Assembly (NCBI GenBank): GCA_016192035.1
Contig: JACPUW010000030.1
Coordinates: 70,322 to 134,321 of the forward strand
Direction of reading: 5' to 3'
Length of the DNA: 64,000 nucleotides
Origin: Bacteroidota bacterium
GTDB taxonomy: Bacteria; Bacteroidota; Bacteroidia; CAILMK01; JACPUW01
A program made the position numbers and the translations under genes. The notes beneath the pieces were generated by a model. The model made no database searches, had not been told where the DNA came from, and was given only the letters and a program-made list of their open reading frames with translations. This document shows positions 1-64,000 of this stretch, piece after piece (positions within the stretch are counted from its first letter, which is position 1; each line of letters starts with the position of its first letter).

Positions 1-578
1 TGGGCATTGTGCTGTCTTATACGCACATGGTTACCATTCCCTACCTGCGCCATGGTATAGCGGTGGTGTTTGGCATACTGGCCCTGGCTGTGGTTGTCAA
101 GTCATACAACGAACGCGCGAGCAGCCGGCTGGCTTGGATCTTATTGGTAATGACCCATTTTTTCATCCATCTGGCCATCAGTTTTAACCTTGACCAGCCC
201 AATTTTTTAGAAGCGGTGCTATACCTGGGCGGGGTAAGCCTGGCGGGTGTGGTGGGGTACTGGTGCCTAGATAGGGTTAGGGTTGCCGAAGGCCGCATAA
301 TTGACCTTAACGGGTTTCATGGCCTGGTGCGCAAGCACCGTTTCACAGCATTGATTTTCTTGCTTTGCTGTCTGGGGCTCACCGGCTTTCCTATCACTAC
401 CACCTACCTAGGCGAAGACCTCATGCTGGCCCATATTGACAGCAACCAGTATGTGCTGGCCATTGTGGTATCACTAAGCCTGGTGGTCTTGGGCATAGCT
501 GCTATTAGGGTATATGCCAGGGTTTTCCTGGGCAAATTGACGCGGGATTATCACAACAAATTAGAATTGACCTACTAA
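1..578 (+). CDS. NuoL/DabB-like proton-conducting membrane protein, C-terminal part
   Basis: The reading frame is open to the left edge, so the start lies outside the window; about 191 residues are present, ending in TAA at 576-578. The sequence is strongly hydrophobic with roughly five membrane segments. The stretch LTGFPITTTYLGEDL resembles the end of the proton_antipo_M fold found in NADH dehydrogenase subunit 5 and in DabB-type subunits. The next gene, 12 bases downstream on the same strand, is a SulP anion transporter, so the two are probably co-transcribed. NuoL-like proteins outside complex I often energise bicarbonate uptake with a DUF2309 (DabA) partner. That role is an inference here, because the upstream neighbours are not visible. 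It could instead belong to a Mrp-type or other antiporter complex. No cofactor sites are expected. Confidence 0.7.
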   Translation, partial: GIVLSYTHMVTIPYLRHGIAVVFGILALAVVVKSYNERASSRLAWILLVMTHFFIHLAISFNLDQPNFLEAVLYLGGVSLAGVVGYWCLDRVRVAEGRIIDLNGFHGLVRKHRFTALIFLLCCLGLTGFPITTTYLGEDLMLAHIDSNQYVLAIVVSLSLVVLGIAAIRVYARVFLGKLTRDYHNKLELTY

Positions 579-590
579 AACACCTTTGGT

Positions 591-2165
591 ATGACGTTTT
601 CTCAGAAGCTCCGAAAGATAGGGGCACCATTGCTTGCCTATACCCATGATATAAAGGCAGGACTGCTGGTTTCCATGCTGGCACTGCCCCTAAGCTTGGG
701 AGTAGCCAAAGCGAGTGGTTTTCCGGCTGCCATGGGCGTGCTTACCGCTATGGTGGGTGGCTTGTTTACGGTGTGCTTTCGGGTATCGCCACTAACCATC
801 AAAGGGCCCGCCGCTGGCCTTATCACCATTTGCGCCGCATCGGTAGCCCAGTTTGGCGGGGGAGTAGCAGGATGGCAGGCCACGGCCGGCGTCATCCTGG
901 TGGCTGCCCTGCTCCAAATGGTCTTTGCCCTGCTCAAGTTTGGCAACCTTAGCGACTTCTTTCCCCATTCTGCCGTCCACGGCATGTTGGCTGCTATTGG
1001 CATTATCATCATTGCCAAACATATACCTGTCCTTTTGGGCGATAATCCTACCCTGTACCAGGGTGAAGGCCCCCTAGAATTGCTCATGGACATTCCCCGT
1101 TTTGTGGAGTTCGCCCGCTGGCGCATAGCCCTCATAGGGCTACTGGGGCTTGCCATCATGTTTGCCATACCCTTGGTCAATTTGCCCGGGTTTAAGAGGA
1201 TACCCGCTCCTATGGTGGTTTTGTTGATCACGGTGCCGCTCTCGGTGTATTGGCACTTTAGGCGCACCGAGCCTACGTACTCACTGGTGGCCATAGGCAA
1301 CTTTTGGCCTGATTTGGGTTTTTCATTCAACTTAGCACACATAGCATCCCCTGCATTCTGGAAGTATGTCGGTATGTTTTTATTTGTCAACAGCTTGGAG
1401 TCCCTGCTCACGGTTAAGGCGGTGGACCACCTGGACCCCAAGCACAGAACGTCCAGCTACAACGGTGATTTGCTGGGCGTGGGCGCGGGAAACGCCCTGT
1501 CCGCCACCTTAGGGGGACTGCCCATGATTTCTGAGGTGGTGCGCAGCAGCGCAAATGTGGGCTTTGGTGCCCGCACCAAATGGGCCAATTTTGCCCACGG
1601 GGTATTCTTGTTATTGGCTATGGGCTTTCTTATTCCTACCATTGAGCTTATACCAAATGCCGCCTTGGCCGCCATGCTCATTTATGCAGGGTACCGATTG
1701 GCCGCCCCGCGCGAGTTCTTAAACGCATACCATATTGGCAAAGAGCAACTTGTCATCTTTATTTCCACCTTGTTGGTTACTTTGCTCACCGATTTGCTCC
1801 TAGGGGTAGCTGCCGGCATTTTGGTTAAGCTGCTTTTTCACCTGGGTAGGGGAGCCAAGTTAAAGGGCTTGTTCAGGGCAAGGCACACCATGCTTGAAAA
1901 CGAAGATCGCATTGAGATTCAGCCGCATAACCAAGCAATTTTTACCCAAATCATTGGATACAAAAAGCTTATTGCCACCTTTCCGTCCCACAAGCCTTTG
2001 ATTTTCAATTTTGAAAATACCTGTTTAGTCGATCACTCTTTTATGGCGTTTGTGGCACACCTGGAGCGGGAGGCCAATATCAAGGGCACCATAGTCGGCA
2101 TTATAGGCCTTGAAGGGCTACAACCCGTTTCAGATCACCCCATGGCTACCCGGAAAAAGAAGTAA
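591..2165 (+). CDS. SulP family inorganic anion transporter
   Basis: This 524-residue inner-membrane protein belongs to the SulP (SLC26-like) family, which moves sulfate, bicarbonate or other anions. The N-terminal part shows the family signature around residues 18-75 (AGLLVSMLALPLSLGVAKASG, then TIKGPAAGL), followed by about ten further membrane segments. After residue 430 comes a soluble tail that looks like a short or degenerate STAS domain (LIFNFENTCLVDHSF). It ends in the basic tail ATRKKK. It lies directly behind the NuoL/DabB-like gene, which makes bicarbonate a plausible substrate, but nothing in the sequence fixes this. The ATG start gives a normal family N terminus. No promoter is apparent in the 12-base gap, so transcription probably comes from upstream. 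Confidence 0.9.
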   Translation: MTFSQKLRKIGAPLLAYTHDIKAGLLVSMLALPLSLGVAKASGFPAAMGVLTAMVGGLFTVCFRVSPLTIKGPAAGLITICAASVAQFGGGVAGWQATAGVILVAALLQMVFALLKFGNLSDFFPHSAVHGMLAAIGIIIIAKHIPVLLGDNPTLYQGEGPLELLMDIPRFVEFARWRIALIGLLGLAIMFAIPLVNLPGFKRIPAPMVVLLITVPLSVYWHFRRTEPTYSLVAIGNFWPDLGFSFNLAHIASPAFWKYVGMFLFVNSLESLLTVKAVDHLDPKHRTSSYNGDLLGVGAGNALSATLGGLPMISEVVRSSANVGFGARTKWANFAHGVFLLLAMGFLIPTIELIPNAALAAMLIYAGYRLAAPREFLNAYHIGKEQLVIFISTLLVTLLTDLLLGVAAGILVKLLFHLGRGAKLKGLFRARHTMLENEDRIEIQPHNQAIFTQIIGYKKLIATFPSHKPLIFNFENTCLVDHSFMAFVAHLEREANIKGTIVGIIGLEGLQPVSDHPMATRKKK

Positions 2166-2430
2166 GGATTGGGTACTGCCAGGCCTATAAATCCTATCAT
2201 GGGCCCTTGCGGAAGAATGCTGGCCTTGGGGCATTTATTCATGGGCTGTCTTCCGTGTCCCATTTCCGTCTTTTTTGGCGCAAAGACCAAATTATCAAGT
2301 AAATAAAATGTTAAGGAGTATGAATGATTTGATGTTGGATTCATAACCCTGTCGAAAAGATTGGGAAACACTCTACGGGCAGTTTTGCGGCACTAAGCAT
2401 TGAGTAATTAACAACCAAAAACCGCAAAAC

Positions 2431-5400
2431 ATGAACGTGTACTCTCGGGTCATCCATGCCTCTTGGCATGTAGTGGTACTGTGCCTATTATGGGGCACGG
2501 CTGCCTATGGGCAAGGTAAAGTAAAGGGAACCGTAACCGACAACAATGGGGAAGCGCTTATTGGTGCGTCCGTGTTGCTAAAGGGCACCACCCGTGGTGT
2601 TACCACCGATGCCACCGGTGCGTTTGAGTTGCAAACCAACTCAATCGACGACACCCTGATTGTCTCCTACGTGGGGTACAAAACCCTATACCTGCCGCTG
2701 CTGGGCCGTGTCATGGTATCTGTGGTAATGGAAGCCTTGGTGCTTGACGAAGTGGTGGTTACCGCGCTGGGAATCAAAAGGGAAGAGCGGGCCCTTGGGT
2801 ATGCGGCCCAAACCATTGGTGCTGGCGACCTAAACCAAATACGCGATGCCAACTTGGTAAACAACCTTTCAGGCAAGGTGGCAGGGGTAACCGTGGTTGC
2901 CGGGCCCTCTGGCGTAGGTTCCACATCGCGAATTGTGGTGCGTGGCGAAAACTCCTTTAACAATAACTCCCCCCTATTTGTAGTGGATGGCATTCCCATT
3001 TCAAATGCATCGGTGGTAAACTACGCCGATGGCTCAGACGTGGGTGCACAAGAAGCCGACTATGGCAACGGGGCCGGCGAGGTGAACCCAGATGATATTG
3101 AAAGCATGACCATTCTTAAAGGTGCCAGCGCCACAGCACTATATGGATCACGTGCATCAAACGGAGTGGTGATCATTACCACTAAATCCGGACGCAAGGG
3201 CAATGGATTGGGCGTGAGCTTCAGTTCCACCACCACGGTGGAAACTCCGCTGGTGATGCCTGAATACCAAAACGACTACGGCCAGGGCGTGAACGGTCAA
3301 TTTGAATTTGGCGATGGCCTGGGCGGTGGCTCGGGCGTGAATGACGATGAAGACCAAAGCTGGGGCCCTGCCTTTGACCCTGCATTGGTAGAAAATGATG
3401 GATATGACAATGATGGCGATGGCGAAACCGATGAAACCGGCGAAGGTGACTATGTGCGCAATGGCATCAAGCAGTTTTCATCACCTTCGGCCAATGGGCT
3501 GCTGGGCGGCGATGTACTGGGACGTGGAGGAGCTGACATAAGCCCTACCGAATGGAAGGCATACCCAAACAACGTGCGCGATTTTTTCCAAACCGGAATT
3601 ACCACCACCAACAACATATCCATAACTGGGGGCGGCGACAACAGCAACTTCAGGCTTTCATATACCAACCTCAACAACCGAGGCATCCTGCCAGGATCCA
3701 ACCTCAAGCGAAATACCCTGGGCTTTAAGGCCGGTATCAATCCCACCGACCGCATCAACATATCAGCGGCAGCCAACTATGTGAAAACAGAAAGTGACCA
3801 CCGCCCATCAAATGGCTATGGCTCAGAAAACCAAATGTATGCATTTACCTGGTACGGACGTTCGCTTGACACCAAAGTACTGAAAGACAATCTTTGGCAA
3901 GAAGGTTTTGATGACGTGCAGCAGTTTAACTATAACTACGCTTGGCATGACAACCCGTATATCAACGGCCTGGTTAACCAAAACGCCCTGGACAAGGACA
4001 GGATCTTTGGCAATGTGGTGTTGAACTATAAACTGGCCGACAACATCAAGCTCATGTTGCGCTCGGGCTTGGACCTTTCCAGTGAGTTTAGGCCCTCATA
4101 CCGTACGTTTAGTACCCAGCGCTTCCTTAGGGGTGGCTATATAGAAACCAGGGTGGGTTTTATGGAAACCAATTCGGACTTTTTGCTCAGCTATGACAAA
4201 AAACTCGGCAGCGACTTGGGCCTTAACCTATCGGTGGGTGGCAACCGCATGTACCAAGAAACCAAGTTTTTGTCACAAACCGCATCCCAACTGGCCTCTC
4301 CAGGTATTTACAGCCTCAACAATTCTGCGGTAGCACTTGATGTGTATGCCTATAACACGCGCCGGGCCATCAACAGCCTGTATGCCGTGGGCCAATTGGC
4401 CTACAAAAATTACCTCTACCTAGATGTTACAGGGCGAAATGACTGGTCATCTACCCTGCCCGCCGAATCCAATAGCTATTTCTACCCTTCGGTGTCGCTT
4501 AGCGCGGTAGTTTCTGATATGCTCAGCCTGCCTACGGCCATTAGCTTCGCCAAGTTCAGGGCTAACTGGGCCATGGTGGGCAGTGATACCAATCCCTACA
4601 GCCTTCGAAACGTCTTTGAAGCCGGTACGCCCTACAACAACAGCCCCACCGCGCTGGAACAAAGCACCTTGGCCAACGCCAATCTACTTCCCGAGCGCCA
4701 AACGGCATGGGAACTGGGTGCTGACTTGCGATTTTTCAAGGGCAGGGCCAGTGCCGATATTTCTTACTACAATGCGCTGTCGGAGAACCAGATTGTTCAA
4801 ATGCCCATTGCCCAGTCTTCAGGCTTTAGCGCCCGGATTACCAATGGTGGCGCCATACGAAGCACCGGTATAGAGGCCATGATCAACCTGGTACCGGTCG
4901 AAACCACCAGGTTCACCTGGAATACCTATTTCAACTATAGCCGAAACCGCTCCATTATTGAGAGCTTGCCCAGTGATCTGGGGTCTGAAGGTGAGCGCGA
5001 ATACGTAATTGCCTATGCCAGGGTGTATAGCAGTTCTTCACGCTCGGTGTGGATCATGGCCAAAGAAGGTGGCCGCATGGGCGATATGTACGGAACCGGT
5101 TTTATGCAGGTGGATGGACAGAATGTCTATTCCGTAACCGATGACGGATCGGGCAACAAGTCCGTTGAACCCGTTAAGGATCCCGACCTGCGTTTGCTTG
5201 GCAACTATAATCCTGATTTTCAGCTAGGTTGGGGTAATGAGTTTTCATATAACAAGCGACTGCACCTAAGCTTCCTCTTAGACTGGCGCAATGGGGGCAC
5301 CATTGTGTCGCGTACCCAGGCCATAGCATCCACCTCGGGCAACCTGATTACCACGGCTTACCGGCCTAAGGAAGGAATAGTGCCTGAAGGTGTAAAGAAC

Positions 5401-5805
5401 ATAGGCACAGACGAAAACCCCAACTACGTAGCACTTGAAAGCGATGACTTGATGAATTCCGTACGGTACTACAAGGCTTTCTACGACCGCGACAACGAAG
5501 CCAACGTGCTCTTTGACGCCACGTTTGTGAAGCTACGGGAAGTGAAAGTGGGATATACCCTTCCTAATGAATGGTTTAATGACAAGTTGAGCAACTTCAC
5601 CATATCACTGGTGGGCCGAAACCTGGCGCTATGGACCCCAAATCAGCTTAGGACCATGGATCCCGATAAAGAAAAGTACGGACAGGTAACCCACTTTGAC
5701 CCTGAAATGATGGCCATGCAGGGGCAGAATTTTATTCCTGGTGTAGAAGACATGGCCTACCCCAGCATGCGCAGCTTTGGTTTTAACATCAGCGTGAATT
5801 TCTAA
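2431..5805 (+). CDS. SusC/RagA family TonB-linked outer membrane transporter
   Basis: The 1124-residue protein is the outer-membrane channel of a SusCD nutrient importer, driven by TonB. A signal peptide ends near residue 28 (TAAYGQ). A carboxypeptidase-D-regulatory-like beta domain follows (GTVTDNNGEALIGASVLLKG). Next comes the TonB-box/plug start LDEVVVTALGIKREERALG, then the plug motif VDGIPI and the line GASATALYGSRASNGVVIITTKSG typical of SusC. The rest is the 22-strand barrel, ending in the terminal aromatic FNISVNF. An insertion near residues 326-334 reads DNDGDGETD, matching the calcium loop D-x-D-x-D-G-x-x-D. The partner susD starts 19 bases downstream. The substrate cannot be deduced; the following secreted phosphatase-superfamily enzyme is the only hint. 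No anti-sigma or regulator gene accompanies the pair. Confidence 0.95.
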   Translation: MNVYSRVIHASWHVVVLCLLWGTAAYGQGKVKGTVTDNNGEALIGASVLLKGTTRGVTTDATGAFELQTNSIDDTLIVSYVGYKTLYLPLLGRVMVSVVMEALVLDEVVVTALGIKREERALGYAAQTIGAGDLNQIRDANLVNNLSGKVAGVTVVAGPSGVGSTSRIVVRGENSFNNNSPLFVVDGIPISNASVVNYADGSDVGAQEADYGNGAGEVNPDDIESMTILKGASATALYGSRASNGVVIITTKSGRKGNGLGVSFSSTTTVETPLVMPEYQNDYGQGVNGQFEFGDGLGGGSGVNDDEDQSWGPAFDPALVENDGYDNDGDGETDETGEGDYVRNGIKQFSSPSANGLLGGDVLGRGGADISPTEWKAYPNNVRDFFQTGITTTNNISITGGGDNSNFRLSYTNLNNRGILPGSNLKRNTLGFKAGINPTDRINISAAANYVKTESDHRPSNGYGSENQMYAFTWYGRSLDTKVLKDNLWQEGFDDVQQFNYNYAWHDNPYINGLVNQNALDKDRIFGNVVLNYKLADNIKLMLRSGLDLSSEFRPSYRTFSTQRFLRGGYIETRVGFMETNSDFLLSYDKKLGSDLGLNLSVGGNRMYQETKFLSQTASQLASPGIYSLNNSAVALDVYAYNTRRAINSLYAVGQLAYKNYLYLDVTGRNDWSSTLPAESNSYFYPSVSLSAVVSDMLSLPTAISFAKFRANWAMVGSDTNPYSLRNVFEAGTPYNNSPTALEQSTLANANLLPERQTAWELGADLRFFKGRASADISYYNALSENQIVQMPIAQSSGFSARITNGGAIRSTGIEAMINLVPVETTRFTWNTYFNYSRNRSIIESLPSDLGSEGEREYVIAYARVYSSSSRSVWIMAKEGGRMGDMYGTGFMQVDGQNVYSVTDDGSGNKSVEPVKDPDLRLLGNYNPDFQLGWGNEFSYNKRLHLSFLLDWRNGGTIVSRTQAIASTSGNLITTAYRPKEGIVPEGVKNIGTDENPNYVALESDDLMNSVRYYKAFYDRDNEANVLFDATFVKLREVKVGYTLPNEWFNDKLSNFTISLVGRNLALWTPNQLRTMDPDKEKYGQVTHFDPEMMAMQGQNFIPGVEDMAYPSMRSFGFNISVNF

Positions 5806-5824
5806 ACCGTTAAAAACTATCATC

Positions 5825-7252
5825 ATGAATACTTTACGTCTTTCCATACTATCCGTGCTTATACTGGCTTTGGCCGGCTGCACCCAGCATTTTGAAGAGT
5901 ACAACGAAAACCCCAATGCACCTGAACAAGTAACCCCTGACCTATTGTTCAGGAACGTGCTTTACCAAGCCGCCAATAGGTTGGCCGTAGATGCCTGGAA
6001 TTATACCAATCCACTCGCCCAGTTGGCTACTTATCACGACTTTAATGACTACGACCGGTATGACCGCTTGGTAAACGACAACCTATGGAACCAATACTAT
6101 TTCCACCTGCGCGACCTAAACAGTATCCTGCGCATGGCCGATGAGAACCCGGCATTTGAGATTTACCGCGGCCCCGTTACCACCATACGGGCTATGGTCA
6201 TAGGTACCATGACCGATTTGTGGGGCGACGTGCCTTTTTCCAACGCCGTATCGGCCTCAGATGGGGTATATGGCCCTTCTTATGACCGCCAGGAAGATAT
6301 CTATTCGTCCATCATGGCCGACCTGAAAACAGCCGCCGCTGAGATGGAGGATTTCAACGGGGGTGGGGTACTTGCGGGCGACATTATGTACAATGGCAAT
6401 TTGGTTTCTTGGGTAAAATTTGCCAACTCGTTAAGATTAAGATATTTGCTAAGGGCGTCAAAGCAAATGGACGTGAAAGCGGAAATGCAGGCCCTGGTGG
6501 ACGCGGACAACCTCATAACCACCAATGCCGACAATGCCAAGATAGACTACCTGGCTACCAGCCCCAACGAGTGGTTTTTTAACCGCGTGCGCTCTGGCGA
6601 CTATACCCTGCTCATGCTGGCCACCGAACTTCATAAGTCGTTTACCGAGTGGACAGATCCCCGTATGTCAGTGATGTTTAGGCCCAATGAAAAAGGTGAG
6701 TTTAAGGGATTGGAAACAGGAATTAATGAAGCCTGGAAAGCCGACAACGTGTTTGAAGCCGGCAACTACAGCCTAGTGGGCACCCGCTACCGTGAATTGC
6801 CCGATGCCCATGATGCCTTCTTTATCCATGCTTCTGATGTACACCTAATCATTGCCGAGGCAGCTGCCATGGGCCTGGTTTCAGCCAATGCACAACTCCA
6901 CTATGAAACAGGCATCCAAGAGAATTTCAGCTATTTGGGCGTAGAGTTGCCAGCCAGCTACCTTACACAGGCATCTGTGAGCTACACTGCTGCCAGTGAT
7001 AAACTGTTTGCCATAAGGAAACAGAAATGGGTAGCCAACTTTGGCGTGGGGTTCGAAAACTTCTTTGACCTGCGACGCTATGGCTGGGCTGACCTAGAGC
7101 CTGCCGTAGCCAACGTAAATGCCAACCAGTTTCCCAAGCGGTTTACCTACCCTGAAACCGAACAAGCCACCAATGGCGAGAACTATAAGTCAGCCGTAGC
7201 TGGACTCGACAAGGGCGATAACATAAACAGCACCATCTGGTTACTCAAATAA
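5825..7252 (+). CDS. SusD/RagB family nutrient-binding lipoprotein
   Basis: The 475-residue protein is the surface lid lipoprotein that works with the SusC channel encoded just upstream. Its N terminus is a lipoprotein signal peptide with lipobox LAGC and the acylated Cys at residue 19. The mature start EEYNENPNAP and the helical segments with WGDVPFS (about residue 137) and the C-terminal FFDLRRYGW fit the SusD-like_2 type of TPR-based fold. The length is normal. The upstream gap has an AT-rich TTAAAAAC stretch, a usual Bacteroidota substitute for a Shine-Dalgarno site. The stop codon overlaps an ATG of the next frame (TAATG), suggesting translational coupling or at least one operon with the phosphatase-like gene. 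Ligand specificity is unknown. Confidence 0.93.
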   Translation: MNTLRLSILSVLILALAGCTQHFEEYNENPNAPEQVTPDLLFRNVLYQAANRLAVDAWNYTNPLAQLATYHDFNDYDRYDRLVNDNLWNQYYFHLRDLNSILRMADENPAFEIYRGPVTTIRAMVIGTMTDLWGDVPFSNAVSASDGVYGPSYDRQEDIYSSIMADLKTAAAEMEDFNGGGVLAGDIMYNGNLVSWVKFANSLRLRYLLRASKQMDVKAEMQALVDADNLITTNADNAKIDYLATSPNEWFFNRVRSGDYTLLMLATELHKSFTEWTDPRMSVMFRPNEKGEFKGLETGINEAWKADNVFEAGNYSLVGTRYRELPDAHDAFFIHASDVHLIIAEAAAMGLVSANAQLHYETGIQENFSYLGVELPASYLTQASVSYTAASDKLFAIRKQKWVANFGVGFENFFDLRRYGWADLEPAVANVNANQFPKRFTYPETEQATNGENYKSAVAGLDKGDNINSTIWLLK

Positions 7253-7329
7253 TGTTTGGCCCAGGCCCGCTCAGTGCCCCGGCTATTGAAGCGGGTTTTG
7301 GGCGTGGCCTGCACAAAACAAATGATAGT

Positions 7330-8427
7330 ATGAACCATTGGAAAGCATTATTCACCCTATGCGCTATGGGCCTGCTCTTGGGTGGGGCAGTGCCCGCCCC
7401 GGCAGGCAAGGAACCCAAGGTGGTACTCATAAGCATAGACGGGCTTAGGTGGCAGGACTTTTACGGCGGGGCTGACCTAAAGCTAATCTATAACAAAGAG
7501 TATGTGAAGGATACCATAGCTACGCATACCAATTTCTATGCTGAGGAAGCCGGTGAGCGTAGAAAACTGCTCATGCCCTTTTTCTGGTCGGTGGTGGCAA
7601 ACCAAGGTAGGCTGTATGGAAACAGGGATTTGGGAAGCTATGTAAACTGCAGCAACCGCATGTGGTTCTCCTACCCTGGATACAATGAGATACTCACCGG
7701 ATTTGCCGACGATAAGCGCATTTGGAGCAACAGGAAAATGCCCAACCCCAACGTAACGGTGCTGGAAGTGGTAAACAAACAGCCTGAATTTCAGGGTAAA
7801 GTGGCCGCATTTTGTTCATGGGATGCGTTTCCATATATTATCAATGAACAGCGGAGCAAGGTGTATGTCAATGCGGGTTTTGAGAAATCAGCCGACCTGC
7901 CCCTGAGCCCCAGGGAAGAATACCTTAACCGCATGATAGACATCATACCTAGCCCATGGAACAATGTGAGGCTCGATGCTTTTACCCATGAATACGGCCT
8001 GGAATATGCCAAGAAGCATCACCCCCGGCTGGTGTACCTGAGTTACGGCGAAACCGATGATTTTGCCCATGACGGCAGGTACGACCACTACCTTTTTGCC
8101 GCTAGGCGCGTAGATGGGTTTATTAAGGAATGGTGGGATTTTCTTCAGGCAGACCCGTATTACAAGGACCAAACAACCATACTGGTAGTGACCGACCACG
8201 GAAGGGGTACGGAACCACTCAACACCTGGAAAGACCATAGCATAGATATACCTGGTGCTGACCAAATTTGGATGGCAGCCTTTGGGGCAGGAGTGTCGCC
8301 TGATGGGGAGGTACGTGGACATGCACAGCTGTATCAAAATCAGATAGCGGCCACGGTAGCGGCTTGTTTGGGGGTGGATTATACCAATGAGCCTACACCT
8401 GGCCAACCCATTCCCCTTACCCATTGA
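7330..8427 (+). CDS. Secreted alkaline phosphatase superfamily protein (phosphodiesterase/phosphomutase-like)
   Basis: This 365-residue protein has an N-terminal signal peptide (LFTLCAMGLLLGGAVPAPA), which is why the ATG at 7330 is preferred over the ATG at 7252 that overlaps the susD stop. The core carries metal-site motifs of the alkaline phosphatase/nucleotide pyrophosphatase superfamily: VVLISIDGLRW near the N terminus, GETDDFAHDGRYDHY in the middle, and VVTDHGRG plus KDHS in the C-terminal half. A segment FSYPGYNEILTG lines up with the nucleophile region of nucleotide pyrophosphatase-type enzymes, where Thr or Ser is used; the Ser here is a candidate nucleophile (inference). It follows the SusCD pair in the same direction, so it may process a phosphorylated or sulfated ligand before or after uptake. 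The exact substrate is unknown. Confidence 0.75.
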   Translation: MNHWKALFTLCAMGLLLGGAVPAPAGKEPKVVLISIDGLRWQDFYGGADLKLIYNKEYVKDTIATHTNFYAEEAGERRKLLMPFFWSVVANQGRLYGNRDLGSYVNCSNRMWFSYPGYNEILTGFADDKRIWSNRKMPNPNVTVLEVVNKQPEFQGKVAAFCSWDAFPYIINEQRSKVYVNAGFEKSADLPLSPREEYLNRMIDIIPSPWNNVRLDAFTHEYGLEYAKKHHPRLVYLSYGETDDFAHDGRYDHYLFAARRVDGFIKEWWDFLQADPYYKDQTTILVVTDHGRGTEPLNTWKDHSIDIPGADQIWMAAFGAGVSPDGEVRGHAQLYQNQIAATVAACLGVDYTNEPTPGQPIPLTH

Positions 8428-8565
8428 TTTGAAATGTAGCAGTTTGCCGTGGGTTTACCCTTGGGCCATACCCCCTTGCCTCAGCCAATCATCTTAGGTT
8501 TTTTAGGCCAGTAAAAGCCATCCGGCTATCCCCTGGAAATCCCGGGCGGCAATACCTTTGCCCAC

Positions 8566-8659
8566 GGAGGGGTGCCGGAGCGGTTGAACGGGCCTGATTC
8601 GAAATCAGTTGTGTGGTCTCAAAACTGCACCGGGGGTTCGAATCCCCCTCCCTCCGCCA
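8566..8659 (+). tRNA. tRNA-Ser (anticodon CGA)
   Basis: A 94-base class II tRNA with an encoded CCA end. The acceptor stem is GGAGGGG paired with TCCCTCC, with a G-U pair at its base, and the discriminator is G as usual for serine. The anticodon loop TTCGAAA reads CGA and decodes UCG. The long variable arm pairs GTGTGG with CTGCAC. The T arm is GGGGG-TTCGAAT-CCCCC. Position 27-43 of the anticodon stem appears to be a C-T mismatch, leaving four pairs. A perfect intrinsic terminator follows directly. Confidence 0.95.
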
Positions 8660-8700
8660 AAACAACAAACCCGCAGGCCTGTCTTGCGGGTTTGTTGTTT
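8660..8700 (+). terminator. Strong hairpin terminator after tRNA-Ser
   Basis: The bases 8660-8675 and 8685-8700 form a perfect 16-bp inverted repeat (AAACAACAAACCCGCA and its complement) around a 9-base loop. The T-rich right arm supplies the poly-U tract. It begins one base after the tRNA CCA end. Being symmetric, it could act in both directions. Confidence 0.85.
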
Positions 8701-8921
8701 AAACCGCCTAAGGATCAAATAATTCCGTTAATGTGGGTCGTTTGCCCTTATAATTTCAAATTGGCCCACCGGGCCAGATTTATAGTATTACATATTTGAT
8801 GGAAAAGTGGGCGTAAAATGCCGTTTGGGTAATAGTGCGCCGCGTCATGGCCATGTTGCCCCACCTTTGTGGCCCGTATGGATAGTTGGCTGGATAAAGT
8901 GATTGATATATTGATAAATAC

Positions 8922-10478
8922 ATGAATAAGAAAAGTAGTTACCTACTGCCTTTGTTGTTTTCGGTAGTACTGGCCGTGGGCATGTTGCTGGGACATAGAT
9001 ATGGCAATGGCCAATGGGGAAATAAGGAGAAGAATGCCGCCGACCAGAAACTCTGGCAGGTGCTGGGCGTGATTGACAAAGTATATGTGGATACCCCAAA
9101 CCGCGAGAGGTTGGTCTCCGATGCCATAAAGGGTTTGCTAAAGGGGCTCGATCCATATTCTTCCTATATCCCCGCTGCCGAGTTAGCCCACGCCAATGAA
9201 CAACTTGAGGGGAATTTTGATGGCATTGGTATAGAACTCAACATCATACGCGACACCGTTACCGTGCTCCATGTTATCCGTTCGGGGCCTTCTGATAGGG
9301 TAGGCATCTTGCCCGGCGACAAATTTGTTGCGGTAAACGGCGAGAACATAGCCGGTATGGGCTATGACAATGCCGAGGTAGTGCGGCGGCTCAAGGGTCC
9401 CAAGAGCACAGAGGTTGCCATTCGCCTTGTCCGAGGCAAACCCAAGAGGGAGTTGGAGCTAACCCTTACGCGCGAGGCCATTAAAATTGAAAGCGTGGTG
9501 GCCACCTATATGGCCACGCCCACCACCGGATATGTCAAGGTAACCCGTTTTGCAGGAAATACTTACGGAGACTTTGCCCTGGCACTGGCGGTGCTTAGGG
9601 AAAGGGGCGCCACCAATTTGATAGTGGACCTTAGGGGCAATCCAGGAGGCTACCTAGAAGCGGCTACCAAGATGGTGGACGAATTCCTTGAAAAGGGGGA
9701 AACTATTACCTACACCTTGGGAAGGGCGCGAAAAAAGGATGTTCACCTGGCCACGGGCAGGGGAACATTTAAGGAAGGAAAGGTTTGTGTATTAATTGAT
9801 AAGGGTTCAGCTTCGGCAAGCGAGATTTTTTCAGGGGCTATACAGGATTTGGACCGAGGGCTGGTCATAGGAAACCCCTCTCATGGCAAAGGCTTGGTGC
9901 AAGAACCCATTGATTTATCAGATGGGTCGCAGCTGCGCATTACCGTGGCCAGGTACTATACCCCATCGGGCCGGTGCATACAGAAACCTTACGGCGCCGC
10001 ATCAGCCCAGCATTCTGCCACTTTTTCCACCAAGGGTGGACGGCAGGTGTTTGACGCCGGCGGCATAGTGCCTGATATTGCTGTAGAGCAAGATACCCTT
10101 TCGCAAAATCTGTTTATCAATACCCTGCAAGGCAAGGGTTTGATGTACGACAGGGTAATGACCTACCTACAGGGCAAGTCCACCGACTTATTGGAACAAT
10201 ATCCCGGTTACCTGGAATTTATAGACCACTATACCATTGATGCTCCTACACTTACCTGGCTTAACCAGTATTTTGTGCATGACACTACAGGGGCGGCGGG
10301 TACCAAGGCCCAAGCCGAAAATGCCCAGTTGGCGGCCCTTCAGTTTAAGGCCCTGGTGGCCTACTATGTGTATGATGAATCGGTGTTTCACCAAATCTTA
10401 AACCAAGCGGATCCCGTTTTTCTCAAAGCACTGGAAGCCATACACAGCGACATGTTTGCCGAGTACGGCATTAAGTAA
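8922..10478 (+). CDS. S41 family C-terminal processing peptidase (CtpA/Prc-like)
   Basis: A 518-residue periplasmic serine protease anchored or exported by an N-terminal hydrophobic segment (residues 7-24). A PDZ domain spans about residues 95-180 (FDGIGIEL, GILPGDKFVAVNG). The S41 catalytic core follows with VDLRGNPGGYLEAA and KGSASASEIFSGAIQD. By alignment to the Prc/CtpA family the catalytic Ser-Lys dyad is Ser298 and Lys323 (in HGKGLVQ), with the expected 25-residue spacing. A C-terminal extension of about 150 residues after the core is usual in Bacteroidota members. It probably trims or degrades envelope proteins. The stop overlaps the convergent thioredoxin gene by 8 bases. The ATG start gives a normal export signal. 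Confidence 0.93.
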   Translation: MNKKSSYLLPLLFSVVLAVGMLLGHRYGNGQWGNKEKNAADQKLWQVLGVIDKVYVDTPNRERLVSDAIKGLLKGLDPYSSYIPAAELAHANEQLEGNFDGIGIELNIIRDTVTVLHVIRSGPSDRVGILPGDKFVAVNGENIAGMGYDNAEVVRRLKGPKSTEVAIRLVRGKPKRELELTLTREAIKIESVVATYMATPTTGYVKVTRFAGNTYGDFALALAVLRERGATNLIVDLRGNPGGYLEAATKMVDEFLEKGETITYTLGRARKKDVHLATGRGTFKEGKVCVLIDKGSASASEIFSGAIQDLDRGLVIGNPSHGKGLVQEPIDLSDGSQLRITVARYYTPSGRCIQKPYGAASAQHSATFSTKGGRQVFDAGGIVPDIAVEQDTLSQNLFINTLQGKGLMYDRVMTYLQGKSTDLLEQYPGYLEFIDHYTIDAPTLTWLNQYFVHDTTGAAGTKAQAENAQLAALQFKALVAYYVYDESVFHQILNQADPVFLKALEAIHSDMFAEYGIK

Positions 10479-10779
10479 GGAGTGGGGCTAGGGTGCTGCG
10501 CAGCTGGCCTAGGCCCAGTGCCCCTGACTGCCGCCAGGCAAGTTGGCCGCGCTTGAACAACACCAAGGTGGGCACGCTGCGCACTCCGTATTGGGTGGCG
10601 GCATGAGGGTTCTTGTCTATGTCCACCTTTACAATTTTTAGCTTACCTGACATTTCCTTGGCGTACTGCTCCAGCGCTGGGGCCATAGACTTGCAGGGGC
10701 CGCACCAGGTAGCGTGAAAATCTACCAATACGGGGGTAGTAGATTCGGCCAGCATTTGCGGAAAAGATTTCTTTGGCAT
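10471..10779 (-). CDS. Thioredoxin-family protein
   Basis: A 102-residue cytoplasmic thioredoxin fold with the canonical active site WCGPCK at residues 25-30 and the cis-proline loop VRSVPTLVLF near residue 70. It has no signal peptide, so it should act as a general disulfide reductase in the cytoplasm. It is the last gene of a leftward group dnaJ-like, small membrane protein, thioredoxin, with only 3 bases between it and the membrane protein gene. Its 3' end overlaps the convergent protease gene by 8 bases. Length is normal for a single-domain thioredoxin. Whether it is the housekeeping TrxA or an accessory one cannot be decided from this window. Confidence 0.9.
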   Translation of the reverse strand: MPKKSFPQMLAESTTPVLVDFHATWCGPCKSMAPALEQYAKEMSGKLKIVKVDIDKNPHAATQYGVRSVPTLVLFKRGQLAWRQSGALGLGQLRSTLAPLLT

Positions 10780-10782
10780 GGC

Positions 10783-11025
10783 TTACTCGTTGAAATAGTT
10801 TGTTTTGCGGTAAACTGATCCATTGTTTCCCGATTTGCCTGCCCTAAGGCTGCGCAGCCCAAACCCGAGCAGGCTAAGCCCGCCCAAACCAAATAGGGTA
10901 GCCACGGCGTAGGCCAAGATTTGGGGATACACAAATACCAAGACGGCAATGAGCAAGAGATTGATACCGCCGAATACGGCCAGTCGTCCGCCCGCCCTTT
11001 GCAAGTTGAAATGAAAGGTTTGCAT
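10783..11025 (-). CDS. Small two-helix membrane protein of unknown function
   Basis: An 80-residue protein with two predicted membrane helices (GGINLLLIAVLVFVYPQILAY and VATLFGLGGLSLLGFGLRSL) and a short basic, polar C-terminal tail. I do not recognise a family. It sits 8 bases downstream of the DnaJ-like gene and 3 bases upstream of thioredoxin on the same strand, so it is almost certainly translated from their shared message. The tight spacing and sensible hydrophobic profile argue that it is a real gene. A role in envelope proteostasis or redox would be guesswork from context only. Confidence 0.7.
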   Translation of the reverse strand: MQTFHFNLQRAGGRLAVFGGINLLLIAVLVFVYPQILAYAVATLFGLGGLSLLGFGLRSLRAGKSGNNGSVYRKTNYFNE

Positions 11026-11033
11026 TATTTTAA

Positions 11034-11906
11034 TTATTTATTTTCCAATGATTTGAGCTGTTCGTATAAGTCTTGTTGCCTTTGGTTTAGGTTTTTGGGC
11101 ACGGCTATTCCCACGCTCACATATAGGTCGCCCCTTCCGCTGCCATTGGGCAGTGTGGCCCCCTGTCCGCGCAGCCTGAGCTTTTTGCCTGAATCGGTGC
11201 CCGCCGGTATGGTAAGTACCAGGCTCCCATTGGGGGTGTCCACCTGCACTTTACCGCCCAGCACGGCAGTGGTAACAGGCACAAATACCTGTTTGTGCAC
11301 GTCGTACCCCTGTGGTTCATTGGTTTGCTGGCCAGCCACATGCAGGGTAAGGTATAGGTCGCCCCTTTCGCCTCCACCGGCTGCATGGCCCCCCTTGCCT
11401 TTTATTCGTATCCTCTGACCATCATAGGCTCCGGGCTTTATTTTTATCTTGATTTTTTCATTGTTGGCGGCCAGTATCTTTTCGGTTCCCTCCTGGGCTT
11501 CAAGCGGGCTTAGCTGCAGTTTGGCCTCCAAATCCCGCCCCTGATACACTGATTTTCCCGTGCTCCATTCATCAAAACTCCCCCCAAAAAACATCCTGAA
11601 AAAGTCGGAGAAACCACCAAACCCACCGCCCCCATCGCCCGTGCCGCCGTGAAAGCCGCCGCCCCTACCGGCTTGTTCAAACGCCTTCCAGTTAGCCCCC
11701 ATCTCATCATATTTCTTCCGGTTTTCCTTGTCGCCCAGCACTTCATACGCCTCGGTTATTTCCTTAAACCGGGCTTCGGCCTGCGGGTTGTTGGGGTTTT
11801 TATCGGGGTGGTACTTCACCGCCAGTTTGCGGTATGCCTTCTTTATGTCTTCTTGGGTGGCTGTCTTGGCCACTCCCAGCACTTTATAGTAGTCTTTGTA
11901 ATCCAT
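11034..11906 (-). CDS. DnaJ-like co-chaperone without zinc finger (CbpA type)
   Basis: A 290-residue J-domain protein. The J domain covers residues 1-70 with the HPD tripeptide in KYHPDKNP, which stimulates the DnaK ATPase. A Gly/Phe-rich linker ([19 protein letters not shown]) follows, then two DnaJ C-terminal substrate-binding beta domains ([18 protein letters not shown] onward). The Cys-rich zinc finger of true DnaJ is absent, so this is a class B co-chaperone resembling CbpA. The ATG at 11906 gives the family N terminus [12 protein letters not shown]; an in-frame TTG three codons upstream is less likely. It heads the leftward group with the small membrane protein and thioredoxin. Confidence 0.9.
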
Positions 11907-12156
11907 GTTTCCCAAACGTACTGTTTTTCCAGCATCAAACCTGCTTCCATTTGTGTCCTTTCTGTTATCATGACGGCCAATGTGTTGGCCTTGTCACCTG
12001 CCATGACAATCTTGGTGGCATGAAGGTGACAATTTGTGAAATGGATGGCTGCCAATGACAGTATAGCCCGTGATAATAGGACACTGGGGCTAGGTTCCAC
12101 AGAAGGAAGGATGCATGGCAAGGCCAAAAAGGCGCAGGTTCACCCTACTGGCATGA

Positions 12157-12174
12157 ATAGGGGCAAGCCCCTAT
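12157..12174 (-). terminator. Hairpin just after acnA (candidate transcript end)
   Basis: ATAGGGGC and GCCCCTAT form an 8-bp perfect inverted repeat separated by two bases, three bases beyond the acnA stop. No U-run follows on the leftward strand, so it may be an mRNA 3' stabiliser rather than a full intrinsic terminator. Confidence 0.35.
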
Positions 12175-12177
12175 ATA

Positions 12178-14898
12178 CTATTGCTTTAAGAACTGCCTAA
12201 GCACGTAGTTGAGTATGCCGCCGTGTATGTAGTAGGCCACATCCACCTTCGAGTCCAGCCGGCTCAGGGCCTTAAACGCTGTTTTCTCTCCATTGGGCTT
12301 GGTGGCTGCCACATCAAACAGTTGGTTCGGGCTCAATTGGTCTATGCCCTGTATGTCATAGGTTTCGGTGCCATCCAGGCCCAGGCTGTCTTGGGTTTCG
12401 CCCTCTATAAACTGCATGGGCAGTACGCCCATTCCCACTAGGTTAGACCGGTGTATCCGCTCAAAACTCTCTACCAGCACGGCCTTTACCCCCAGCAATT
12501 GGGTGCCCTTGGCCGCCCAGTCACGTGAAGAGCCTGAGCCATATTCCTTTCCGCCCACCACTACCAGTGGGGTACCCGTTTCTTGGTATTTCATGGAGGC
12601 ATCAAATACCGATAGGGTCTCGCCCGTAGGGTGGTATTTGGTATATCCCCCTTCCCGGTCGGCCAGTTTGTTCTTTATCCGCACATTGGCAAAAGTGCCA
12701 CGCATCATCACCTCATGGTTGCCCCGGCGCGAACCATAGGAGTTAAAGTCCACTTGTTGAACCCCTTTGTCAGATAGGTATTTGCCTGCTGGGTGGGTGG
12801 GCTGGAACTTGCCCGCAGGTGATATATGGTCGGTGGTCACCATATCGCCCAACTGCAAGAGTACCCTGGCCCCGCTTATGTTGCCGGGCACTTGCGGTTC
12901 TTCGGGCAGGTCCTTAAAAAATGGGGCCTCCTGGATATAGGTAGAGTCCTCGTCCCATGCGTACAATGCCCCTTCGGGAGCATCCAGGCCCTGCCAGGCC
13001 GCATCACCCGCAAATACCGATGCGTAGTTGTTGCCATAGTCCTCAGGGCTAAGTACTTGGTCCATCACATCGTTTATTTCAGATTGGCTTGGCCATATGT
13101 CCTTGAGAAATACCGGTTCACCTGCCGGATCGGTGGCCAGTGGTTCGGTAGCAAAATCAAAGTCCATGCGGCCAACCAGTGCATAGGCCACCACCAGCAT
13201 GGGCGAGGCCAAGAAGTTCATTTTGATATTGGGGTGGATACGTGCCTCAAAGTTTCGGTTGCCCGAAAGGGCGGCAGCTACCACCAAGTCGTTTTCTACC
13301 ACCGCTTTTTGTACATCAGCCCGCATATCCCCTGAGTTGCCTATGCAGGTGGTGCATCCATAGCCTACCACATGGAAACGAAGGGCTTCCAGGTAGGGCA
13401 GCAGGTTTGATTTTATCAAATAATCCGTTACCACCCTTGATCCAGGTGCCAACGATGTTTTTACCCAGGGTTTTACATCCAAGCCCCTTTCCACGGCCTT
13501 TTTGGCTACCAGTCCGGCGCCCAGCATCACACTGGGGTTTGAGGTATTGGTGCATGAGGTTATGGCGGCTATGGTCACCATGGCATCGGATAGTTTGTAC
13601 GCCATGTCGCCTGCCTTCATGGGCACCGATTTTATGGTTTGTTCGCCCGGGGTGCTTACCGTTTCGTTGGCCCAACCCCTTGCCTCTAGGGGCAGGTACT
13701 TGCGCCCATAGGTTTTTTCCAGTATGGATATCACCGCTGCTTTGGCGTTGCGCAGCAGGAGTTTGTCCTGAGGGCGCTTAGGGCCTGATATGGTAGGCTC
13801 CACGCTGGCCAAGTCTAGTTCTAGCACCTCATGGTAATCAGGGCTTTGATTGTCATCGCGCCAGAGCATGTTGGCTTTTGCATAGGCTTCTACCGTGGCA
13901 ATGTGCGCCTGGCTCCTGCTGGTTTTGCGCAGGTAGGCCAGGGTTTGTTCGTCTATGGGCCAGTGGGTATCGGTGCATCCAAATTCGGGGCTCATGTTGG
14001 ATATGGTGGCACGCTCGGCCACTGCCAGGCCATCCAGGGCGGGGCCAAACACCTCTACTATTTTTCCTACCACCCCGTAGTCGCGCAGCAACTTGGTGAT
14101 GGTGAGCACCAGGTCAGTGGCAGTGGCGCCTTCGGGCAGTTTGCCAGTGAGCCTAAGGCCAACCACCTCAGGCAAAATCATATAAATAGGCTGGCCCAGC
14201 ATGGCCGCCTCGGCTTCTATGCCGCCTACGCCCCAGCCTAAAACGCTCAGACCGTTTACCATAGGGGTATGTGAATCGGTGCCTACCAAGGTATCGGGAA
14301 AAAGGTACCCATCCCTATCCTGTACCACTTGGGCCAGGTATTCCACATTCACTTGGTGGCAAATACCCATGCCAGGGGGCACCACGCTAAAGTTGGTAAA
14401 GGCCGTTTGGGCCCATTTCAACAGCTTGTATCGCTCTTCGTTGCGCTGGTATTCCAAATCTACGTTGCGCTTGTATGCATCGCCGGTGCCAAAAAAATCC
14501 ACCATTACCGAGTGGTCTATCACCATATCGGCAGGCACCACAGGATTGGTCTTGGTGGTGTCTTTGCCCTTGCGGGCTACCTCCGCGCGTATAGATGCCA
14601 TGTCAACCACGGCGGGCACTCCAGTAAAGTCTTGCATCAATACCCGTGATGGCGAATAAGGGAATTCCTTGTTGCCTCCCGTTTCCTTCCAGTTCAGTAT
14701 GGTGTTCAGGTGTTCTTCGGTCACGGCAAAATCATCGTAGTTGCGAATGGCGTTTTCTAGCAGTATGCGTATGGCATATGGAAGGGATGCCACATTTTTC
14801 CCTTTTTTTTGCAATTCGCTTAGGCTAAAGTACTTTCGGGTACCAATAGAGGTTTCCAAGCTGCGCTCAATGCCGAAAAAATCTCTTTTCATTGACAT
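12178..14898 (-). CDS. acnA: Aconitate hydratase
   Basis: A 906-residue aconitase of the AcnA/IRP1 type, which interconverts citrate and isocitrate in the TCA cycle. The 4Fe-4S cluster cysteines are visible in ITSCTNTSNPSV (about residue 440) and in GCTTCIGNSG (about residue 505). Substrate-binding motifs include VGTDSHTPMVNGL near residue 205 and the swivel-domain motif GSGSSRDWAAKG near residue 780. Full length, with no breaks. The chosen ATG gives the usual N terminus; a TAGCTTTG box lies 27-34 bases upstream. It is monocistronic as far as can be seen, with a hairpin at its end and a 271-base gap to dnaJ-like. Confidence 0.97.
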   Translation of the reverse strand: MSMKRDFFGIERSLETSIGTRKYFSLSELQKKGKNVASLPYAIRILLENAIRNYDDFAVTEEHLNTILNWKETGGNKEFPYSPSRVLMQDFTGVPAVVDMASIRAEVARKGKDTTKTNPVVPADMVIDHSVMVDFFGTGDAYKRNVDLEYQRNEERYKLLKWAQTAFTNFSVVPPGMGICHQVNVEYLAQVVQDRDGYLFPDTLVGTDSHTPMVNGLSVLGWGVGGIEAEAAMLGQPIYMILPEVVGLRLTGKLPEGATATDLVLTITKLLRDYGVVGKIVEVFGPALDGLAVAERATISNMSPEFGCTDTHWPIDEQTLAYLRKTSRSQAHIATVEAYAKANMLWRDDNQSPDYHEVLELDLASVEPTISGPKRPQDKLLLRNAKAAVISILEKTYGRKYLPLEARGWANETVSTPGEQTIKSVPMKAGDMAYKLSDAMVTIAAITSCTNTSNPSVMLGAGLVAKKAVERGLDVKPWVKTSLAPGSRVVTDYLIKSNLLPYLEALRFHVVGYGCTTCIGNSGDMRADVQKAVVENDLVVAAALSGNRNFEARIHPNIKMNFLASPMLVVAYALVGRMDFDFATEPLATDPAGEPVFLKDIWPSQSEINDVMDQVLSPEDYGNNYASVFAGDAAWQGLDAPEGALYAWDEDSTYIQEAPFFKDLPEEPQVPGNISGARVLLQLGDMVTTDHISPAGKFQPTHPAGKYLSDKGVQQVDFNSYGSRRGNHEVMMRGTFANVRIKNKLADREGGYTKYHPTGETLSVFDASMKYQETGTPLVVVGGKEYGSGSSRDWAAKGTQLLGVKAVLVESFERIHRSNLVGMGVLPMQFIEGETQDSLGLDGTETYDIQGIDQLSPNQLFDVAATKPNGEKTAFKALSRLDSKVDVAYYIHGGILNYVLRQFLKQ

Positions 14899-14924
14899 GG
14901 GGTATTGATGATTTTATTGCGGGG

Positions 14925-14932
14925 CAAAGCTA
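14925..14932 (-). promoter_or_regulatory. Bacteroidota -7 box upstream of acnA
   Basis: On the minus strand this reads TAGCTTTG, a perfect match to the Bacteroidota primary sigma consensus TAnnTTTG, 26 bases before the acnA start. No clear TTG -33 element is seen at the expected distance. Confidence 0.45.
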
Positions 14933-15046
14933 GGCCTGCCATTTCTTATGGGCTGTTTTCCTTAGGATGTGCACCGCTATTTTACCCTTGTGAAAAATCA
15001 AGGAATGATGGTGTGTATATGGTAATGCGGTGTTAGTTTGCGCAGC

Positions 15047-18000
15047 ATGCGCCCTACCTCCCTAAGCTGGCACATGGCTTTGGTCTTTATGTGTTTGTTT
15101 ACAGGCCTACCCATAGCTGTACAGGCGCAGTGTGGCATGTGGGTACAGGTTTCAGATACCTCTATCTGTGAGAAGGATGTGGTGGTGTTTGAAGCCGTCA
15201 ATAAGCCCACTCAAACAGTCTCCTTGTCCTGGGACTTTGGGTTTAAGCAGGTGCGGGATGATGACAAGCCATCCATTGTTTATACCAAAAATGGCACGTA
15301 CGGGGTGGTGTTGATTGCCACCCTTTCCACAAGTGCTACCTGTACAGTGAAGATAGACAGTTTGATACAGGTCCACAAACTACCTGATATTGGGGCGGTG
15401 GTGCCCAGCGTAACGGAATTGTGCGGCCCTGGTAATCAAGCCCAACTCAACAGTACAGTGACAGATGCCAGCACATGGATATGGACAATAGAAGGGGCCG
15501 AGTATGTGACCAAAAACCCTATGGTGCGGCATACGTTTGATTTTAGCGGTTATCCCACGGTGCAGCTTATGGTAAAAAACCTGGAGGGGTGTGGGGTCAA
15601 TAAGATTTTTGACAGCTTGGTCCACATACTTGATGAGCCATCTGTGTCATTTGGTTCCAAACGGTTTACGTATTGTACCATGCCGGCCACGGTAAACTTA
15701 AAACCCACCATTGACCTAAAAGGCACCGGTGTAAGGGGCTACCTGTGGGATTGTTCGGGAGCCACCGCGCCCAATGACTACAATTCAAACCCTTCTACCA
15801 AATACTACAATAAACCTGGCGTGTTTGATGTGTCGTTTACCATAACAAGCAAGGCAGGCTGCGAGTATAAATACTACTGGCACAGCCTCATAGAAGTAGC
15901 GAACATAAAGCAGGCCAGTCTAACGGCACTGCCCATTACCAAGAAGGGCTGTAATACCATGAAATACAAACTAGGGGTTGGCGGAGTGGATACATCCATA
16001 GTCAACTGGTCATTCAATCAAAAGGTCATTGATTACATTGATTCATCACAGATAGACTCTACCATTTTTGCATTTATTAAGGAGGGGACCCATCCTGTTT
16101 CTCTCGTGATCCAGGTGGGCGGCTGTAGGGTGGAGAACACGGTAAAACTTGTGGCTGACCGAGGCGATGTGCGGGCTGAATTCAATATGCCCAAGTGCCT
16201 GTGTCAGGTACCCAGCGTACTCAATACCAAGAATATGTCCTCAGGTGATTCGCTAAAATATGATTGGAAGGTGCTTGGCAAACAGGGGTTTAACTATCAT
16301 GACAAGGAGGAAAATCTGGACATGGACCTAACCCAAGAAGGCCACTATGTGGTGGCACTTAGGGCTACGGCCAAAAACGGGTGCTACGATGAACAAAAAC
16401 ATAGCGTCAATGTCAATGTCATTAGGCTCGATTCACAATTGGTAGAAAAGAAGTGGTGCAGCGTTGCGGTAGCGGAATACCCGCTGCGCGAATACTGTGA
16501 GGTGTCAGATTCAGACTTGCGCTGGTATTTCTTTGATCCTGACGGGACTTGGCAGTCGGGTCCTATTTCCAATGGAGAAACTGTTTCCTTTCCTCACTTT
16601 GGCCGATTTCATGTGGCAATTAGTGCCGGAAAAAAGGGAGGATGCTATGATTCACTGTTTTTGCCATACCGTGCTGTGGCCATCAACTGTTTTGATTCCA
16701 TTGGCATAAAGGGATTTAGAAATGAGGAGTCCTGTGCGGGGTTAATTAAAATGAAGTTTAACAGCCCTTACGCTGGACAATTGCTAGTAAGTGCCACCTT
16801 GGTGAATACCCAAGATACCACCGTTCGCTATATAGGTAAATATGTGAGCCCTTTCATACAATTTGCGGTGTCAAAACCCGGGTTGTATAACCTTTCCTTG
16901 GTAATCACTACCATTGATAGGGCCCAAGGCAAGAAGTACTACCTTAAAAATAAAGTGGCGGTTAATAAACTGGAGGTAGTGGGCAAAGTAGGAAAGGGCG
17001 CGGGTTGCCTACCCTTCAAAAGGGTGGCCCTCAGTGTCAAATCGGTGAAAACGAGTGCCTATTGGGGCGATAGTTCCCTGGATAGCCTTACCTACAGATG
17101 GAATGCCTACCCTGAACAAAGCACGGTGATAATTGACTCCTTAAAGAGTGAAGCCAAACTTATACTTAAAAAAACCGGGCAAGTGGACGTAGAGCTAAGG
17201 GTAAAGGACATAAACGGATGTGAGGCTACATGGCAAAGCATCAATGAGATTAACGCCGGGCCCAAAGCCAATTTTGACATGCCCAAGGGTGCCTGTTGGG
17301 GCGATACCATCCTTCTGGCAAACACCACCAAGCCTTCTGGGGCAGCCTACCAGTGGAGGTCCAGCATTGGTAATGACCAATTTGACCCTTCAGGTTCAGT
17401 GATTTCACCCTACCTATGGGCAAATAAGGACGGTAAAAGAACCATCACACTGGTGGCCATTGACTCTAATGGGTGCATGGATTCCATAAGCAAGAAACTG
17501 GATCTGGTGGACATGGAATTGGACTTTCAGGTTGCCGATACGACTGCCCTCTGCAGTCCGGCGGCGTTTCAGTTTGTGCCCACGGCCCGAAATGCCGACT
17601 GGCTGCAGTGGGATTTTGGCGACGGCGAGGTGGTCAAAAGCACCCGCATTACCCCATTTACCAAGGTGTTCGACCTCGCCAGGCTTGATTCGTTTGCCAA
17701 TAGGTTTACCGTTACGCTAACAGCCTTCCACAAGAAAGGATGTTCTCAGAAGGTGGTTAAGGATTCCATTATCAGGGTCAAAGGGCCTTGGATAAAGTTT
17801 TTCATGGACTACCCTGTGGGTTGCAGCCCCTTAGAAACCAAGTTTGCCTACGCCAGCAAGAACCTGCACAGGTTCTACATAGACTACGGCGATAATTCTG
17901 GCCTGGATTCGGGAACCTTGGGAACCCATGTCTTTACCGCCGACACATCACTGTCATTTGAGGTTTTTAGGCCCTATGTGTTAGCCAGTGATGGCAAAGG

Positions 18001-19942
18001 CTGCAAAGTGGGCTATTTCCTGGACGATACTATAGTGGCGTATAATTGGCCAAGGGCCAATTTTAAGGCTATACCAACAAGGGCATGCGCCTATGAACCC
18101 ATTACTTTGATCAGCACCTCATCATGGGGGCATACGTATAGATGGTCCTTGCCACAAACGGCCATTACCAGGGGTAAGGACAGTGCCAAATTGCGCTTGC
18201 GCCCCGGTGTGTATGGTGTAAAACTCCTGGTATTTAATGCCATAGGATGTGCAGACTCTATTTACAAGCCGGGCTATCTCACCGTGTATGACCGACCTAC
18301 TGCCAGCATGGCATTTATTGATTCGGTCACATGTATAGGCCATACGGTGGTACTCAAAGGCGCTGCTGCCGGGCCCGCCCCCATTACATACTATACCTGG
18401 TTTATCTCTGATAGCCAAGGAAAAAGCGACTCTATAGAAGGCCAAGAGGTAAAAATACGTCCAGTGTCGCCTGGCAAGCTCACACTGTGGCTGGTGGTAG
18501 AAGACCAAAAGGGTTGTAAAGACACAGCCTATGCCGGGAACCAGGTGAAAGTGTACGGCGATATGCCTCCGTCAATTCCTGAATTTGATGTGCTAAGCCA
18601 CCTGAATAACCAGTCTATGGAGCTGCGGTGGAAGCAGCCTAACGCCAACTATGTGGCTTCTCAGGCGCTCTACCAATTAGTGGATGGGGATGTCCTCCCC
18701 GTTCAGGCATTTGGCAGCGAAGAATGGAAATATGTACACCAGTTGCGTCCCCATTTGGATGGGGGGGCGTATTGTTACCAGCTTAAGAATACGGATAAAT
18801 GCAATGGGGTATCTTATTCACTGCCTCATTGCGCCGTTAGGCTTTGGGTAGATACAAGCAATACACGGGTAAGCAGCCTTTTGTGGACGCCATATATAGG
18901 CTGGGACAGCGTACATTCATACCGGGTGCTGCGCCGGGCCAGTGGTGCGTACACCCATTTAGCTACCCTCCCGGCAACCGATACCACCTTCATTGACTCA
19001 GGTTTTTGTGATTCGGCCTATACCTACCAGGTGCTGGCCCAGGCTGTTTCTCCTCAACTACAGTCTTACAGCAATGAACGGGATCATAGGCCTGTATATA
19101 CCTATCAATCAACCCCGCTGGGGCTAAGCCTGGCTACGGTACTGCCAAACCAAACAGTCATGGTAACTTGGGACAAAGCCCAGGTATATGGCCCCGTGAC
19201 GTATGTCGTGGACCGCAAAGAGCAGCTTACGGCCGGACTTCGGTCATGGCGCACCATGACCGATACCTTCGTCATAGACCCTAAGGCCCTTGTCAACCGG
19301 TATCACTACAGTTATTGGGTTAGGTCCCGCGATAAATGTGGGTATGAGTCGCCCAGAAGCAATATGGCAAGGACTATTTTGCTCACGGCGGGCCAATCTG
19401 ACAACCGGGTATGGATACATTGGAATCCTTACCGCGACTGGCCAAAGGGTGTAAGCAAGTATCAAGTAGAGCGGCGGACGCCTGGGCAAATGGGTTGGCA
19501 GTTTATTGGAAGCACCACCGACACTTTTTTCACCGATATGGATGCCTATTATCTCTATAAAGATCCTTTTGCCTATAGGGTAAAAGCAGTAGAAAACGAC
19601 ATAAAACCCGATACTAGCCAATCAAACCACTGTGTAGTGGTGCCAGGGCCCAGCATCTTTGCGCCATCGGCCTTTACTCCTGGAAATGACCATATAAACG
19701 AAACTTTTACCCTGGTGGGCTGGGCGCTGGATCCAGATTCTGTACAGCCCGGCGCCTTTATGTTGGAGGTATTCAATCGCTGGGGACAGCGGGTATTTTC
19801 TAGCCATGACCTACACATAGGGTGGAATGGCACATGTAACAATCAGCCTTGCCCAGCCGACCAATATGTATGGACAGCCCAAGTAAAGGCACTCAATGGA
19901 ACCACCTATTTCCTAAAGGGGGGTGTGCTACTCCTGAGATAG
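15047..19942 (+). CDS. Large secreted PKD-repeat protein with T9SS type B sorting domain
   Basis: This 1631-residue protein begins with a signal peptide ending near AVQAQC; the ATG at 15047 is preferred to an in-frame TTG three codons earlier. Most of it is a series of Cys-containing PKD or PKD-like beta-sandwich domains of roughly 80-100 residues, shown by WDFGF, WDFGDGEV and IDYGDNSG. Around residues 1180-1530 come fibronectin-III-like units (MELRWKQP, VMVTWDKAQVYGP, VWIHWNPYRDW). The last 90 residues (APSAFTPGNDHINETF, LEVFNRWGQRVFSS, DQYVWTAQV) are the gliding motility-associated C-terminal (CHU_C) domain that directs export by T9SS. It is probably a cell-surface adhesin or filament. No enzymatic domain is visible. 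It is flanked by unrelated genes and convergent with the mevalonate kinase gene. Confidence 0.92.
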   Translation: MRPTSLSWHMALVFMCLFTGLPIAVQAQCGMWVQVSDTSICEKDVVVFEAVNKPTQTVSLSWDFGFKQVRDDDKPSIVYTKNGTYGVVLIATLSTSATCTVKIDSLIQVHKLPDIGAVVPSVTELCGPGNQAQLNSTVTDASTWIWTIEGAEYVTKNPMVRHTFDFSGYPTVQLMVKNLEGCGVNKIFDSLVHILDEPSVSFGSKRFTYCTMPATVNLKPTIDLKGTGVRGYLWDCSGATAPNDYNSNPSTKYYNKPGVFDVSFTITSKAGCEYKYYWHSLIEVANIKQASLTALPITKKGCNTMKYKLGVGGVDTSIVNWSFNQKVIDYIDSSQIDSTIFAFIKEGTHPVSLVIQVGGCRVENTVKLVADRGDVRAEFNMPKCLCQVPSVLNTKNMSSGDSLKYDWKVLGKQGFNYHDKEENLDMDLTQEGHYVVALRATAKNGCYDEQKHSVNVNVIRLDSQLVEKKWCSVAVAEYPLREYCEVSDSDLRWYFFDPDGTWQSGPISNGETVSFPHFGRFHVAISAGKKGGCYDSLFLPYRAVAINCFDSIGIKGFRNEESCAGLIKMKFNSPYAGQLLVSATLVNTQDTTVRYIGKYVSPFIQFAVSKPGLYNLSLVITTIDRAQGKKYYLKNKVAVNKLEVVGKVGKGAGCLPFKRVALSVKSVKTSAYWGDSSLDSLTYRWNAYPEQSTVIIDSLKSEAKLILKKTGQVDVELRVKDINGCEATWQSINEINAGPKANFDMPKGACWGDTILLANTTKPSGAAYQWRSSIGNDQFDPSGSVISPYLWANKDGKRTITLVAIDSNGCMDSISKKLDLVDMELDFQVADTTALCSPAAFQFVPTARNADWLQWDFGDGEVVKSTRITPFTKVFDLARLDSFANRFTVTLTAFHKKGCSQKVVKDSIIRVKGPWIKFFMDYPVGCSPLETKFAYASKNLHRFYIDYGDNSGLDSGTLGTHVFTADTSLSFEVFRPYVLASDGKGCKVGYFLDDTIVAYNWPRANFKAIPTRACAYEPITLISTSSWGHTYRWSLPQTAITRGKDSAKLRLRPGVYGVKLLVFNAIGCADSIYKPGYLTVYDRPTASMAFIDSVTCIGHTVVLKGAAAGPAPITYYTWFISDSQGKSDSIEGQEVKIRPVSPGKLTLWLVVEDQKGCKDTAYAGNQVKVYGDMPPSIPEFDVLSHLNNQSMELRWKQPNANYVASQALYQLVDGDVLPVQAFGSEEWKYVHQLRPHLDGGAYCYQLKNTDKCNGVSYSLPHCAVRLWVDTSNTRVSSLLWTPYIGWDSVHSYRVLRRASGAYTHLATLPATDTTFIDSGFCDSAYTYQVLAQAVSPQLQSYSNERDHRPVYTYQSTPLGLSLATVLPNQTVMVTWDKAQVYGPVTYVVDRKEQLTAGLRSWRTMTDTFVIDPKALVNRYHYSYWVRSRDKCGYESPRSNMARTILLTAGQSDNRVWIHWNPYRDWPKGVSKYQVERRTPGQMGWQFIGSTTDTFFTDMDAYYLYKDPFAYRVKAVENDIKPDTSQSNHCVVVPGPSIFAPSAFTPGNDHINETFTLVGWALDPDSVQPGAFMLEVFNRWGQRVFSSHDLHIGWNGTCNNQPCPADQYVWTAQVKALNGTTYFLKGGVLLLR

Positions 19943-19965
19943 ACTTGGTAAGGGTGCGGCCAGTT

Positions 19966-20790
19966 TCAGCCCGGAAGGCTAAAAGACAACACATAACCGC
20001 CTCCGCCCGCACCGCAAAGTTTCATGGCGGTATTGCCACTGTCAATTGACCTTGCCCAAGTGTCAATGAAAGATTGGGGAATGGTCCAGGGCATGTGCAC
20101 GAGGGTAAACTTTGAAAGCGATTTGATACATTGGAAAAGGGATTCCGTATCGCCTGACAGGTAGTGCCCAATTGCAGCATTGCCCTGTTCTACATACTCT
20201 TGCGCAAATAAGGCAAAGAATCCTTCATCCTGCCGTTCAAACTCTTCCACCAAAGCGGCCGTAGATCGGGACGACCCGGTATCCACCAGTGAGAACCCTT
20301 CGGTAGGGTCGCCAGGGGGCAAATCCAAGGGTTCAATGCCGCTTGGCTTCACTAGGATTCCGGTATCTTCATAGCATACCAGTACGTCAAGCCCACTGCT
20401 GTGCCCATGGAAGTATGACTCTATGTGCGCAAACAAATTTTTCCTCTCGCCCAGGCCCTGCGGCAGGTGCCGGCCATACGAACGAAATAAAGCCGCCAAT
20501 AGGGCTGCCGAGCTGCCCAAGCCATATCCCTGTGGAATATTGGAACGGAAGTAAAGCCCGTTGCTTAAATCCCGTGAAAGCCGCTCTTGGTCAAAGTAAT
20601 CGTAAAAACGGTCGTGCAGGAAATGCCCGAAACGCTTGACCGCCTCATGTGAATGCATGGCCGGATCACCTTGGGCATCCAGCATGAGTTGTCCGCTCAC
20701 GGCCCTGTAAGGCACTGATATGCCCTGCCCTCCCCTAAGTATGGCGTATTCTCCCAGCAGCATCAGCTTGCCACTTACTGGCTTGTCCAT
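19966..20790 (-). CDS. mvk: Mevalonate kinase (Bacteroidota-type GHMP kinase)
   Basis: A 274-residue GHMP kinase that should phosphorylate mevalonate in the mevalonate pathway. Motif 1 is GKLMLLGEYAILRGG (residues 7-21), the ATP-binding motif 2 is PQGYGLGSSAAL (86-97), a conserved HSSGLDVL follows at 130-137, and motif 3 GAGGGGYV lies near 263. The sequence closely fits the kinase that sits near mvaD in flavobacteria. The remaining pathway genes lie 20 kb away (41-45.4 kb), so the pathway is split. The gene is divergent from menF with only 60 bases between starts; a TACATTTG box lies just upstream, implying a very short leader. Identification as the mevalonate rather than phosphomevalonate kinase rests on family resemblance. 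Confidence 0.85.
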   Translation of the reverse strand: MDKPVSGKLMLLGEYAILRGGQGISVPYRAVSGQLMLDAQGDPAMHSHEAVKRFGHFLHDRFYDYFDQERLSRDLSNGLYFRSNIPQGYGLGSSAALLAALFRSYGRHLPQGLGERKNLFAHIESYFHGHSSGLDVLVCYEDTGILVKPSGIEPLDLPPGDPTEGFSLVDTGSSRSTAALVEEFERQDEGFFALFAQEYVEQGNAAIGHYLSGDTESLFQCIKSLSKFTLVHMPWTIPQSFIDTWARSIDSGNTAMKLCGAGGGGYVLSFSLPG

Positions 20791-20794
20791 ACGG

Positions 20795-20802
20795 CAAATG
20801 TA
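20795..20802 (-). promoter_or_regulatory. Bacteroidota -7 box upstream of mevalonate kinase
   Basis: The minus strand reads TACATTTG, a perfect TAnnTTTG match, 4 bases before the kinase ATG. Transcription from it would start at or next to the ATG, giving a leaderless or nearly leaderless mRNA. No good -33 element is seen. Confidence 0.35.
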
Positions 20803-20850
20803 GCGGCATGGCCATATCCTGTTTATTTTTGGCCACCCACATGCTACCCA

Positions 20851-21861
20851 ATGGCAATTGCTGCTTGGTCCTATCCCTTTAGTTCAACATTTACCCTGGC
20901 CCGCGGGCCATTGGTGCCATTTGCATGGGATGAATTGGTTCAATCACCTGGGTATTTTGTGGTTCAGCCCTTTGCGGCCACAGGAAGTCCTTGTTTTGGC
21001 ATTCCGCTACATGGAGCCAAGCAAGTAGATGACCTAGGCCCGCACCTCGATCCTAAGGAACTGTATATAGATGAGAATCGTGAAAATGAAGGGCTTCCAC
21101 CGTTTGATGCACTTGTTCAACGTGCCCTTGAAGCCCTTCACTTAGGAACTCTACATAAGGTGGTTCTTTCGCGCTACAGTGACCATGCCATAGAGGGATT
21201 TCAGCCCCAATGGCCCCGGCTGCTCCGATTGGCCTATCCCAGCGCTTTTATTGCCTTGCTAAGCGCCCCCCACCTGGGCACGTGGATTACCGCCTCGCCA
21301 GAGTTGTTTTTGGGGCGACATCAAGAGGTGCTGAGCAGTTATTCACTGGCGGGCACTCGGTTTACGGCATACGGTAAATTGGGAGAAAAGGAAAGGATAG
21401 AACAACAGATTGTTACAAGATATATTCGGCAAGTTTTTGAGAAACATGGTATGGGGGCCAGGGTAAAGCCTACCACCGAACATCAAGCAGGACAGGTAGC
21501 CCACTTGCTCAATGTGGTTGAGGGTCTATTGACAAAGGACAAGGATTTGGACTTGGCCGGATTGATAAAAGGCCTGCACCCAACGCCCGCTGTGGGCGGG
21601 TTTCCCAAGCATCAGGCTATTAAGTTTATAAGGGAGTTTGAAGGGTATGACCGGGGACTTTATACCGGGTTCATGGGTGAATTTGCGCACCAAGGAAATT
21701 TTCGATATTACGTGGTTTTGCGCTGTGCAAGGATTTTTCACAAGGTACTTAGGTGTTTTGCCGGTGCCGGCATAGTCCAGGGCTCGGTGCCTTCTAGCGA
21801 ACTGGCAGAGACAGATGCTAAAATGGACGTGATAAGGCGGGTGTTACTTTCGCGGCCATGA
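20851..21861 (+). CDS. menF: Isochorismate synthase (chorismate-binding enzyme)
   Basis: A 336-residue member of the chorismate-utilising family, here most likely isochorismate synthase, the first step of menaquinone synthesis. It carries the family core KVVLSRYSDHAIEG, ASPELFLG, SLAGTR, the Glu-containing GEKERIEQQ, the LKGLHPTPAVGGFP motif and the C-terminal GAGIVQGS. The stop overlaps the menD start by four bases (ATGA), which couples translation and fixes the function as MenF rather than anthranilate synthase. The protein is a little shorter than the E. coli enzyme at the N terminus, as is usual in Bacteroidota. It is divergent from mevalonate kinase. Confidence 0.92.
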   Translation: MAIAAWSYPFSSTFTLARGPLVPFAWDELVQSPGYFVVQPFAATGSPCFGIPLHGAKQVDDLGPHLDPKELYIDENRENEGLPPFDALVQRALEALHLGTLHKVVLSRYSDHAIEGFQPQWPRLLRLAYPSAFIALLSAPHLGTWITASPELFLGRHQEVLSSYSLAGTRFTAYGKLGEKERIEQQIVTRYIRQVFEKHGMGARVKPTTEHQAGQVAHLLNVVEGLLTKDKDLDLAGLIKGLHPTPAVGGFPKHQAIKFIREFEGYDRGLYTGFMGEFAHQGNFRYYVVLRCARIFHKVLRCFAGAGIVQGSVPSSELAETDAKMDVIRRVLLSRP

Positions 21862-23492
21862 GCAACCAAACCCTGGCGACATTGTTTGCCACACTGGCAG
21901 GGGTAGTGGCAAGGGCACGGGCCATGGGTGCCACCAAGGCCGTGTTAAGCCCAGGTTCCCGCTCCGTTCCTTTGGCTTACAGCATTATTAAGTCGGCCTT
22001 GTTTCAAGTCTATCATATAGCCGACGAGCGCAGCGCGGCATACTTTGCACTGGGCCTGGCCAAGGCATGCCAAGAGCCTGTAATACTGGTATGCACATCA
22101 GGAACCGCTGCCTACAACTATGCCCCTGCTGTTTCTGAAGCCTACTTTCAGCATATACCGCTTTGGGTTTGGACCGCCGATCGCCCCCCTGAGGCGATAG
22201 GGCAGTTTGAAAACCAAGCCATTTTTCAAGACAACCTGTTTGGTAAACATGTGAGGTATTTTGGCCAAATGCCTGTGGACTACGCCGGTGAGGATAATCA
22301 GAGATTGATCTATAAACATGTACAATCTGCAAGTTTGCTCTGCCAATACCCCACACCCGGCCCGGTTCACCTAAACTTTCCTTTCAGGGAGCCTTTTTAC
22401 CCACCAAACGATTTGTCATTGAATTTTGACACGGGTTTGGTAAGTTGGGCAGAACCTCTGGAGCCCAATCCAAACTTTGAGTTTGATCCGTATTTGGGTT
22501 TGTTAATGAATAAGGTGTCTAAAGGAAGCCTTTGGGTCGTGGTGGGTATGGGCAGCTATGATTCAGGAATGGCTGATGAAATGCAGAAGCTGGCCGTTAT
22601 TCCTGGAATAAAAGTGTTGCTTGACCCTCTTAGCAATATCCATATCCAGAATGCTTGGAATGGCTATGACCATGATTTGGGCCATAAGGATATTCCCCCT
22701 CCCAACGCGGTCATTTCGTTTGGCAATCAATTCTTGTCAAAAAATTTAGTTGGATATTTACGCAATGGCAAACCCGAAATTCACTGCCATGTGCAGAAAC
22801 ATATGGATTTGGCCGACCCCATTGGCGGAATTGGCCATAGGGTTTTTGCCGAGCCGGCTGCTTTTCTCAGGTGGTTTGTGCCAAAGGTATTGCCGGCAGG
22901 AATCCAAGCGGAGGCCCACATAACCAGGGAAGACCTGCCCAATGGGCGGAGCTATTGGGAAGACCCTGAAATGGTGGTGGCAGAAATCCTTTTATCGGCC
23001 TTGCCAAGGGGCTGTGTGTTACACATGGCAAATAGCACCCCAGTGCGCTATTTGTTGTTGTATCAACAAATTGTATCGGAATCGCACATTTTGACATATG
23101 CCAATAGAGGGACGAGTGGAATAGACGGTTGCGTGAGTACGGCTTGCGGCATGGCCGCCGCGTGGCCTGATAGGGGCCACGTACTAATTGTGGGTGATAT
23201 GGCAATGGTGTATGACAGCAATGCACTATGGAATACCTATGTGGCAGATAATCTGAAGATTGTAGTAATTAACAATAATGGGGGCGGTATATTTAAAAGG
23301 ATAAGGAACGGGGGCGCACCACTTGGCATGGAACAATACTTTTCACCTGCGCCCAAGGTGTCTTTTGAGCACCTGGCAGCAACCTTTGGCCTGGGCTATA
23401 TGGCCCTGGGGCCTGAAGAGGTAAATGCCCAAACCTTGGGCGATTGGTTTGGCCAAAAGGAAAAGGGAATTTTAGAAATTAGGATAGATTAA
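21858..23492 (+). CDS. menD: SEPHCHC synthase, menaquinone biosynthesis
   Basis: A 544-residue thiamine-diphosphate enzyme that joins isochorismate with 2-oxoglutarate to give SEPHCHC. The N-terminal PYR domain has SPGSRSVPLAYS and the catalytic-region DERSAAYFALGLAK. The C-terminal PP domain has the cofactor motif from VGDMAMVYD to VVINNNGGGIFKRI. Length and domain order are normal. It starts inside the menF stop codon. No further men gene follows; the next gene, holB, starts 53 bases downstream and belongs to a different process. The rest of the pathway must lie elsewhere. Confidence 0.96.
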   Translation: MSNQTLATLFATLAGVVARARAMGATKAVLSPGSRSVPLAYSIIKSALFQVYHIADERSAAYFALGLAKACQEPVILVCTSGTAAYNYAPAVSEAYFQHIPLWVWTADRPPEAIGQFENQAIFQDNLFGKHVRYFGQMPVDYAGEDNQRLIYKHVQSASLLCQYPTPGPVHLNFPFREPFYPPNDLSLNFDTGLVSWAEPLEPNPNFEFDPYLGLLMNKVSKGSLWVVVGMGSYDSGMADEMQKLAVIPGIKVLLDPLSNIHIQNAWNGYDHDLGHKDIPPPNAVISFGNQFLSKNLVGYLRNGKPEIHCHVQKHMDLADPIGGIGHRVFAEPAAFLRWFVPKVLPAGIQAEAHITREDLPNGRSYWEDPEMVVAEILLSALPRGCVLHMANSTPVRYLLLYQQIVSESHILTYANRGTSGIDGCVSTACGMAAAWPDRGHVLIVGDMAMVYDSNALWNTYVADNLKIVVINNNGGGIFKRIRNGGAPLGMEQYFSPAPKVSFEHLAATFGLGYMALGPEEVNAQTLGDWFGQKEKGILEIRID

Positions 23493-23545
23493 GCAAACAG
23501 GCCACTCAAGGAAAACGCCCAGATTTCACCCGCATATTTGTAGGC

Positions 23546-24667
23546 ATGCAGTTCAAGGATGTAGTTGGTCAACAGCGAATAAAAGACAAACTGGTAGAAG
23601 GGGTAAGGGCAGGCAAGGTGCACCATGCCCAGCTTTTTTTAGGAGATACTGGACATGGAAGTTTGGCCCTGGCCTTGGCTTATGCCCAGTATCTCAATTG
23701 CCAAGACCCAGGGCCAATGGACTCTTGCGGTCAATGCGGCAATTGCCAAAAGAACTACAAGCTCATCCACCCCGACGTGCACTTCTCATTTCCCATTGTA
23801 GCCACCAAATCGGCTAATGATGACCAAGATCCAAAGACCGGATTCTATGGCCAATGGAGGGAGCTCATTCAAGAAACAGCCTATCCTTCATATAATGAGT
23901 GGATTAAAAAAATAGGACAGGGCGAGAAACAGGGCAATATCCCAATTAGTGAAGCAAGGAGCATAATCAGGAAGCTTTCGCTAAAATCACATCAGGGCGG
24001 GTATAAGGTCTTAATTATGTGGCTGCCAGAGTTTCTTGGCAAGGAGGGAAACGTGCTTCTCAAAGTGCTCGAAGAGCCTTCCCCTGCTACCTTGTTTGTA
24101 TTGGTAGCTGAGGATGAGTCTCAGATACTCACCACCATTTTGTCCCGTTGCCAGGTAATAAGGATACCCCGCATTGCCCCCGCCGATATAGCGCAGTCAT
24201 TGGAGCAGGTTTTTGCTACTCCACCCGAAAGGGCTACCCAGACAGCGGCATTGTCTGAGGGCTCTTTTCGCAGGGCCATAGAGATCCTTCAGTCGGGAGA
24301 GGACGCTTTCTTCGTCAATTTTACCAAATGGGTAAGGCTCACTTTTGCACATGATTATGCTGCCCTGCACAATTGGTCAAATGAAACGTCGGGCATGGGC
24401 AAGGAGAACATAAAAAACTTCCTAATCTATTCCCTGGGTATTTTTAGGGAATGCATGCTCATGAAAACGGGAATACACAGCCTAACCAAGCTGGTGGGAC
24501 AGGAACTTGAATGGGTTAGGGATAAATTTTCACCCAATATAGCCGAATCTGGACTTGTCCCTATCGTACAGCTCATTAACCAGGCGCATTACCACATCAC
24601 CCGAAATGCCAATGTGAAGGTGGTGCTGTTCGACCTATCTTTGCAAATTAGCAAATACCTAAGATAG
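23546..24667 (+). CDS. holB: DNA polymerase III subunit delta'
   Basis: A 373-residue clamp-loader subunit. The N-terminal AAA+ fold begins VVGQQRIKDKLVEGV, and HHAQLFLGDTGHGSLALA replaces the Walker A lysine, so it should not hydrolyse ATP, as is known for delta'. A zinc module has four cysteines in CQDPGPMDSCGQCGNC. The SRC sensor line ILSRCQVIRIP is present. The order holB, ricT, gldH is conserved in many Bacteroidota and supports the assignment. The ATG start gives the usual N terminus. It is followed by ricT after 69 bases in the same direction. Confidence 0.92.
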   Translation: MQFKDVVGQQRIKDKLVEGVRAGKVHHAQLFLGDTGHGSLALALAYAQYLNCQDPGPMDSCGQCGNCQKNYKLIHPDVHFSFPIVATKSANDDQDPKTGFYGQWRELIQETAYPSYNEWIKKIGQGEKQGNIPISEARSIIRKLSLKSHQGGYKVLIMWLPEFLGKEGNVLLKVLEEPSPATLFVLVAEDESQILTTILSRCQVIRIPRIAPADIAQSLEQVFATPPERATQTAALSEGSFRRAIEILQSGEDAFFVNFTKWVRLTFAHDYAALHNWSNETSGMGKENIKNFLIYSLGIFRECMLMKTGIHSLTKLVGQELEWVRDKFSPNIAESGLVPIVQLINQAHYHITRNANVKVVLFDLSLQISKYLR

Positions 24668-24736
24668 CCGCTTTGCTCCTGGGTGCTTGCTCAATAGCCT
24701 TTAGTTAATTGAAAACGATACATCAAGGTAATATAT

Positions 24737-26200
24737 ATGGGATGTGGATCTTGTGGCAACCACGGGGTGGGCTTGCCAGCCGGATGCAATAATAACGGCG
24801 CTTGCCAAACCGGCTGCGGAAGCATGCTCGACGTGTACGATTGGTTGTCAAATGTGTACTATGTAGATGACCCTGTAAGGCACCCCTTTGTGGAGGTGCG
24901 CTTTAAGGGGACGCGCAAGAGTTTTTACAAGAACCCCAGCAATATAGCACTGGAGATTGGGCAAAAAGTGGTAGTGGAAAGCGCCATGGGAGGCCATGAT
25001 GTAGGGGTGGTGTCGCTGGTAGGCCCTTTGGTAAAACTCCAAATGAAGCGGTACGGCGTGCAAGAAAATGCCAACGGCATACAGAAAATCTATAGGGTGT
25101 GTACCCAGAATGACCTGGAGCGATACAGGGAAGCCAAAGCCAGGGAATATGTAACCATGATGCAATCAAGGGATTATGCCCGTGATTTGAGGCTTCAGAT
25201 GAAAATAAGCGACGTAGAGTTTCAAGGAGACAATACCAAGGCTACTTTTTACTATACCGCCGAGGGAAGGGTTGACTTTAGGGAACTGATAAAGGTATTT
25301 GCCAAGAATTTCAAGATAAAGGTGGAGATGCGCCAAATAGGCCTGCGCCAAGAGGCAGGCAGGCTGGGCGGTATAGGCTCTTGTGGAAGGGAATTGTGCT
25401 GTTCTACTTGGCTTACAGAATTTAATAATGTTCCAACTACTGCTGCCAGGTACCAAAACTTGTTTCTAAACCCACTAAAATTATCGGGTCAGTGTGGACG
25501 GCTAAAATGCTGCCTCAACTATGAGCTTGACACCTATGTAGAGGCACTGGAGAATTTCCCTGATGACAACATAAAACTGGTAACTGCCAAGGGAGTAGCC
25601 AAGGTGGTAAAAACAGATGTGCTCAAGGGGCTTATGTACTTTGTGGTACAAGATGACACAGTGGGAAAATTCATACCCCTACACGTAGATGACGTAAAAG
25701 ATCTGCTGGAACGGCAGAAATCAGGCGATTTGCCCACTATTGAAGATATAGAGGAATACAGCAGCGAGGAAGAGCCTGAAGAGAAGGAAGTGTCAATCAG
25801 CGGGGATATAAGCGCCGATGCACTGGATCGATTTGATTCTAAGTTTAAGAAAAACAAGAAAAAACGAAAGAAACCAAAGGGTAGGGAAGGCCAACAGGCG
25901 CAGGGACAAGTACCGGGTAAACCGTTGGTTAACCCAGACCAAGGCCCCCGCCAGGGCAGGGATGCCACTCGTCCGCAAAGGGCCGACAACAGTCCCCGAA
26001 GGGATGGCAGTGGGCAGCGGCCACCGGGCGCCCAAGGAAACAGGCCTGCACCGGCAAATAGGGAGCCGGGTCAAAAACCGCCTTTGGCAAGCGGAGAAGG
26101 CCAAAGGCCACAAGACAACAATCGCCGAAACAATAACAACCGCAATAGGAACCGAGGCCCAAGGCCTGATGCTCCAAATCCTTCAAACGATGGGAATTAA
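24737..26200 (+). CDS. ricT: PSP1/RicT-family regulatory complex subunit
   Basis: A 487-residue protein of the PSP1/YaaT (RicT) family. It opens with a Cys-rich segment (MGCGSCGNHG, CNNNGACQTGCG), has the PSP1 C-terminal domain around residues 60-290, and shows the conserved GSCGRELCCSTW and GQCGRLKCCLNYE cysteine motifs that bind Fe-S in the RicAFT complex of Bacillus. The last 110 residues are low-complexity and rich in Lys, Arg, Gln, Asn and Pro, hence disordered and possibly nucleic-acid binding. Its cellular role in Bacteroidota, where RicA and RicF are usually absent, is not known. The stop overlaps gldH by 11 bases, so the two are translationally coupled. Confidence 0.88.
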   Translation: MGCGSCGNHGVGLPAGCNNNGACQTGCGSMLDVYDWLSNVYYVDDPVRHPFVEVRFKGTRKSFYKNPSNIALEIGQKVVVESAMGGHDVGVVSLVGPLVKLQMKRYGVQENANGIQKIYRVCTQNDLERYREAKAREYVTMMQSRDYARDLRLQMKISDVEFQGDNTKATFYYTAEGRVDFRELIKVFAKNFKIKVEMRQIGLRQEAGRLGGIGSCGRELCCSTWLTEFNNVPTTAARYQNLFLNPLKLSGQCGRLKCCLNYELDTYVEALENFPDDNIKLVTAKGVAKVVKTDVLKGLMYFVVQDDTVGKFIPLHVDDVKDLLERQKSGDLPTIEDIEEYSSEEEPEEKEVSISGDISADALDRFDSKFKKNKKKRKKPKGREGQQAQGQVPGKPLVNPDQGPRQGRDATRPQRADNSPRRDGSGQRPPGAQGNRPAPANREPGQKPPLASGEGQRPQDNNRRNNNNRNRNRGPRPDAPNPSNDGN

Positions 26201-26669
26201 CAAATGGCTTTGCCTACCGGCAATGCTCATGATGGTCATTGGATTGGCCGGTTGTGACCGGGGGGTTTTATTTGAACAATTTGTGCCCCTTGATAAAAAG
26301 GGCTGGGGATATGAACAGGTGTTGCCTTTTGAATTGGAGGTACAGGATGTATCCGTCCCTTATGATGTGTTTATTAACCTTAGACATACCAATGACTATC
26401 CGTATGCCAACCTGTGGATCATGGTGTATAGCTATCCCCCCGATGGCGGCACACCCACCCAGCAGCGCATGGAGCTAAAACTGGCAACGAATGATGGAAA
26501 GTGGCTGGGCACTGGCCTAGGTGCCAATGTGAACCACCAGATAAAGGTGAGGGACATGATGAAGTTTCAAGCTCCTGGCAAGTATTCATTGGCCATACAG
26601 CATGATATGCGCGTACAGTCGGTGCCTGCCCTTACACACTTTGGCATCACTGTGGCAAAATCTAAGTAG
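26190..26669 (+). CDS. gldH: Gliding motility lipoprotein GldH
   Basis: A 159-residue lipoprotein. The start at 26190 gives a signal peptide ending in lipobox GLAGC with Cys at about residue 20; an ATG seven codons upstream (26169) is also possible. The mature part (RGVLFEQFVPLDKKGW, INLRHTNDYPYANLWIMV, QQRMELKLATNDGKWLGTGLG) matches the GldH family, which is required for gliding and T9SS function in flavobacteria, though its biochemical role is unknown. It overlaps ricT by 11 bases and is convergent with the permease gene, overlapping its 3' end by 8 bases. Position after ricT is the usual Bacteroidota arrangement. Confidence 0.9.
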   Translation: MGINKWLCLPAMLMMVIGLAGCDRGVLFEQFVPLDKKGWGYEQVLPFELEVQDVSVPYDVFINLRHTNDYPYANLWIMVYSYPPDGGTPTQQRMELKLATNDGKWLGTGLGANVNHQIKVRDMMKFQAPGKYSLAIQHDMRVQSVPALTHFGITVAKSK

Positions 26670-28056
26670 CGGGTTGTTGGTCCATGCGCTTGCCAAAGAG
26701 AGCCCTTGAGAAGAGCGCATAAAGGACACCGGATAACACCCAGGCCGGAACAATGACAAAGCTCAAGAATATGTCGTTGACCGTTGATAATGAATAGAAT
26801 ATGCCCACACTAAGGGCCCAGGCCAATAGTATTGCCTTGTTAAATGATATGTGTGAGGGCGTATGCCATTTGTGCCCAAAGTAGTGCTGTACGAATATGA
26901 TGGCGCCCACAGGCGCAAGTACAAAGCCATAAAACGCCACAAATCCAAGCAGTTTCATGGCAAAAGCCGGAAATATGCCGGCAACGGTGGCCAGTACCCC
27001 CGCAGCCAAGGTGGCGGTACCTCGTTTCCAATGGCTTGAAATGGACTGAAAAGCAAGGCCAGCCCGGTAAATGGTGGGATTGGCGGTAGTCCAGCCAGCC
27101 ATGACCACTGCGATAGCCCCAAATATGCCCAGGGCTTGGTAAGCCAAGGATCCCGGATTGACAGGTGGGGCCTGGCCTCCAGCCATCATTTCCATGGCTT
27201 CAGGACTGCGGAGGTAAACCGCATAGAGGAGTGCAGCGGCAATCCAGGCCATATAGTGGCCCAAATACATACCTGCGGCCGTAGCCCAAGCCAATGATGC
27301 TTTTTTGGCATACCGAAAAACCGATAGGTCGGCCATGCCCAGGTGCATGGCTGCGTTGCAGCACCAAGACCAAATCACCACATGCCAAAATCCGAATTTG
27401 ATTTGGCCCGGAAAGGCTTCGCCCCCATCGCCCCAAACTTGCCAGAAATCACTCAGGGAACGCAAGTCGAGCTGTTTTATGGCCACTGCACCACAGGCCA
27501 AAAAGGCCAGGGCAATGATGGGTGACATCCAATTGGCGGCCTGTGCCACGGAGTGGTATCCCATGCGCGCTATCCAGGTAAAGAGTATGCCGATAAGCAA
27601 AACAATCCCTATCCAGAGCGAGGACTTTGGAAAGGCCTCGTCCAGTCCTGGCATATCAACCTGAAATGGAATCCCTACCGCAGTGGCCGAAACGGTAACC
27701 ATGGCGCCAGCCAATGCGCAAAACAAGATGCCATTGGCAATGTTGTACATAACTACCAAGCGTTTACCGGCTATTTTTTCAAGCTGGGCATATAGGGAGA
27801 GCCTGTGTCTTACCGCAATTGGGGCAGTAATAAAACGCCAGCTGAGCACCGCCAGCAGGTTGCCAAGCAAAAGCCCAACAATGAGGTCAAAAGCGCTAAC
27901 GCCAGATGCCAAAAAGAGTGGGCCTATCATAAATTCGGTTCCCGCAGCGTGTTCGCCCGCATACATGCCCAAGAAGCTTTTCCAGCCTTTTAGTTCATGC
28001 TGGGGCACCGGGGCCCTGCCAGGGCTTTCAGCTATATGGACTTCATTTGCACTCAA
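26662..28056 (-). CDS. NCS1/cytosine permease-like transporter, substrate unknown
   Basis: A 464-residue inner-membrane protein with about twelve membrane helices. The N-terminal region (YAGEHAAGTEFMIGPLFLASGVSAFDL, then LLGNLLAVLSWRFI) and the GWTTANPTIYRAGL segment fit the purine-cytosine permease (NCS1) superfamily, in a divergent branch whose substrate I cannot name. It starts inside the stop codon of the AAA/DUF4143 ATPase gene (4-base ATGA overlap), so it should be co-expressed with it. The rhamnose operon lies 2 kb upstream on the same strand and has no recognisable transporter, so a role there cannot be excluded but is not supported by family knowledge. Confidence 0.72.
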   Translation of the reverse strand: MSANEVHIAESPGRAPVPQHELKGWKSFLGMYAGEHAAGTEFMIGPLFLASGVSAFDLIVGLLLGNLLAVLSWRFITAPIAVRHRLSLYAQLEKIAGKRLVVMYNIANGILFCALAGAMVTVSATAVGIPFQVDMPGLDEAFPKSSLWIGIVLLIGILFTWIARMGYHSVAQAANWMSPIIALAFLACGAVAIKQLDLRSLSDFWQVWGDGGEAFPGQIKFGFWHVVIWSWCCNAAMHLGMADLSVFRYAKKASLAWATAAGMYLGHYMAWIAAALLYAVYLRSPEAMEMMAGGQAPPVNPGSLAYQALGIFGAIAVVMAGWTTANPTIYRAGLAFQSISSHWKRGTATLAAGVLATVAGIFPAFAMKLLGFVAFYGFVLAPVGAIIFVQHYFGHKWHTPSHISFNKAILLAWALSVGIFYSLSTVNDIFLSFVIVPAWVLSGVLYALFSRALFGKRMDQQPAT

Positions 28057-29255
28057 TCAAATAGCATAATGGGATCCAATAATAAGAAATCTTCTATGGG
28101 AAATCCGTTTTTGCCCACCAGAAGGGATTTGTAGGGGTTGTACTTTTTTTTGAAGGCATCTAGGCCACGGGTAATTTTCGTGGGGCCGCTCTTTACCTCT
28201 ATGGCCACGGTTTTTCCTTTGTACGTGAGCACGAAATCCACTTCGTAATTGGCTTCTCGCCAAAAATATAGCTTGAAACCTTTAGACCAAGCGGCGTTGA
28301 TAAGATGTGCCCCTACCGCACTTTCTACCCAGTGGCCCCACATGGGAAGGTTGGTCCGCACTTGGCCAAAATCAAGGGGTTGCAACGCGCTGAGCAAGGC
28401 GGTGTTATAAACTTGGAATTTGGGGCTTGATGCCCGCTGCCTGATTTTATCTGGTGCATATTTCTCCAAGCCACCCAGCAGGCCTGCCGTGTCAAGGAGT
28501 CTAAGGTAATTGCTTAGCGTGGTGGTGTTGCCGGCATCTAAAAGTTGACCAAGTATTTTATTGAAAGAGAGTATGTGACCTGAGTAGGAGCAGCCCAACT
28601 CAAAAAGCCTCCGCATAAGGGCGGGCTTGTCTATTCGGGTAAGCAAGATGATGTCCCTGTTTATGCTGGCCTCAATGAACGCACTAACTATGTACTGCTT
28701 CCACCTATCTTCTTCAGCAATTAGGTGCATGGAGCCGGGGTATCCGCCAAACCATATGAATTCGTCCAATCCGAGCCCAAAGGATGCTTTCATTTCAGGA
28801 TATGACCAGTGCCCAACATAGGTGGTTTCAAACCTGCCGGCAAGTGATTCGCTAAGCCCTTGCTGCAGCATAAGCCTAGATGAGCCCAGTATCATTACTT
28901 TGATGGGTATGTTGTGTATGGTGTCGTAGTCCCATTCTGCCTTAATGGCTTCGCTCCAGTTGTCCAGCTTTTGTATCTCGTCAATTACCAGGACATACTC
29001 CTTGGCATTTTCTTGTTTTAGCCTTAGCCTCACCGATTCCCATTGCAAGCCTATCCATTCATTCGCTTTGCTGGTTACGTTATCGGTTGATACATATACA
29101 TGAGGGGACGTGAGTTGTTGGATAACCTGTAATGACAGGGTTGTTTTACCTACTTGCCTTGGGCCCACCAATACCTGAATCAATTGCCTGGATTCACGGG
29201 AAAGCCGTTGAACTAAGTCGCTAAGGTGTAGTCTAGCAGTTTTTTGTAGGGTCAT
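28053..29255 (-). CDS. AAA ATPase with DUF4143 domain
   Basis: A 400-residue protein of the AAA_14-DUF4143 type. Walker A is GPRQVGKTT (residues 32-40), Walker B is YVLVIDEIQKL near residue 95, and ILGSSRLML is the sensor region. The C-terminal DUF4143 half carries a PD-(D/E)xK-like core, EVDFVLTYKGKTVAIEVKSG, typical of restriction-endonuclease-fold domains. Members are common and often horizontally transferred, but their function is unsettled. Upstream lie phased TTACTCA/TGAGTAA palindromes within 285-bp repeats, which look like operators for this gene. The 3' end overlaps the permease gene by four bases. No toxin or antitoxin partner was recognised. Confidence 0.88.
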   Translation of the reverse strand: MTLQKTARLHLSDLVQRLSRESRQLIQVLVGPRQVGKTTLSLQVIQQLTSPHVYVSTDNVTSKANEWIGLQWESVRLRLKQENAKEYVLVIDEIQKLDNWSEAIKAEWDYDTIHNIPIKVMILGSSRLMLQQGLSESLAGRFETTYVGHWSYPEMKASFGLGLDEFIWFGGYPGSMHLIAEEDRWKQYIVSAFIEASINRDIILLTRIDKPALMRRLFELGCSYSGHILSFNKILGQLLDAGNTTTLSNYLRLLDTAGLLGGLEKYAPDKIRQRASSPKFQVYNTALLSALQPLDFGQVRTNLPMWGHWVESAVGAHLINAAWSKGFKLYFWREANYEVDFVLTYKGKTVAIEVKSGPTKITRGLDAFKKKYNPYKSLLVGKNGFPIEDFLLLDPIMLFD

Positions 29256-29318
29256 TATTGATGCTGAAGTTTTTCAGCGCTACATGCTGAGATAATTTAC
29301 TATGTACAATAAGCAAAT

Positions 29319-29382
29319 ATACGCAGCTCATTGAGTAAACTTACTCAATATACTTAGTAAAATTACTCAGTACATTGAGTAA
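29319..29382. promoter_or_regulatory. Palindrome array 1, next to the AAA/DUF4143 gene
   Basis: Two 20-bp palindromes of the form TTACTnA-N6-TnAGTAA lie at 29341-29360 and 29363-29382, and a half-site TGAGTAA at 29332-29338 fits a third position starting at 29319. The spacing is 22 bases, two helical turns, so all would face the same side of the DNA. The array ends 64 bases upstream of the AAA/DUF4143 start codon, in the promoter zone, and probably binds a dimeric regulator. No regulator is visible nearby. Confidence 0.6.
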
Positions 29383-29647
29383 AATGAGAAATCATCTATA
29401 AAGACCAGAAAAACAGTCACATACGAAATTATTTTTTTCTTCATTTTGTTTGCGTTGCGTAGCCCTTGATTTCACGGTAGGTGGAAGCTAGGCCAGGGCT
29501 GCTTTGAGTGTGCTTGGCTTCATGGGTCGTGGCTAGATTACAGTCACCAACCGGCTCCTTATTTTATGGGATTAATTCATTAATAAAGAATATGATATGT
29601 ATTTTTCGTTCTATATCGAGTATTTTTACTTTCCATACTGAGTAAAA
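29363..29647. repeat. 285-bp tandem repeat, unit 1
   Basis: This unit begins with the palindrome TTACTCA-N6-TGAGTAA and is followed directly by a second unit with about 90 percent identity by eye. Shared blocks include CCCTTGATTTCACGGTAGGTG, GGGCTGCTTTGAGTGTGCTT and ATTAATTCATTAATAAAGAA. The unit length equals the distance between the equivalent palindromes at 29363 and 29648. Confidence 0.9.
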
Positions 29648-29667
29648 TTACTCAGTACATTGAGTAA
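29604..29667. promoter_or_regulatory. Palindrome array 2
   Basis: Three 22-base-spaced positions: a weak TATATCGAGTAT-type site at 29604-29623, TTACTTTCCATACTGAGTAA at 29626-29645, and the full TTACTCA-N6-TGAGTAA palindrome at 29648-29667. This is the same arrangement as array 1, displaced by 285 bases. Confidence 0.55.
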
Positions 29668-29932
29668 AATGAGAAAGCATCTATAAAGACAAGAAAAACA
29701 GTCACAAACGAAATTATTTTTTCTCCATTTTGTTTGCGCTGTGTAGCCCTTGATTTCACGGTAGGTGGGGGCTGGGCCAGGGCTGCTTTGAGTGTGCTTG
29801 GCTTCATGGGTCGTGGCTGGGCTTACCGTCACCGACCAGCTCCTTATTTTATGTGATTAATTCATTAATAAAGAATATGATATGGTTTTTTCGTTCTATA
29901 TTGAGTATTTTTACTTTCTATACTGAGTAATT
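29648..29932. repeat. 285-bp tandem repeat, unit 2
   Basis: Second unit, again exactly 285 bases to the next equivalent palindrome at 29933. Differences from unit 1 are mostly substitutions plus a few compensating single-base gaps, for example GGGGGCTGGGCC here against GGAAGCTAGGCC in unit 1. Confidence 0.9.
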
Positions 29933-29952
29933 TTACTCAGTATATTGAGTAA
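29889..29952. promoter_or_regulatory. Palindrome array 3
   Basis: Weak site at 29889-29908, TTACTTTCTATACTGAGTAA at 29911-29930, and TTACTCA-N6-TGAGTAA at 29933-29952, again spaced by 22 bases and displaced by 285 from array 2. It lies 107 bases from the 3' end of the rhamnose operon. Confidence 0.55.
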
Positions 29953-30005
29953 AATAAGAATATCTTCATAAAAAATTGAAAAACAAATATATATGAAATA
30001 ATTAT
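29933..30005. repeat. 285-bp tandem repeat, degenerate partial unit 3
   Basis: The unit head (TTACTCAGTATATTGAGTAA followed by AATAAGAA) is clear; similarity fades over the next 50 bases and the rest of the unit is missing before the rhamnose operon's last gene. Confidence 0.65.
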
Positions 30006-30058
30006 AAATACATATGCCTTGTTTTTTCGCATTTAATTGGAAATGCCAAGGTCTTTGA

Positions 30059-31225
30059 TCAACCTAAGTGCTCCTTGAGCAGCGTTGGGTGGCTACATCC
30101 TAGCTGCTCGAGCACCTGGCGTAGCTGAATCTTTAATATACTGGCTACTTGGTGACCGCCTTTGGGACCCAATGCTCCTACCCCATACATAAAGGCCCTT
30201 CCCAAAAACACAGATTCTGCCCCACAGGCCAATGCCCGGGCTATATCGGGGCCTGAGCGCAACCCGCTGTCCATCATTACGGTAATTTTACCCTTGGCAT
30301 TTGGGCCAATTTGTTGGAGCGATGCCAGGGCAGAGGGCCCAGGGTCAAGCTGCCGGCCTCCGTGGTTTGATACTATGATGCCGTCCAAGCCCAGTGCTAT
30401 GGCTTTCTCGACATCTGCCGTGTGCGCTACCCCTTTGAGCACCAATTTTCCTTTCCATTGATTGCGCAGGGCAGCCAGCCTATCATGGTGTAGCCGCCCG
30501 TCAAAAGTGTTGTTCATAAATTGCCCAAGGTGCTTTAAACTCAATTTTTTAGGCAGATAGGGCGCTAGGGTGGCAAAGCCGGGCCTGCCAAACCTTAGGG
30601 TTTCATAAGCCCAAACCGGTGACCTGAGCACTTGCCATAGGTTCCGGAAACTTGGCCGGGGCGGGAGGGATAGGCCATTGCGGATTTCGCGGGGACGGTA
30701 ACTAAAAGTGGGTACGTCGGCCAGCACCACGAGTACCGATAGGCCCGCCTCATGGGCGCGGGTCAGTAGGGCGTCGCGAAGCCGTGGTTCTTTGGGGTGG
30801 TAAAGCTGGAACCAGGCCCTGCCCTGGGTTAGCTCGGCTATGTCTTCTATGCTAGCGGTAGAAACCGTGCTTAGCACAAAGGGAAGGTTGTGGCGGTGGG
30901 CAGCACTGGCCAACAACCTGGCTGAATCAGGCCAAATAAGGCCCTGTAGGCCCACTGGTGCTACCCCAAATGGCGCGTCATACTCTTGGCCAAAAAGGGC
31001 GGTCTTCAATGAAGGGCCCTCGTAGGCTTTCAGGTACTGGGGTGCCAAGATTACCGATTGCAAATCAGATATGTTACGCCTTAGGTTGGTTTCCTCATTG
31101 CAGCCACCGTCCAGATACTCAAAAGCAAATCCGGGTATGCGCCTCCTTGCTTTTTCCCTCAAATCTGACACTAAGGGGTACCGATGATCATATTTCAATT
31201 GTTGCATAGGCATATCCATGGGCAT
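30059..31225 (-). CDS. FMN-dependent alpha-hydroxy acid dehydrogenase (L-lactate oxidising, LldD-like)
   Basis: A 388-residue enzyme of the FMN-dependent 2-hydroxyacid oxidase family, folding as a TIM barrel. Characteristic elements are AFEYLDGGCNEETNLRRN, APVGLQGLIWPD, the active-site VSNHGGRQLDPGPSAL with catalytic His and Arg, and the phosphate-binding DSGLRSGPDIARALACGAESVFLGR. It is the last gene of the rhamnose operon and starts in the stop codon of the kinase gene (TAATG). Since rhamnose breakdown via lactaldehyde gives L-lactate, oxidation of L-lactate to pyruvate is the natural role; this is inferred from context. No N-terminal membrane anchor is seen. Confidence 0.88.
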   Translation of the reverse strand: MPMDMPMQQLKYDHRYPLVSDLREKARRRIPGFAFEYLDGGCNEETNLRRNISDLQSVILAPQYLKAYEGPSLKTALFGQEYDAPFGVAPVGLQGLIWPDSARLLASAAHRHNLPFVLSTVSTASIEDIAELTQGRAWFQLYHPKEPRLRDALLTRAHEAGLSVLVVLADVPTFSYRPREIRNGLSLPPRPSFRNLWQVLRSPVWAYETLRFGRPGFATLAPYLPKKLSLKHLGQFMNNTFDGRLHHDRLAALRNQWKGKLVLKGVAHTADVEKAIALGLDGIIVSNHGGRQLDPGPSALASLQQIGPNAKGKITVMMDSGLRSGPDIARALACGAESVFLGRAFMYGVGALGPKGGHQVASILKIQLRQVLEQLGCSHPTLLKEHLG

Positions 31226-32499
31226 TACCTTGATTCCTTTATTGCCTTCATTGCCCCAAGTGCAGGGCCATTTACATTGTTCAATATATTGATTTTCAAA
31301 TTTTTAATTGTATGCTTTAGCGCACCCATAAAAACCGGGTTGCGGGTGAAACTTCCCTCCACTGCCAGCACTTGTGGTTTGGGGTACCCAGCCATTTCGT
31401 CCATCGCTTTGGCCAAGTGGATGGTTTGCTCATATATAAGCCTATGGTATGCTGTAGGATAATCCATTATGGTCTTCCATGCATCATGGTCTTTGCTGTT
31501 AAAAACATTAAATCTGTATTTATCAATTATATAGTTGAATGTTCCAGGATCGAAATCTAGTGTAAAATCGCTATCTATACCGAAGTGGCCTTTGAGCCTG
31601 GAATCCCATTGTGTCAATTCCAACCCAAAAGGAAAGCGCTTGGAATAGGTTTTTTGGCCCTCGGGGCTTAGATAATACAGGTCATCAGCAGTGGCTGCGT
31701 GGGTGTTTTGGCTTAGGCCAGGGGCCATGAGCACACACCATGTCCCTGTTGACAGCAGGATAAATGGGACATGAATTTGCTGGCGAATGGCATATAGACT
31801 CGCCGAGCTATCATGCATCCCTATGCCCACTTGTATGCTCTTTCCTAATATGTTAACCGTATAGGTTGACTTGAAATGGGCTATAGGCGCCTGCCTGCTT
31901 ATCAGGTCTTCTTGTGTAAGCCAATCGTGGTAGCGGCGCTGCCCTAAATCCCATAGCATGGTATGGCAACCTATAGAAGTCATCTCGCTGTAGGGCAAGG
32001 TAGTAAGCGCAAAACTTAAGTACTGTGGCAAGTGCAGGGAGTAATGGATCCTGTGGTGCACATGGGGTTTTGTCCGTTGTATCCAGTATAACTGCAATCC
32101 GCTATTGAGCATACCGGCATATGGTGACCCACATTGTTGTGCCACTGATCTTAGGCCATATTTTTCATCAAATTCTTTTTCAATGTCTTTAGGTAGTGGC
32201 AATAGGTAATCGTAAATAGGCGAAAGCAAATGGCCCTTGTGGTCTATATGTGCCCAGGCGGCCCCGTGGGCAGAGAAGTTAACCGCATGGATATGAATGC
32301 CCCGTTGTTTGACCCAATTGAACACTAGTGCTTTCATCCAATGTGCCAAGCTTTCCCCATCGGCACCTACATGTCCCATTGGATCGGAAATGTGGCCAAT
32401 CTGGGTGGCAATACTTTCTACTACTTCTTCATTTTCATTGAATAATAAAAATTTGGCATTGGTCTTTCCTATGTCGAATATGGCAAAGTGTTTTTCCAT
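31225..32499 (-). CDS. FGGY-family carbohydrate kinase, likely rhamnulokinase
   Basis: A 424-residue sugar kinase with the N-terminal phosphate motif FDIGKTNAKFLLF, the sugar-site stretch VNFSAHGAAWAHID, and the C-terminal ATPase lobe (LLSTGTWCVLM, LAVEGSFTRNPVFMGAL). It lies between rhamnose isomerase and the lactate enzyme, three bases after the isomerase stop, so L-rhamnulose is the expected substrate, giving rhamnulose 1-phosphate. It is shorter than E. coli RhaB (about 489 residues) and belongs to a separate FGGY branch; fuculose or other ketoses cannot be excluded from sequence alone. Translationally coupled to the next gene. Confidence 0.85.
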   Translation of the reverse strand: MEKHFAIFDIGKTNAKFLLFNENEEVVESIATQIGHISDPMGHVGADGESLAHWMKALVFNWVKQRGIHIHAVNFSAHGAAWAHIDHKGHLLSPIYDYLLPLPKDIEKEFDEKYGLRSVAQQCGSPYAGMLNSGLQLYWIQRTKPHVHHRIHYSLHLPQYLSFALTTLPYSEMTSIGCHTMLWDLGQRRYHDWLTQEDLISRQAPIAHFKSTYTVNILGKSIQVGIGMHDSSASLYAIRQQIHVPFILLSTGTWCVLMAPGLSQNTHAATADDLYYLSPEGQKTYSKRFPFGLELTQWDSRLKGHFGIDSDFTLDFDPGTFNYIIDKYRFNVFNSKDHDAWKTIMDYPTAYHRLIYEQTIHLAKAMDEMAGYPKPQVLAVEGSFTRNPVFMGALKHTIKNLKINILNNVNGPALGAMKAIKESR

Positions 32500-32502
32500 A
32501 AC

Positions 32503-33741
32503 TCACAGCCCGCTTGCTTTGCTTTGGCTTCCTCTTTCCCCAATCAACTTTTCCCTAATCCTTTCATCTCTAAAGCTTGACAAGGGGTTGGCCATGCCAC
32601 CTGACCTAAGCCGGGCCTCCGCCACCAATGGCCTCATGTCGGTCAAGTATGCATCTAGTAGTACCTGCTCGCATAGGGCTATATCATTGTGTTCTTGAGC
32701 AAGTGCCAATTTTTTTCTATCTAGGCATAGCGATTTGGCCAGCGCTATTTGTATGTTTTCTATTGACTGAATAAGGTCTTCCAAGGGGTCTTTTAGGTTG
32801 TGGCTGGCGTCTATCATCCAGTTTCTTTTTTGCGTGCTCCAAGTATTTTCTTTGGTCAATTCGCAGAATATGAGGTACAAATCATATGGACGCAAACAGC
32901 CCACGGTCAAATCATCATCGGCGTACTTGCTATCGTTGAAATGAAATCCGCCCAAAGCACCTTTCCACAAAAGGGTAGCCACTATTTGAGCTATGTTGGT
33001 ATTGGGTAGGTGGTGGCCCAAGTCAACCAGCACCAGGGCCCGGGGCCCACACTCCCTGGCCAATAGCCAAGCCGTTCCCCAGTCTGGTATGCACATACTG
33101 TAGAAATGGGGCTCAAAAGGCTTGTATTCTATCAGCATCTGCCAATTGTCAGGCAAACAATCATATATCTCCCGCAAGGAATTTTTTATCCTATCCAATC
33201 GGCCCATAAAATCATCCTGGCCAGGGTAGCTGCTGCCATCGGCCAACCAAAGGCTTAGGGTTTCGGCGCCCAATGCTTTTCCAATTTCCACTACCTCCAT
33301 ATTGTGCGCCACGGCTTGTTCCCTTACCATCCTATTCACATGTGACAGTGAACCAAACTTATATGATTGCGCTTCACCTAAATCTTGGAAGGTATTTGAA
33401 TTGACAGAACCTATTCGGATACCGAGGTGCTGCGCATAGTCCCGTATGTCATCCACGTGGCTGGGCTTATCCCATGGTATATGCAGTGAAATGGATCCTG
33501 CACAGCGGGTTAGCCTATTGAGCACCGCTACGTCATTTAGTTTTTCGGCGAGTGTGCGGGGTTCGCCACCACAACCAAAACGGCCAAAACGGGTGCCACC
33601 TGTACCCAGTGCCCATGAAGGAATGGCAATATCGATTTGACCTACCATACGCAACATCAAATCTGGCTCAAGCCCTTTGTCTATTAGGCATTGCTCCAAG
33701 TAGCCCCAAGCCTTTTGGTGTGCGGTATTGACGGTTTTCAT
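32503..33741 (-). CDS. rhaI: L-rhamnose isomerase, RhaI type
   Basis: A 412-residue TIM-barrel sugar isomerase that converts L-rhamnose to L-rhamnulose. It resembles the Pseudomonas-type RhaI rather than E. coli RhaA. Metal ligands are recognisable in LIEYKPFEPHFYS (Glu), VLVDLGHHLPNTN (Asp and His) and GGFHFNDSKYADDD (His and Asp). The N-terminal GGTRFGRFGCGGEPRTLAEKL and ISLHIPWDKP are also typical. It starts 24 bases after the aldolase/dehydrogenase gene and is followed by the kinase after three bases. The order aldolase, isomerase, kinase supports the assignment. Confidence 0.9.
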   Translation of the reverse strand: MKTVNTAHQKAWGYLEQCLIDKGLEPDLMLRMVGQIDIAIPSWALGTGGTRFGRFGCGGEPRTLAEKLNDVAVLNRLTRCAGSISLHIPWDKPSHVDDIRDYAQHLGIRIGSVNSNTFQDLGEAQSYKFGSLSHVNRMVREQAVAHNMEVVEIGKALGAETLSLWLADGSSYPGQDDFMGRLDRIKNSLREIYDCLPDNWQMLIEYKPFEPHFYSMCIPDWGTAWLLARECGPRALVLVDLGHHLPNTNIAQIVATLLWKGALGGFHFNDSKYADDDLTVGCLRPYDLYLIFCELTKENTWSTQKRNWMIDASHNLKDPLEDLIQSIENIQIALAKSLCLDRKKLALAQEHNDIALCEQVLLDAYLTDMRPLVAEARLRSGGMANPLSSFRDERIREKLIGERGSQSKASGL

Positions 33742-33765
33742 AATTCTATATTCTATATGCTTTTG

Positions 33766-35862
33766 TCATCGGGTAAATGCCGGTGCCATGCCTCCATCTA
33801 CATTTATGCTGTTGCCGGTGGTTTTGCTGAGTAGGCTCACTAAGGCAAATGCCGCATTCGCCACATCTTCAGGCCTTATTATTTCTGACATGAGGTTGCG
33901 TTTGGCATAAAATTCAGGCAGCTCATTTACAGTGATGCCATAAGCCCGGGCCCGGCCTTCTGCCCAAGCACCTTCCCAAATCTTGCTGCCCAATATGATG
34001 CCGTCAGGATTTATCGTGTTTACCCTGACCTTTTTGGGTCCCAATTCTGCTGCCAATAAGCGGGCCATATGCTGCTGGGCCGCCTTGGCGGTGCCATAGC
34101 CCACGTTGTTGGGGCCGGCCACCAAGCCATTTTTGCTGGCAATACATACTATATCCCCACCAAGTCCTTGTTTATTAAGTATATCGCTGGCGTGTTTTGC
34201 CAAGAAAAATTGCCCCTTCACCAGTACGTCTTGCAGCAGTTCCCAGTCGGCTTCGGTGTGTTCTTCCAGGGGTTTTGAAATAGCGAGTCCAGCAGCATGT
34301 ACCACTATGTCAATGCCCCCAAAGGCCAATACCGCTTGACGAATGGCCTCAAGTACATCGACTTCACTGGTTACATCCATTGGCAGCATCTTGTTGGTCA
34401 GTGGGTTAAGGGCCGCCATTGAGGCGTGTAACCTTTCTTCGACATGGTCGCACCACACCACGCAAGCCCCTTCATCCTGGAATTTCTTGGCCACCGCCCC
34501 ACCTAAACCACCGCCCGCCCCGGTTACCAGGGCAATTTTTCCCGTAAGGGGTTTTTCCTTGGGCATACGCTGCAATTTGGCTTCTTCAAGTAGCCAATAT
34601 TCTATGTCAAAGGCTTCCTGGCGGGGAAGCGAGGTGTAATTCGATAATATTTCCGCCCCGCGCATCACATTGATGGCGTTTGTGTAAAACTGCGCGGCCA
34701 CCTGTGCGGTGTGCTTGTCCTTGGCAAAAGTGAACATGCCCACCCCAGGCCAGAGTATGACCACAGGATTTGGATCGCGCATGGGTGGGCTATCTCCATG
34801 TTTGCATTGGTGGTAGTACGCTTCGTATTCCCGTCTATAACCTTCAAAAACAGGCAATAATTTTTCATTAAGGGCGGTAGTCCCGGCGTCTGCATCTTCT
34901 ATGTCCAAGGGCAGGATCATGGGGGCTATCTTGGTGCGCAAGAAGTGGTCGGGGCAGGAGGTGCCCATAGGGGCAAGGTGTGGCAATTTGTGGCTGTTTA
35001 CAAATTCCATCACCGATGCGTTGTCGTCAAAATGTCCTACCATATGCCTGGCTGCCGAACAGAAACCGCGCAGTATGGGCATGACCTGCATGGCGGCGGT
35101 GTGCCGTTGAGTGGCGTCAAGCAGGCCAAGTTTTGCGCCGCCAAATGCGCTTTTTGCAGAAACCTGTTTGTTCATAAGGTATTGGGCGGCCTGTTCTATT
35201 ATTTGTAGGCTGTTTTCATAGCATGATTTTGAAGTTTCGCCCCAGGTAAACAATCCATGGCCTGCCAGCACCATGCCCTGGATGCCCGGTTGTGACAATA
35301 GACATTTTTCCAGTTGCAATGCCAGGTCAAACCCGGGCCTTTGCCAAGGCACCCAGCCCAGTTTGCCGCCCCAGATCTCTTTTGTTATCCGCTCACTGTC
35401 ACGTGAAGCCGCCACGGCAATCACCGCATCGGGGTGTAGGTGGTCTATGTGCTTGAATGGAAGAAGGCCGTGGAGCGGCGTGTCTATGGATGGTGACTTG
35501 CTATTGGTATCAAACAGGCAATGCGACAATAGGCCAACCATGTCATCTTCATGTTGTTTGCCCTTGTACATCCTTTTCAGGCCTTGAAGTCGGTTACAAT
35601 ACAGGCCTGCAATGCCAGACCGGGTCAATGTGCCCAAATCGCCACCAGAGCCCTTAATCCACATTACCTCTACCATGTCGCCTGTCATGGGGTCTATTTC
35701 CCATAGCTTGCATGAGGTGTTCCCTCCGCCGTAATTGGTAATCCTTACATCGCGGCCCAAGAGATTTGAGCGGTACAGAAACAGGGCGATTTGGTTGTTT
35801 CCAAAACTTTCCGCCTTTCTATCATCCCATAAATAATCAACGTGTTGGTATTTGCGCAGCAT
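33766..35862 (-). CDS. rhaEW: Bifunctional rhamnulose-1-phosphate aldolase / L-lactaldehyde dehydrogenase
   Basis: A 698-residue fusion. Residues 1-430 are a class II aldolase/adducin domain with GGNTSCKLWE, IKGSGGDLGTL and zinc-binding histidines in KHIDHLHPDAV and GHGLFTWG; it should split L-rhamnulose 1-phosphate into DHAP and L-lactaldehyde. Residues 455-698 are a short-chain dehydrogenase with ALVTGAGGGLGGAVA, the Ser region IASKNG and YGTAKAA, expected to oxidise lactaldehyde to lactate with NAD. The fusion channels the toxic aldehyde to the next enzyme. It is the first gene of the leftward rhamnose operon and is divergent from the GH78 gene across 101 bases, which must hold both promoters. 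Confidence 0.93.
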   Translation of the reverse strand: MLRKYQHVDYLWDDRKAESFGNNQIALFLYRSNLLGRDVRITNYGGGNTSCKLWEIDPMTGDMVEVMWIKGSGGDLGTLTRSGIAGLYCNRLQGLKRMYKGKQHEDDMVGLLSHCLFDTNSKSPSIDTPLHGLLPFKHIDHLHPDAVIAVAASRDSERITKEIWGGKLGWVPWQRPGFDLALQLEKCLLSQPGIQGMVLAGHGLFTWGETSKSCYENSLQIIEQAAQYLMNKQVSAKSAFGGAKLGLLDATQRHTAAMQVMPILRGFCSAARHMVGHFDDNASVMEFVNSHKLPHLAPMGTSCPDHFLRTKIAPMILPLDIEDADAGTTALNEKLLPVFEGYRREYEAYYHQCKHGDSPPMRDPNPVVILWPGVGMFTFAKDKHTAQVAAQFYTNAINVMRGAEILSNYTSLPRQEAFDIEYWLLEEAKLQRMPKEKPLTGKIALVTGAGGGLGGAVAKKFQDEGACVVWCDHVEERLHASMAALNPLTNKMLPMDVTSEVDVLEAIRQAVLAFGGIDIVVHAAGLAISKPLEEHTEADWELLQDVLVKGQFFLAKHASDILNKQGLGGDIVCIASKNGLVAGPNNVGYGTAKAAQQHMARLLAAELGPKKVRVNTINPDGIILGSKIWEGAWAEGRARAYGITVNELPEFYAKRNLMSEIIRPEDVANAAFALVSLLSKTTGNSINVDGGMAPAFTR

Positions 35863-35950
35863 GGTATGCAGTCTTTGGTGGCGAAAGCTAGCACTCAGGC
35901 ATTGTTCCCTTTCAGTGCGATTGCCAATTTCTGCATTATTTCGCTTAGAC

Positions 35951-35958
35951 TACCTTTA
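35951..35958 (+). promoter_or_regulatory. Candidate -7 box for the GH78 gene
   Basis: TACCTTTA, one mismatch from TAnnTTTG, lies five bases before the rhamnosidase ATG. A TTTCTG element stands about 20 bases upstream. Transcription would start almost at the ATG. The 101-base divergent gap also serves the rhamnose operon. Confidence 0.3.
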
Positions 35959-35963
35959 GCCTT

Positions 35964-38648
35964 ATGAACAGGTTACCCGCCACCGTATTGCTCTCCATTG
36001 TCATGTCAACTGCGTTGCATGCCCTATCCATCAAACATTTACGGGTGGAAGGCTTGGTAGATCCCATGGGCATTGAGTACCGCTCGCCCCGGTTTGGTTG
36101 GATATTGGAATCGGCCAACATAGGGGTGATGCAGGTAGAGTATCAAATTGAAATAACAGACGATCAAGGAAATAACTGGTCTTCTGGCTGGGTAATGAGC
36201 GAAAGGAGCCAATGGGTAGGGACGGCATTTGTGGCGCGACCGGGTACGGCTTATCAATGGAAGGTATCCGCCAAAGACAATCAGGGCCACTTGGCCACCA
36301 GTGGCTTGGCTTATTTTGAAACGGGCTTATGGGGCCAATGGAAGGCCGAATGGATAACTGTGCCCTGGGCCGAGAATCCACGGGCTACCAATCCTGTCCA
36401 GCGCTACAAAAAGGCATTTTCACTGCCCCAACAGGTGGTGAGGGCTAGGCTGTATATCACTTCATTAGGGCTGTATAAAGCCCTGGTTAACGGCCAACCG
36501 GTGACAAATACTTGCCTAAACCCAGGTTGGACTTCATACCCAAATCGGATTCAATATCAGGCGTATGACGTGACATCACTGCTTGGGGTAGGGGCCAATG
36601 CGCTTTGTGTAGAGTTGGCCGAAGGCTGGCACAGGGGCAGGATAAACTATCGGGGCAAAGAAGCTATACCGTATAAAGAAAAATGTTGCCTGTTGGCCCA
36701 AATGGAAATCACCTTGGCTAACGGTAAAACCCTGCGCGTGACCACCGATAAATCTTGGATTTGTACCGTGTCAAATATCTTGGAAGCATCCATTTATGAC
36801 GGTGAAGTCGCTTTTTTTTCGGCCAATGCGGATGACTGGGCCCAGCCTGGATCCGCCAAGGATTGGCAGCAGGTACAAACTGTCAATGAATTGGGGTACA
36901 ATAATATAATAGGCCAACACGCGCCACAGGTGGCGGTTATGGATACCCTGTATGCCAAACATGTTACCCGTCAAGGTGATAGTGTTTCGGTGTTTGATTT
37001 TGGGCAGGTGATTACGGGTTGGGTTTCAATAGCATTTACCAATAATTTGCCAAAGACGGTGCGTATAGAGCACGCCGAGGCCTTGACCGCCGATGGGTCA
37101 TTTTACACCGCCAATCTCCGTTCGGCCAGGGCTGAGATTTGCCTAAGTGGCAATTGCCCGGGTTATACCCCTCAGTTTACCTATATGGGGTTTAGATATG
37201 TGCGGGTATCAGGGATTCCTTTTCATCAAATTGCTTCCATCCATGCCCAGGTGGTGCATTCCAAATTGGCGCGAAGCTCAAGTTTTGTTTGCGGGGATAC
37301 ATTAGTAAATAAATTATATAACAACATTTTATGGAGCCAAAAAGGCAATTTTTTGGATATACCTACCGACTGCCCACAGCGCGATGAGCGAATGGGATGG
37401 ACGGGTGATGCACAGGTGTTTAGTATTACGGCGGCGTATAACATGGAGGTATCTGCCTTTTTTAGAAAATGGCTGGCTGACCTAGCGGCTGACCAGTACC
37501 CCGATGGCTCGGTGCCTTGGGTGGTACCCAATGTGTTTCCCTACCAAACGCCGCCTTCGGCTGGCTGGGCTGATGCGGCGGCCATAGTGCCTTGGAACAT
37601 GTATGTTTTTTATGGCGACCGGACCGCACTTATGGAGGCCTACCCTTCCATGAAGGCCTGGGCAGGATATATGATAGGGCATTCAACCCGGGGGTTGTAC
37701 CAAGGTGTTAAACATTTTGGTGACTGGCTTTCATACAATCCTGACGATGACCGCGATGGAAAGGCCGCCGTAACGGAAAAGGATTTCATAGCCCAAGCCT
37801 ACTACACGCATACCCTATTTATCCTTTCACAGGCTGCCCAAGAGCTGGGCATGGATGATGAAAAAGGGGAATTTGATATGGCATATGCAGATGCTTGGAA
37901 AGCCTTCAATCTGGAATATGTTACCCGAAGCGGACGACTGGTATCGGGCACACAAACGGCCTACACCTTAGCCTTGGCATTTCATTTATTGCCCGATTCC
38001 CTTAGGCCTCAGGCCGCCTTACGCTTGGCGCAAAATGTGCGCAGATACGGCCACATCAGCACGGGTTTTTTGGGCACCCCTTTGCTCTGTCAGGTCCTTA
38101 CCCAGTTTGGTTATCACGCCGATGCGTATCAGCTTCTCCTCAACCAACAATACCCATCGTGGCTTTACCCCATCACCCTGGGAGCCACCACCATTTGGGA
38201 GCGATGGGACGGCGTAAAGGAGGATGGGAGTTTCCAGAATCCAAGTATGAATTCATTTAACCACTATGCCTATGGAGCCATAGGGGCATGGCTCTTCGGG
38301 TCTGTGCTGGGAATAAAGCCAGATTTTGAAGCGCCTGGTTTTCAATATTTTGTGCTTTCACCGGTACCAAATGGGGATTTGGGGCATGCCAGTGGCAGCT
38401 ACTATGGGCCGTATGGCTCAATAGAATTGGGCTGGAAGCACCAGGGCAATGGCCTTTTTGAGGGTAGTTGTACCGTCCCGAGTAATGCATCTGCCCGTTT
38501 TGAACCGCCATTGGGATTTGAGTTGGATTGGATCCGCCATGAAAATGGTGTCCAAGTGCCTATTGTACAATTGGCTGGAAAACAATTGGCTAAATTGCCA
38601 TCAGGCAAATACACTTTTGCACTTAGAGAAATGGACTATGGCAAATGA
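35964..38648 (+). CDS. Secreted alpha-L-rhamnosidase, GH78
   Basis: An 894-residue exported enzyme that releases terminal L-rhamnose from plant or algal glycosides. A signal peptide covers about residues 1-22. The N-terminal beta domains include SLGLYKALVNGQPVTNTCLNPGW, typical of the rhamnosidase N-domain. The (alpha/alpha)6 catalytic domain begins near residue 460 with DIPTDCPQRDERMGWTGDA, where the Glu of DERMGW is the family's general acid, and TIWERWDG near residue 740 holds the second catalytic Glu. Length is normal. Divergent from the rhamnose catabolic operon, it supplies that operon's substrate. No T9SS tail is present, so it is probably periplasmic or surface-retained by another route. 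A hairpin follows its stop. Confidence 0.94.
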   Translation: MNRLPATVLLSIVMSTALHALSIKHLRVEGLVDPMGIEYRSPRFGWILESANIGVMQVEYQIEITDDQGNNWSSGWVMSERSQWVGTAFVARPGTAYQWKVSAKDNQGHLATSGLAYFETGLWGQWKAEWITVPWAENPRATNPVQRYKKAFSLPQQVVRARLYITSLGLYKALVNGQPVTNTCLNPGWTSYPNRIQYQAYDVTSLLGVGANALCVELAEGWHRGRINYRGKEAIPYKEKCCLLAQMEITLANGKTLRVTTDKSWICTVSNILEASIYDGEVAFFSANADDWAQPGSAKDWQQVQTVNELGYNNIIGQHAPQVAVMDTLYAKHVTRQGDSVSVFDFGQVITGWVSIAFTNNLPKTVRIEHAEALTADGSFYTANLRSARAEICLSGNCPGYTPQFTYMGFRYVRVSGIPFHQIASIHAQVVHSKLARSSSFVCGDTLVNKLYNNILWSQKGNFLDIPTDCPQRDERMGWTGDAQVFSITAAYNMEVSAFFRKWLADLAADQYPDGSVPWVVPNVFPYQTPPSAGWADAAAIVPWNMYVFYGDRTALMEAYPSMKAWAGYMIGHSTRGLYQGVKHFGDWLSYNPDDDRDGKAAVTEKDFIAQAYYTHTLFILSQAAQELGMDDEKGEFDMAYADAWKAFNLEYVTRSGRLVSGTQTAYTLALAFHLLPDSLRPQAALRLAQNVRRYGHISTGFLGTPLLCQVLTQFGYHADAYQLLLNQQYPSWLYPITLGATTIWERWDGVKEDGSFQNPSMNSFNHYAYGAIGAWLFGSVLGIKPDFEAPGFQYFVLSPVPNGDLGHASGSYYGPYGSIELGWKHQGNGLFEGSCTVPSNASARFEPPLGFELDWIRHENGVQVPIVQLAGKQLAKLPSGKYTFALREMDYGK

Positions 38649-38679
38649 TAGGGGGCCAGCCAGCTTTGCCACCCCCTAT
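38648..38679 (+). terminator. Hairpin after the rhamnosidase gene
   Basis: ATAGGGGG at 38648-38655 pairs perfectly with CCCCCTAT at 38672-38679 around a 16-base loop, starting on the stop codon. There is no U-run behind it, so termination is only a suggestion. Confidence 0.35.
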
Positions 38680-38792
38680 GGATAGCCCTACAGTGCTTGA
38701 CAATTAGTGTTTTATCAGCAGAAAATGAATGCCATACAGAACTGGGATTCAATGCTCTGGGCCAGGTAGCAGCATGAACTGCGCGTTTGGAA

Positions 38793-40688
38793 TCACATGG
38801 CTCCTTTCACTATTTCTTCCACTACCAGGGGGTCTAGCAGGGTAGTAATGTCGCCCAGGTTTTCAGGTTCGCCTTCGGCCACTTTTCTCAGTATCCGGCG
38901 CATGATCTTACCCGATCGGGTTTTTGGTAGTCCGCTCACAAACTGTATCTTGTCGGGTCGGGCTATGGGGCCAATTTGCTGGGCCACCGTTTCGCATATT
39001 TCACCGCGCAGGTTTTCTTCATTGCCCGGTTGCTTCTTGCATATCACATAGGCATAAATGCCCTGTCCTTTTATGGGATGTGGATACCCCACCACTGCCG
39101 ATTCTGCCACATGCGGGTCTGCATTTATGGCGTTTTCAATTTCAGCGGTGCCAAATCGGTGACCGCTCACATTTATGACATCGTCAACCCTTCCTATGAT
39201 GCGGTACATGCCATTTTGGTCGCGTTTGGCACCATCACCGGTGAGGTAGTAGCCCTTAAACTTAGAAAAATACGTTTCGCGGCACCGCGTATGGTCGCCA
39301 TAAGTGGTCCTGATGATGGATGGCCAGGGAAATTTTATGGCCAAAAAACCCTCTACATGGTTCTGGGTAATCTCCTTGCCCTCATTGGTGAGCAAAACAG
39401 CTTGCACCCCGGGCAGCGGAAGACCGGCATAAGAAGGTTTTGTGGGGCACAAGTTGCCCAGTGCTGAGATCATTATGCCACCCGTTTCAGTTTGCCACCA
39501 TGTATCTACCACCGGACACCGCTCCTTACCCACATGGATATTGTACCAGTGCCAGGCTTCCTCATTTATGGGTTCTCCCACAGTGCCAATCACTTTCAGC
39601 GAGTTCAGGTGGTAGCTCATTACGTGCTCGTCGCCGGCTGCCATTAGCGACCGAATGGCGGTAGGTGCGGTATAGAAAATGTTCACGGAGTGCTTGTCAC
39701 ACACTTGCCAAAACCGCCCAGGATCTGGATAGGTGGGTATGCCTTCAAACATCAGGGTGGTAGCACCATTGAGCAATGGGCCATATACTATGTAGGAGTG
39801 CCCCGTTATCCAGCCAATATCGGCGGTACACCAATAAATATCGCTTTCGTCATACTGAAACACGTTTTGGAATGTGTAGCCCACATACACCATGTACCCA
39901 CCACAGGTATGGACCACTCCTTTTGGTTTGCCGGTAGAGCCTGATGTGTAGAGTATAAAGAGGTTATCTTCGGCATCCATGGGTTGCGCAGGGCATTCAT
40001 CGCCCACATGGGCCAATTCTTCATGGTAATACACGTCGCGGCCAGGTACCAGGTCCAGGCCCCAGTTGGTCCGGTTTACTACCAACACTTTTTTCACCGA
40101 AGGACAATCTTCTAATGCTTCATCCACTACGCGCTTGATAGGCAGCTCCTTGGCGCCACGGAAGGCGCCATCTGAGGTAATTACCATTTTGCATTTGGAG
40201 TCATTGATCCGGTCAGATAGCGACTGGGCAGAAAACCCTGCAAACACTACAGAATGGACCGCGCCCAAACGGGCACACGCCAAGCTTGCAATGAGCAGTT
40301 CAGGGATCATGGGTAGGTAAATACATACCCTATCGCCTTTTGATATGCCATTGCGCTTGAGTATGTTGGCCATTTGGCACACCTTCCGGTGAAGTTCTTT
40401 GTACGTGTAGCGCTGAAAACGTTCCTTGGGGTCATTGGGCTCCCAAATCAGGGCTAGTTTGTTGCCCCGTTTTTCCAGGTGACGGTCAAGACAGTTTTCG
40501 GTGATATTGCATGTGCCTCCTACAAACCACTTGATATCAGGTCCGTCAAAATCCCATTGCAACACATCGTTCCATTTTTTGCTCCAGGTAAACGTTTGGG
40601 CTATCTCCCCCCAAAAACCGGCAGGATCCTCTACGCTTTTGTGGTATGCAGCCAGGTATTCATCAAATGAGTGTATGCGGTATGCCAT
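38793..40688 (-). CDS. acs: Acetyl-CoA synthetase, AMP-forming
   Basis: A 631-residue enzyme that activates acetate to acetyl-CoA in the cytoplasm. The AMP-binding P-loop YTSGSTGKPKGVVHT, the DTWWQTETGG acyl-AMP motif, the hinge TGDGAKRDQNG, and the C-terminal TRSGKIMRRILRK with the conserved acetylatable Lys are all visible. The frame is open a further 88 codons upstream, but the ATG at 40688 gives the family N terminus (MAYRIHSFDEYLAAYHKS), so the earlier starts are rejected. It is divergent from the mevalonate operon over 269 bases. Acetyl-CoA from this reaction could feed HMG-CoA synthesis, but joint regulation is not shown. Confidence 0.96.
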   Translation of the reverse strand: MAYRIHSFDEYLAAYHKSVEDPAGFWGEIAQTFTWSKKWNDVLQWDFDGPDIKWFVGGTCNITENCLDRHLEKRGNKLALIWEPNDPKERFQRYTYKELHRKVCQMANILKRNGISKGDRVCIYLPMIPELLIASLACARLGAVHSVVFAGFSAQSLSDRINDSKCKMVITSDGAFRGAKELPIKRVVDEALEDCPSVKKVLVVNRTNWGLDLVPGRDVYYHEELAHVGDECPAQPMDAEDNLFILYTSGSTGKPKGVVHTCGGYMVYVGYTFQNVFQYDESDIYWCTADIGWITGHSYIVYGPLLNGATTLMFEGIPTYPDPGRFWQVCDKHSVNIFYTAPTAIRSLMAAGDEHVMSYHLNSLKVIGTVGEPINEEAWHWYNIHVGKERCPVVDTWWQTETGGIMISALGNLCPTKPSYAGLPLPGVQAVLLTNEGKEITQNHVEGFLAIKFPWPSIIRTTYGDHTRCRETYFSKFKGYYLTGDGAKRDQNGMYRIIGRVDDVINVSGHRFGTAEIENAINADPHVAESAVVGYPHPIKGQGIYAYVICKKQPGNEENLRGEICETVAQQIGPIARPDKIQFVSGLPKTRSGKIMRRILRKVAEGEPENLGDITTLLDPLVVEEIVKGAM

Positions 40689-40711
40689 AGTGTTTGCTTG
40701 AATAAGTGGGG

Positions 40712-40740
40712 CTAAAATAGGTTTTTTTGGTGCGGTACAA
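40712..40740 (-). promoter_or_regulatory. Candidate acs promoter
   Basis: On the minus strand TTG is followed after 18 bases by TATTTTAG, a partial match to the Bacteroidota TTG/TAnnTTTG pattern, 23 bases before the acs ATG. Confidence 0.3.
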
Positions 40741-40957
40741 GCTTGCCAAATGGCATTCCATTGGCCTAATGGGAAGGATTTGCCATAGGTGGAGTGGACT
40801 GTTCTGACATGGGGTAAGGAATGGATGATTGCCCCTGTTGCCGTACTGGCTGCCCTTTGATTTTGGCCTAATTGCGGCAAATGCGGGTGCATGGATACCT
40901 TTGGCAAAACAATCGGTGCCCTAAGTTGTTTGGAACTCACATTCATACCCATTTATA

Positions 40958-41983
40958 ATGCCCGCATCAGGCCCCAATGACCCAGCCAATATGAGTGACA
41001 GAAAAGCTGACCATATTGAGCTGGCTTTTCAATCGCAGATGGGTACCGCCCAACAAGACGATAGGTTCAATTATGAACCAATGCTGAGTGGCTACCACAA
41101 TGAATTGCCTGCATATTGGTTTGACAATAAGAAACTTGGTGCCCCAATATGGGTTTCGAGCATGACTGGAGGCACCGAAAAGGCCTATGCCATAAACCAG
41201 CACCTGGCAGCGGCATGCGCTGAGTTTGGACTGGGCATGGGCTTGGGTTCTTGTAGGCCTTTGCTCAATGGCAAATCGAGGTTTAACGATTTTAATCTTA
41301 GGCCAATCATAGGCCCAGACTTGCCGTTCTATGCCAACCTAGGCATAGCGCAAGTGTCACATTTGATACATCTTAACCGCCAGCAGGAAATAGTGGATCT
41401 AGTAGCCGATCTTCATGCCGATGGGCTGATAGTACATGTGAACCCACTGCAGGAATGGCTTCAGCCGGAAGGCGATAGGTATGCCGGGCCACCAGTGCAG
41501 GTAGTGGAACAGCTATGGTCAACCACCGGCCTAAAAGTGATTGTTAAGGAAGTGGGCCAGGGTTTTGGCCCAGATAGTTTACTGGCATTGATGAAAATGC
41601 CCCTGGTAGCAATCGATTTTGCGGCCCTCGGCGGCACCAATTTCGCGCTGCTTGAAATGCTCAGGAGCAGTGAAGCAGTGAGCCATGCCTATAGTGCCCT
41701 GGCACAGGTGGGCCATAGCGCAAACCAAATGATTGACATGACCAACCAACTGTTCGATTCACAGGTCGCCCTTTCCTGCCACACCGTCATTGTTTCAGGG
41801 GGTATAAGGAATTTTCTGGATGGGTACTACTGCATAAACAAAATCAAAACAAACGCCGTTTATGGCCAGGCTTCTATGCTGCTTAGGTATGCCCAAGAAA
41901 GTTACCAAGCACTGCGTGAGTACTTAGTTTTGCAAATAGAAGGCCTCAAACTGGCAAATGCATTTTTAAAAGTTAAGCCTTAA
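40958..41983 (+). CDS. fni: Isopentenyl-diphosphate delta-isomerase, type 2
   Basis: A 341-residue FMN/NADPH-dependent isomerase that interconverts IPP and DMAPP. The N-terminal RKADHIELAF and the FMN-site segments PIWVSSMTGGTEKA, VKEVGQGFGPDSL and DFAALGGTNFALLE are characteristic. The first ATG is used here; an ATG at 40991 (MSDRKADHIELAF) also gives a plausible N terminus. It is the first of four mevalonate-pathway genes in the same direction with gaps of 3, 4 and 73 bases. It is type 2 (Fni), not the zinc-dependent type 1 enzyme. Its position before the pathway's decarboxylase supports the function. Confidence 0.93.
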   Translation: MPASGPNDPANMSDRKADHIELAFQSQMGTAQQDDRFNYEPMLSGYHNELPAYWFDNKKLGAPIWVSSMTGGTEKAYAINQHLAAACAEFGLGMGLGSCRPLLNGKSRFNDFNLRPIIGPDLPFYANLGIAQVSHLIHLNRQQEIVDLVADLHADGLIVHVNPLQEWLQPEGDRYAGPPVQVVEQLWSTTGLKVIVKEVGQGFGPDSLLALMKMPLVAIDFAALGGTNFALLEMLRSSEAVSHAYSALAQVGHSANQMIDMTNQLFDSQVALSCHTVIVSGGIRNFLDGYYCINKIKTNAVYGQASMLLRYAQESYQALREYLVLQIEGLKLANAFLKVKP

Positions 41984-41986
41984 CAT

Positions 41987-43345
41987 ATGAATATCAGAGA
42001 GTTTAAGGACAAGGCAATTTCAGGGTTTTCTAAGCTAACCAAGCAGGAAAAGATAGAATGGCTCATTAGCAACGTGTTTGAAAACCCTAGGGAGGTTATA
42101 CGCGAGTTTACCGAATACTGGCACAAGGACGAAACACGGCAAAGGGTCTTTGACGAAATATCTGAAAATACGCTTACCAATTTCTACCTACCCTACGGGG
42201 TTGCGCCTAACTTTCTTATCAACAATAAGATGTATGTGGTGCCTATGGTTATTGAAGAAAGTTCGGTGGTGGCCGCAGCGGCCAAAGCTGCCAAGTTTTG
42301 GCTGGACAAGGGTGGTTTTTCTACCCAAGTGCTCTCTACCATAAAAATAGGCCAAGTCCATTTCAAATGGACAGGTGACGGTGAGGCCTTAAGGGCGCAT
42401 ATGCCGGTCATTAAGCAATCGTTGAGGCAAGCGGTAAAACCCCTCACCGAAAATATGGAGAAACGCGGTGGGGGCTTGATTGACATAGAATTAATAGACT
42501 TTACCGATACCGAAGAAGATTTGTACCAGTTGCGCGCCAGTTTTGAAACCTGCGACAGTATGGGAGCCAATTTTATAAACTCCTGTTTAGAGGAATTTGG
42601 CAGAAACCTTCCCATATTACTGTCAGATAATGAGCGGTTTTTGACTGGAAAGGGGCAGTGTGAAGTGCTCATGTGCATCTTGAGCAACTTTACGCCAGAA
42701 AGCCTGGTACGCGCAGAAGTATCATGCGCAGTTGAAGATTTTGGCTTGGTAGAAGGCTTGCCTGCCGAGCAATTTGCCAATCGATTTGCCCAAGCAGTGC
42801 GCATAGCTGAGATTGACCCTTACCGGGCTACCACACATAATAAGGGAATTTTTAATGGTATTGACGCGGTGATTCTGGCTACTGGAAATGATTTTAGGGC
42901 GGTGGAGGCCTGTGGCCACGCTTATGCTTCCAGTAGTGGGCGCTACTCCAGTTTGTCTCATGCCGAAGTGTCCAATGGCCGATTCAGGTTCTGGTTGGAC
43001 TTCCCCATGTCGGTAGGTACCGTTGGTGGGTTGACTAAGGTACACCCACTGGCCAAGCGTTCGCTGGAGTTGCTGGGTAAACCCAGTGCCAAGGAACTCA
43101 TGCAGATAGTAGCCGCTGTGGGCCTGGCCCAAAACTTTGGTGCGGTAAAGGCATTGGTCACTTCAGGTATTCAAAAAGGGCATATGAAAATGCACCTGAA
43201 CAACATACTCGCCAACTTTGAAGCTAATGCCTATGAAGCCGAACGCGCCAAGGAGTATTTCCTTGACAAAGTAGTGAGTTTTGCTTCTGTCCGTGAGTTT
43301 ATTCAAGGCATCAGGGCTGGTGCCATAAAGAATTTCAAGGCCTAA
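41987..43345 (+). CDS. mvaA: Hydroxymethylglutaryl-CoA reductase, class II
   Basis: A 452-residue HMG-CoA reductase that makes mevalonate. It lacks membrane helices, as class II bacterial enzymes do. Recognisable motifs are VIEESSVVAAAAKAAKFW with the catalytic Glu, CDSMGANFINSC (the DxMGxN motif), GTVGGLTKVHPLAKRSLELLG, and the C-terminal KGHMKMHLNNI with the catalytic His. It starts three bases after fni and is followed four bases later by the GHMP kinase, so the genes form one operon. Class II enzymes work as biosynthetic or degradative forms; here the pathway context indicates biosynthesis. Confidence 0.95.
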   Translation: MNIREFKDKAISGFSKLTKQEKIEWLISNVFENPREVIREFTEYWHKDETRQRVFDEISENTLTNFYLPYGVAPNFLINNKMYVVPMVIEESSVVAAAAKAAKFWLDKGGFSTQVLSTIKIGQVHFKWTGDGEALRAHMPVIKQSLRQAVKPLTENMEKRGGGLIDIELIDFTDTEEDLYQLRASFETCDSMGANFINSCLEEFGRNLPILLSDNERFLTGKGQCEVLMCILSNFTPESLVRAEVSCAVEDFGLVEGLPAEQFANRFAQAVRIAEIDPYRATTHNKGIFNGIDAVILATGNDFRAVEACGHAYASSSGRYSSLSHAEVSNGRFRFWLDFPMSVGTVGGLTKVHPLAKRSLELLGKPSAKELMQIVAAVGLAQNFGAVKALVTSGIQKGHMKMHLNNILANFEANAYEAERAKEYFLDKVVSFASVREFIQGIRAGAIKNFKA

Positions 43346-43349
43346 GTGT

Positions 43350-44261
43350 TTGGTGCACTTTAGGGCTAATGGCAAGGTTCTTCTTAGTGCTGAGTATGCG
43401 GTGCTGCACAGTGCCCGGGCTTTGGCCATTCCATCCAAACTTGGCCAACATCTTTCTGTTATCGACATGCCCGGTACCCATTCTATACTATGGGAAAGCA
43501 TAGACCACCGTGGGCAGGTATGGTGGAATGGGAATTTTCCGCTTGAACTGGAAAGATATACAAGCGCGGATCCCATTGCGCTGAGGGTGTCTCAGTTACT
43601 TCACCTGGCCAAAAAGAATAATCCCAGATTTCTTGCCAGTGGCTGCCACGTACAGGTATCCACCACCTTTGACCTTTCTTGGGGACTAGGCTCCAGTTCT
43701 ACCTTGGTATCTCTTATTGCCCAGTGGGCAGGAGTAGATCCATATGGGCTTCAGTACCATGTTTTCGGAGGATCCGGTTATGACATTGCCTGTGCTTTGG
43801 CTACCAGTCCATTGGTATTTACCCGCTGGCCTGAACCCTGTGCCTGCCCGGTAGGCTTTCATCCGCCTTTTGCCAACCACTTGTACCTGGCTATTTTGGG
43901 CCAAAAGCAAGACAGCCGAAAGGCCATAGCCGCTATGCCCAATAGAGGGATACAGGAATGGGAGGTCACCATTGGGAAATTGAACCAACTTACTGATGCT
44001 ATGTTGCATTGCATAGATTTATCAGATTTTATGGCTATAATGAAAAGACATGAAGCCATAATTGGCCATGCAATAGATGAAGTTCCCATTCAAGAGTCCC
44101 GATTCCCAGGTTTTCCCGGACAAATAAAATCACTTGGTGCCTGGGGAGGTGATATGGTATTGGCCGCCACGCACTTGTCGTTGCCAGAGGTGAAAACCTA
44201 TTTTGCCAGTAAGGGAATAAACCAGGTAATTCCAGCCTCGCAGCTCTTGTATTTTGGCTAG
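43350..44261 (+). CDS. GYDIA-type GHMP kinase, probable phosphomevalonate kinase step
   Basis: A 303-residue GHMP-superfamily kinase. Motif 1 is NGKVLLSAEYAVLHSARALA (residues 7-26), motif 2 SWGLGSSSTLVS (110-121), followed by the distinctive GGSGYDIACA (140-149); motif 3 is degenerate (SLGAWGGDMVLA). The start is not ATG: in-frame TTG at 43350 or GTG at 43353 gives the family N terminus, and no ATG lies nearby. It sits in the operon between HMG-CoA reductase and the decarboxylase. As mevalonate kinase is encoded at 19966-20790 and no classical phosphomevalonate kinase is seen, this enzyme is the best candidate for that step. That is inference; the family has no assigned reaction known to me. 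Confidence 0.85.
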   Translation: MVHFRANGKVLLSAEYAVLHSARALAIPSKLGQHLSVIDMPGTHSILWESIDHRGQVWWNGNFPLELERYTSADPIALRVSQLLHLAKKNNPRFLASGCHVQVSTTFDLSWGLGSSSTLVSLIAQWAGVDPYGLQYHVFGGSGYDIACALATSPLVFTRWPEPCACPVGFHPPFANHLYLAILGQKQDSRKAIAAMPNRGIQEWEVTIGKLNQLTDAMLHCIDLSDFMAIMKRHEAIIGHAIDEVPIQESRFPGFPGQIKSLGAWGGDMVLAATHLSLPEVKTYFASKGINQVIPASQLLYFG

Positions 44262-44334
44262 GGGGAGAGGGGCTTTCTATTTCACATTTGGCCATAAGTA
44301 GGGCCCATGACTAAACTTCGCATGTAGAATCCAT

Positions 44335-45405
44335 ATGAAATCAAATAACAAACACAGCCAAGGGCGGGTAGCTTGGAGAAGCCCAAGCAATATTGCACTT
44401 GTAAAGTACTGGGGCAAATACGGCAGGCAATTGCCAAAGAACCCATCCTTGAGTTTCACATTGTCAGAGGCTTATACCGATACTTATGTGGAATACGACA
44501 TAGACCCTAACCGTGCCCAGCTTGAGTTGACTTTTTCTTTCCACGGCAAGACCCATGCGGCATTTGAAGATAAGATTCGGAAATTCTTCATGGCAAACCC
44601 GGATGATTTTCCTTACATAAACCAGTTAAAGATCAATATATCAAGCCAAAACAGCTTTCCACATTCTGCGGGCATCGCTTCTTCTGCTTCGTCTATGAGC
44701 GCTTTGGCCCTTTGCCTGGTGCATATGGAGCAAAAAGTCTATGAATCAAGCCTTGGTCAGGCCCAGCTTTTCACCAGGGCCAGCCACTTGGCCAGGCTGG
44801 CTTCGGGTAGTGCCTCGCGGTCGGTGTACGGCGGTTTGGTATGCTGGGGCGAAACCGAATGGGTTACCGGGTCAAGTGATTACTATGCAGTGCCAATTTC
44901 ACAGGGTGTTGACCCTGTTTTTCTTTCTTTCGAAAACACCATTCTCATGGTGGACAAGGGCGAAAAGCCGGTGAGCAGTACGGCTGGCCATGCACTCATG
45001 AACAAGCATCCCTATGCGGAGATGCGCTACTATGTGGCACGCGACCACGTAAACCAATTTAGTGAAGCTCTGGCCAATGGCGATATAGCCGCTTTTGGCC
45101 GGTTGTTGGAAAACGAGGCACTCGCCCTGCATGGCTTGATGATGAACAGCGACCCTTCATTCATTTTGCTGAAACCCAATACGCTATCCATCATTGAGGC
45201 TATTCGTGAGGTTCGTGATTCTGAAGATTTTCCTTGGTATTTTACGCTTGATGCGGGCCCCAATGTGCATGTGATGTATCCACATGAAGTGGCTACACAA
45301 GCCCGCAAGTACATAGAAACACGGTTGCAGCCGTTTGTCCAAGACAATGGGATACTTTATGACCGGGTGGGCCAGGGGCCAAGTGCACTGGTATGGCCTA
45401 GCTAA
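44335..45405 (+). CDS. mvaD: Diphosphomevalonate decarboxylase
   Basis: A 356-residue GHMP-fold enzyme that converts mevalonate 5-diphosphate to IPP. The N terminus has the signature WRSPSNIALVKYWGKYG, with SFTLSEAYTDT next. The ATP-binding loop is GIASSASSMSALALC, then RLASGSASRSVYGG, and the C-terminal DAGPNVHVMYP holds the conserved Asp. Complete, with an ATG start. It is 73 bases after the GYDIA kinase and the last gene of the operon. With mvk, mvaA and fni also present, HMG-CoA to IPP/DMAPP is nearly all encoded here; HMG-CoA synthase is not in the window. Confidence 0.96.
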   Translation: MKSNNKHSQGRVAWRSPSNIALVKYWGKYGRQLPKNPSLSFTLSEAYTDTYVEYDIDPNRAQLELTFSFHGKTHAAFEDKIRKFFMANPDDFPYINQLKINISSQNSFPHSAGIASSASSMSALALCLVHMEQKVYESSLGQAQLFTRASHLARLASGSASRSVYGGLVCWGETEWVTGSSDYYAVPISQGVDPVFLSFENTILMVDKGEKPVSSTAGHALMNKHPYAEMRYYVARDHVNQFSEALANGDIAAFGRLLENEALALHGLMMNSDPSFILLKPNTLSIIEAIREVRDSEDFPWYFTLDAGPNVHVMYPHEVATQARKYIETRLQPFVQDNGILYDRVGQGPSALVWPS

Positions 45406-45463
45406 CCATTTTATATCAAGGATTGATATACAATATTTTCAACCTTAAAATAGGCAATACCAA

Positions 45464-46522
45464 TTGATTAACAAACAAGATATCCGCTCACTGGGGGAGG
45501 AGGCACTCATAGCCTTGTTTGCGCAAATAGGCGAGCCAAGTTTTAGGGCGAAACAAGTGCACGAATGGCTTTGGCAGAAGGGCGTGAGGCAATTTGAACA
45601 AATGACCAACCTGCCAAAAACCACCAGAAAAAAACTGGAAGCCCGTTTTGAAATCCGATCCTTGGTAATTGTGGCCCAGCAAGTAAGCCTGGACGGTACC
45701 GCAAAACTGGGGTTTAGGGTTTTTGACAACGAAACGGTGGAAGGCGTTTTAATCCCTAAGGGTGAGCGCATGACCGCCTGCATTTCTTCGCAAGTGGGCT
45801 GCAGCCTCAACTGTAAGTTTTGTGCTACCGCACTGCTCCCGCGCAAGCGCAACCTCGATTTTTTTGAAATCTATGACCAAGTAGTGTTGCTCAATCAGTT
45901 GGCTTTGGAAATGTACGGGGTTCCACTATCCAACATAGTGTTTATGGGTATGGGCGAGCCTATGTTAAACTATATCAATGTGAAGAGATCCATTGAAATG
46001 ATATCATCCCCGCTTGGTCTCGGCATGTCGCCCAAGAGGATCACCGTTTCCACGGTAGGTATTTGGAAAATGATCCGACGTATGGCCGACGATGCGCTAC
46101 GGGTTAACCTAGCCATATCCCTTCATGCGCCTACCAATGAAAAGCGCGGGGCCATAATGCCCATAAATGAAACCAATGGCTTGGATGAAGTAATTGATGC
46201 ACTCGCCTACTGGTATGAGAAAACCGGTACCAGGCCTACCCATGAGTATGTCATGCTTCAAGGGGTGAATGATAACCTGGATGATGCCAAGCTCTTGGCC
46301 GACATATGCAAACGGGTGCCCAGCAAGGTTAACCTTATAGAGTACAATCCCACGGGCGATGGCCTGTTTGAACGAAGCAGCGGGAACCGCACCATGGCCT
46401 TTAAGCGCGAATTGGAGCGGCTGGGGGTGATAGCCAATGTGAGAAAAAGCCGTGGACGCGACATTGACGCTGCCTGTGGCCAACTGGCCAACAAAAGCGG
46501 ACTGTCCGGGCAGGACCGATAG
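45464..46522 (+). CDS. rlmN: 23S rRNA (A2503-C2)/tRNA (A37-C2) methyltransferase
   Basis: A 352-residue radical-SAM enzyme that methylates A2503 of 23S rRNA. The radical-SAM cysteines are in QVGCSLNCKFC, and the C-terminal catalytic Cys is in DIDAACGQLANKS. The NIVFMGMGEPMLNY and EYVMLQGVNDN motifs are also present. The apparent start is TTG at 45464; a stop codon lies 18 bases upstream and no ATG or GTG fits, so a non-ATG start is likely. It is 58 bases after mvaD and not clearly part of the mevalonate operon. Length is normal. Confidence 0.95.
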   Translation: MINKQDIRSLGEEALIALFAQIGEPSFRAKQVHEWLWQKGVRQFEQMTNLPKTTRKKLEARFEIRSLVIVAQQVSLDGTAKLGFRVFDNETVEGVLIPKGERMTACISSQVGCSLNCKFCATALLPRKRNLDFFEIYDQVVLLNQLALEMYGVPLSNIVFMGMGEPMLNYINVKRSIEMISSPLGLGMSPKRITVSTVGIWKMIRRMADDALRVNLAISLHAPTNEKRGAIMPINETNGLDEVIDALAYWYEKTGTRPTHEYVMLQGVNDNLDDAKLLADICKRVPSKVNLIEYNPTGDGLFERSSGNRTMAFKRELERLGVIANVRKSRGRDIDAACGQLANKSGLSGQDR

Positions 46523-46626
46523 GCAGAGGGGAAATGTTTCATCATAATCTTGATAAATACAACCTTACCTGGCGCTTGGGTAGGTTACCGATACATTAAA
46601 ATAAGTGGAAAGCACCCTGCAAAGCC

Positions 46627-47223
46627 CTAAAATGGCTTGTAAAAGGCGTGGTTAGCCAATTTCAGCATTTCTAGGTCGCCTTGGCTATTGCCATAGGCAT
46701 ACACTTCTTGGTACTGGGCCAGGTTGTACCGTTCCAGTATCCTTCGGGCCTTCTCGGGGCCATAACAGTTGGGCTGGGAGTAGGCCGCTACCAGATGGCC
46801 ATTCCGCCGCTCTAGGGTGGTGGCCAGTAGCCCCATTTCTTGGTTCTGGCACCAGGGTTCCAGGTAATCTGAAAGGCTGGCCGACACCAACACCAATTCA
46901 TGTCCCCGCTGGCGGTGCCAGTCTAGTTTGCGGTTGGCCTCCGGGCGTATGAGCTGAGGTAATTTCTTTTCCGCAAACGCTTGACAAATAGAGTCGTATC
47001 TACTTAGCTCCCAGCCTCCAAAGAAAAAATCCAGTATTTCAAGCTTGGCTTCCACGTTGCTAATCCTACCTAGGTACATGCCCATTAGGGTGGGTGAAAA
47101 AGCCAGGGCCCCCAGGCCAAGCCTATACAAAGCTTGGCTGAAATATAGAAAATGCCAAAGGCTATCGCTTTTGGTGATGGTGCCATCAAAATCCCAAAAA
47201 GCTATGCCCGCTTTTGTTTCCAC
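46627..47223 (-). CDS. HAD-IB family phosphatase-like hydrolase
   Basis: A 198-residue HAD-superfamily hydrolase. Motif I is FWDFDGTITKSDS with the nucleophile and acid/base Asp residues, motif II is LVLVSASLSDYL, motif III/IV is KARRIL followed by AYGNSQGDLEML. It resembles the IB subclass that contains phosphoserine phosphatase-like and lipid-linked phosphatases. It follows the SDR gene by two bases on the same strand, so the pair is co-translated. In some bacteria such a pair accompanies decaprenyl-phosphoryl pentose epimerisation, but the oxidase partner is absent here. Substrate unknown. Confidence 0.82.
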   Translation of the reverse strand: METKAGIAFWDFDGTITKSDSLWHFLYFSQALYRLGLGALAFSPTLMGMYLGRISNVEAKLEILDFFFGGWELSRYDSICQAFAEKKLPQLIRPEANRKLDWHRQRGHELVLVSASLSDYLEPWCQNQEMGLLATTLERRNGHLVAAYSQPNCYGPEKARRILERYNLAQYQEVYAYGNSQGDLEMLKLANHAFYKPF

Positions 47224-47225
47224 GG

Positions 47226-47960
47226 CTAAAATTTCATCCTTTTAAAAATGAACTCAGGTATATGAGAGATAACCAGCATGATCAACCGCCAAGGCCAAGT
47301 TACATACACCACATTTTTTTTGTTTGCCTGGGCTTTATAGAGGGTCTTGGCCACTTGGTCAGGGTGAGCGGTTGCCCAGTTTGGCGTGGGGGGTAGTTGG
47401 GCTACCATCTTGGTGGCTACAAAACCCGGTTTTACCGTGATAACATGTACCCCAAAATGGCTCATATAGGCTCTCAGGCCTGATAGATAGGCGGTTAATC
47501 CCGCCTTGGAAGACCCATAAACAAAGTTGGATGCGCGTCCGCGGTCTCCGGCCACCGAGCTTATGCCCGCTATCCATCCGCTGCCCCGTTCTTTCATGCG
47601 CGCCGCTATAATGTTGAGCACTGATACGGCTCCCATATAGTTGGCATCCAGTATTTTCAGGCTTTCCTCCCAGCTGCCCAATGCCAATTCATGGTTGCCC
47701 AGATAGCCAGCCACTAAAACCGCGCCCTCACATGGTCCTACTAAGGGGCCGAGTATTTTTTCATGTTGCCAATAGTCGCTAAGATCTAACTCAATAGTTT
47801 GCACATCTACCTTATACCGTATGCGGTAGTCCTGGGCATCGGCTTCCATGTCATGCGGCTTTCTGGAAGTAAGCACCAGCCCGTATCCTTTGGCAGCATA
47901 GGTGTGGCAGATAGACCTGCCTATATCAGAAGTGCCTCCAACGATCAGGATTTTTGGCAT
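47226..47960 (-). CDS. SDR oxidoreductase, DprE2-like
   Basis: A 244-residue short-chain dehydrogenase. The cofactor loop is GGTSDIGRSICH, the catalytic Ser is in ISSVAGDRGRAS and the Tyr-Lys pair in YGSSKAGL. The C-terminal part (GFVATKMVAQLPPTPN, VVYVTWPWRLIMLVISHIPEFIFKRMKF-like end) resembles the DprE2 type of keto-sugar reductases that work on polyprenyl-linked pentoses. It is translated together with the HAD hydrolase. A simpler SDR role cannot be ruled out. The ATG start is well placed; the gene is divergent from the RidA gene with a 46-base gap. Confidence 0.8.
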   Translation of the reverse strand: MPKILIVGGTSDIGRSICHTYAAKGYGLVLTSRKPHDMEADAQDYRIRYKVDVQTIELDLSDYWQHEKILGPLVGPCEGAVLVAGYLGNHELALGSWEESLKILDANYMGAVSVLNIIAARMKERGSGWIAGISSVAGDRGRASNFVYGSSKAGLTAYLSGLRAYMSHFGVHVITVKPGFVATKMVAQLPPTPNWATAHPDQVAKTLYKAQANKKNVVYVTWPWRLIMLVISHIPEFIFKRMKF

Positions 47961-48006
47961 GGGGATTTTTCATGCAATATGCTACATTGGCCCTTAAATC
48001 AATTAC

Positions 48007-48465
48007 ATGAGTTTTTTACGCCCCATTGCCTTTTTGTTGTCCATATTATGCTTTTCTTGCGAGGCAAATAAGCATCAGATGACCAAACAAATCATAGCCA
48101 CAAAAGAAGCCCCTGCGGCCATTGGGCCATATAGCCAAGCAGTTATGGTAAACGGAACACTCTATTGTTCCGGACAAATAGCCATAGTGCCGTCCACCGG
48201 CGCCCTCAATACCGCTAACATAGAAGCGGAAACCCACCAGGTAATGGCCAATATAGGTGGGGTGCTGCGCACGGCCGGATTAGATTATTCCCATGTGGTA
48301 AAGGCCACCATTTTCATGACCGATATGGGCCAATATGCGCCTATCAATGAGGTATATGGAAGCTATTTTTCAAGTAATCCGCCCGCCAGGGAGGCGGTGC
48401 AGGTGTCAAGGCTGCCCAAGGATGTACACGTGGAAATCTCGGTAATTGCCGTAGCCTCCGAGTAG
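48007..48465 (+). CDS. RidA-family protein with lipoprotein-like leader
   Basis: A 152-residue protein. Residues 25-152 form a standard RidA/YjgF domain (APAAIGPYSQAV, GQIAIVPSTG, NIGGVLRTAGLDYSHVVKATIFMTDM, PPAREAVQVSRLPKDVHVEI), a family that deaminates reactive enamine/imine intermediates in the cytoplasm. The first 24 residues are a short basic start and hydrophobic stretch ending LCFSC, which looks like a Bacteroidota lipobox with Cys18. If the internal ATG at 48079 is used, the protein is an ordinary 128-residue cytoplasmic RidA. The longer form is listed because the leader is credible. The convergent T9SS gene follows after 4 bases. Confidence 0.85.
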   Translation: MSFLRPIAFLLSILCFSCEANKHQMTKQIIATKEAPAAIGPYSQAVMVNGTLYCSGQIAIVPSTGALNTANIEAETHQVMANIGGVLRTAGLDYSHVVKATIFMTDMGQYAPINEVYGSYFSSNPPAREAVQVSRLPKDVHVEISVIAVASE

Positions 48466-48469
48466 GGTT

Positions 48470-49168
48470 TTATAGCTTTTTGTTAAAGCGCTGGGTGGTC
48501 ATTTTGCCGTCCGGGGTGATGAACTGAACCAGGTAAGTGCCAGGTTGCAGGTTCCTTATATCTACCGAAACCGTGCGGCCCATTTGGTTAATTGCTATGT
48601 TGCGCTGTTCTTGTCCAACTAAATTATAAACCTTAAGAGATACATTGTCTTTCAGGGGTTTGTCAAATGTGATGTTGAGATTGGCCTTGGCAGGGTTGGG
48701 GTACACACTGAATGAAGGTGTGGGAATTTTTTCTGCTATTCCTACGGGAAAATCCCAAACAAAAGTTACGGTATCCGCCTTGGTGGAGTCGTCCTTTTCA
48801 AAAACTTTCACGGTGAGCGCGGCACTGCCTGAGGTACCTATCGTATTAACCCCAGCTTCCAGAGGCATGGAGGTGCCGGGGCCTATGGGATTGCCTACCT
48901 TGCTGTAACCTACCGAAATATTGAAATAACACTGAAAATTGTCACACAGGGAGTTTTCCCAGCTTTTTGGTACAGTCATTTTTAGCACACGCCATTGAAG
49001 GGTAAGGCTTGACAATTCAGTATTGGCAAAAGCCTTGAGTTTATGGTCTTCATTATCAATGGGAAAACTACCATTGACGGTGTCATGTGAAAGGCTAAAG
49101 TTGTTTTGTGCCCCTGCTTGGGCAAGGCCCAGGGAAGCCAGTAAGAAGATGAGTATAAGTTGGCGCAT
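48470..49168 (-). CDS. Small secreted protein with T9SS type A sorting domain
   Basis: A 232-residue protein with an N-terminal signal peptide (LIFLLASLGLAQAGAQ). The middle part, about 110 residues, has no recognisable fold, but looks like a beta sandwich (LTLQWRVLKMTVPKSW, LTVKVFEKDDS). The last 80 residues are a type A T9SS C-terminal domain: FSVYPNPAKANLNITF, LKVYNLVGQE, NLQPGTYLVQF and a basic end. It is therefore exported by the type IX system and probably anchored on the surface. Function unknown. It is convergent with the RidA gene and stands alone. Confidence 0.85.
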   Translation of the reverse strand: MRQLILIFLLASLGLAQAGAQNNFSLSHDTVNGSFPIDNEDHKLKAFANTELSSLTLQWRVLKMTVPKSWENSLCDNFQCYFNISVGYSKVGNPIGPGTSMPLEAGVNTIGTSGSAALTVKVFEKDDSTKADTVTFVWDFPVGIAEKIPTPSFSVYPNPAKANLNITFDKPLKDNVSLKVYNLVGQEQRNIAINQMGRTVSVDIRNLQPGTYLVQFITPDGKMTTQRFNKKL

Positions 49169-49276
49169 GGTATTTATACTGAGGTTTCGGACAAATATAC
49201 CCTGTAATATGGGGCATTTTGGCCTTATTCTTCCCTAGCTCATGGGCCAATAAAGTTTTTCGTTTTTATTAACTAT

Positions 49277-50473
49277 CTATTCATACAGTAAATATCGGCC
49301 CCTCATGGCCCGAAAGGATGCCAAATCTGATTTCCATGTTTCCCTTATTTCGTTGGCAGTCATTCCTTTTATTATCTGTTGTCGCAGCACATCGTTTCCG
49401 GCGAGCTTGTCAAAAAATGAGGTAAAAAAGGTGCTTCCGGCATTCAGTTCCTTATAGGCCAGTAGCAGGGGTTCCAGGTTTAGCGTGTGTAAAAAGGGCT
49501 GGTCCTTCCACGGGGCAGCCGCCATGTCATGGCCATTGCAGAGGGTGTTTTCATGAGGCGGGTGTTCAGCTATGCCGGGCAGGTGTTTGGGGGTAAATGT
49601 GTATGGGCCTTTGAGGTCGGGATGGCCATAAACCTGAAATGGCTTGGATGTGCCCCGACCAATCGAAATATTGGTTCCTTCAAAGAAACATATGGAGGGA
49701 TAAAGGGTTATGCTCAAGTCATTCGGGAGGTTGGGCGACGGTGCTATGGGTAGGCTATACCCTTGGATTCTCTTCCAGCCTTCCACCGGCACTATCTGCA
49801 GCGAACAGCGTACGCTGTTTTTTAGCCAGCCTTCATCATTGATCATATGCGCATATTCGCCTATGGTCATGCCGTGAATCACAGGTACTTGATGCATGCC
49901 CACAAAAGACTCAAAACCTTTTTTCAATACCGGCCCATCTATGCCGTTGCCGTGTGGGTTTGGCCTGTCAAGCACCAAAACATCCACTCCATTTTCTGCA
50001 GCGCTTTCCATTACCAGGTGCATGGTGCTGATATAGGTATAGAACCTCACGCCTACATCTTGAATATCAAATATCACTATATCAATATCCTGCATCTGTG
50101 CAGGGTTGGGTTTTCTGTTGTTGCCATAGAGTGATACCACGGGCAGCCCGGTTTTTGAGTCCACCTCATGGCCTACCGGTGAGCCAGCCGCATGGTTTCC
50201 CCTAAAACCATGTTCAGGTGCAAAAACCTTTACCAGGTTGACCTTTTTTTCGAGTAGAAAATCAACCAGATGTTGTCCCGATGGTAGCAGTACCGTGGTC
50301 TGGTTGGCTACCAGGGCCACGCGTTTATGGGCCAATAAGGGCAGATAGCGTTCGGGCTGATCGGCCCCGGTGCGCAGGGAGGCCTGCTCGCTGGGCGCAA
50401 ATGAATTCCCTAACAGGGCAACTAATATTGCCGTGACCAACCTAATCGCCCACTTGAACCTGGACCTGTACAT
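49277..50473 (-). CDS. DUF1343 protein, NamZ-like exo-beta-N-acetylmuramidase
   Basis: A 398-residue DUF1343 protein. Members include NamZ, which releases N-acetylmuramic acid from peptidoglycan fragments. Visible family motifs are LVANQTTVL, VKVFAPEHGFRGNHAAG, SLYGNNRKP, VIFDIQDVGVRFYTYIST, LDRPNPHGNGIDGPVL and the C-terminal FEGTNISIGRGTSKPFQ. The ATG at 50473 gives an N-terminal signal/membrane segment (WAIRLVTAILVALLGNSFA), pointing to the periplasm; upstream codons in frame are rejected. The 5' end overlaps by 20 bases the likely TTG start of the divergent permease gene. Specific substrate is inferred from the family. Confidence 0.88.
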   Translation of the reverse strand: MYRSRFKWAIRLVTAILVALLGNSFAPSEQASLRTGADQPERYLPLLAHKRVALVANQTTVLLPSGQHLVDFLLEKKVNLVKVFAPEHGFRGNHAAGSPVGHEVDSKTGLPVVSLYGNNRKPNPAQMQDIDIVIFDIQDVGVRFYTYISTMHLVMESAAENGVDVLVLDRPNPHGNGIDGPVLKKGFESFVGMHQVPVIHGMTIGEYAHMINDEGWLKNSVRCSLQIVPVEGWKRIQGYSLPIAPSPNLPNDLSITLYPSICFFEGTNISIGRGTSKPFQVYGHPDLKGPYTFTPKHLPGIAEHPPHENTLCNGHDMAAAPWKDQPFLHTLNLEPLLLAYKELNAGSTFFTSFFDKLAGNDVLRQQIIKGMTANEIRETWKSDLASFRAMRGRYLLYE

Positions 50474-51674
50474 AGCGAGAAAAATTACCTTAAAGTCAAA
50501 AAGAAAGTTTTCGAAGTTAACCCTACGGTTGGCCATAGCCGCCATTGCCCTAAGTGTAGCGGTCATGTTGGTCACGGTTTCGGTGGTGATTGGGTTTAAG
50601 AGAAGCATTCAAAGCAAACTAACATCTTTTGCCGCGCCCATACAGATAAATAGCGAATTTGTGGGTGAAGCCTATGAAAATAAGCCATTTGAAGACAAGG
50701 TGGAAACCAGGCAAGCGGTTTTGGCCCACCCTTTTGTGGAGCATGTCCAGCCCTTTGGCCTGGCATCGGCCATACTTAGGCATGATGAAGATTTTGAAGG
50801 GGTTGTGTTAAAGGGCGTGGATAGTTCCTACCATGTGGATTATTTTAAGCCTAACTTGATAAAGGGCAGGTTTGTAGGGTTTGACTCCACGGCCAAGTAC
50901 CCCGAATTGGTCGTTTCTGCATACTTGGCCAATAGGCTTGGCATAGATACCGGGAACAAGGTTTCACTGTGGTTTGTGAGCAACCCGCCCATGGTGAAGG
51001 CCGTGCGTGTGGTGGGAATATATCAAACAGATATTGAAGAGATTGATTACCACTATGTGATAGGGCAACTCGAAATGGTGCGCCAGGTGGGCGGCTGGTC
51101 TTCCCGGCAAATTGGGGCATATGAGATATTGCTTAGAAACATGGAGTTGGACAAACTGCGCGAACAAAACGCGGAAATAAGGTACGCCATAGAGGCAGGC
51201 CTGAACAGTACCTCCGTGTTGGAGCGGTATCCACAGATTTTTGATTGGCTTGGACTACTTGACAAAAATGTGCAGATTATTTTGGTGCTCATGTCGGTAG
51301 TGGCCATGATTAACATGATTACCGCCCTGCTAATCATTATTTTAGAGCGCACTCAGCTCATAGGTACACTCATGGCAATGGGGTATGCACCCGCCAGGCT
51401 CAAGCAGGTTTTTGTTTGGACAGCCGGTTTTTTTGTGCTGCGTGGGCTCGCTATTGGCAATGTTTTGGGATTGGCCCTGCTTTGGGCTCAATATCAATTC
51501 AAATTCTTGGGCCTGTCATCAGATTACTACATGACGCACGTGCCAGTGTCATTTCCCTGGCTGGCTTTCACGGCCATCAACCTTATCACCTACCTGGTTT
51601 GCCATTTGGCCATGTACATACCTGCCAGTATGGTGCTTAGGGTTTCGCCCATCAAGTCGCTTAGGTTTACTTAA
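50454..51674 (+). CDS. FtsX/LolC-type ABC transporter permease
   Basis: A 406-residue permease with one N-terminal helix (LAIAAIALSVAVMLVTVSVVIG), a large periplasmic MacB-like domain (residues 55-270) and three C-terminal helices (VLMSVVAMINMITALLIIIL, VFWTAGFF region and the last near LAFTAINLIT). This is the type seen in lipoprotein release and MacB-like systems. The usual family N terminus (NLDLYIARKI) is reached from a TTG at 50454, the best start, although the frame is open further upstream. No ATP-binding partner gene is adjacent, as is common for Bacteroidota LolCE-like permeases. It overlaps the glycosyltransferase gene by eight bases convergently. Confidence 0.85.
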   Translation: MNLDLYIARKITLKSKRKFSKLTLRLAIAAIALSVAVMLVTVSVVIGFKRSIQSKLTSFAAPIQINSEFVGEAYENKPFEDKVETRQAVLAHPFVEHVQPFGLASAILRHDEDFEGVVLKGVDSSYHVDYFKPNLIKGRFVGFDSTAKYPELVVSAYLANRLGIDTGNKVSLWFVSNPPMVKAVRVVGIYQTDIEEIDYHYVIGQLEMVRQVGGWSSRQIGAYEILLRNMELDKLREQNAEIRYAIEAGLNSTSVLERYPQIFDWLGLLDKNVQIILVLMSVVAMINMITALLIIILERTQLIGTLMAMGYAPARLKQVFVWTAGFFVLRGLAIGNVLGLALLWAQYQFKFLGLSSDYYMTHVPVSFPWLAFTAINLITYLVCHLAMYIPASMVLRVSPIKSLRFT

Positions 51675-52644
51675 CCTTGAGCCTAAGCGTATCTTTTTTG
51701 TGGTAGTAGTTTCTAATGGGGGAGTTGCGTGACATGAGCTCGCCGAGAAAACCGGCCAAGAACATTTGAGAACCCAATATGGCCGCTGTAAGGGCTACGA
51801 AGAACAGGGGCTGTTCAGTGATTTGTCTGGCCATGTGCTTGTTAAGTATCCAAGCATAGGTAATTTTTTCCCCTACCAGATATAGGGCTATGCCGGTACC
51901 TACCACAAAAAACAGGGTACCCAGCAGCCCAAAAAAATGCATGGGTTTTTTGCCAAACCTGCCCACAAACGTGATGGACATAAGGTCTAAAAAGCCGTTT
52001 ACAAAGCGCTCTAGCCCAAATTTGGTGGTGCCGTACTTCCGTGCCCGGTGCTGTACTTCCTTTTCGCCAATTCGCTTAAAACCAGCCCACTTTGCTATCA
52101 CGGGTATGTATCGGTGCATTTCACCATATACCTCTATGGATTTGACCACGTCCCGGCGGTAGGCCTTGAGCCCGCAGTTGAAATCATTGAGCGAAATACC
52201 AGATACCCAGCGGGTAACACCATTGTAGAGTTTGGTGGGAATCGTTTTGGTAATGGGGTCGTATCGTTTTTTCTTCCAGCCGCTTACCAAATCGTAATGT
52301 TCCTGCGTAATCATGCGGTAGAGTTCGGGTATTTCATCCGGGCTGTCTTGCAGGTCGGCATCCATGGTAATGATTACCCTTCCCGTGGCGGCCTGAAACC
52401 CTTCATGAAGCGCTGCCGATTTCCCATAATTGCGCCTAAACGATATGCCCTTGATATTTGGATCGGTTTCACCTAGCTGTTTTATCACTTCCCATGATCC
52501 ATCGGTACTCCCATCGTTTACATAGATAATCTCATAGGTAAAGCCATGTTCGGCCATGACTCGGTTTATCCACGTACTCAATTCCGGCAATGATTCTTCC
52601 TCATTGAGAAGGGGAACCACAATGCTAAGGTCTAGCTCGTTCAT
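51667..52644 (-). CDS. GT2 glycosyltransferase, polyprenyl-phosphate type
   Basis: A 325-residue family 2 glycosyltransferase. The catalytic domain has VVPLLNEEESLPELS, VNDGSTDGSWEV, the DxD-like ITMDADLQDSPDEIPEL and the acceptor-site GLKAYRR. Two C-terminal membrane helices (LLGTLFFVVGTGIALYLVG and LFFVALTAAILGSQMFLAGFLGEL) identify the GtrB/dolichyl-phosphate-mannose-synthase type that loads sugar on undecaprenyl phosphate. It overlaps the DUF4199 gene by 4 bases and is in one operon with it. Sugar donor unknown. Confidence 0.92.
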   Translation of the reverse strand: MNELDLSIVVPLLNEEESLPELSTWINRVMAEHGFTYEIIYVNDGSTDGSWEVIKQLGETDPNIKGISFRRNYGKSAALHEGFQAATGRVIITMDADLQDSPDEIPELYRMITQEHYDLVSGWKKKRYDPITKTIPTKLYNGVTRWVSGISLNDFNCGLKAYRRDVVKSIEVYGEMHRYIPVIAKWAGFKRIGEKEVQHRARKYGTTKFGLERFVNGFLDLMSITFVGRFGKKPMHFFGLLGTLFFVVGTGIALYLVGEKITYAWILNKHMARQITEQPLFFVALTAAILGSQMFLAGFLGELMSRNSPIRNYYHKKDTLRLKVK

Positions 52645-53174
52645 GGGCGGGGCTCTTTTTTGAGGATGGATGCCAAAATTAGGGCGAACAGGAAGTAGAT
52701 TATGGAGGCCAACAGGAACTTAGACAGGGCATTCTTAAAATAAAATTGATAATCAGCCTTTTGGGCCGTTTGTATGATTTCATCCTTATCACCGTCGCTA
52801 TAGTCTATCCAGCGGCTATAGGTTTCCATCGATTCCAGTATGCGTTTCATTTTCACCTCGGCGGCACTAAGGTGAAAATTGGGATCTATTATGTTGTACA
52901 CCATCCATTCGCCGGCTACCGAAAATAATGCGTGGACTACCATGACGGTAAACGTCGCAAAAAGGGCTTGCTGAAAACCAATGAGGCCGCCTTGTACGGC
53001 CTTTAGCCGCCAAATGGTGGCAAAGGAAAATACCAGCATGGCCAGGGTAGGGAGCAGCGCCCAAATGCTAAAATACCAATTGGCGCCCAAGCCATAAAGA
53101 AATAGTTGAATAACAACGGACAAAACACCACTGGCCAGTCCGGGCACCAAGGCTTTATGGGGTAGGAAAACCAT
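52641..53174 (-). CDS. DUF4199 membrane protein
   Basis: A 177-residue protein with four predicted membrane helices (GLASGVLSVVIQLFLYG, WALLPTLAMLVFSFATIW, ALFATFTVMVVHALFSV and the last LLASIIYFLFALILASIL). The helix pattern, an extracytoplasmic loop of about 55 residues and a C-terminal KKEPRP match DUF4199, a Bacteroidota family of unknown function that is typically followed by a GT2 gene, as here. The glycosyltransferase start overlaps its stop by 4 bases, suggesting the two work together on a membrane glycan or lipid. Confidence 0.85.
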   Translation of the reverse strand: MVFLPHKALVPGLASGVLSVVIQLFLYGLGANWYFSIWALLPTLAMLVFSFATIWRLKAVQGGLIGFQQALFATFTVMVVHALFSVAGEWMVYNIIDPNFHLSAAEVKMKRILESMETYSRWIDYSDGDKDEIIQTAQKADYQFYFKNALSKFLLASIIYFLFALILASILKKEPRP

Positions 53175-53184
53175 TCCTATAGGC

Positions 53185-55599
53185 TCAATAAATGGAGGGG
53201 AACTTGGCAGGATAGGCCTCCTGCATCATACTGTACACCTTGTCAAAAATGTCTTCGGCACTGGGTTTTGAAAAGTAATCGCCATCGGTGCCGTAGGCTG
53301 GCCTATGCGCTTGGGCACTCAGGCATTGGGGTTTGCTGTCTAATTGAAAATAAGCACTTTGTCCATCAATAACCTGCTGCAACATATAAGCTGTGGCCCC
53401 GCCGGGCACGTCTTCATCTATAAACAATACCCGGTTGGTCCTGGCTATGGAGGCCCCTATCGTGTGGTTTATATCAAAGGGCAAGAGTGTCTGCACATCG
53501 ATCAATTCACAGGAAATGCCCACTTTTTCTAGGCTTTCAATGGCTTCCAATGCAATATAAACACAAGCACCATAGGTCACCATGCTGATGTCGGTGCCTG
53601 ATTTAAGTATCTCAGGAAGGCCCAGGGGCAGGCTTATTTCGCCTATATTGTCGGGCAGCACTTCTTTTGACCGGTAGCCGTTGAGCCTTTCAATGACCAA
53701 ACCGGGCTCATCCGATTGCAGGAGGGTATGGTACATGGCGGCAGCCTGGGTCATGTTTCGGGGCACACATACATGCATGCCGCGCAAGGCATTGACTATA
53801 GTGCCCATGGGCGAACCGGAGTGCCAGATGCCCTCTAGGCGGTGGCCCCTGGTGCGCACGATACACGGTGCCTTTTGCCCCCCGTAGGTGCGGTAAAGCA
53901 GGGTTGCCAGGTCATCGCTCATTATTTCTAAGGCATAGAGCAAATAGTCCAAGTATTGAATTTCTACTATTGGGCGCAGCCCCCTCATGGCCGCGCCAAT
54001 ACCTTGGCCCAGTATGGTACACTCCCTTATACCTGTATCGGTTACGCGCAGTTCCCCAAATTTTTCCTGCATTCCTGCCATTCCCTGGTTCACATCGCCA
54101 ATTTTCCCCACGTCTTCGCCAATGGTAAAAATCCTGGGATCGCGTTCAAACGCTTTTTCAAAAAACCTGAGAAGCACCTCACGCCCATCAAGGGTGGGAG
54201 AGGCAGGCGAATACACAGGCGCTACCGCTTGAACGTTGGCTATTTGATCTTTAGACTGGGAATATAGAAGGGAATTATATCGCTGCGCATTTTTCTCTTT
54301 CTCTTGGCCCAGCCAATTTATTATGGCGGTACGGGCATCATTCTGGATACCTGCCGTGGCCACCAGGGCACTATGCAGGGCACTATATATGGGTTTTCGG
54401 CCTTCATCCAGTGTGGCTTGCAGCTTTTGACCGATTTCTTTTGCTGCATGACTTACCTGCCCCAATTGGCCCAAAAGGGCTAGGGCTTCTTGTTTTTCGG
54501 CTATTATGGGTTGCTCAAATGCGGCAAATGCTTCCTTCTGCCATTTTTTTACTTCGTCTTTGGCTTCATGGTATATGGCATCGCACTCATCCAGCGTGGC
54601 TAAGCCCGCATGGGCCATCCAATTTTTCATTTGGTTTATGCAGTCATATTCTTGTTCCCAGGCCAGCCTTTCCTTGCTCTTGTACCGCTCATGTGAACCT
54701 GAGGTAGAGTGGCCTTGTGGCTGGGTTACCTCTATCACGTGTACTATGCTGGGTATGTGTTTTTCTCGCGTTTCTTTCACAGCGGCACGGTAGGCCTGTA
54801 CCAGCGCGGGATAGTCCCAGCCCTGTACGGTATAAATGCGGTATCCCTGCCCTTTGGCAGGGTCATAGGCAAAGCCCGATAGGCATTCCCCCACATTGTC
54901 CTTGGTCATCTGGTACTTATTTGGTACAGAAATCCCGTAACCATCGTCCCAAATGGACATAAGCAAGGGTGCCATGAGTACCCCGCAGGCATTTATGGCT
55001 TCCCAAAACACACCCTCCGCTGCGCTGGCATTGCCTATGGTGCCAAATGCTACTTCATTGCCATGCCGGCTAAACTGTGTAAGATAATGAAGGGCAGGGT
55101 TTTCCCTGAAAAGTTTGGATGCATAGGCCAGTCCTACCAACCGTGGCATTTGTCCACCAGTGGGCGATATATCAGCCGATGAGTTATACTGTTCGCATAG
55201 GTTTTTCCATTCGTACTGCTCGTCAAGGCTCCTGGTGGCAAAGTGCCCATTCATTTGCCTGCCCCCCGAAGCGGGCTCACGGTGCACGTCAGTGTCGGCG
55301 TATAGCTGTGCAAACCATTGTGATACAGTGCAGAATCCTTTGGCGAGCGCAAAGGTTTGGTCCCGGTAGTAGCCCGAGCGAAAATCACCTTTTTCAAATA
55401 CCTTGGCCATGGCCAACTGCGCCAACTCTTTACCATCGCCAAAGATGCCAAACTTGGCTTTGCCAGTAAGCACTTCTTTGCGTCCCAACAAACTGGCATG
55501 GCGACTAATGCAGGCCATCCTAAAATCTTCCAACACTTCATTTCGGTCAAATGATGTTGTTTTCGACTTCTTTTTTTGGGCCTTTGTAAGCGCTGTCAT
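53185..55599 (-). CDS. Fused alpha/beta E1 component of a 2-oxo acid dehydrogenase
   Basis: An 804-residue thiamine-diphosphate enzyme carrying both E1 subunits in one chain. The N-terminal alpha part (residues 20-400) has KELAQLAMAKVFEKGDFRSGYYRDQTFALA, and IGNASAAEGVFWEAIN replaces the classic GDG motif. The C-terminal beta part (about 480-804) has EDVGKIGDVNQGMAGMQEKFG and RVTDTGIRECTILGQGIGAA. This type is usual in Bacteroidota and probably acts on branched-chain 2-oxo acids, though pyruvate is possible; E2 and E3 genes are not in the window. The ATG at 55599 gives a basic N terminus; a frame-open ATG-less extension upstream is rejected. A TACCTTTG box lies upstream. Confidence 0.88.
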   Translation of the reverse strand: MTALTKAQKKKSKTTSFDRNEVLEDFRMACISRHASLLGRKEVLTGKAKFGIFGDGKELAQLAMAKVFEKGDFRSGYYRDQTFALAKGFCTVSQWFAQLYADTDVHREPASGGRQMNGHFATRSLDEQYEWKNLCEQYNSSADISPTGGQMPRLVGLAYASKLFRENPALHYLTQFSRHGNEVAFGTIGNASAAEGVFWEAINACGVLMAPLLMSIWDDGYGISVPNKYQMTKDNVGECLSGFAYDPAKGQGYRIYTVQGWDYPALVQAYRAAVKETREKHIPSIVHVIEVTQPQGHSTSGSHERYKSKERLAWEQEYDCINQMKNWMAHAGLATLDECDAIYHEAKDEVKKWQKEAFAAFEQPIIAEKQEALALLGQLGQVSHAAKEIGQKLQATLDEGRKPIYSALHSALVATAGIQNDARTAIINWLGQEKEKNAQRYNSLLYSQSKDQIANVQAVAPVYSPASPTLDGREVLLRFFEKAFERDPRIFTIGEDVGKIGDVNQGMAGMQEKFGELRVTDTGIRECTILGQGIGAAMRGLRPIVEIQYLDYLLYALEIMSDDLATLLYRTYGGQKAPCIVRTRGHRLEGIWHSGSPMGTIVNALRGMHVCVPRNMTQAAAMYHTLLQSDEPGLVIERLNGYRSKEVLPDNIGEISLPLGLPEILKSGTDISMVTYGACVYIALEAIESLEKVGISCELIDVQTLLPFDINHTIGASIARTNRVLFIDEDVPGGATAYMLQQVIDGQSAYFQLDSKPQCLSAQAHRPAYGTDGDYFSKPSAEDIFDKVYSMMQEAYPAKFPSIY

Positions 55600-55629
55600 T
55601 GCTATATCTTTTGTGTTAGGATAGGCCCG

Positions 55630-55637
55630 CAAAGGTA
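55630..55637 (-). promoter_or_regulatory. Bacteroidota -7 box upstream of the E1 gene
   Basis: The minus strand reads TACCTTTG, a perfect TAnnTTTG match, 30 bases before the ATG at 55599, a normal leader length. The -33 region is AT-rich but lacks a clear TTG. Confidence 0.45.
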
Positions 55638-55790
55638 GGTAGAAAGGCTGTGGCCTTTTTTAGCCCGGCGGTTGGTCAAGAATTTCCAATAGGCGGCATA
55701 AAGTATTGTGCTGCCGAGCTTCACTATGTCAAATTACTTTTGCTGTGGTTATTAAGTAATTATTAAACAAGTACGGTAAAAGCCACGGCA

Positions 55791-56627
55791 ATGAGCAATG
55801 CTACTTTGGAGAAGCGGTATGCCCTAATCACGGGAGGCAGTCATGGTATAGGCCTGCAAATGGCCCATGAATTGGCCAAGAGGGGGTATCACTTGCTGCT
55901 GGTAGCCCTTCATACAGATGGTTTATTGGCACTGCCAGAAACATTTGAACAGAAATATCAAGTGGAGGTGCGGGTATTGGGCCTTGACCTTACAGATGAG
56001 CACGCGGTGGATCAGGTGTATGAATGGTACCAGCAAATGGGGGTAAGGCTCAATATATTGATTAACAATGCAGGGTTTGGGTACTTGGGCCGTTTTGACT
56101 CCTATTCCATATCATTTTTCAATAAGCTGATGAAATTGAATGTGATAGCTATGGTGAATCTGACCAGGAGATTTATTGAAGACCTTAAAGGACAAGACAA
56201 GGCCTATGTAATGAATGTGGGCAGCATTGCCTCCTATTATGATGCGCCCTACAAGTCGGTATATGCCGCAAGCAAAAAATTTGTCTATAGCTTCAGCCGT
56301 TCCCTTAGGGTTGAGCTTTTGCCGTTCAACATTTCGGTGTCGGTACTCACACCGGCCGGGGTCCTCACCAATGAAAACACCATTAAGGCATCAAAAGAGC
56401 TGAGTTGGGCGGCCAGATTGGTAACCTACACCCCGCAGGAAGTGGCCGCCAAGGCAATTGATAACATGCTAAGGGAAAGGGCCGTAATAATCCCCGGGGC
56501 ATTCAATAAATTCTATATTGCCATGCGCAAGGTGCTTCCATATGGCTTGGTTATGCACATGATGTCAAGGCAGTTTTCGAAGAAGAACCTGTCCATCTAC
56601 GACCCATCCAGGCTGGGGGTTGATTGA
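55791..56627 (+). CDS. SDR family NAD(P)-dependent oxidoreductase
   Basis: A 278-residue classical short-chain dehydrogenase. The dinucleotide loop is ITGGSHGIGLQMA, NNAGFGYLG is the structural motif, the catalytic Ser is in VGSIASYYD and Tyr/Lys in YAASKKF. The C-terminal 40 residues (NKFYIAMRKVLPYGLVMHMMSRQF) are hydrophobic and may bind membranes or lipid substrates; similar SDRs act on acyl or sterol-like compounds. The substrate is not deducible. It is transcribed alone, between the E1 gene and tRNA-Arg. Confidence 0.85.
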   Translation: MSNATLEKRYALITGGSHGIGLQMAHELAKRGYHLLLVALHTDGLLALPETFEQKYQVEVRVLGLDLTDEHAVDQVYEWYQQMGVRLNILINNAGFGYLGRFDSYSISFFNKLMKLNVIAMVNLTRRFIEDLKGQDKAYVMNVGSIASYYDAPYKSVYAASKKFVYSFSRSLRVELLPFNISVSVLTPAGVLTNENTIKASKELSWAARLVTYTPQEVAAKAIDNMLRERAVIIPGAFNKFYIAMRKVLPYGLVMHMMSRQFSKKNLSIYDPSRLGVD

Positions 56628-56706
56628 TTTGCAGCCCATGAAATTGTCACAGGCCTGGGCCCAGGAACGGGAATGGGTACGGCTGAGTACTTTTGCGCCC
56701 GTTTTA

Positions 56707-56782
56707 GTCCCCATAGTTCAACCGGATAGAATAGGAGTTTCCTAAACTCTAGATCGGGGTTCGAGTCCCTGTGGGGGCACCA
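56707..56782 (+). tRNA. tRNA-Arg (anticodon CCT)
   Basis: A 76-base tRNA with encoded CCA. The acceptor GTCCCCA pairs with TGGGGGC (one T-G wobble). The anticodon loop TTCCTAA reads CCT and decodes AGG, a common Arg codon in this window. The T arm is CGGGG-TTCGAGT-CCCTG. It is followed 11 bases later by an intrinsic terminator. Confidence 0.95.
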
Positions 56783-56793
56783 AATATTGTATA

Positions 56794-56826
56794 AACCCTG
56801 TAGTCGAGCGATTTACGGGGTTTTTT
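56794..56826 (+). terminator. Intrinsic terminator after tRNA-Arg
   Basis: AACCCTGTA (56794-56802) pairs with TACGGGGTT (56814-56822) with one G-U pair, followed by further T residues, giving a 9-bp hairpin plus U-run eleven bases after the tRNA. Confidence 0.75.
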
Positions 56827-56874
56827 ATTGTAAGGCCAATGGGTGCCAGCTGGCTACACCAGTATTTTTGGCCT

Positions 56875-57636
56875 ATGAATGCGGAATTATTGGCCCAAAA
56901 ACTATTTTGGGCAGAAGTGAACTCCAGTCCTATTGGCCAAATTTCAAAGGAAGTGCTGCTGGACTTGTCGCAGGCATATGAAATACAAGAACGACTGCTT
57001 CTGTGCCACTATGAGCGAGGGGCAAAATTTGCTGGGGTGAAAATGGGATTTACCTCTCAGGCCAAAATGGAGCAGATGGGTGTAAATGACCTGATTTGGG
57101 GCCGGCTTACCGATAAGATGTTGGTGGAGGACGGTGGGGATGCCTATTTGGAACGATACTGCCATGCCCGTGTAGAGCCTGAAATCTGCTTTTTGGTTGG
57201 CAAGGAAATAGACCGTGAACTGGGCCTTGAGGAGGCAATGGGCCATGTAGAAGCGGTAGCACCAGCGCTTGAAATCATTGATTCACGCTATAAAGACTTC
57301 AGATTCAGCCTAACTGACGTTATAGCTGACAATTGCTCGGCAGCCGGTTTTGTGGTAGGGCAATGGTGCGATCCATCAGAAAGACTGGAAGGTTTAATCA
57401 TAGAAATGCATATAAACGAGGTGGTGGTAGAAAGGGGCAGTTCATCTGATATACTGGGAAATCCCTGGCTATCGGTATGCCATGCGTCCAGGTTGGCCTT
57501 GGCGGCTGGCCAGGCCCTTCCGGTGGGTGCCTATATCATGGCCGGAGCCGCCACAGCGGCGGTTTACCTACACAAAGGGCAGCGGGTAAAAGCCAGCGTG
57601 CAGGGTATGGGTAGCGTGGGCTTTAATGTGATATAG
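56875..57636 (+). CDS. 2-keto-4-pentenoate hydratase / 2-oxohex-3-enedioate decarboxylase family protein
   Basis: A 253-residue member of the fumarylacetoacetase-like fold. The Mg-binding residues are suggested by HARVEPEICFLVGKEI (Glu pair) and ALEIIDSRYKDF (Glu and Asp); the sequence also has GVKMGFTSQAKM and SWL-like GNPWLSVC motifs. Such enzymes hydrate 2-oxopent-4-enoate or decarboxylate 4-oxalocrotonate in aromatic degradation. The start at 56875 gives the family N terminus MNAELLAQKLFWAEVN; an ATG at 56839, with an AAGG-like site, lies only 13 bases after the terminator and adds 12 residues. It converges with fahA, also from aromatic amino acid breakdown, but shares no operon. Confidence 0.83.
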   Translation: MNAELLAQKLFWAEVNSSPIGQISKEVLLDLSQAYEIQERLLLCHYERGAKFAGVKMGFTSQAKMEQMGVNDLIWGRLTDKMLVEDGGDAYLERYCHARVEPEICFLVGKEIDRELGLEEAMGHVEAVAPALEIIDSRYKDFRFSLTDVIADNCSAAGFVVGQWCDPSERLEGLIIEMHINEVVVERGSSSDILGNPWLSVCHASRLALAAGQALPVGAYIMAGAATAAVYLHKGQRVKASVQGMGSVGFNVI

Positions 57637-57652
57637 GGCCTAAGCACCGGTA

Positions 57653-58915
57653 TCAGCCCCGCCAGGGCAGTGAAGGGAGAATTTGACCGGTTACTTCACC
57701 AAAGCCCAGAGAAACAGTGCCTTGAACAGCATGTCCGCGCATGGTTACCGTGTCATGGTCTTCGAGAAAATGCCGATGGATGCCTTGGCCTAAATCGATG
57801 GGCCGGCTGCCAGACCAACTTAGCTCCAGCATAGAGCCAAATTGATGCGGTTCTGGCCCGCTTATGGTACCAGAGGCCAACAAATCACCAACCCTGAGGT
57901 TGCAGCCATTGGAGGTATGGTGGGCCAGCATTTGGCCGGGGCTCCAGTACATATATGAAAGATTGGTGCGGCATACCTGGGCTTCCCTGCCGCCATCAGG
58001 CTTGATATATACCGACAATTCAATGTCATAGTGCGTATTGCCATTTTCCTTTAAGTAGGGAAGTACCGGGGGGTCTTGCACCTGTCCGTTCACCTTAAAT
58101 TTTGATAGGGCTTCGGTGGTTACAATCCAAGGAGAGACCGATGATCCAAAGTTCTTGCCCAAAAAGGGCCCCAGGGGCACATACTCCCATGCCTGTATGT
58201 CGCGGGCACTCCAATCGTTAAAGAGCACATAGCCAAAGATGTAGTCTTCCGAATGTTGAATGTCAATAGGTTGGCCCAATGGGTTTTCTTTACCTAGTAC
58301 CATGGCCACCTCAAGTTCAAAATCTAGCCTTGCAGAGGGTTTAAACACTGGGGCACTGGCCGTGGGTGGCTTTACCTGGCCGTAAGGCCGGTGTATGGAG
58401 GTGCCGCTCACCACTATTGATGATGCCCTGCCGTGGTACCCCACAGGTAGGTGTTTCCAGTTGGGCAAGAGTGCATTGTCTGGATCCCTGAACATTTTGC
58501 CCACATTGGTGGCGTGGTCCATGCTGGCATAGAAGTCGGTGTAGTCGCCCACGGCCACCGGTAGGTGCATTGCGGCATCGCGCCGATTAACAAGGACATG
58601 CGCGTTATGGCGCAAGGGATTGTCGTGGTGGGCACTCAACCAGTGCTGTAGTTGGAGCCTGAGCTGGTTGGTGGTGGATTTTCCCAGGGATATGAGGGGA
58701 TTGAGTACCCTTTGGTCCAGCGTTTCGGCGGGAATCTGCAAATGGTGAAGGCAACCTGTTTTGTGGAGTGCCTGTAGGTCAACGATTTTGTCGCCAATGG
58801 CCACTCCCGGACGGGGAAGGCTTCCGATGGTGGAAAATATGCCAAAGGGCAGGTTGTGGATGCTAAAGTCGGGAGTAAGCGTAGTGTCTATCCAAGAATC
58901 CATGTGGTGTGGCAT
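57653..58915 (-). CDS. fahA: Fumarylacetoacetase
   Basis: A 420-residue enzyme for the last step of tyrosine and phenylalanine degradation, cleaving fumarylacetoacetate to fumarate and acetoacetate. The N-terminal SH3-like domain (FGIFSTIGSLPRPGVAIG) and catalytic domain motifs DYTDFYASMDHATNVGKMFR, LPVGYHGRASSIVVSG, LDFELEVAMVLGKEN and FNDWSARDIQAWEYVPLGPFLGKNF are typical, with the Ca-binding Asp and Glu positions visible. Length is close to the mammalian enzyme. Two ATGs, at 58915 and 58903, are possible; the first is kept. Other genes of the pathway are not in the window. Confidence 0.95.
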   Translation of the reverse strand: MPHHMDSWIDTTLTPDFSIHNLPFGIFSTIGSLPRPGVAIGDKIVDLQALHKTGCLHHLQIPAETLDQRVLNPLISLGKSTTNQLRLQLQHWLSAHHDNPLRHNAHVLVNRRDAAMHLPVAVGDYTDFYASMDHATNVGKMFRDPDNALLPNWKHLPVGYHGRASSIVVSGTSIHRPYGQVKPPTASAPVFKPSARLDFELEVAMVLGKENPLGQPIDIQHSEDYIFGYVLFNDWSARDIQAWEYVPLGPFLGKNFGSSVSPWIVTTEALSKFKVNGQVQDPPVLPYLKENGNTHYDIELSVYIKPDGGREAQVCRTNLSYMYWSPGQMLAHHTSNGCNLRVGDLLASGTISGPEPHQFGSMLELSWSGSRPIDLGQGIHRHFLEDHDTVTMRGHAVQGTVSLGFGEVTGQILPSLPWRG

Positions 58916-59006
58916 TTAAGGTATGCTAGTGGTGGAAGGTGTGCCATATTTGAAAATGAAAAAGCGTTTGGCCATGCTGATAAGGGCAAGATTGTGGTAT
59001 TACGCC

Positions 59007-60096
59007 TTAGTTGTTGCTGGCCCACATGAGGTAGTCTTTTATAAACCTGGCCAAGTCGCCGTCCAGTACCGCTTGTACATCAGATGTTTCGGTGCCCGTA
59101 CGCACGTCTTTCACCAATTTATAGGGGTTCAACACATAGTTTCTTATCTGAGAGCCCCATTCTATTTTGCTTTTGGTCGATTCAAGCCGGGCCTTTTCTT
59201 CGTCGCGCTTTTTCAGTTCTTCTTGGTATAGCCGTGATCGGAGCATTTGCATGGCCCTTTCGCGGTTTTGGAGCTGGCTGCGTGTTTCTTGGCATTCTAC
59301 CACTATGCCACTGGGCTTGTGCTTGATCCTTACCGCAGTTTCTACTTTGTTTACGTTTTGCCCTCCCGCACCGCTTGACCGGTAGGTGTCCGTTTCCAGG
59401 TCGGCGGGGTTTATTTTTATTTCTATGGTATCGTCCACCACGGGATAGACAAACACCGAAGTAAAAGATGTTTGTCGCTTGCCATTGGCATTGAACGGCG
59501 AAATGCGCACCAGTCGGTGCACCCCCGTTTCGCTTTTGAGGTATCCATATGCCTGTGGCCCTTCAAATTCCAGGCTCACCTGCTTGATACCCGCCTCTTC
59601 ACCTGGCTGAAAGTCCAGTTCGCGCACCGTATATCCGTTTTTTTGCCCATACATCAGGTACATGCGCATAAGCATTTGTGCCCAATCTTGGCTGTCTGTT
59701 CCGCCCGCGCCAGCATTGATGGTAAGAATGGCGTTCATGCCATCCTCCTCAGCACCCAGCATGTTTCGGTACTCTAGTGTTTCTACCTCGCTGAGCGTGT
59801 GTTGGTATTGGGTTTCTATGTCGTGTTGGCTGGCCTCTCCCATTTGGGCAAATTCCAGCAGCACTTCCAGGTCGGCAAAAGCCGACTGGGCCGAACCAAA
59901 GGCGTTGACCCAAGCCTTCAAATCGTTGATTTCTTTCTGTATTTTCTTGGCTTCTTGTGGATTGTCCCAAAATCCATCGCGGCTTGTCTGGTGGTTTAAG
60001 TCTTCTATGCGCCGTTGCTTTTGTTCTATGTCAAAGGCATTGCCCCAAGGCTTGAAGCCTTTCCTGGAGCGTTTTAATCTGTTCGTTGCTAATCAT
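59007..60096 (-). CDS. prfB: Peptide chain release factor 2, with programmed +1 frameshift
   Basis: RF2 of 362 residues, made by frameshifting. Translation starts at the ATG at 60096 ([21 protein letters not shown]) and meets an in-frame UGA at 60033-60031 after codon 21. The site reads CTT TGA C; shifting +1 after CTT continues with GAC at 60032-60030 into the long frame ending at 59007. This is the known RF2 autoregulation, as UGA is read by RF2 itself. The GGQ motif is in [17 protein letters not shown] and the stop-recognition SPF in [16 protein letters not shown] weak GGGG stands six bases upstream of CTT instead of the strong Shine-Dalgarno of E. coli. Without the shift only a 21-residue peptide would result. 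Confidence 0.93.
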
Positions 60097-60192
60097 TTGC
60101 AGGTATAGAGGGTGTTTTTTTGGGGAGCACAAAGGTAGGCTAAGCACACTTTGGGCAGGCACTAGGCTTGGGCAGTTCGCCCGTGGATGTTT

Positions 60193-62202
60193 TTAGGGCC
60201 TATACAGGGCCAATTTCTGATAGGCACGCACGCCATGGCCCATGGTTTCTACTAGGTACACCCCTTGTGGCAGTGCGCGTACATCTACCTGTTCGCCTTC
60301 ACCGCGCAGCAAGGTTTGCCCATCAAGGCTATATATGGTATATGAAACATACACAGGAAAATATACCCAATCGCTGGCTGGATTGGGGTACAAGGTTGAA
60401 TGTTCATTCCTTACGGTCTCTTCGATAGGGCCAGTGCAGTCAAACCTTAAAAGCCCAAAATCGGTAAGGATTACATTCAGGGTGTTATTGTACGCATTTA
60501 TGTTCACGGCCATACGGGATTTGTAGGGTAAACTTCCGAACACTTGGGACACAAAAAAATCCGGGGCATCATAAGACCATAAATAGGACAACTTTAATAT
60601 CCTAATGGTTTGTTGCAAGGTGTCGTACGCAAATGAATAGTTGAGTGTTTCTGCTTCATTTAGAAGGTCAAAATGTTGTGGAATATGACTAAAGAACACC
60701 GGTTTCACTTGGTTTGGCAGGCCTGCGGGCAGGGTGCCACCCTGTAGGTGCTTAAATGACCTTCCCAAGTTGGTAGAGTAGGCAAACCCATTGTTGTCCA
60801 GTGCCATAATAACCCGGTCAGCAGCCAAATACCCTATGGTGCGAACTTGGGAAATGCCTTTCATCTCAATCCAAACAAACGATTTGTAATCAAAGGAATA
60901 CAATAAGGAATCTGTGATATATGCTATAATGGTATCGCCCAGAAATTGCACTTTGCCTTTTGCATTGGGGTAGGCGTATAGCTCGGTGCTAAGATTGTTT
61001 ATGTCAATGAAACCCAAGGAATCGCTGCGAAAAAAGAGTAGTTTTCCCGAAGGGTGGCGATGAATGGCATGGGCCTGGGCTACTGGCATGAGCACATGCC
61101 ACCCCTTACCACCCCATTCAAAGAGGCTGTCGTGGGCCAGGGCATACAGTGCGTTGTCCTTGCTGCACATAGACAGGGAAATGGCCGGCGCTATTGGGTG
61201 GAGCACTTCATGAGATCTTGAAATCGTGGTTTGATAAAGTAGTCCACCTGAGATAGTTATTAAACTTTTGTTTTTGTGACTTTGAAAGCACGTGTCGGTG
61301 GTTTTGAACTGCCTTAACAGGTATGTATATTTTGCCGTATCAGCCAGATGTCCGTCTAAATCAATTAAAATAAATTTCTTATGATAGCGGTGCTTAAGGT
61401 TTAAGTAGTTGTCACCGCTAAAGGAGTGAATGCGGTAATCTGGAAATTCGGTCAAGGTATCCAGGGTAAAAATCTTTTCAAATGCCCCGTTCGCAGGGGC
61501 ATACACTTCATAAGGATAGGCCAGCCGCACCAGTTTTTTATGTATGTCGGTGGGATTTGGCCTAGGATAATAGAGGGTATCTTGGGGGGCATAATGCCCA
61601 GGTGTAGTGGATTCGGAAAAATGGATAAAATATCCCGTACTATCAAGGAAATACCAATTGGAATAGGGTATTAGCTTAGAAATGGATGTGCCGGAATCTA
61701 AGTCCAGGGTTTCTATAAGTGGGGTGCCAGGGCTGTAACGCCTGTTTTTGTTGCTTATCAATTTGCCATCTATGGCCCATACCATGGTTTCCGCGCTGTC
61801 TATGACATCCAATTTGAGAATGGATTTGTTGAATTTGTCTATATACCAGCCGTTTCCACTGCTGTCTATCAATACCTTTTGCGCCAGGTCTGCCCAGGCC
61901 ACTTTTCCTTTCAATCCATTGGGGTACTCATAAATGTGGTTGTAATCTATGTAGTTAGGGGTGCAGAAATAGTCGAAATCGGCAATATAGGAGAGTACAT
62001 CTTTGGTGTTGAATTTTTTGGCATAGTTAAAACCAATCACCAAATGCCTGCCATCTAGTGAAGTGGCATGCCCATCATACAAATGAATGGGCTTCTGGAG
62101 GGCCATGTCTTGATAGTCAATTGAAGGGCAATAACTTGTAGGCTGTGACATGGCCACCACCCGGAACATGATCAGAACACAGGTGCCGACAAAATTTTTC
62201 AT
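60193..62202 (-). CDS. Secreted beta-propeller-like protein with T9SS type A sorting domain
   Basis: A 669-residue protein with a signal peptide near residues 1-19. The body, to about residue 590, has many short beta strands with repeated Trp, Tyr and Asp (VWAIDGKLISNKN, GWYIDKFNKSILKLDV, GFAYSTNLGRSFKHLQGG), compatible with a beta-propeller or glycoside-processing scaffold, but I recognise no catalytic site. The last 75 residues (STLYPNPASDWVYFPV, YSLDGQTLL, VRALPQGVYLVETMG) form a type A T9SS C-terminal domain. It is therefore a surface or secreted protein. No gene partner is adjacent. Confidence 0.82.
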   Translation of the reverse strand: MKNFVGTCVLIMFRVVAMSQPTSYCPSIDYQDMALQKPIHLYDGHATSLDGRHLVIGFNYAKKFNTKDVLSYIADFDYFCTPNYIDYNHIYEYPNGLKGKVAWADLAQKVLIDSSGNGWYIDKFNKSILKLDVIDSAETMVWAIDGKLISNKNRRYSPGTPLIETLDLDSGTSISKLIPYSNWYFLDSTGYFIHFSESTTPGHYAPQDTLYYPRPNPTDIHKKLVRLAYPYEVYAPANGAFEKIFTLDTLTEFPDYRIHSFSGDNYLNLKHRYHKKFILIDLDGHLADTAKYTYLLRQFKTTDTCFQSHKNKSLITISGGLLYQTTISRSHEVLHPIAPAISLSMCSKDNALYALAHDSLFEWGGKGWHVLMPVAQAHAIHRHPSGKLLFFRSDSLGFIDINNLSTELYAYPNAKGKVQFLGDTIIAYITDSLLYSFDYKSFVWIEMKGISQVRTIGYLAADRVIMALDNNGFAYSTNLGRSFKHLQGGTLPAGLPNQVKPVFFSHIPQHFDLLNEAETLNYSFAYDTLQQTIRILKLSYLWSYDAPDFFVSQVFGSLPYKSRMAVNINAYNNTLNVILTDFGLLRFDCTGPIEETVRNEHSTLYPNPASDWVYFPVYVSYTIYSLDGQTLLRGEGEQVDVRALPQGVYLVETMGHGVRAYQKLALYRP

Positions 62203-62264
62203 ACGTGATTTTTAATCCAAATATATAAGAAATAAAAGGCAATACCTTCAATTTTAAATTTTTA

Positions 62265-62702
62265 TCAAAAGTTGCCATAGGGGTGTAGGGCATCTTCTAT
62301 ATGGTAGATCTCTGGCGGGTCTGTGTTGTGGAGTATTACGGCCACTATATCAAACCGTATTTCATTCATTATCTGTTTTTCAATCAAGTATGCTTCGGCG
62401 GCGGCAAACAACCGCCGGGCTTTCTGTTTGGTCACCGCCGATTCTGGGTATCCATGGCCAGTACCCCTCAGGGTTTTTACCTCTACAAATACTAAGTCAT
62501 TGCCTATCTGGGCTATCATGTCCAGTTCCAAATGCCCGTGCCGCCAGTTGCGCTCAAGTATCACATATCCCAGCCGGGCCAGGTGCCCGGCGGCCAATTC
62601 CTCGCCTATTTGACCCGTGCGCAAGTGCCGGGCTACTGTCCCTTGTGGTTTTGCAAGGCTATTGGTCTTATTTTGAGTTTGTAGGCTGTGGTCTTTTCTC
62701 AT
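62265..62702 (-). CDS. YraN/UPF0102 family putative endonuclease
   Basis: A 145-residue protein of the YraN family with a predicted Holliday-junction-resolvase-like (PD-(D/E)xK) fold: GQIGEELAAGHLARLGY, ILERNWRHGHLELDMIA, VFVEVKTLRG. The Glu-Asp-EVK pattern suggests a nuclease, but no activity has been firmly shown for the family. The N-terminal 30 residues are poorly conserved. The ATG at 62702 is chosen over an in-frame GTG further upstream. The 271-base gap to rlmH contains a candidate rlmH terminator. Confidence 0.9.
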   Translation of the reverse strand: MRKDHSLQTQNKTNSLAKPQGTVARHLRTGQIGEELAAGHLARLGYVILERNWRHGHLELDMIAQIGNDLVFVEVKTLRGTGHGYPESAVTKQKARRLFAAAEAYLIEKQIMNEIRFDIVAVILHNTDPPEIYHIEDALHPYGNF

Positions 62703-62786
62703 GCTATTTGGGCGGCACAGCACAGTTTAGCCCTGTTGGTTTCAACTGGCATTTCTTCAAATGTGCAAATCATTGAGCCGAAAATA

Positions 62787-62822
62787 GGCTTTTTTGGCAA
62801 GTGATTGACCAAAAAAGAGCCC
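62787..62822 (-). terminator. Hairpin between rlmH and yraN
   Basis: GGCTTTTTTGG and CCAAAAAAGAGCC can pair, apart from a two-base bulge, around a 10-base loop. On the minus strand it lies 173 bases beyond the rlmH stop and ahead of yraN, which could separate the two units. Confidence 0.35.
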
Positions 62823-62994
62823 GTTTGCCATCCACCTTGGCCAGCGCGTTGCCCCTGGCATGGTTTCCCCACTACCTACTAGCTTTTGTGGAGTTTTTTT
62901 ATTGAAAAAGAGATGGATATGTGGATGATAGACACTTTACTGCCACAGTTCGGCAAATCGTTGTAATTGCACCTGTACTACACGGGTGCAGGGC

Positions 62995-63465
62995 TCAGTG
63001 GTGGTAGGGTTGATTGCCTAAAATGGTACAGGCGCGGTAGAGTTGCTCTACAAACATGAGCCTGAATAGTAGATGGTTGAAAGTGAGCCGTGAAAAGGAT
63101 AGCCGAAAATTGGCCCTTGCATATACGTCAGGGTGAAAGCCATAAGCCCCGCCAATAAGGAAAACCAAACGGCCACCATGATGGTTGAGCCATAGCTGTA
63201 GTTGGTTTGACAACTCCATGGAATCCAATTCCTTGCCCCTAATGTCGAGCAAAATCAAATAGTCATCGGCCATAAGCTTTTTCATCACCATACCGCATTC
63301 CATGGCCAAGATCCGGTTTGGGTCATCGGTTTTCTTGGCGGGCGGTATGGAGAGTTCCATGCAGTCAAAGGGTAGGTGGTGATTGATGCGCTTGATATAC
63401 TCGGCCACTCCCTGATGGAGGTAGGAAACAGGGTTTTTACCCAGGCACCAGAGTGCTGCTTTCAT
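62995..63465 (-). CDS. rlmH: 23S rRNA (pseudouridine1915-N3)-methyltransferase
   Basis: A 156-residue SPOUT-class methyltransferase that modifies pseudouridine 1915 of 23S rRNA. The knotted SAM-binding region is LILLDIRGKELDSMELSNQL and LVFLIGGAYGF, with the C-terminal LSFSRLTFNHLLFRLMFVEQLYRA typical of RlmH. The ATG at 63465 gives the family length; an upstream in-frame extension to 63540 is rejected because it would overlap the divergent antiporter gene. It diverges from the antiporter over a 66-base gap. Confidence 0.95.
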   Translation of the reverse strand: MKAALWCLGKNPVSYLHQGVAEYIKRINHHLPFDCMELSIPPAKKTDDPNRILAMECGMVMKKLMADDYLILLDIRGKELDSMELSNQLQLWLNHHGGRLVFLIGGAYGFHPDVYARANFRLSFSRLTFNHLLFRLMFVEQLYRACTILGNQPYHH

Positions 63466-63531
63466 GGGGCTACATGGTAATGAATGACCAAAATACGCCA
63501 TTTTAGCATATATTGCGGGACTTTTCCCCTT

Positions 63532-64000
63532 ATGCTTCAATTGGCCGGTATATTGGTGTTGGGCGTTTTTGCCCAGTGGTTGGCATGGCGCATCAAGCAG
63601 CCCGCCATATTGCCACTAATTCTCATAGGCCTGGGAGTGGGGCCACTTTCTACGCTCTTTACCCTTTCGGGAGACAAACTCTTGGACGGCGATGCCATTT
63701 TTACCGGCGACTTGTTGTTTTCATTCGTGTCGCTTTCAGTAGGGGTAATCCTTTTTGAAGGGGGGCTAACCCTTAGGTTCAAGGAGCTTAAGAGTCAGGG
63801 AGGAACCATTCGGAACTTGCTGCTAATGGGCATGATCGGCACTTTTACGCTGGGTGCCCTCACCGCCCACCACATCATGGATATGGGCTGGCGCATGTCA
63901 TTCCTCTTTGGTGCCCTCATAATAGTAACCGGACCCACGGTGGTGCTGCCCATATTGAGAAATGTAAAGCCCAACCACGCCATAAACACCGTGCTCAAGT
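63532..64000 (+). CDS. CPA1-type cation:proton antiporter, N-terminal part
   Basis: The first 156 residues of a membrane antiporter that runs off the right edge. It starts at ATG 63532 and reads LQLAGILVLGVFAQWLAWRI, then KQPAILPLILIGLGVGPLS. The motifs SVGVILFEGGLTLRFKEL and IIVTGPTVVLPILRNVKPN are characteristic of Na+(K+)/H+ antiporters of the NhaP/CvrA group. About five membrane helices are included. C-terminal TrkA-type regulatory domains, common in this family, would lie outside the window. The ion specificity cannot be decided. Confidence 0.88.
   Translation, partial: MLQLAGILVLGVFAQWLAWRIKQPAILPLILIGLGVGPLSTLFTLSGDKLLDGDAIFTGDLLFSFVSLSVGVILFEGGLTLRFKELKSQGGTIRNLLLMGMIGTFTLGALTAHHIMDMGWRMSFLFGALIIVTGPTVVLPILRNVKPNHAINTVLK

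Follow-up and report, generated by a model that had tools for sequence, protein, structure and literature searches.

We propose that the kinase gene lying between mvaA and mvaD in a mevalonate operon of this Bacteroidota bacterium very probably encodes phosphomevalonate kinase (PMK; EC 2.7.4.2), the second of two kinases in the mevalonate route by which many Bacteroidota make isoprenoids, on the basis of its predicted fold, its motifs, the gene order, the lack of an alternative enzyme and its co-occurrence with the mevalonate pathway, from which we infer its substrate and its use in vivo. The original prediction had named this GYDIA kinase as the otherwise missing PMK, and that central claim was supported by genome-wide exclusion, co-occurrence, synteny and motifs of the PMK type. 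The enzyme would convert mevalonate 5-phosphate and ATP to mevalonate 5-diphosphate and ADP. By analogy with other members of the GHMP family, the GLGSSS loop of this GHMP-fold enzyme would hold ATP while the acceptor phosphate attacked the gamma-phosphate, helped by Lys9 and by Asp145 of the GSGYDIA motif. Its substrate would be supplied by the candidate mevalonate kinase (MK) encoded elsewhere in the window (the whole 64,000-nucleotide stretch of DNA analysed), and its product would pass to MvaD, encoded just downstream, for conversion to IPP.

The interval between mvaA and mvaD holds an intact open reading frame of 303 residues, which starts at the TTG at 43350 or at the in-frame GTG at 43353, 4 nt downstream of the mvaA stop codon, and which forms part of the gene run idi2-mvaA-kinase-mvaD (Table 1). 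Profile matches of the neighbouring genes confirmed the originally described position of the kinase, between mvaA and mvaD in an operon with IPP isomerase and HMG-CoA reductase. A Met codon at 40991 is a possible real start of idi2. Promoter and terminator scans of the regions flanking the mevalonate operon gave no useful excess over shuffled background.

Table 1. Coordinates in the window of the proposed phosphomevalonate kinase, its motifs and the other mevalonate pathway genes.
Feature	Position	Strand	Basis
idi2, type 2 IPP isomerase	40958..41983	+	TIGR02151 174.6 bits, below cut-off of 281.3
mvaA, class II HMG-CoA reductase	41987..43345	+	TIGR00532 262 bits, above cut-off
GYDIA-family GHMP kinase, proposed phosphomevalonate kinase	43350..44261	+	NF040656 289.9 bits; AlphaFold2 pLDDT 95.3, GHMP fold
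Lys9, motif 1 (NGK)	43374..43376	+	K at all 42 letters in the family column
Motif 2 GLGSSST, residues 112-118, phosphate-binding loop	43683..43703	+	Family alignment
GSGYDIA, residues 141-147, PMK-type substrate and catalytic Asp motif	43770..43790	+	Motif comparison, family alignment
Motif 3 KSLGAWGGD, residues 260-268	44127..44153	+	Motif comparison, family alignment
mvaD, diphosphomevalonate decarboxylase	44335..45405	+	TIGR01240 170.0 bits, just below cut-off of 171.35
Mevalonate kinase candidate	19966..20790	-	TIGR00549 73.1 bits over full length, below cut-off of 163; SSGLD and KLCGAGGGG motifs

Two further gene arrangements were observed in the window. An acetyl-CoA synthetase gene (38793-40952, - strand) is divergent to the mevalonate operon, and its real start is probably the Met codon at 40688, which would leave the two an upstream region of about 270 bp in common. 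A DUF4143/AAA_14 ATPase gene (28053-29255, - strand) overlaps by 4 nt a downstream open reading frame of 464 amino acids (26662-28056, - strand), for which a Pfam search gave no match.

The kinase matched the NCBIfam model NF040656 ("GYDIA family GHMP kinase"; cut-off 225 bits) over 298 of 299 model positions, and by its sequence it is a member of this family. It has all of the family motifs and is a divergent member, the top members in our genome panel scoring 390-440 bits. NF040656 is a hypothetical equivalog, and its family record gives no reaction. The sole Pfam domain in the protein was a weak GHMP_N match (14.9 bits). The kinase falls outside the classical PMK subfamily TIGR01220 (no match at E<=10; cut-off 165.7 bits) and has no PF04275 domain of the kind found in animal-type PMKs.

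We compared the motifs of the kinase with those of classical bacterial PMKs and of MKs. GHMP motifs 1 and 2 were intact, as had been predicted, with GK and GLGSSS showing little or no variation among 43 homologues. In the same alignment G112, G114, S116, S117, GSG141-143, D145, A147, K186, K260-G263 and W265-D268 were invariant, and all 43 family members carried GSG[YF]D[IVL]A and KSLG[AG]WGGD. Motif 3 had been described as degenerate, a description that we correct here: KSLGAWGGD varies within the family only by a single A-to-G change, and the Asp with which it ends fits the GAGGGD of classical PMKs. Nor does GSGYDIA set the kinase apart from those enzymes, as had been proposed, since the pattern GSxxD[ILV]A ... 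GGGD is common to classical PMKs and absent from MKs; we therefore ruled out this motif as a novelty. The classical PMKs of Bacteroidota have GSGVDIA or GSGTDIA with KPSGAGGGD as motif 3, the solved Listeria PMK (Lin0012, 3k17) has GSCGDIA and KSSGSGGGD, and that of S. pneumoniae (3gon, 1k47) has GSMGDLA and KSSGAGGGD. These classical enzymes have the GHMP fold in common with the GYDIA kinase, and differ from it in an identity of about 18%, in the Trp that replaces one Gly of GAGGGD and, for the Bacteroidota PMKs, in a length about 50 residues greater. Judged from these alignments, only the Trp of KSLGAWGGD is special to the GYDIA family in motif 3. MKs of the TIGR00549 type (e.g. M. jannaschii MK, 1kkh) also have the GHMP fold and motifs 1 and 2 in common with GYDIA; however, those compared have SGxDN in place of the GS..D[ILV]A form, and their motif 3 ends with GGGG (KLCGSGGGG or KLTGGGGGG).

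Gene order was examined in 59 homologous loci. mvaA lies directly upstream of the GYDIA gene, on the same strand and within 400 nt, in 49 of them; mvaD lies within 1.5 kb downstream in nine, and a homologue of the window's MK candidate follows further downstream in eight. The full order idi2-mvaA-GYDIA-mvaD-MK was found in three loci, and idi2-mvaA-GYDIA-mvaD is kept within the window's own genus and family. Classical PMKs likewise sit in a mevalonate cluster adjoining MvaD, with the order mvaD-PMK-HMGR fused to MK. In five such loci the HMG-CoA reductase::mevalonate kinase fusion was a single open reading frame of 742-769 amino acids beside a classical-type PMK and MvaD, and these genomes also had DXR.

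We searched the whole genome (2.98 Mb in 44 contigs, 100% complete) for other enzymes that could carry out this step. Neither a classical PMK (TIGR01220) nor an animal-type PMK (PF04275) was found at E<=10, nor was DXR of the MEP pathway at E<=1. Isopentenyl phosphate kinase (IPK) was absent from the genome, the sole amino-acid kinases being aspartokinase and UMP kinase. A genome scan with Pfam GHMP_N listed only the MK candidate and MvaD, because this model sees the GYDIA kinase weakly. As the genome has no classical PMK, IPK or DXR, the mevalonate 5-phosphate step needs the GYDIA gene, which is the only candidate seen for the conversion to mevalonate 5-diphosphate in a genome that has an MK candidate and MvaD. 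The original prediction was to fail if another PMK existed in the genome, and none was found among the known types searched for. In the same genome the HMG-CoA synthase C-terminal domain (PF08540) was not detected at E<=1, though the genome has the rest of the pathway and lacks DXR; this synthase is either very divergent, located in an assembly gap or replaced.

The distribution of the family was evaluated in a panel of 296 Bacteroidota genomes. NF040656 scored above its cut-off in 41 of these, counts that are not independent because the panel genomes are related and the carriers span only four families; the p value of a Fisher test on this panel overstates independence for this reason. DXR was present in 255 of the 296 genomes and in none of the 41, the NF040656 carriers being exactly the genomes that lack it. 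MvaD matches split clearly into a group of 46 genomes that exceeded 140 bits and a tail under 30 bits. The high-scoring group consisted of the 41 carriers, with a Bacteroidia-type MvaD, and five others in which a TIGR01220-type kinase adjoins MvaD. The kinases of these five scored below the cut-off of 165.7 bits (about 90-140 bits for the highest-scoring fragment when the genomes were searched, and about 148 for two whole proteins). In each of the 46 genomes, MvaD was thus accompanied either by GYDIA or by a PMK of the classical type. In a second panel of 60 relatives, NF040656 was found in 11 genomes, which added five further families, and nine of the 11 were without DXR. One 0.5 Mb genome had neither GYDIA nor DXR. 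As a point against the assignment, the remaining two carriers, both of one genus, had the GYDIA mevalonate cluster together with DXR, and this genus possibly runs both isoprenoid pathways.

The assignment depends on which of the two GHMP kinases acts on mevalonate 5-phosphate. The roles might be swapped, with GYDIA as the mevalonate kinase and the MK candidate as the PMK, and the structural comparisons lend this reading some support. The AlphaFold2 model of the GYDIA kinase (pTM 0.91) has a GHMP fold, and in searches of solved structures, by sequence with the family profile and by fold, MKs ranked first (M. jannaschii MK); a phmmer search of the PDB with the single protein returned nothing relevant, although the family profile did match. 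Foldseek placed MKs at the top by E-value, yet the TM-scores of the PMKs (0.73 for 3k17 and 0.71 for 3gon) were equal or close to that of the best-ranked MK (0.73), so that the fold alone is neutral between the two. The proposed comparison with Streptococcus PMK thus bore out the GHMP fold and did not tell MK and PMK apart. Ancestry also leaves the roles undecided: when the four groups of kinases were placed in one tree, GYDIA formed a clade of its own (100/99), and the best tree kept it apart from classical PMK and grouped it with the other Bacteroidia kinase family, that of the MK candidate (83/70), but a grouping of GYDIA with PMK was not rejected (p-AU 0.263) and the deep order was weakly resolved. 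The functional assignment therefore rests on context and motifs, and a swap is improbable. GYDIA has GSGxDIA and GGD of the PMK type, whereas the other kinase has SSGxD and GGGG of the MK type. TIGR00549 matched the MK candidate over its full length with 73 bits, whereas its match to GYDIA covered only residues 6-124 and scored 20.8 bits, far from the cut-off of 163 that defines MK membership. In profile comparisons, classical PMK came first for GYDIA (E 1.9e-14, 279 columns), followed by the MK-candidate family (5.5e-12, 183 columns) and the fused MKs (1.7e-7), and repeat comparisons agreed on the first two ranks. The nearest sequences and folds of the MK candidate (model pLDDT 86.9) were MKs, with a TM-score of 0.69 to these versus 0.61 to PMK 3gon, which supports a division of labour between the two kinases. 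Its earlier identification as mevalonate kinase is upheld by the whole-length profile match, the motifs and the MK-like fold, though not by a score above the family cut-off. The MK candidate has 274 amino acids and stops right after motif 3, eight relatives having 295-329; no other frame continues it, so the C-terminal part is absent and has not been displaced into another frame.

Two other readings would leave GYDIA outside this step, and both appear highly unlikely to us. GYDIA could act elsewhere, for example as a 3-kinase or on a different metabolite, while MvaD served as a phosphomevalonate decarboxylase followed by IPK. Haloarchaea and Chloroflexi do have modified mevalonate pathways (review PMC9385802), and MvaD did score just under its TIGR01240 cut-off; however, it scored only 76.6 bits with the phosphomevalonate decarboxylase model NF040704, against 170 bits as diphosphomevalonate decarboxylase, and the IPK route was ruled out by the lack of IPK, which closes the phosphomevalonate decarboxylase route. 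It is just as hard to credit that the PMK is an unrelated kinase encoded elsewhere in the genome, GYDIA being a GHMP paralogue with a regulatory role or one that the cell can spare. Since animals are known to have PMKs that are non-homologous (Houten and Waterham 2001, as listed in PMC3533463), homology searches could miss another type, but the presence of NF040656 coincides exactly with the mevalonate-only genomes of the 296-genome panel and the position of GYDIA between mvaA and mvaD is conserved. With GYDIA as the PMK, it is conceivable, though we consider it doubtful, that GYDIA and its MK partner have an origin independent of the classical MK/PMK pair, in which case GHMP kinases would have acquired PMK activity and the GSGxDIA/GGD signature on two occasions.

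The novelty of this kinase is lower than had been implied, as the family was already named NF040656; its function as PMK was supported. Hayakawa et al. reportedly found in 2017 that Flavobacterium johnsoniae has a general mevalonate pathway, with assayed kinases that are only distant relatives of those known before. GYDIA occurs in Flavobacteriaceae, and the PMK assayed in F. johnsoniae may be a member of this family. Given the existing family record and these divergent kinases, we class the enzyme within a known kind. The PMK step had been reported in 2014 as missing in Flavobacteriaceae genomes, and a nonorthologous GHMP kinase was suggested (Elizabethkingia paper, PMC4026382). The term "GYDIA" appeared in no relevant paper of the literature searched.

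What this analysis adds is the genome-wide exclusion test, the exact phyletic match and the correction of the motifs. NF040656, a family of unassigned function, may now be named as the phosphomevalonate kinase of mevalonate-dependent Bacteroidota, among which it is a clean phyletic marker of mevalonate use. The PMK of humans belongs to another type, which is not homologous to this one. The step attributed to GYDIA should be essential in Bacteroidota that lack the MEP pathway.
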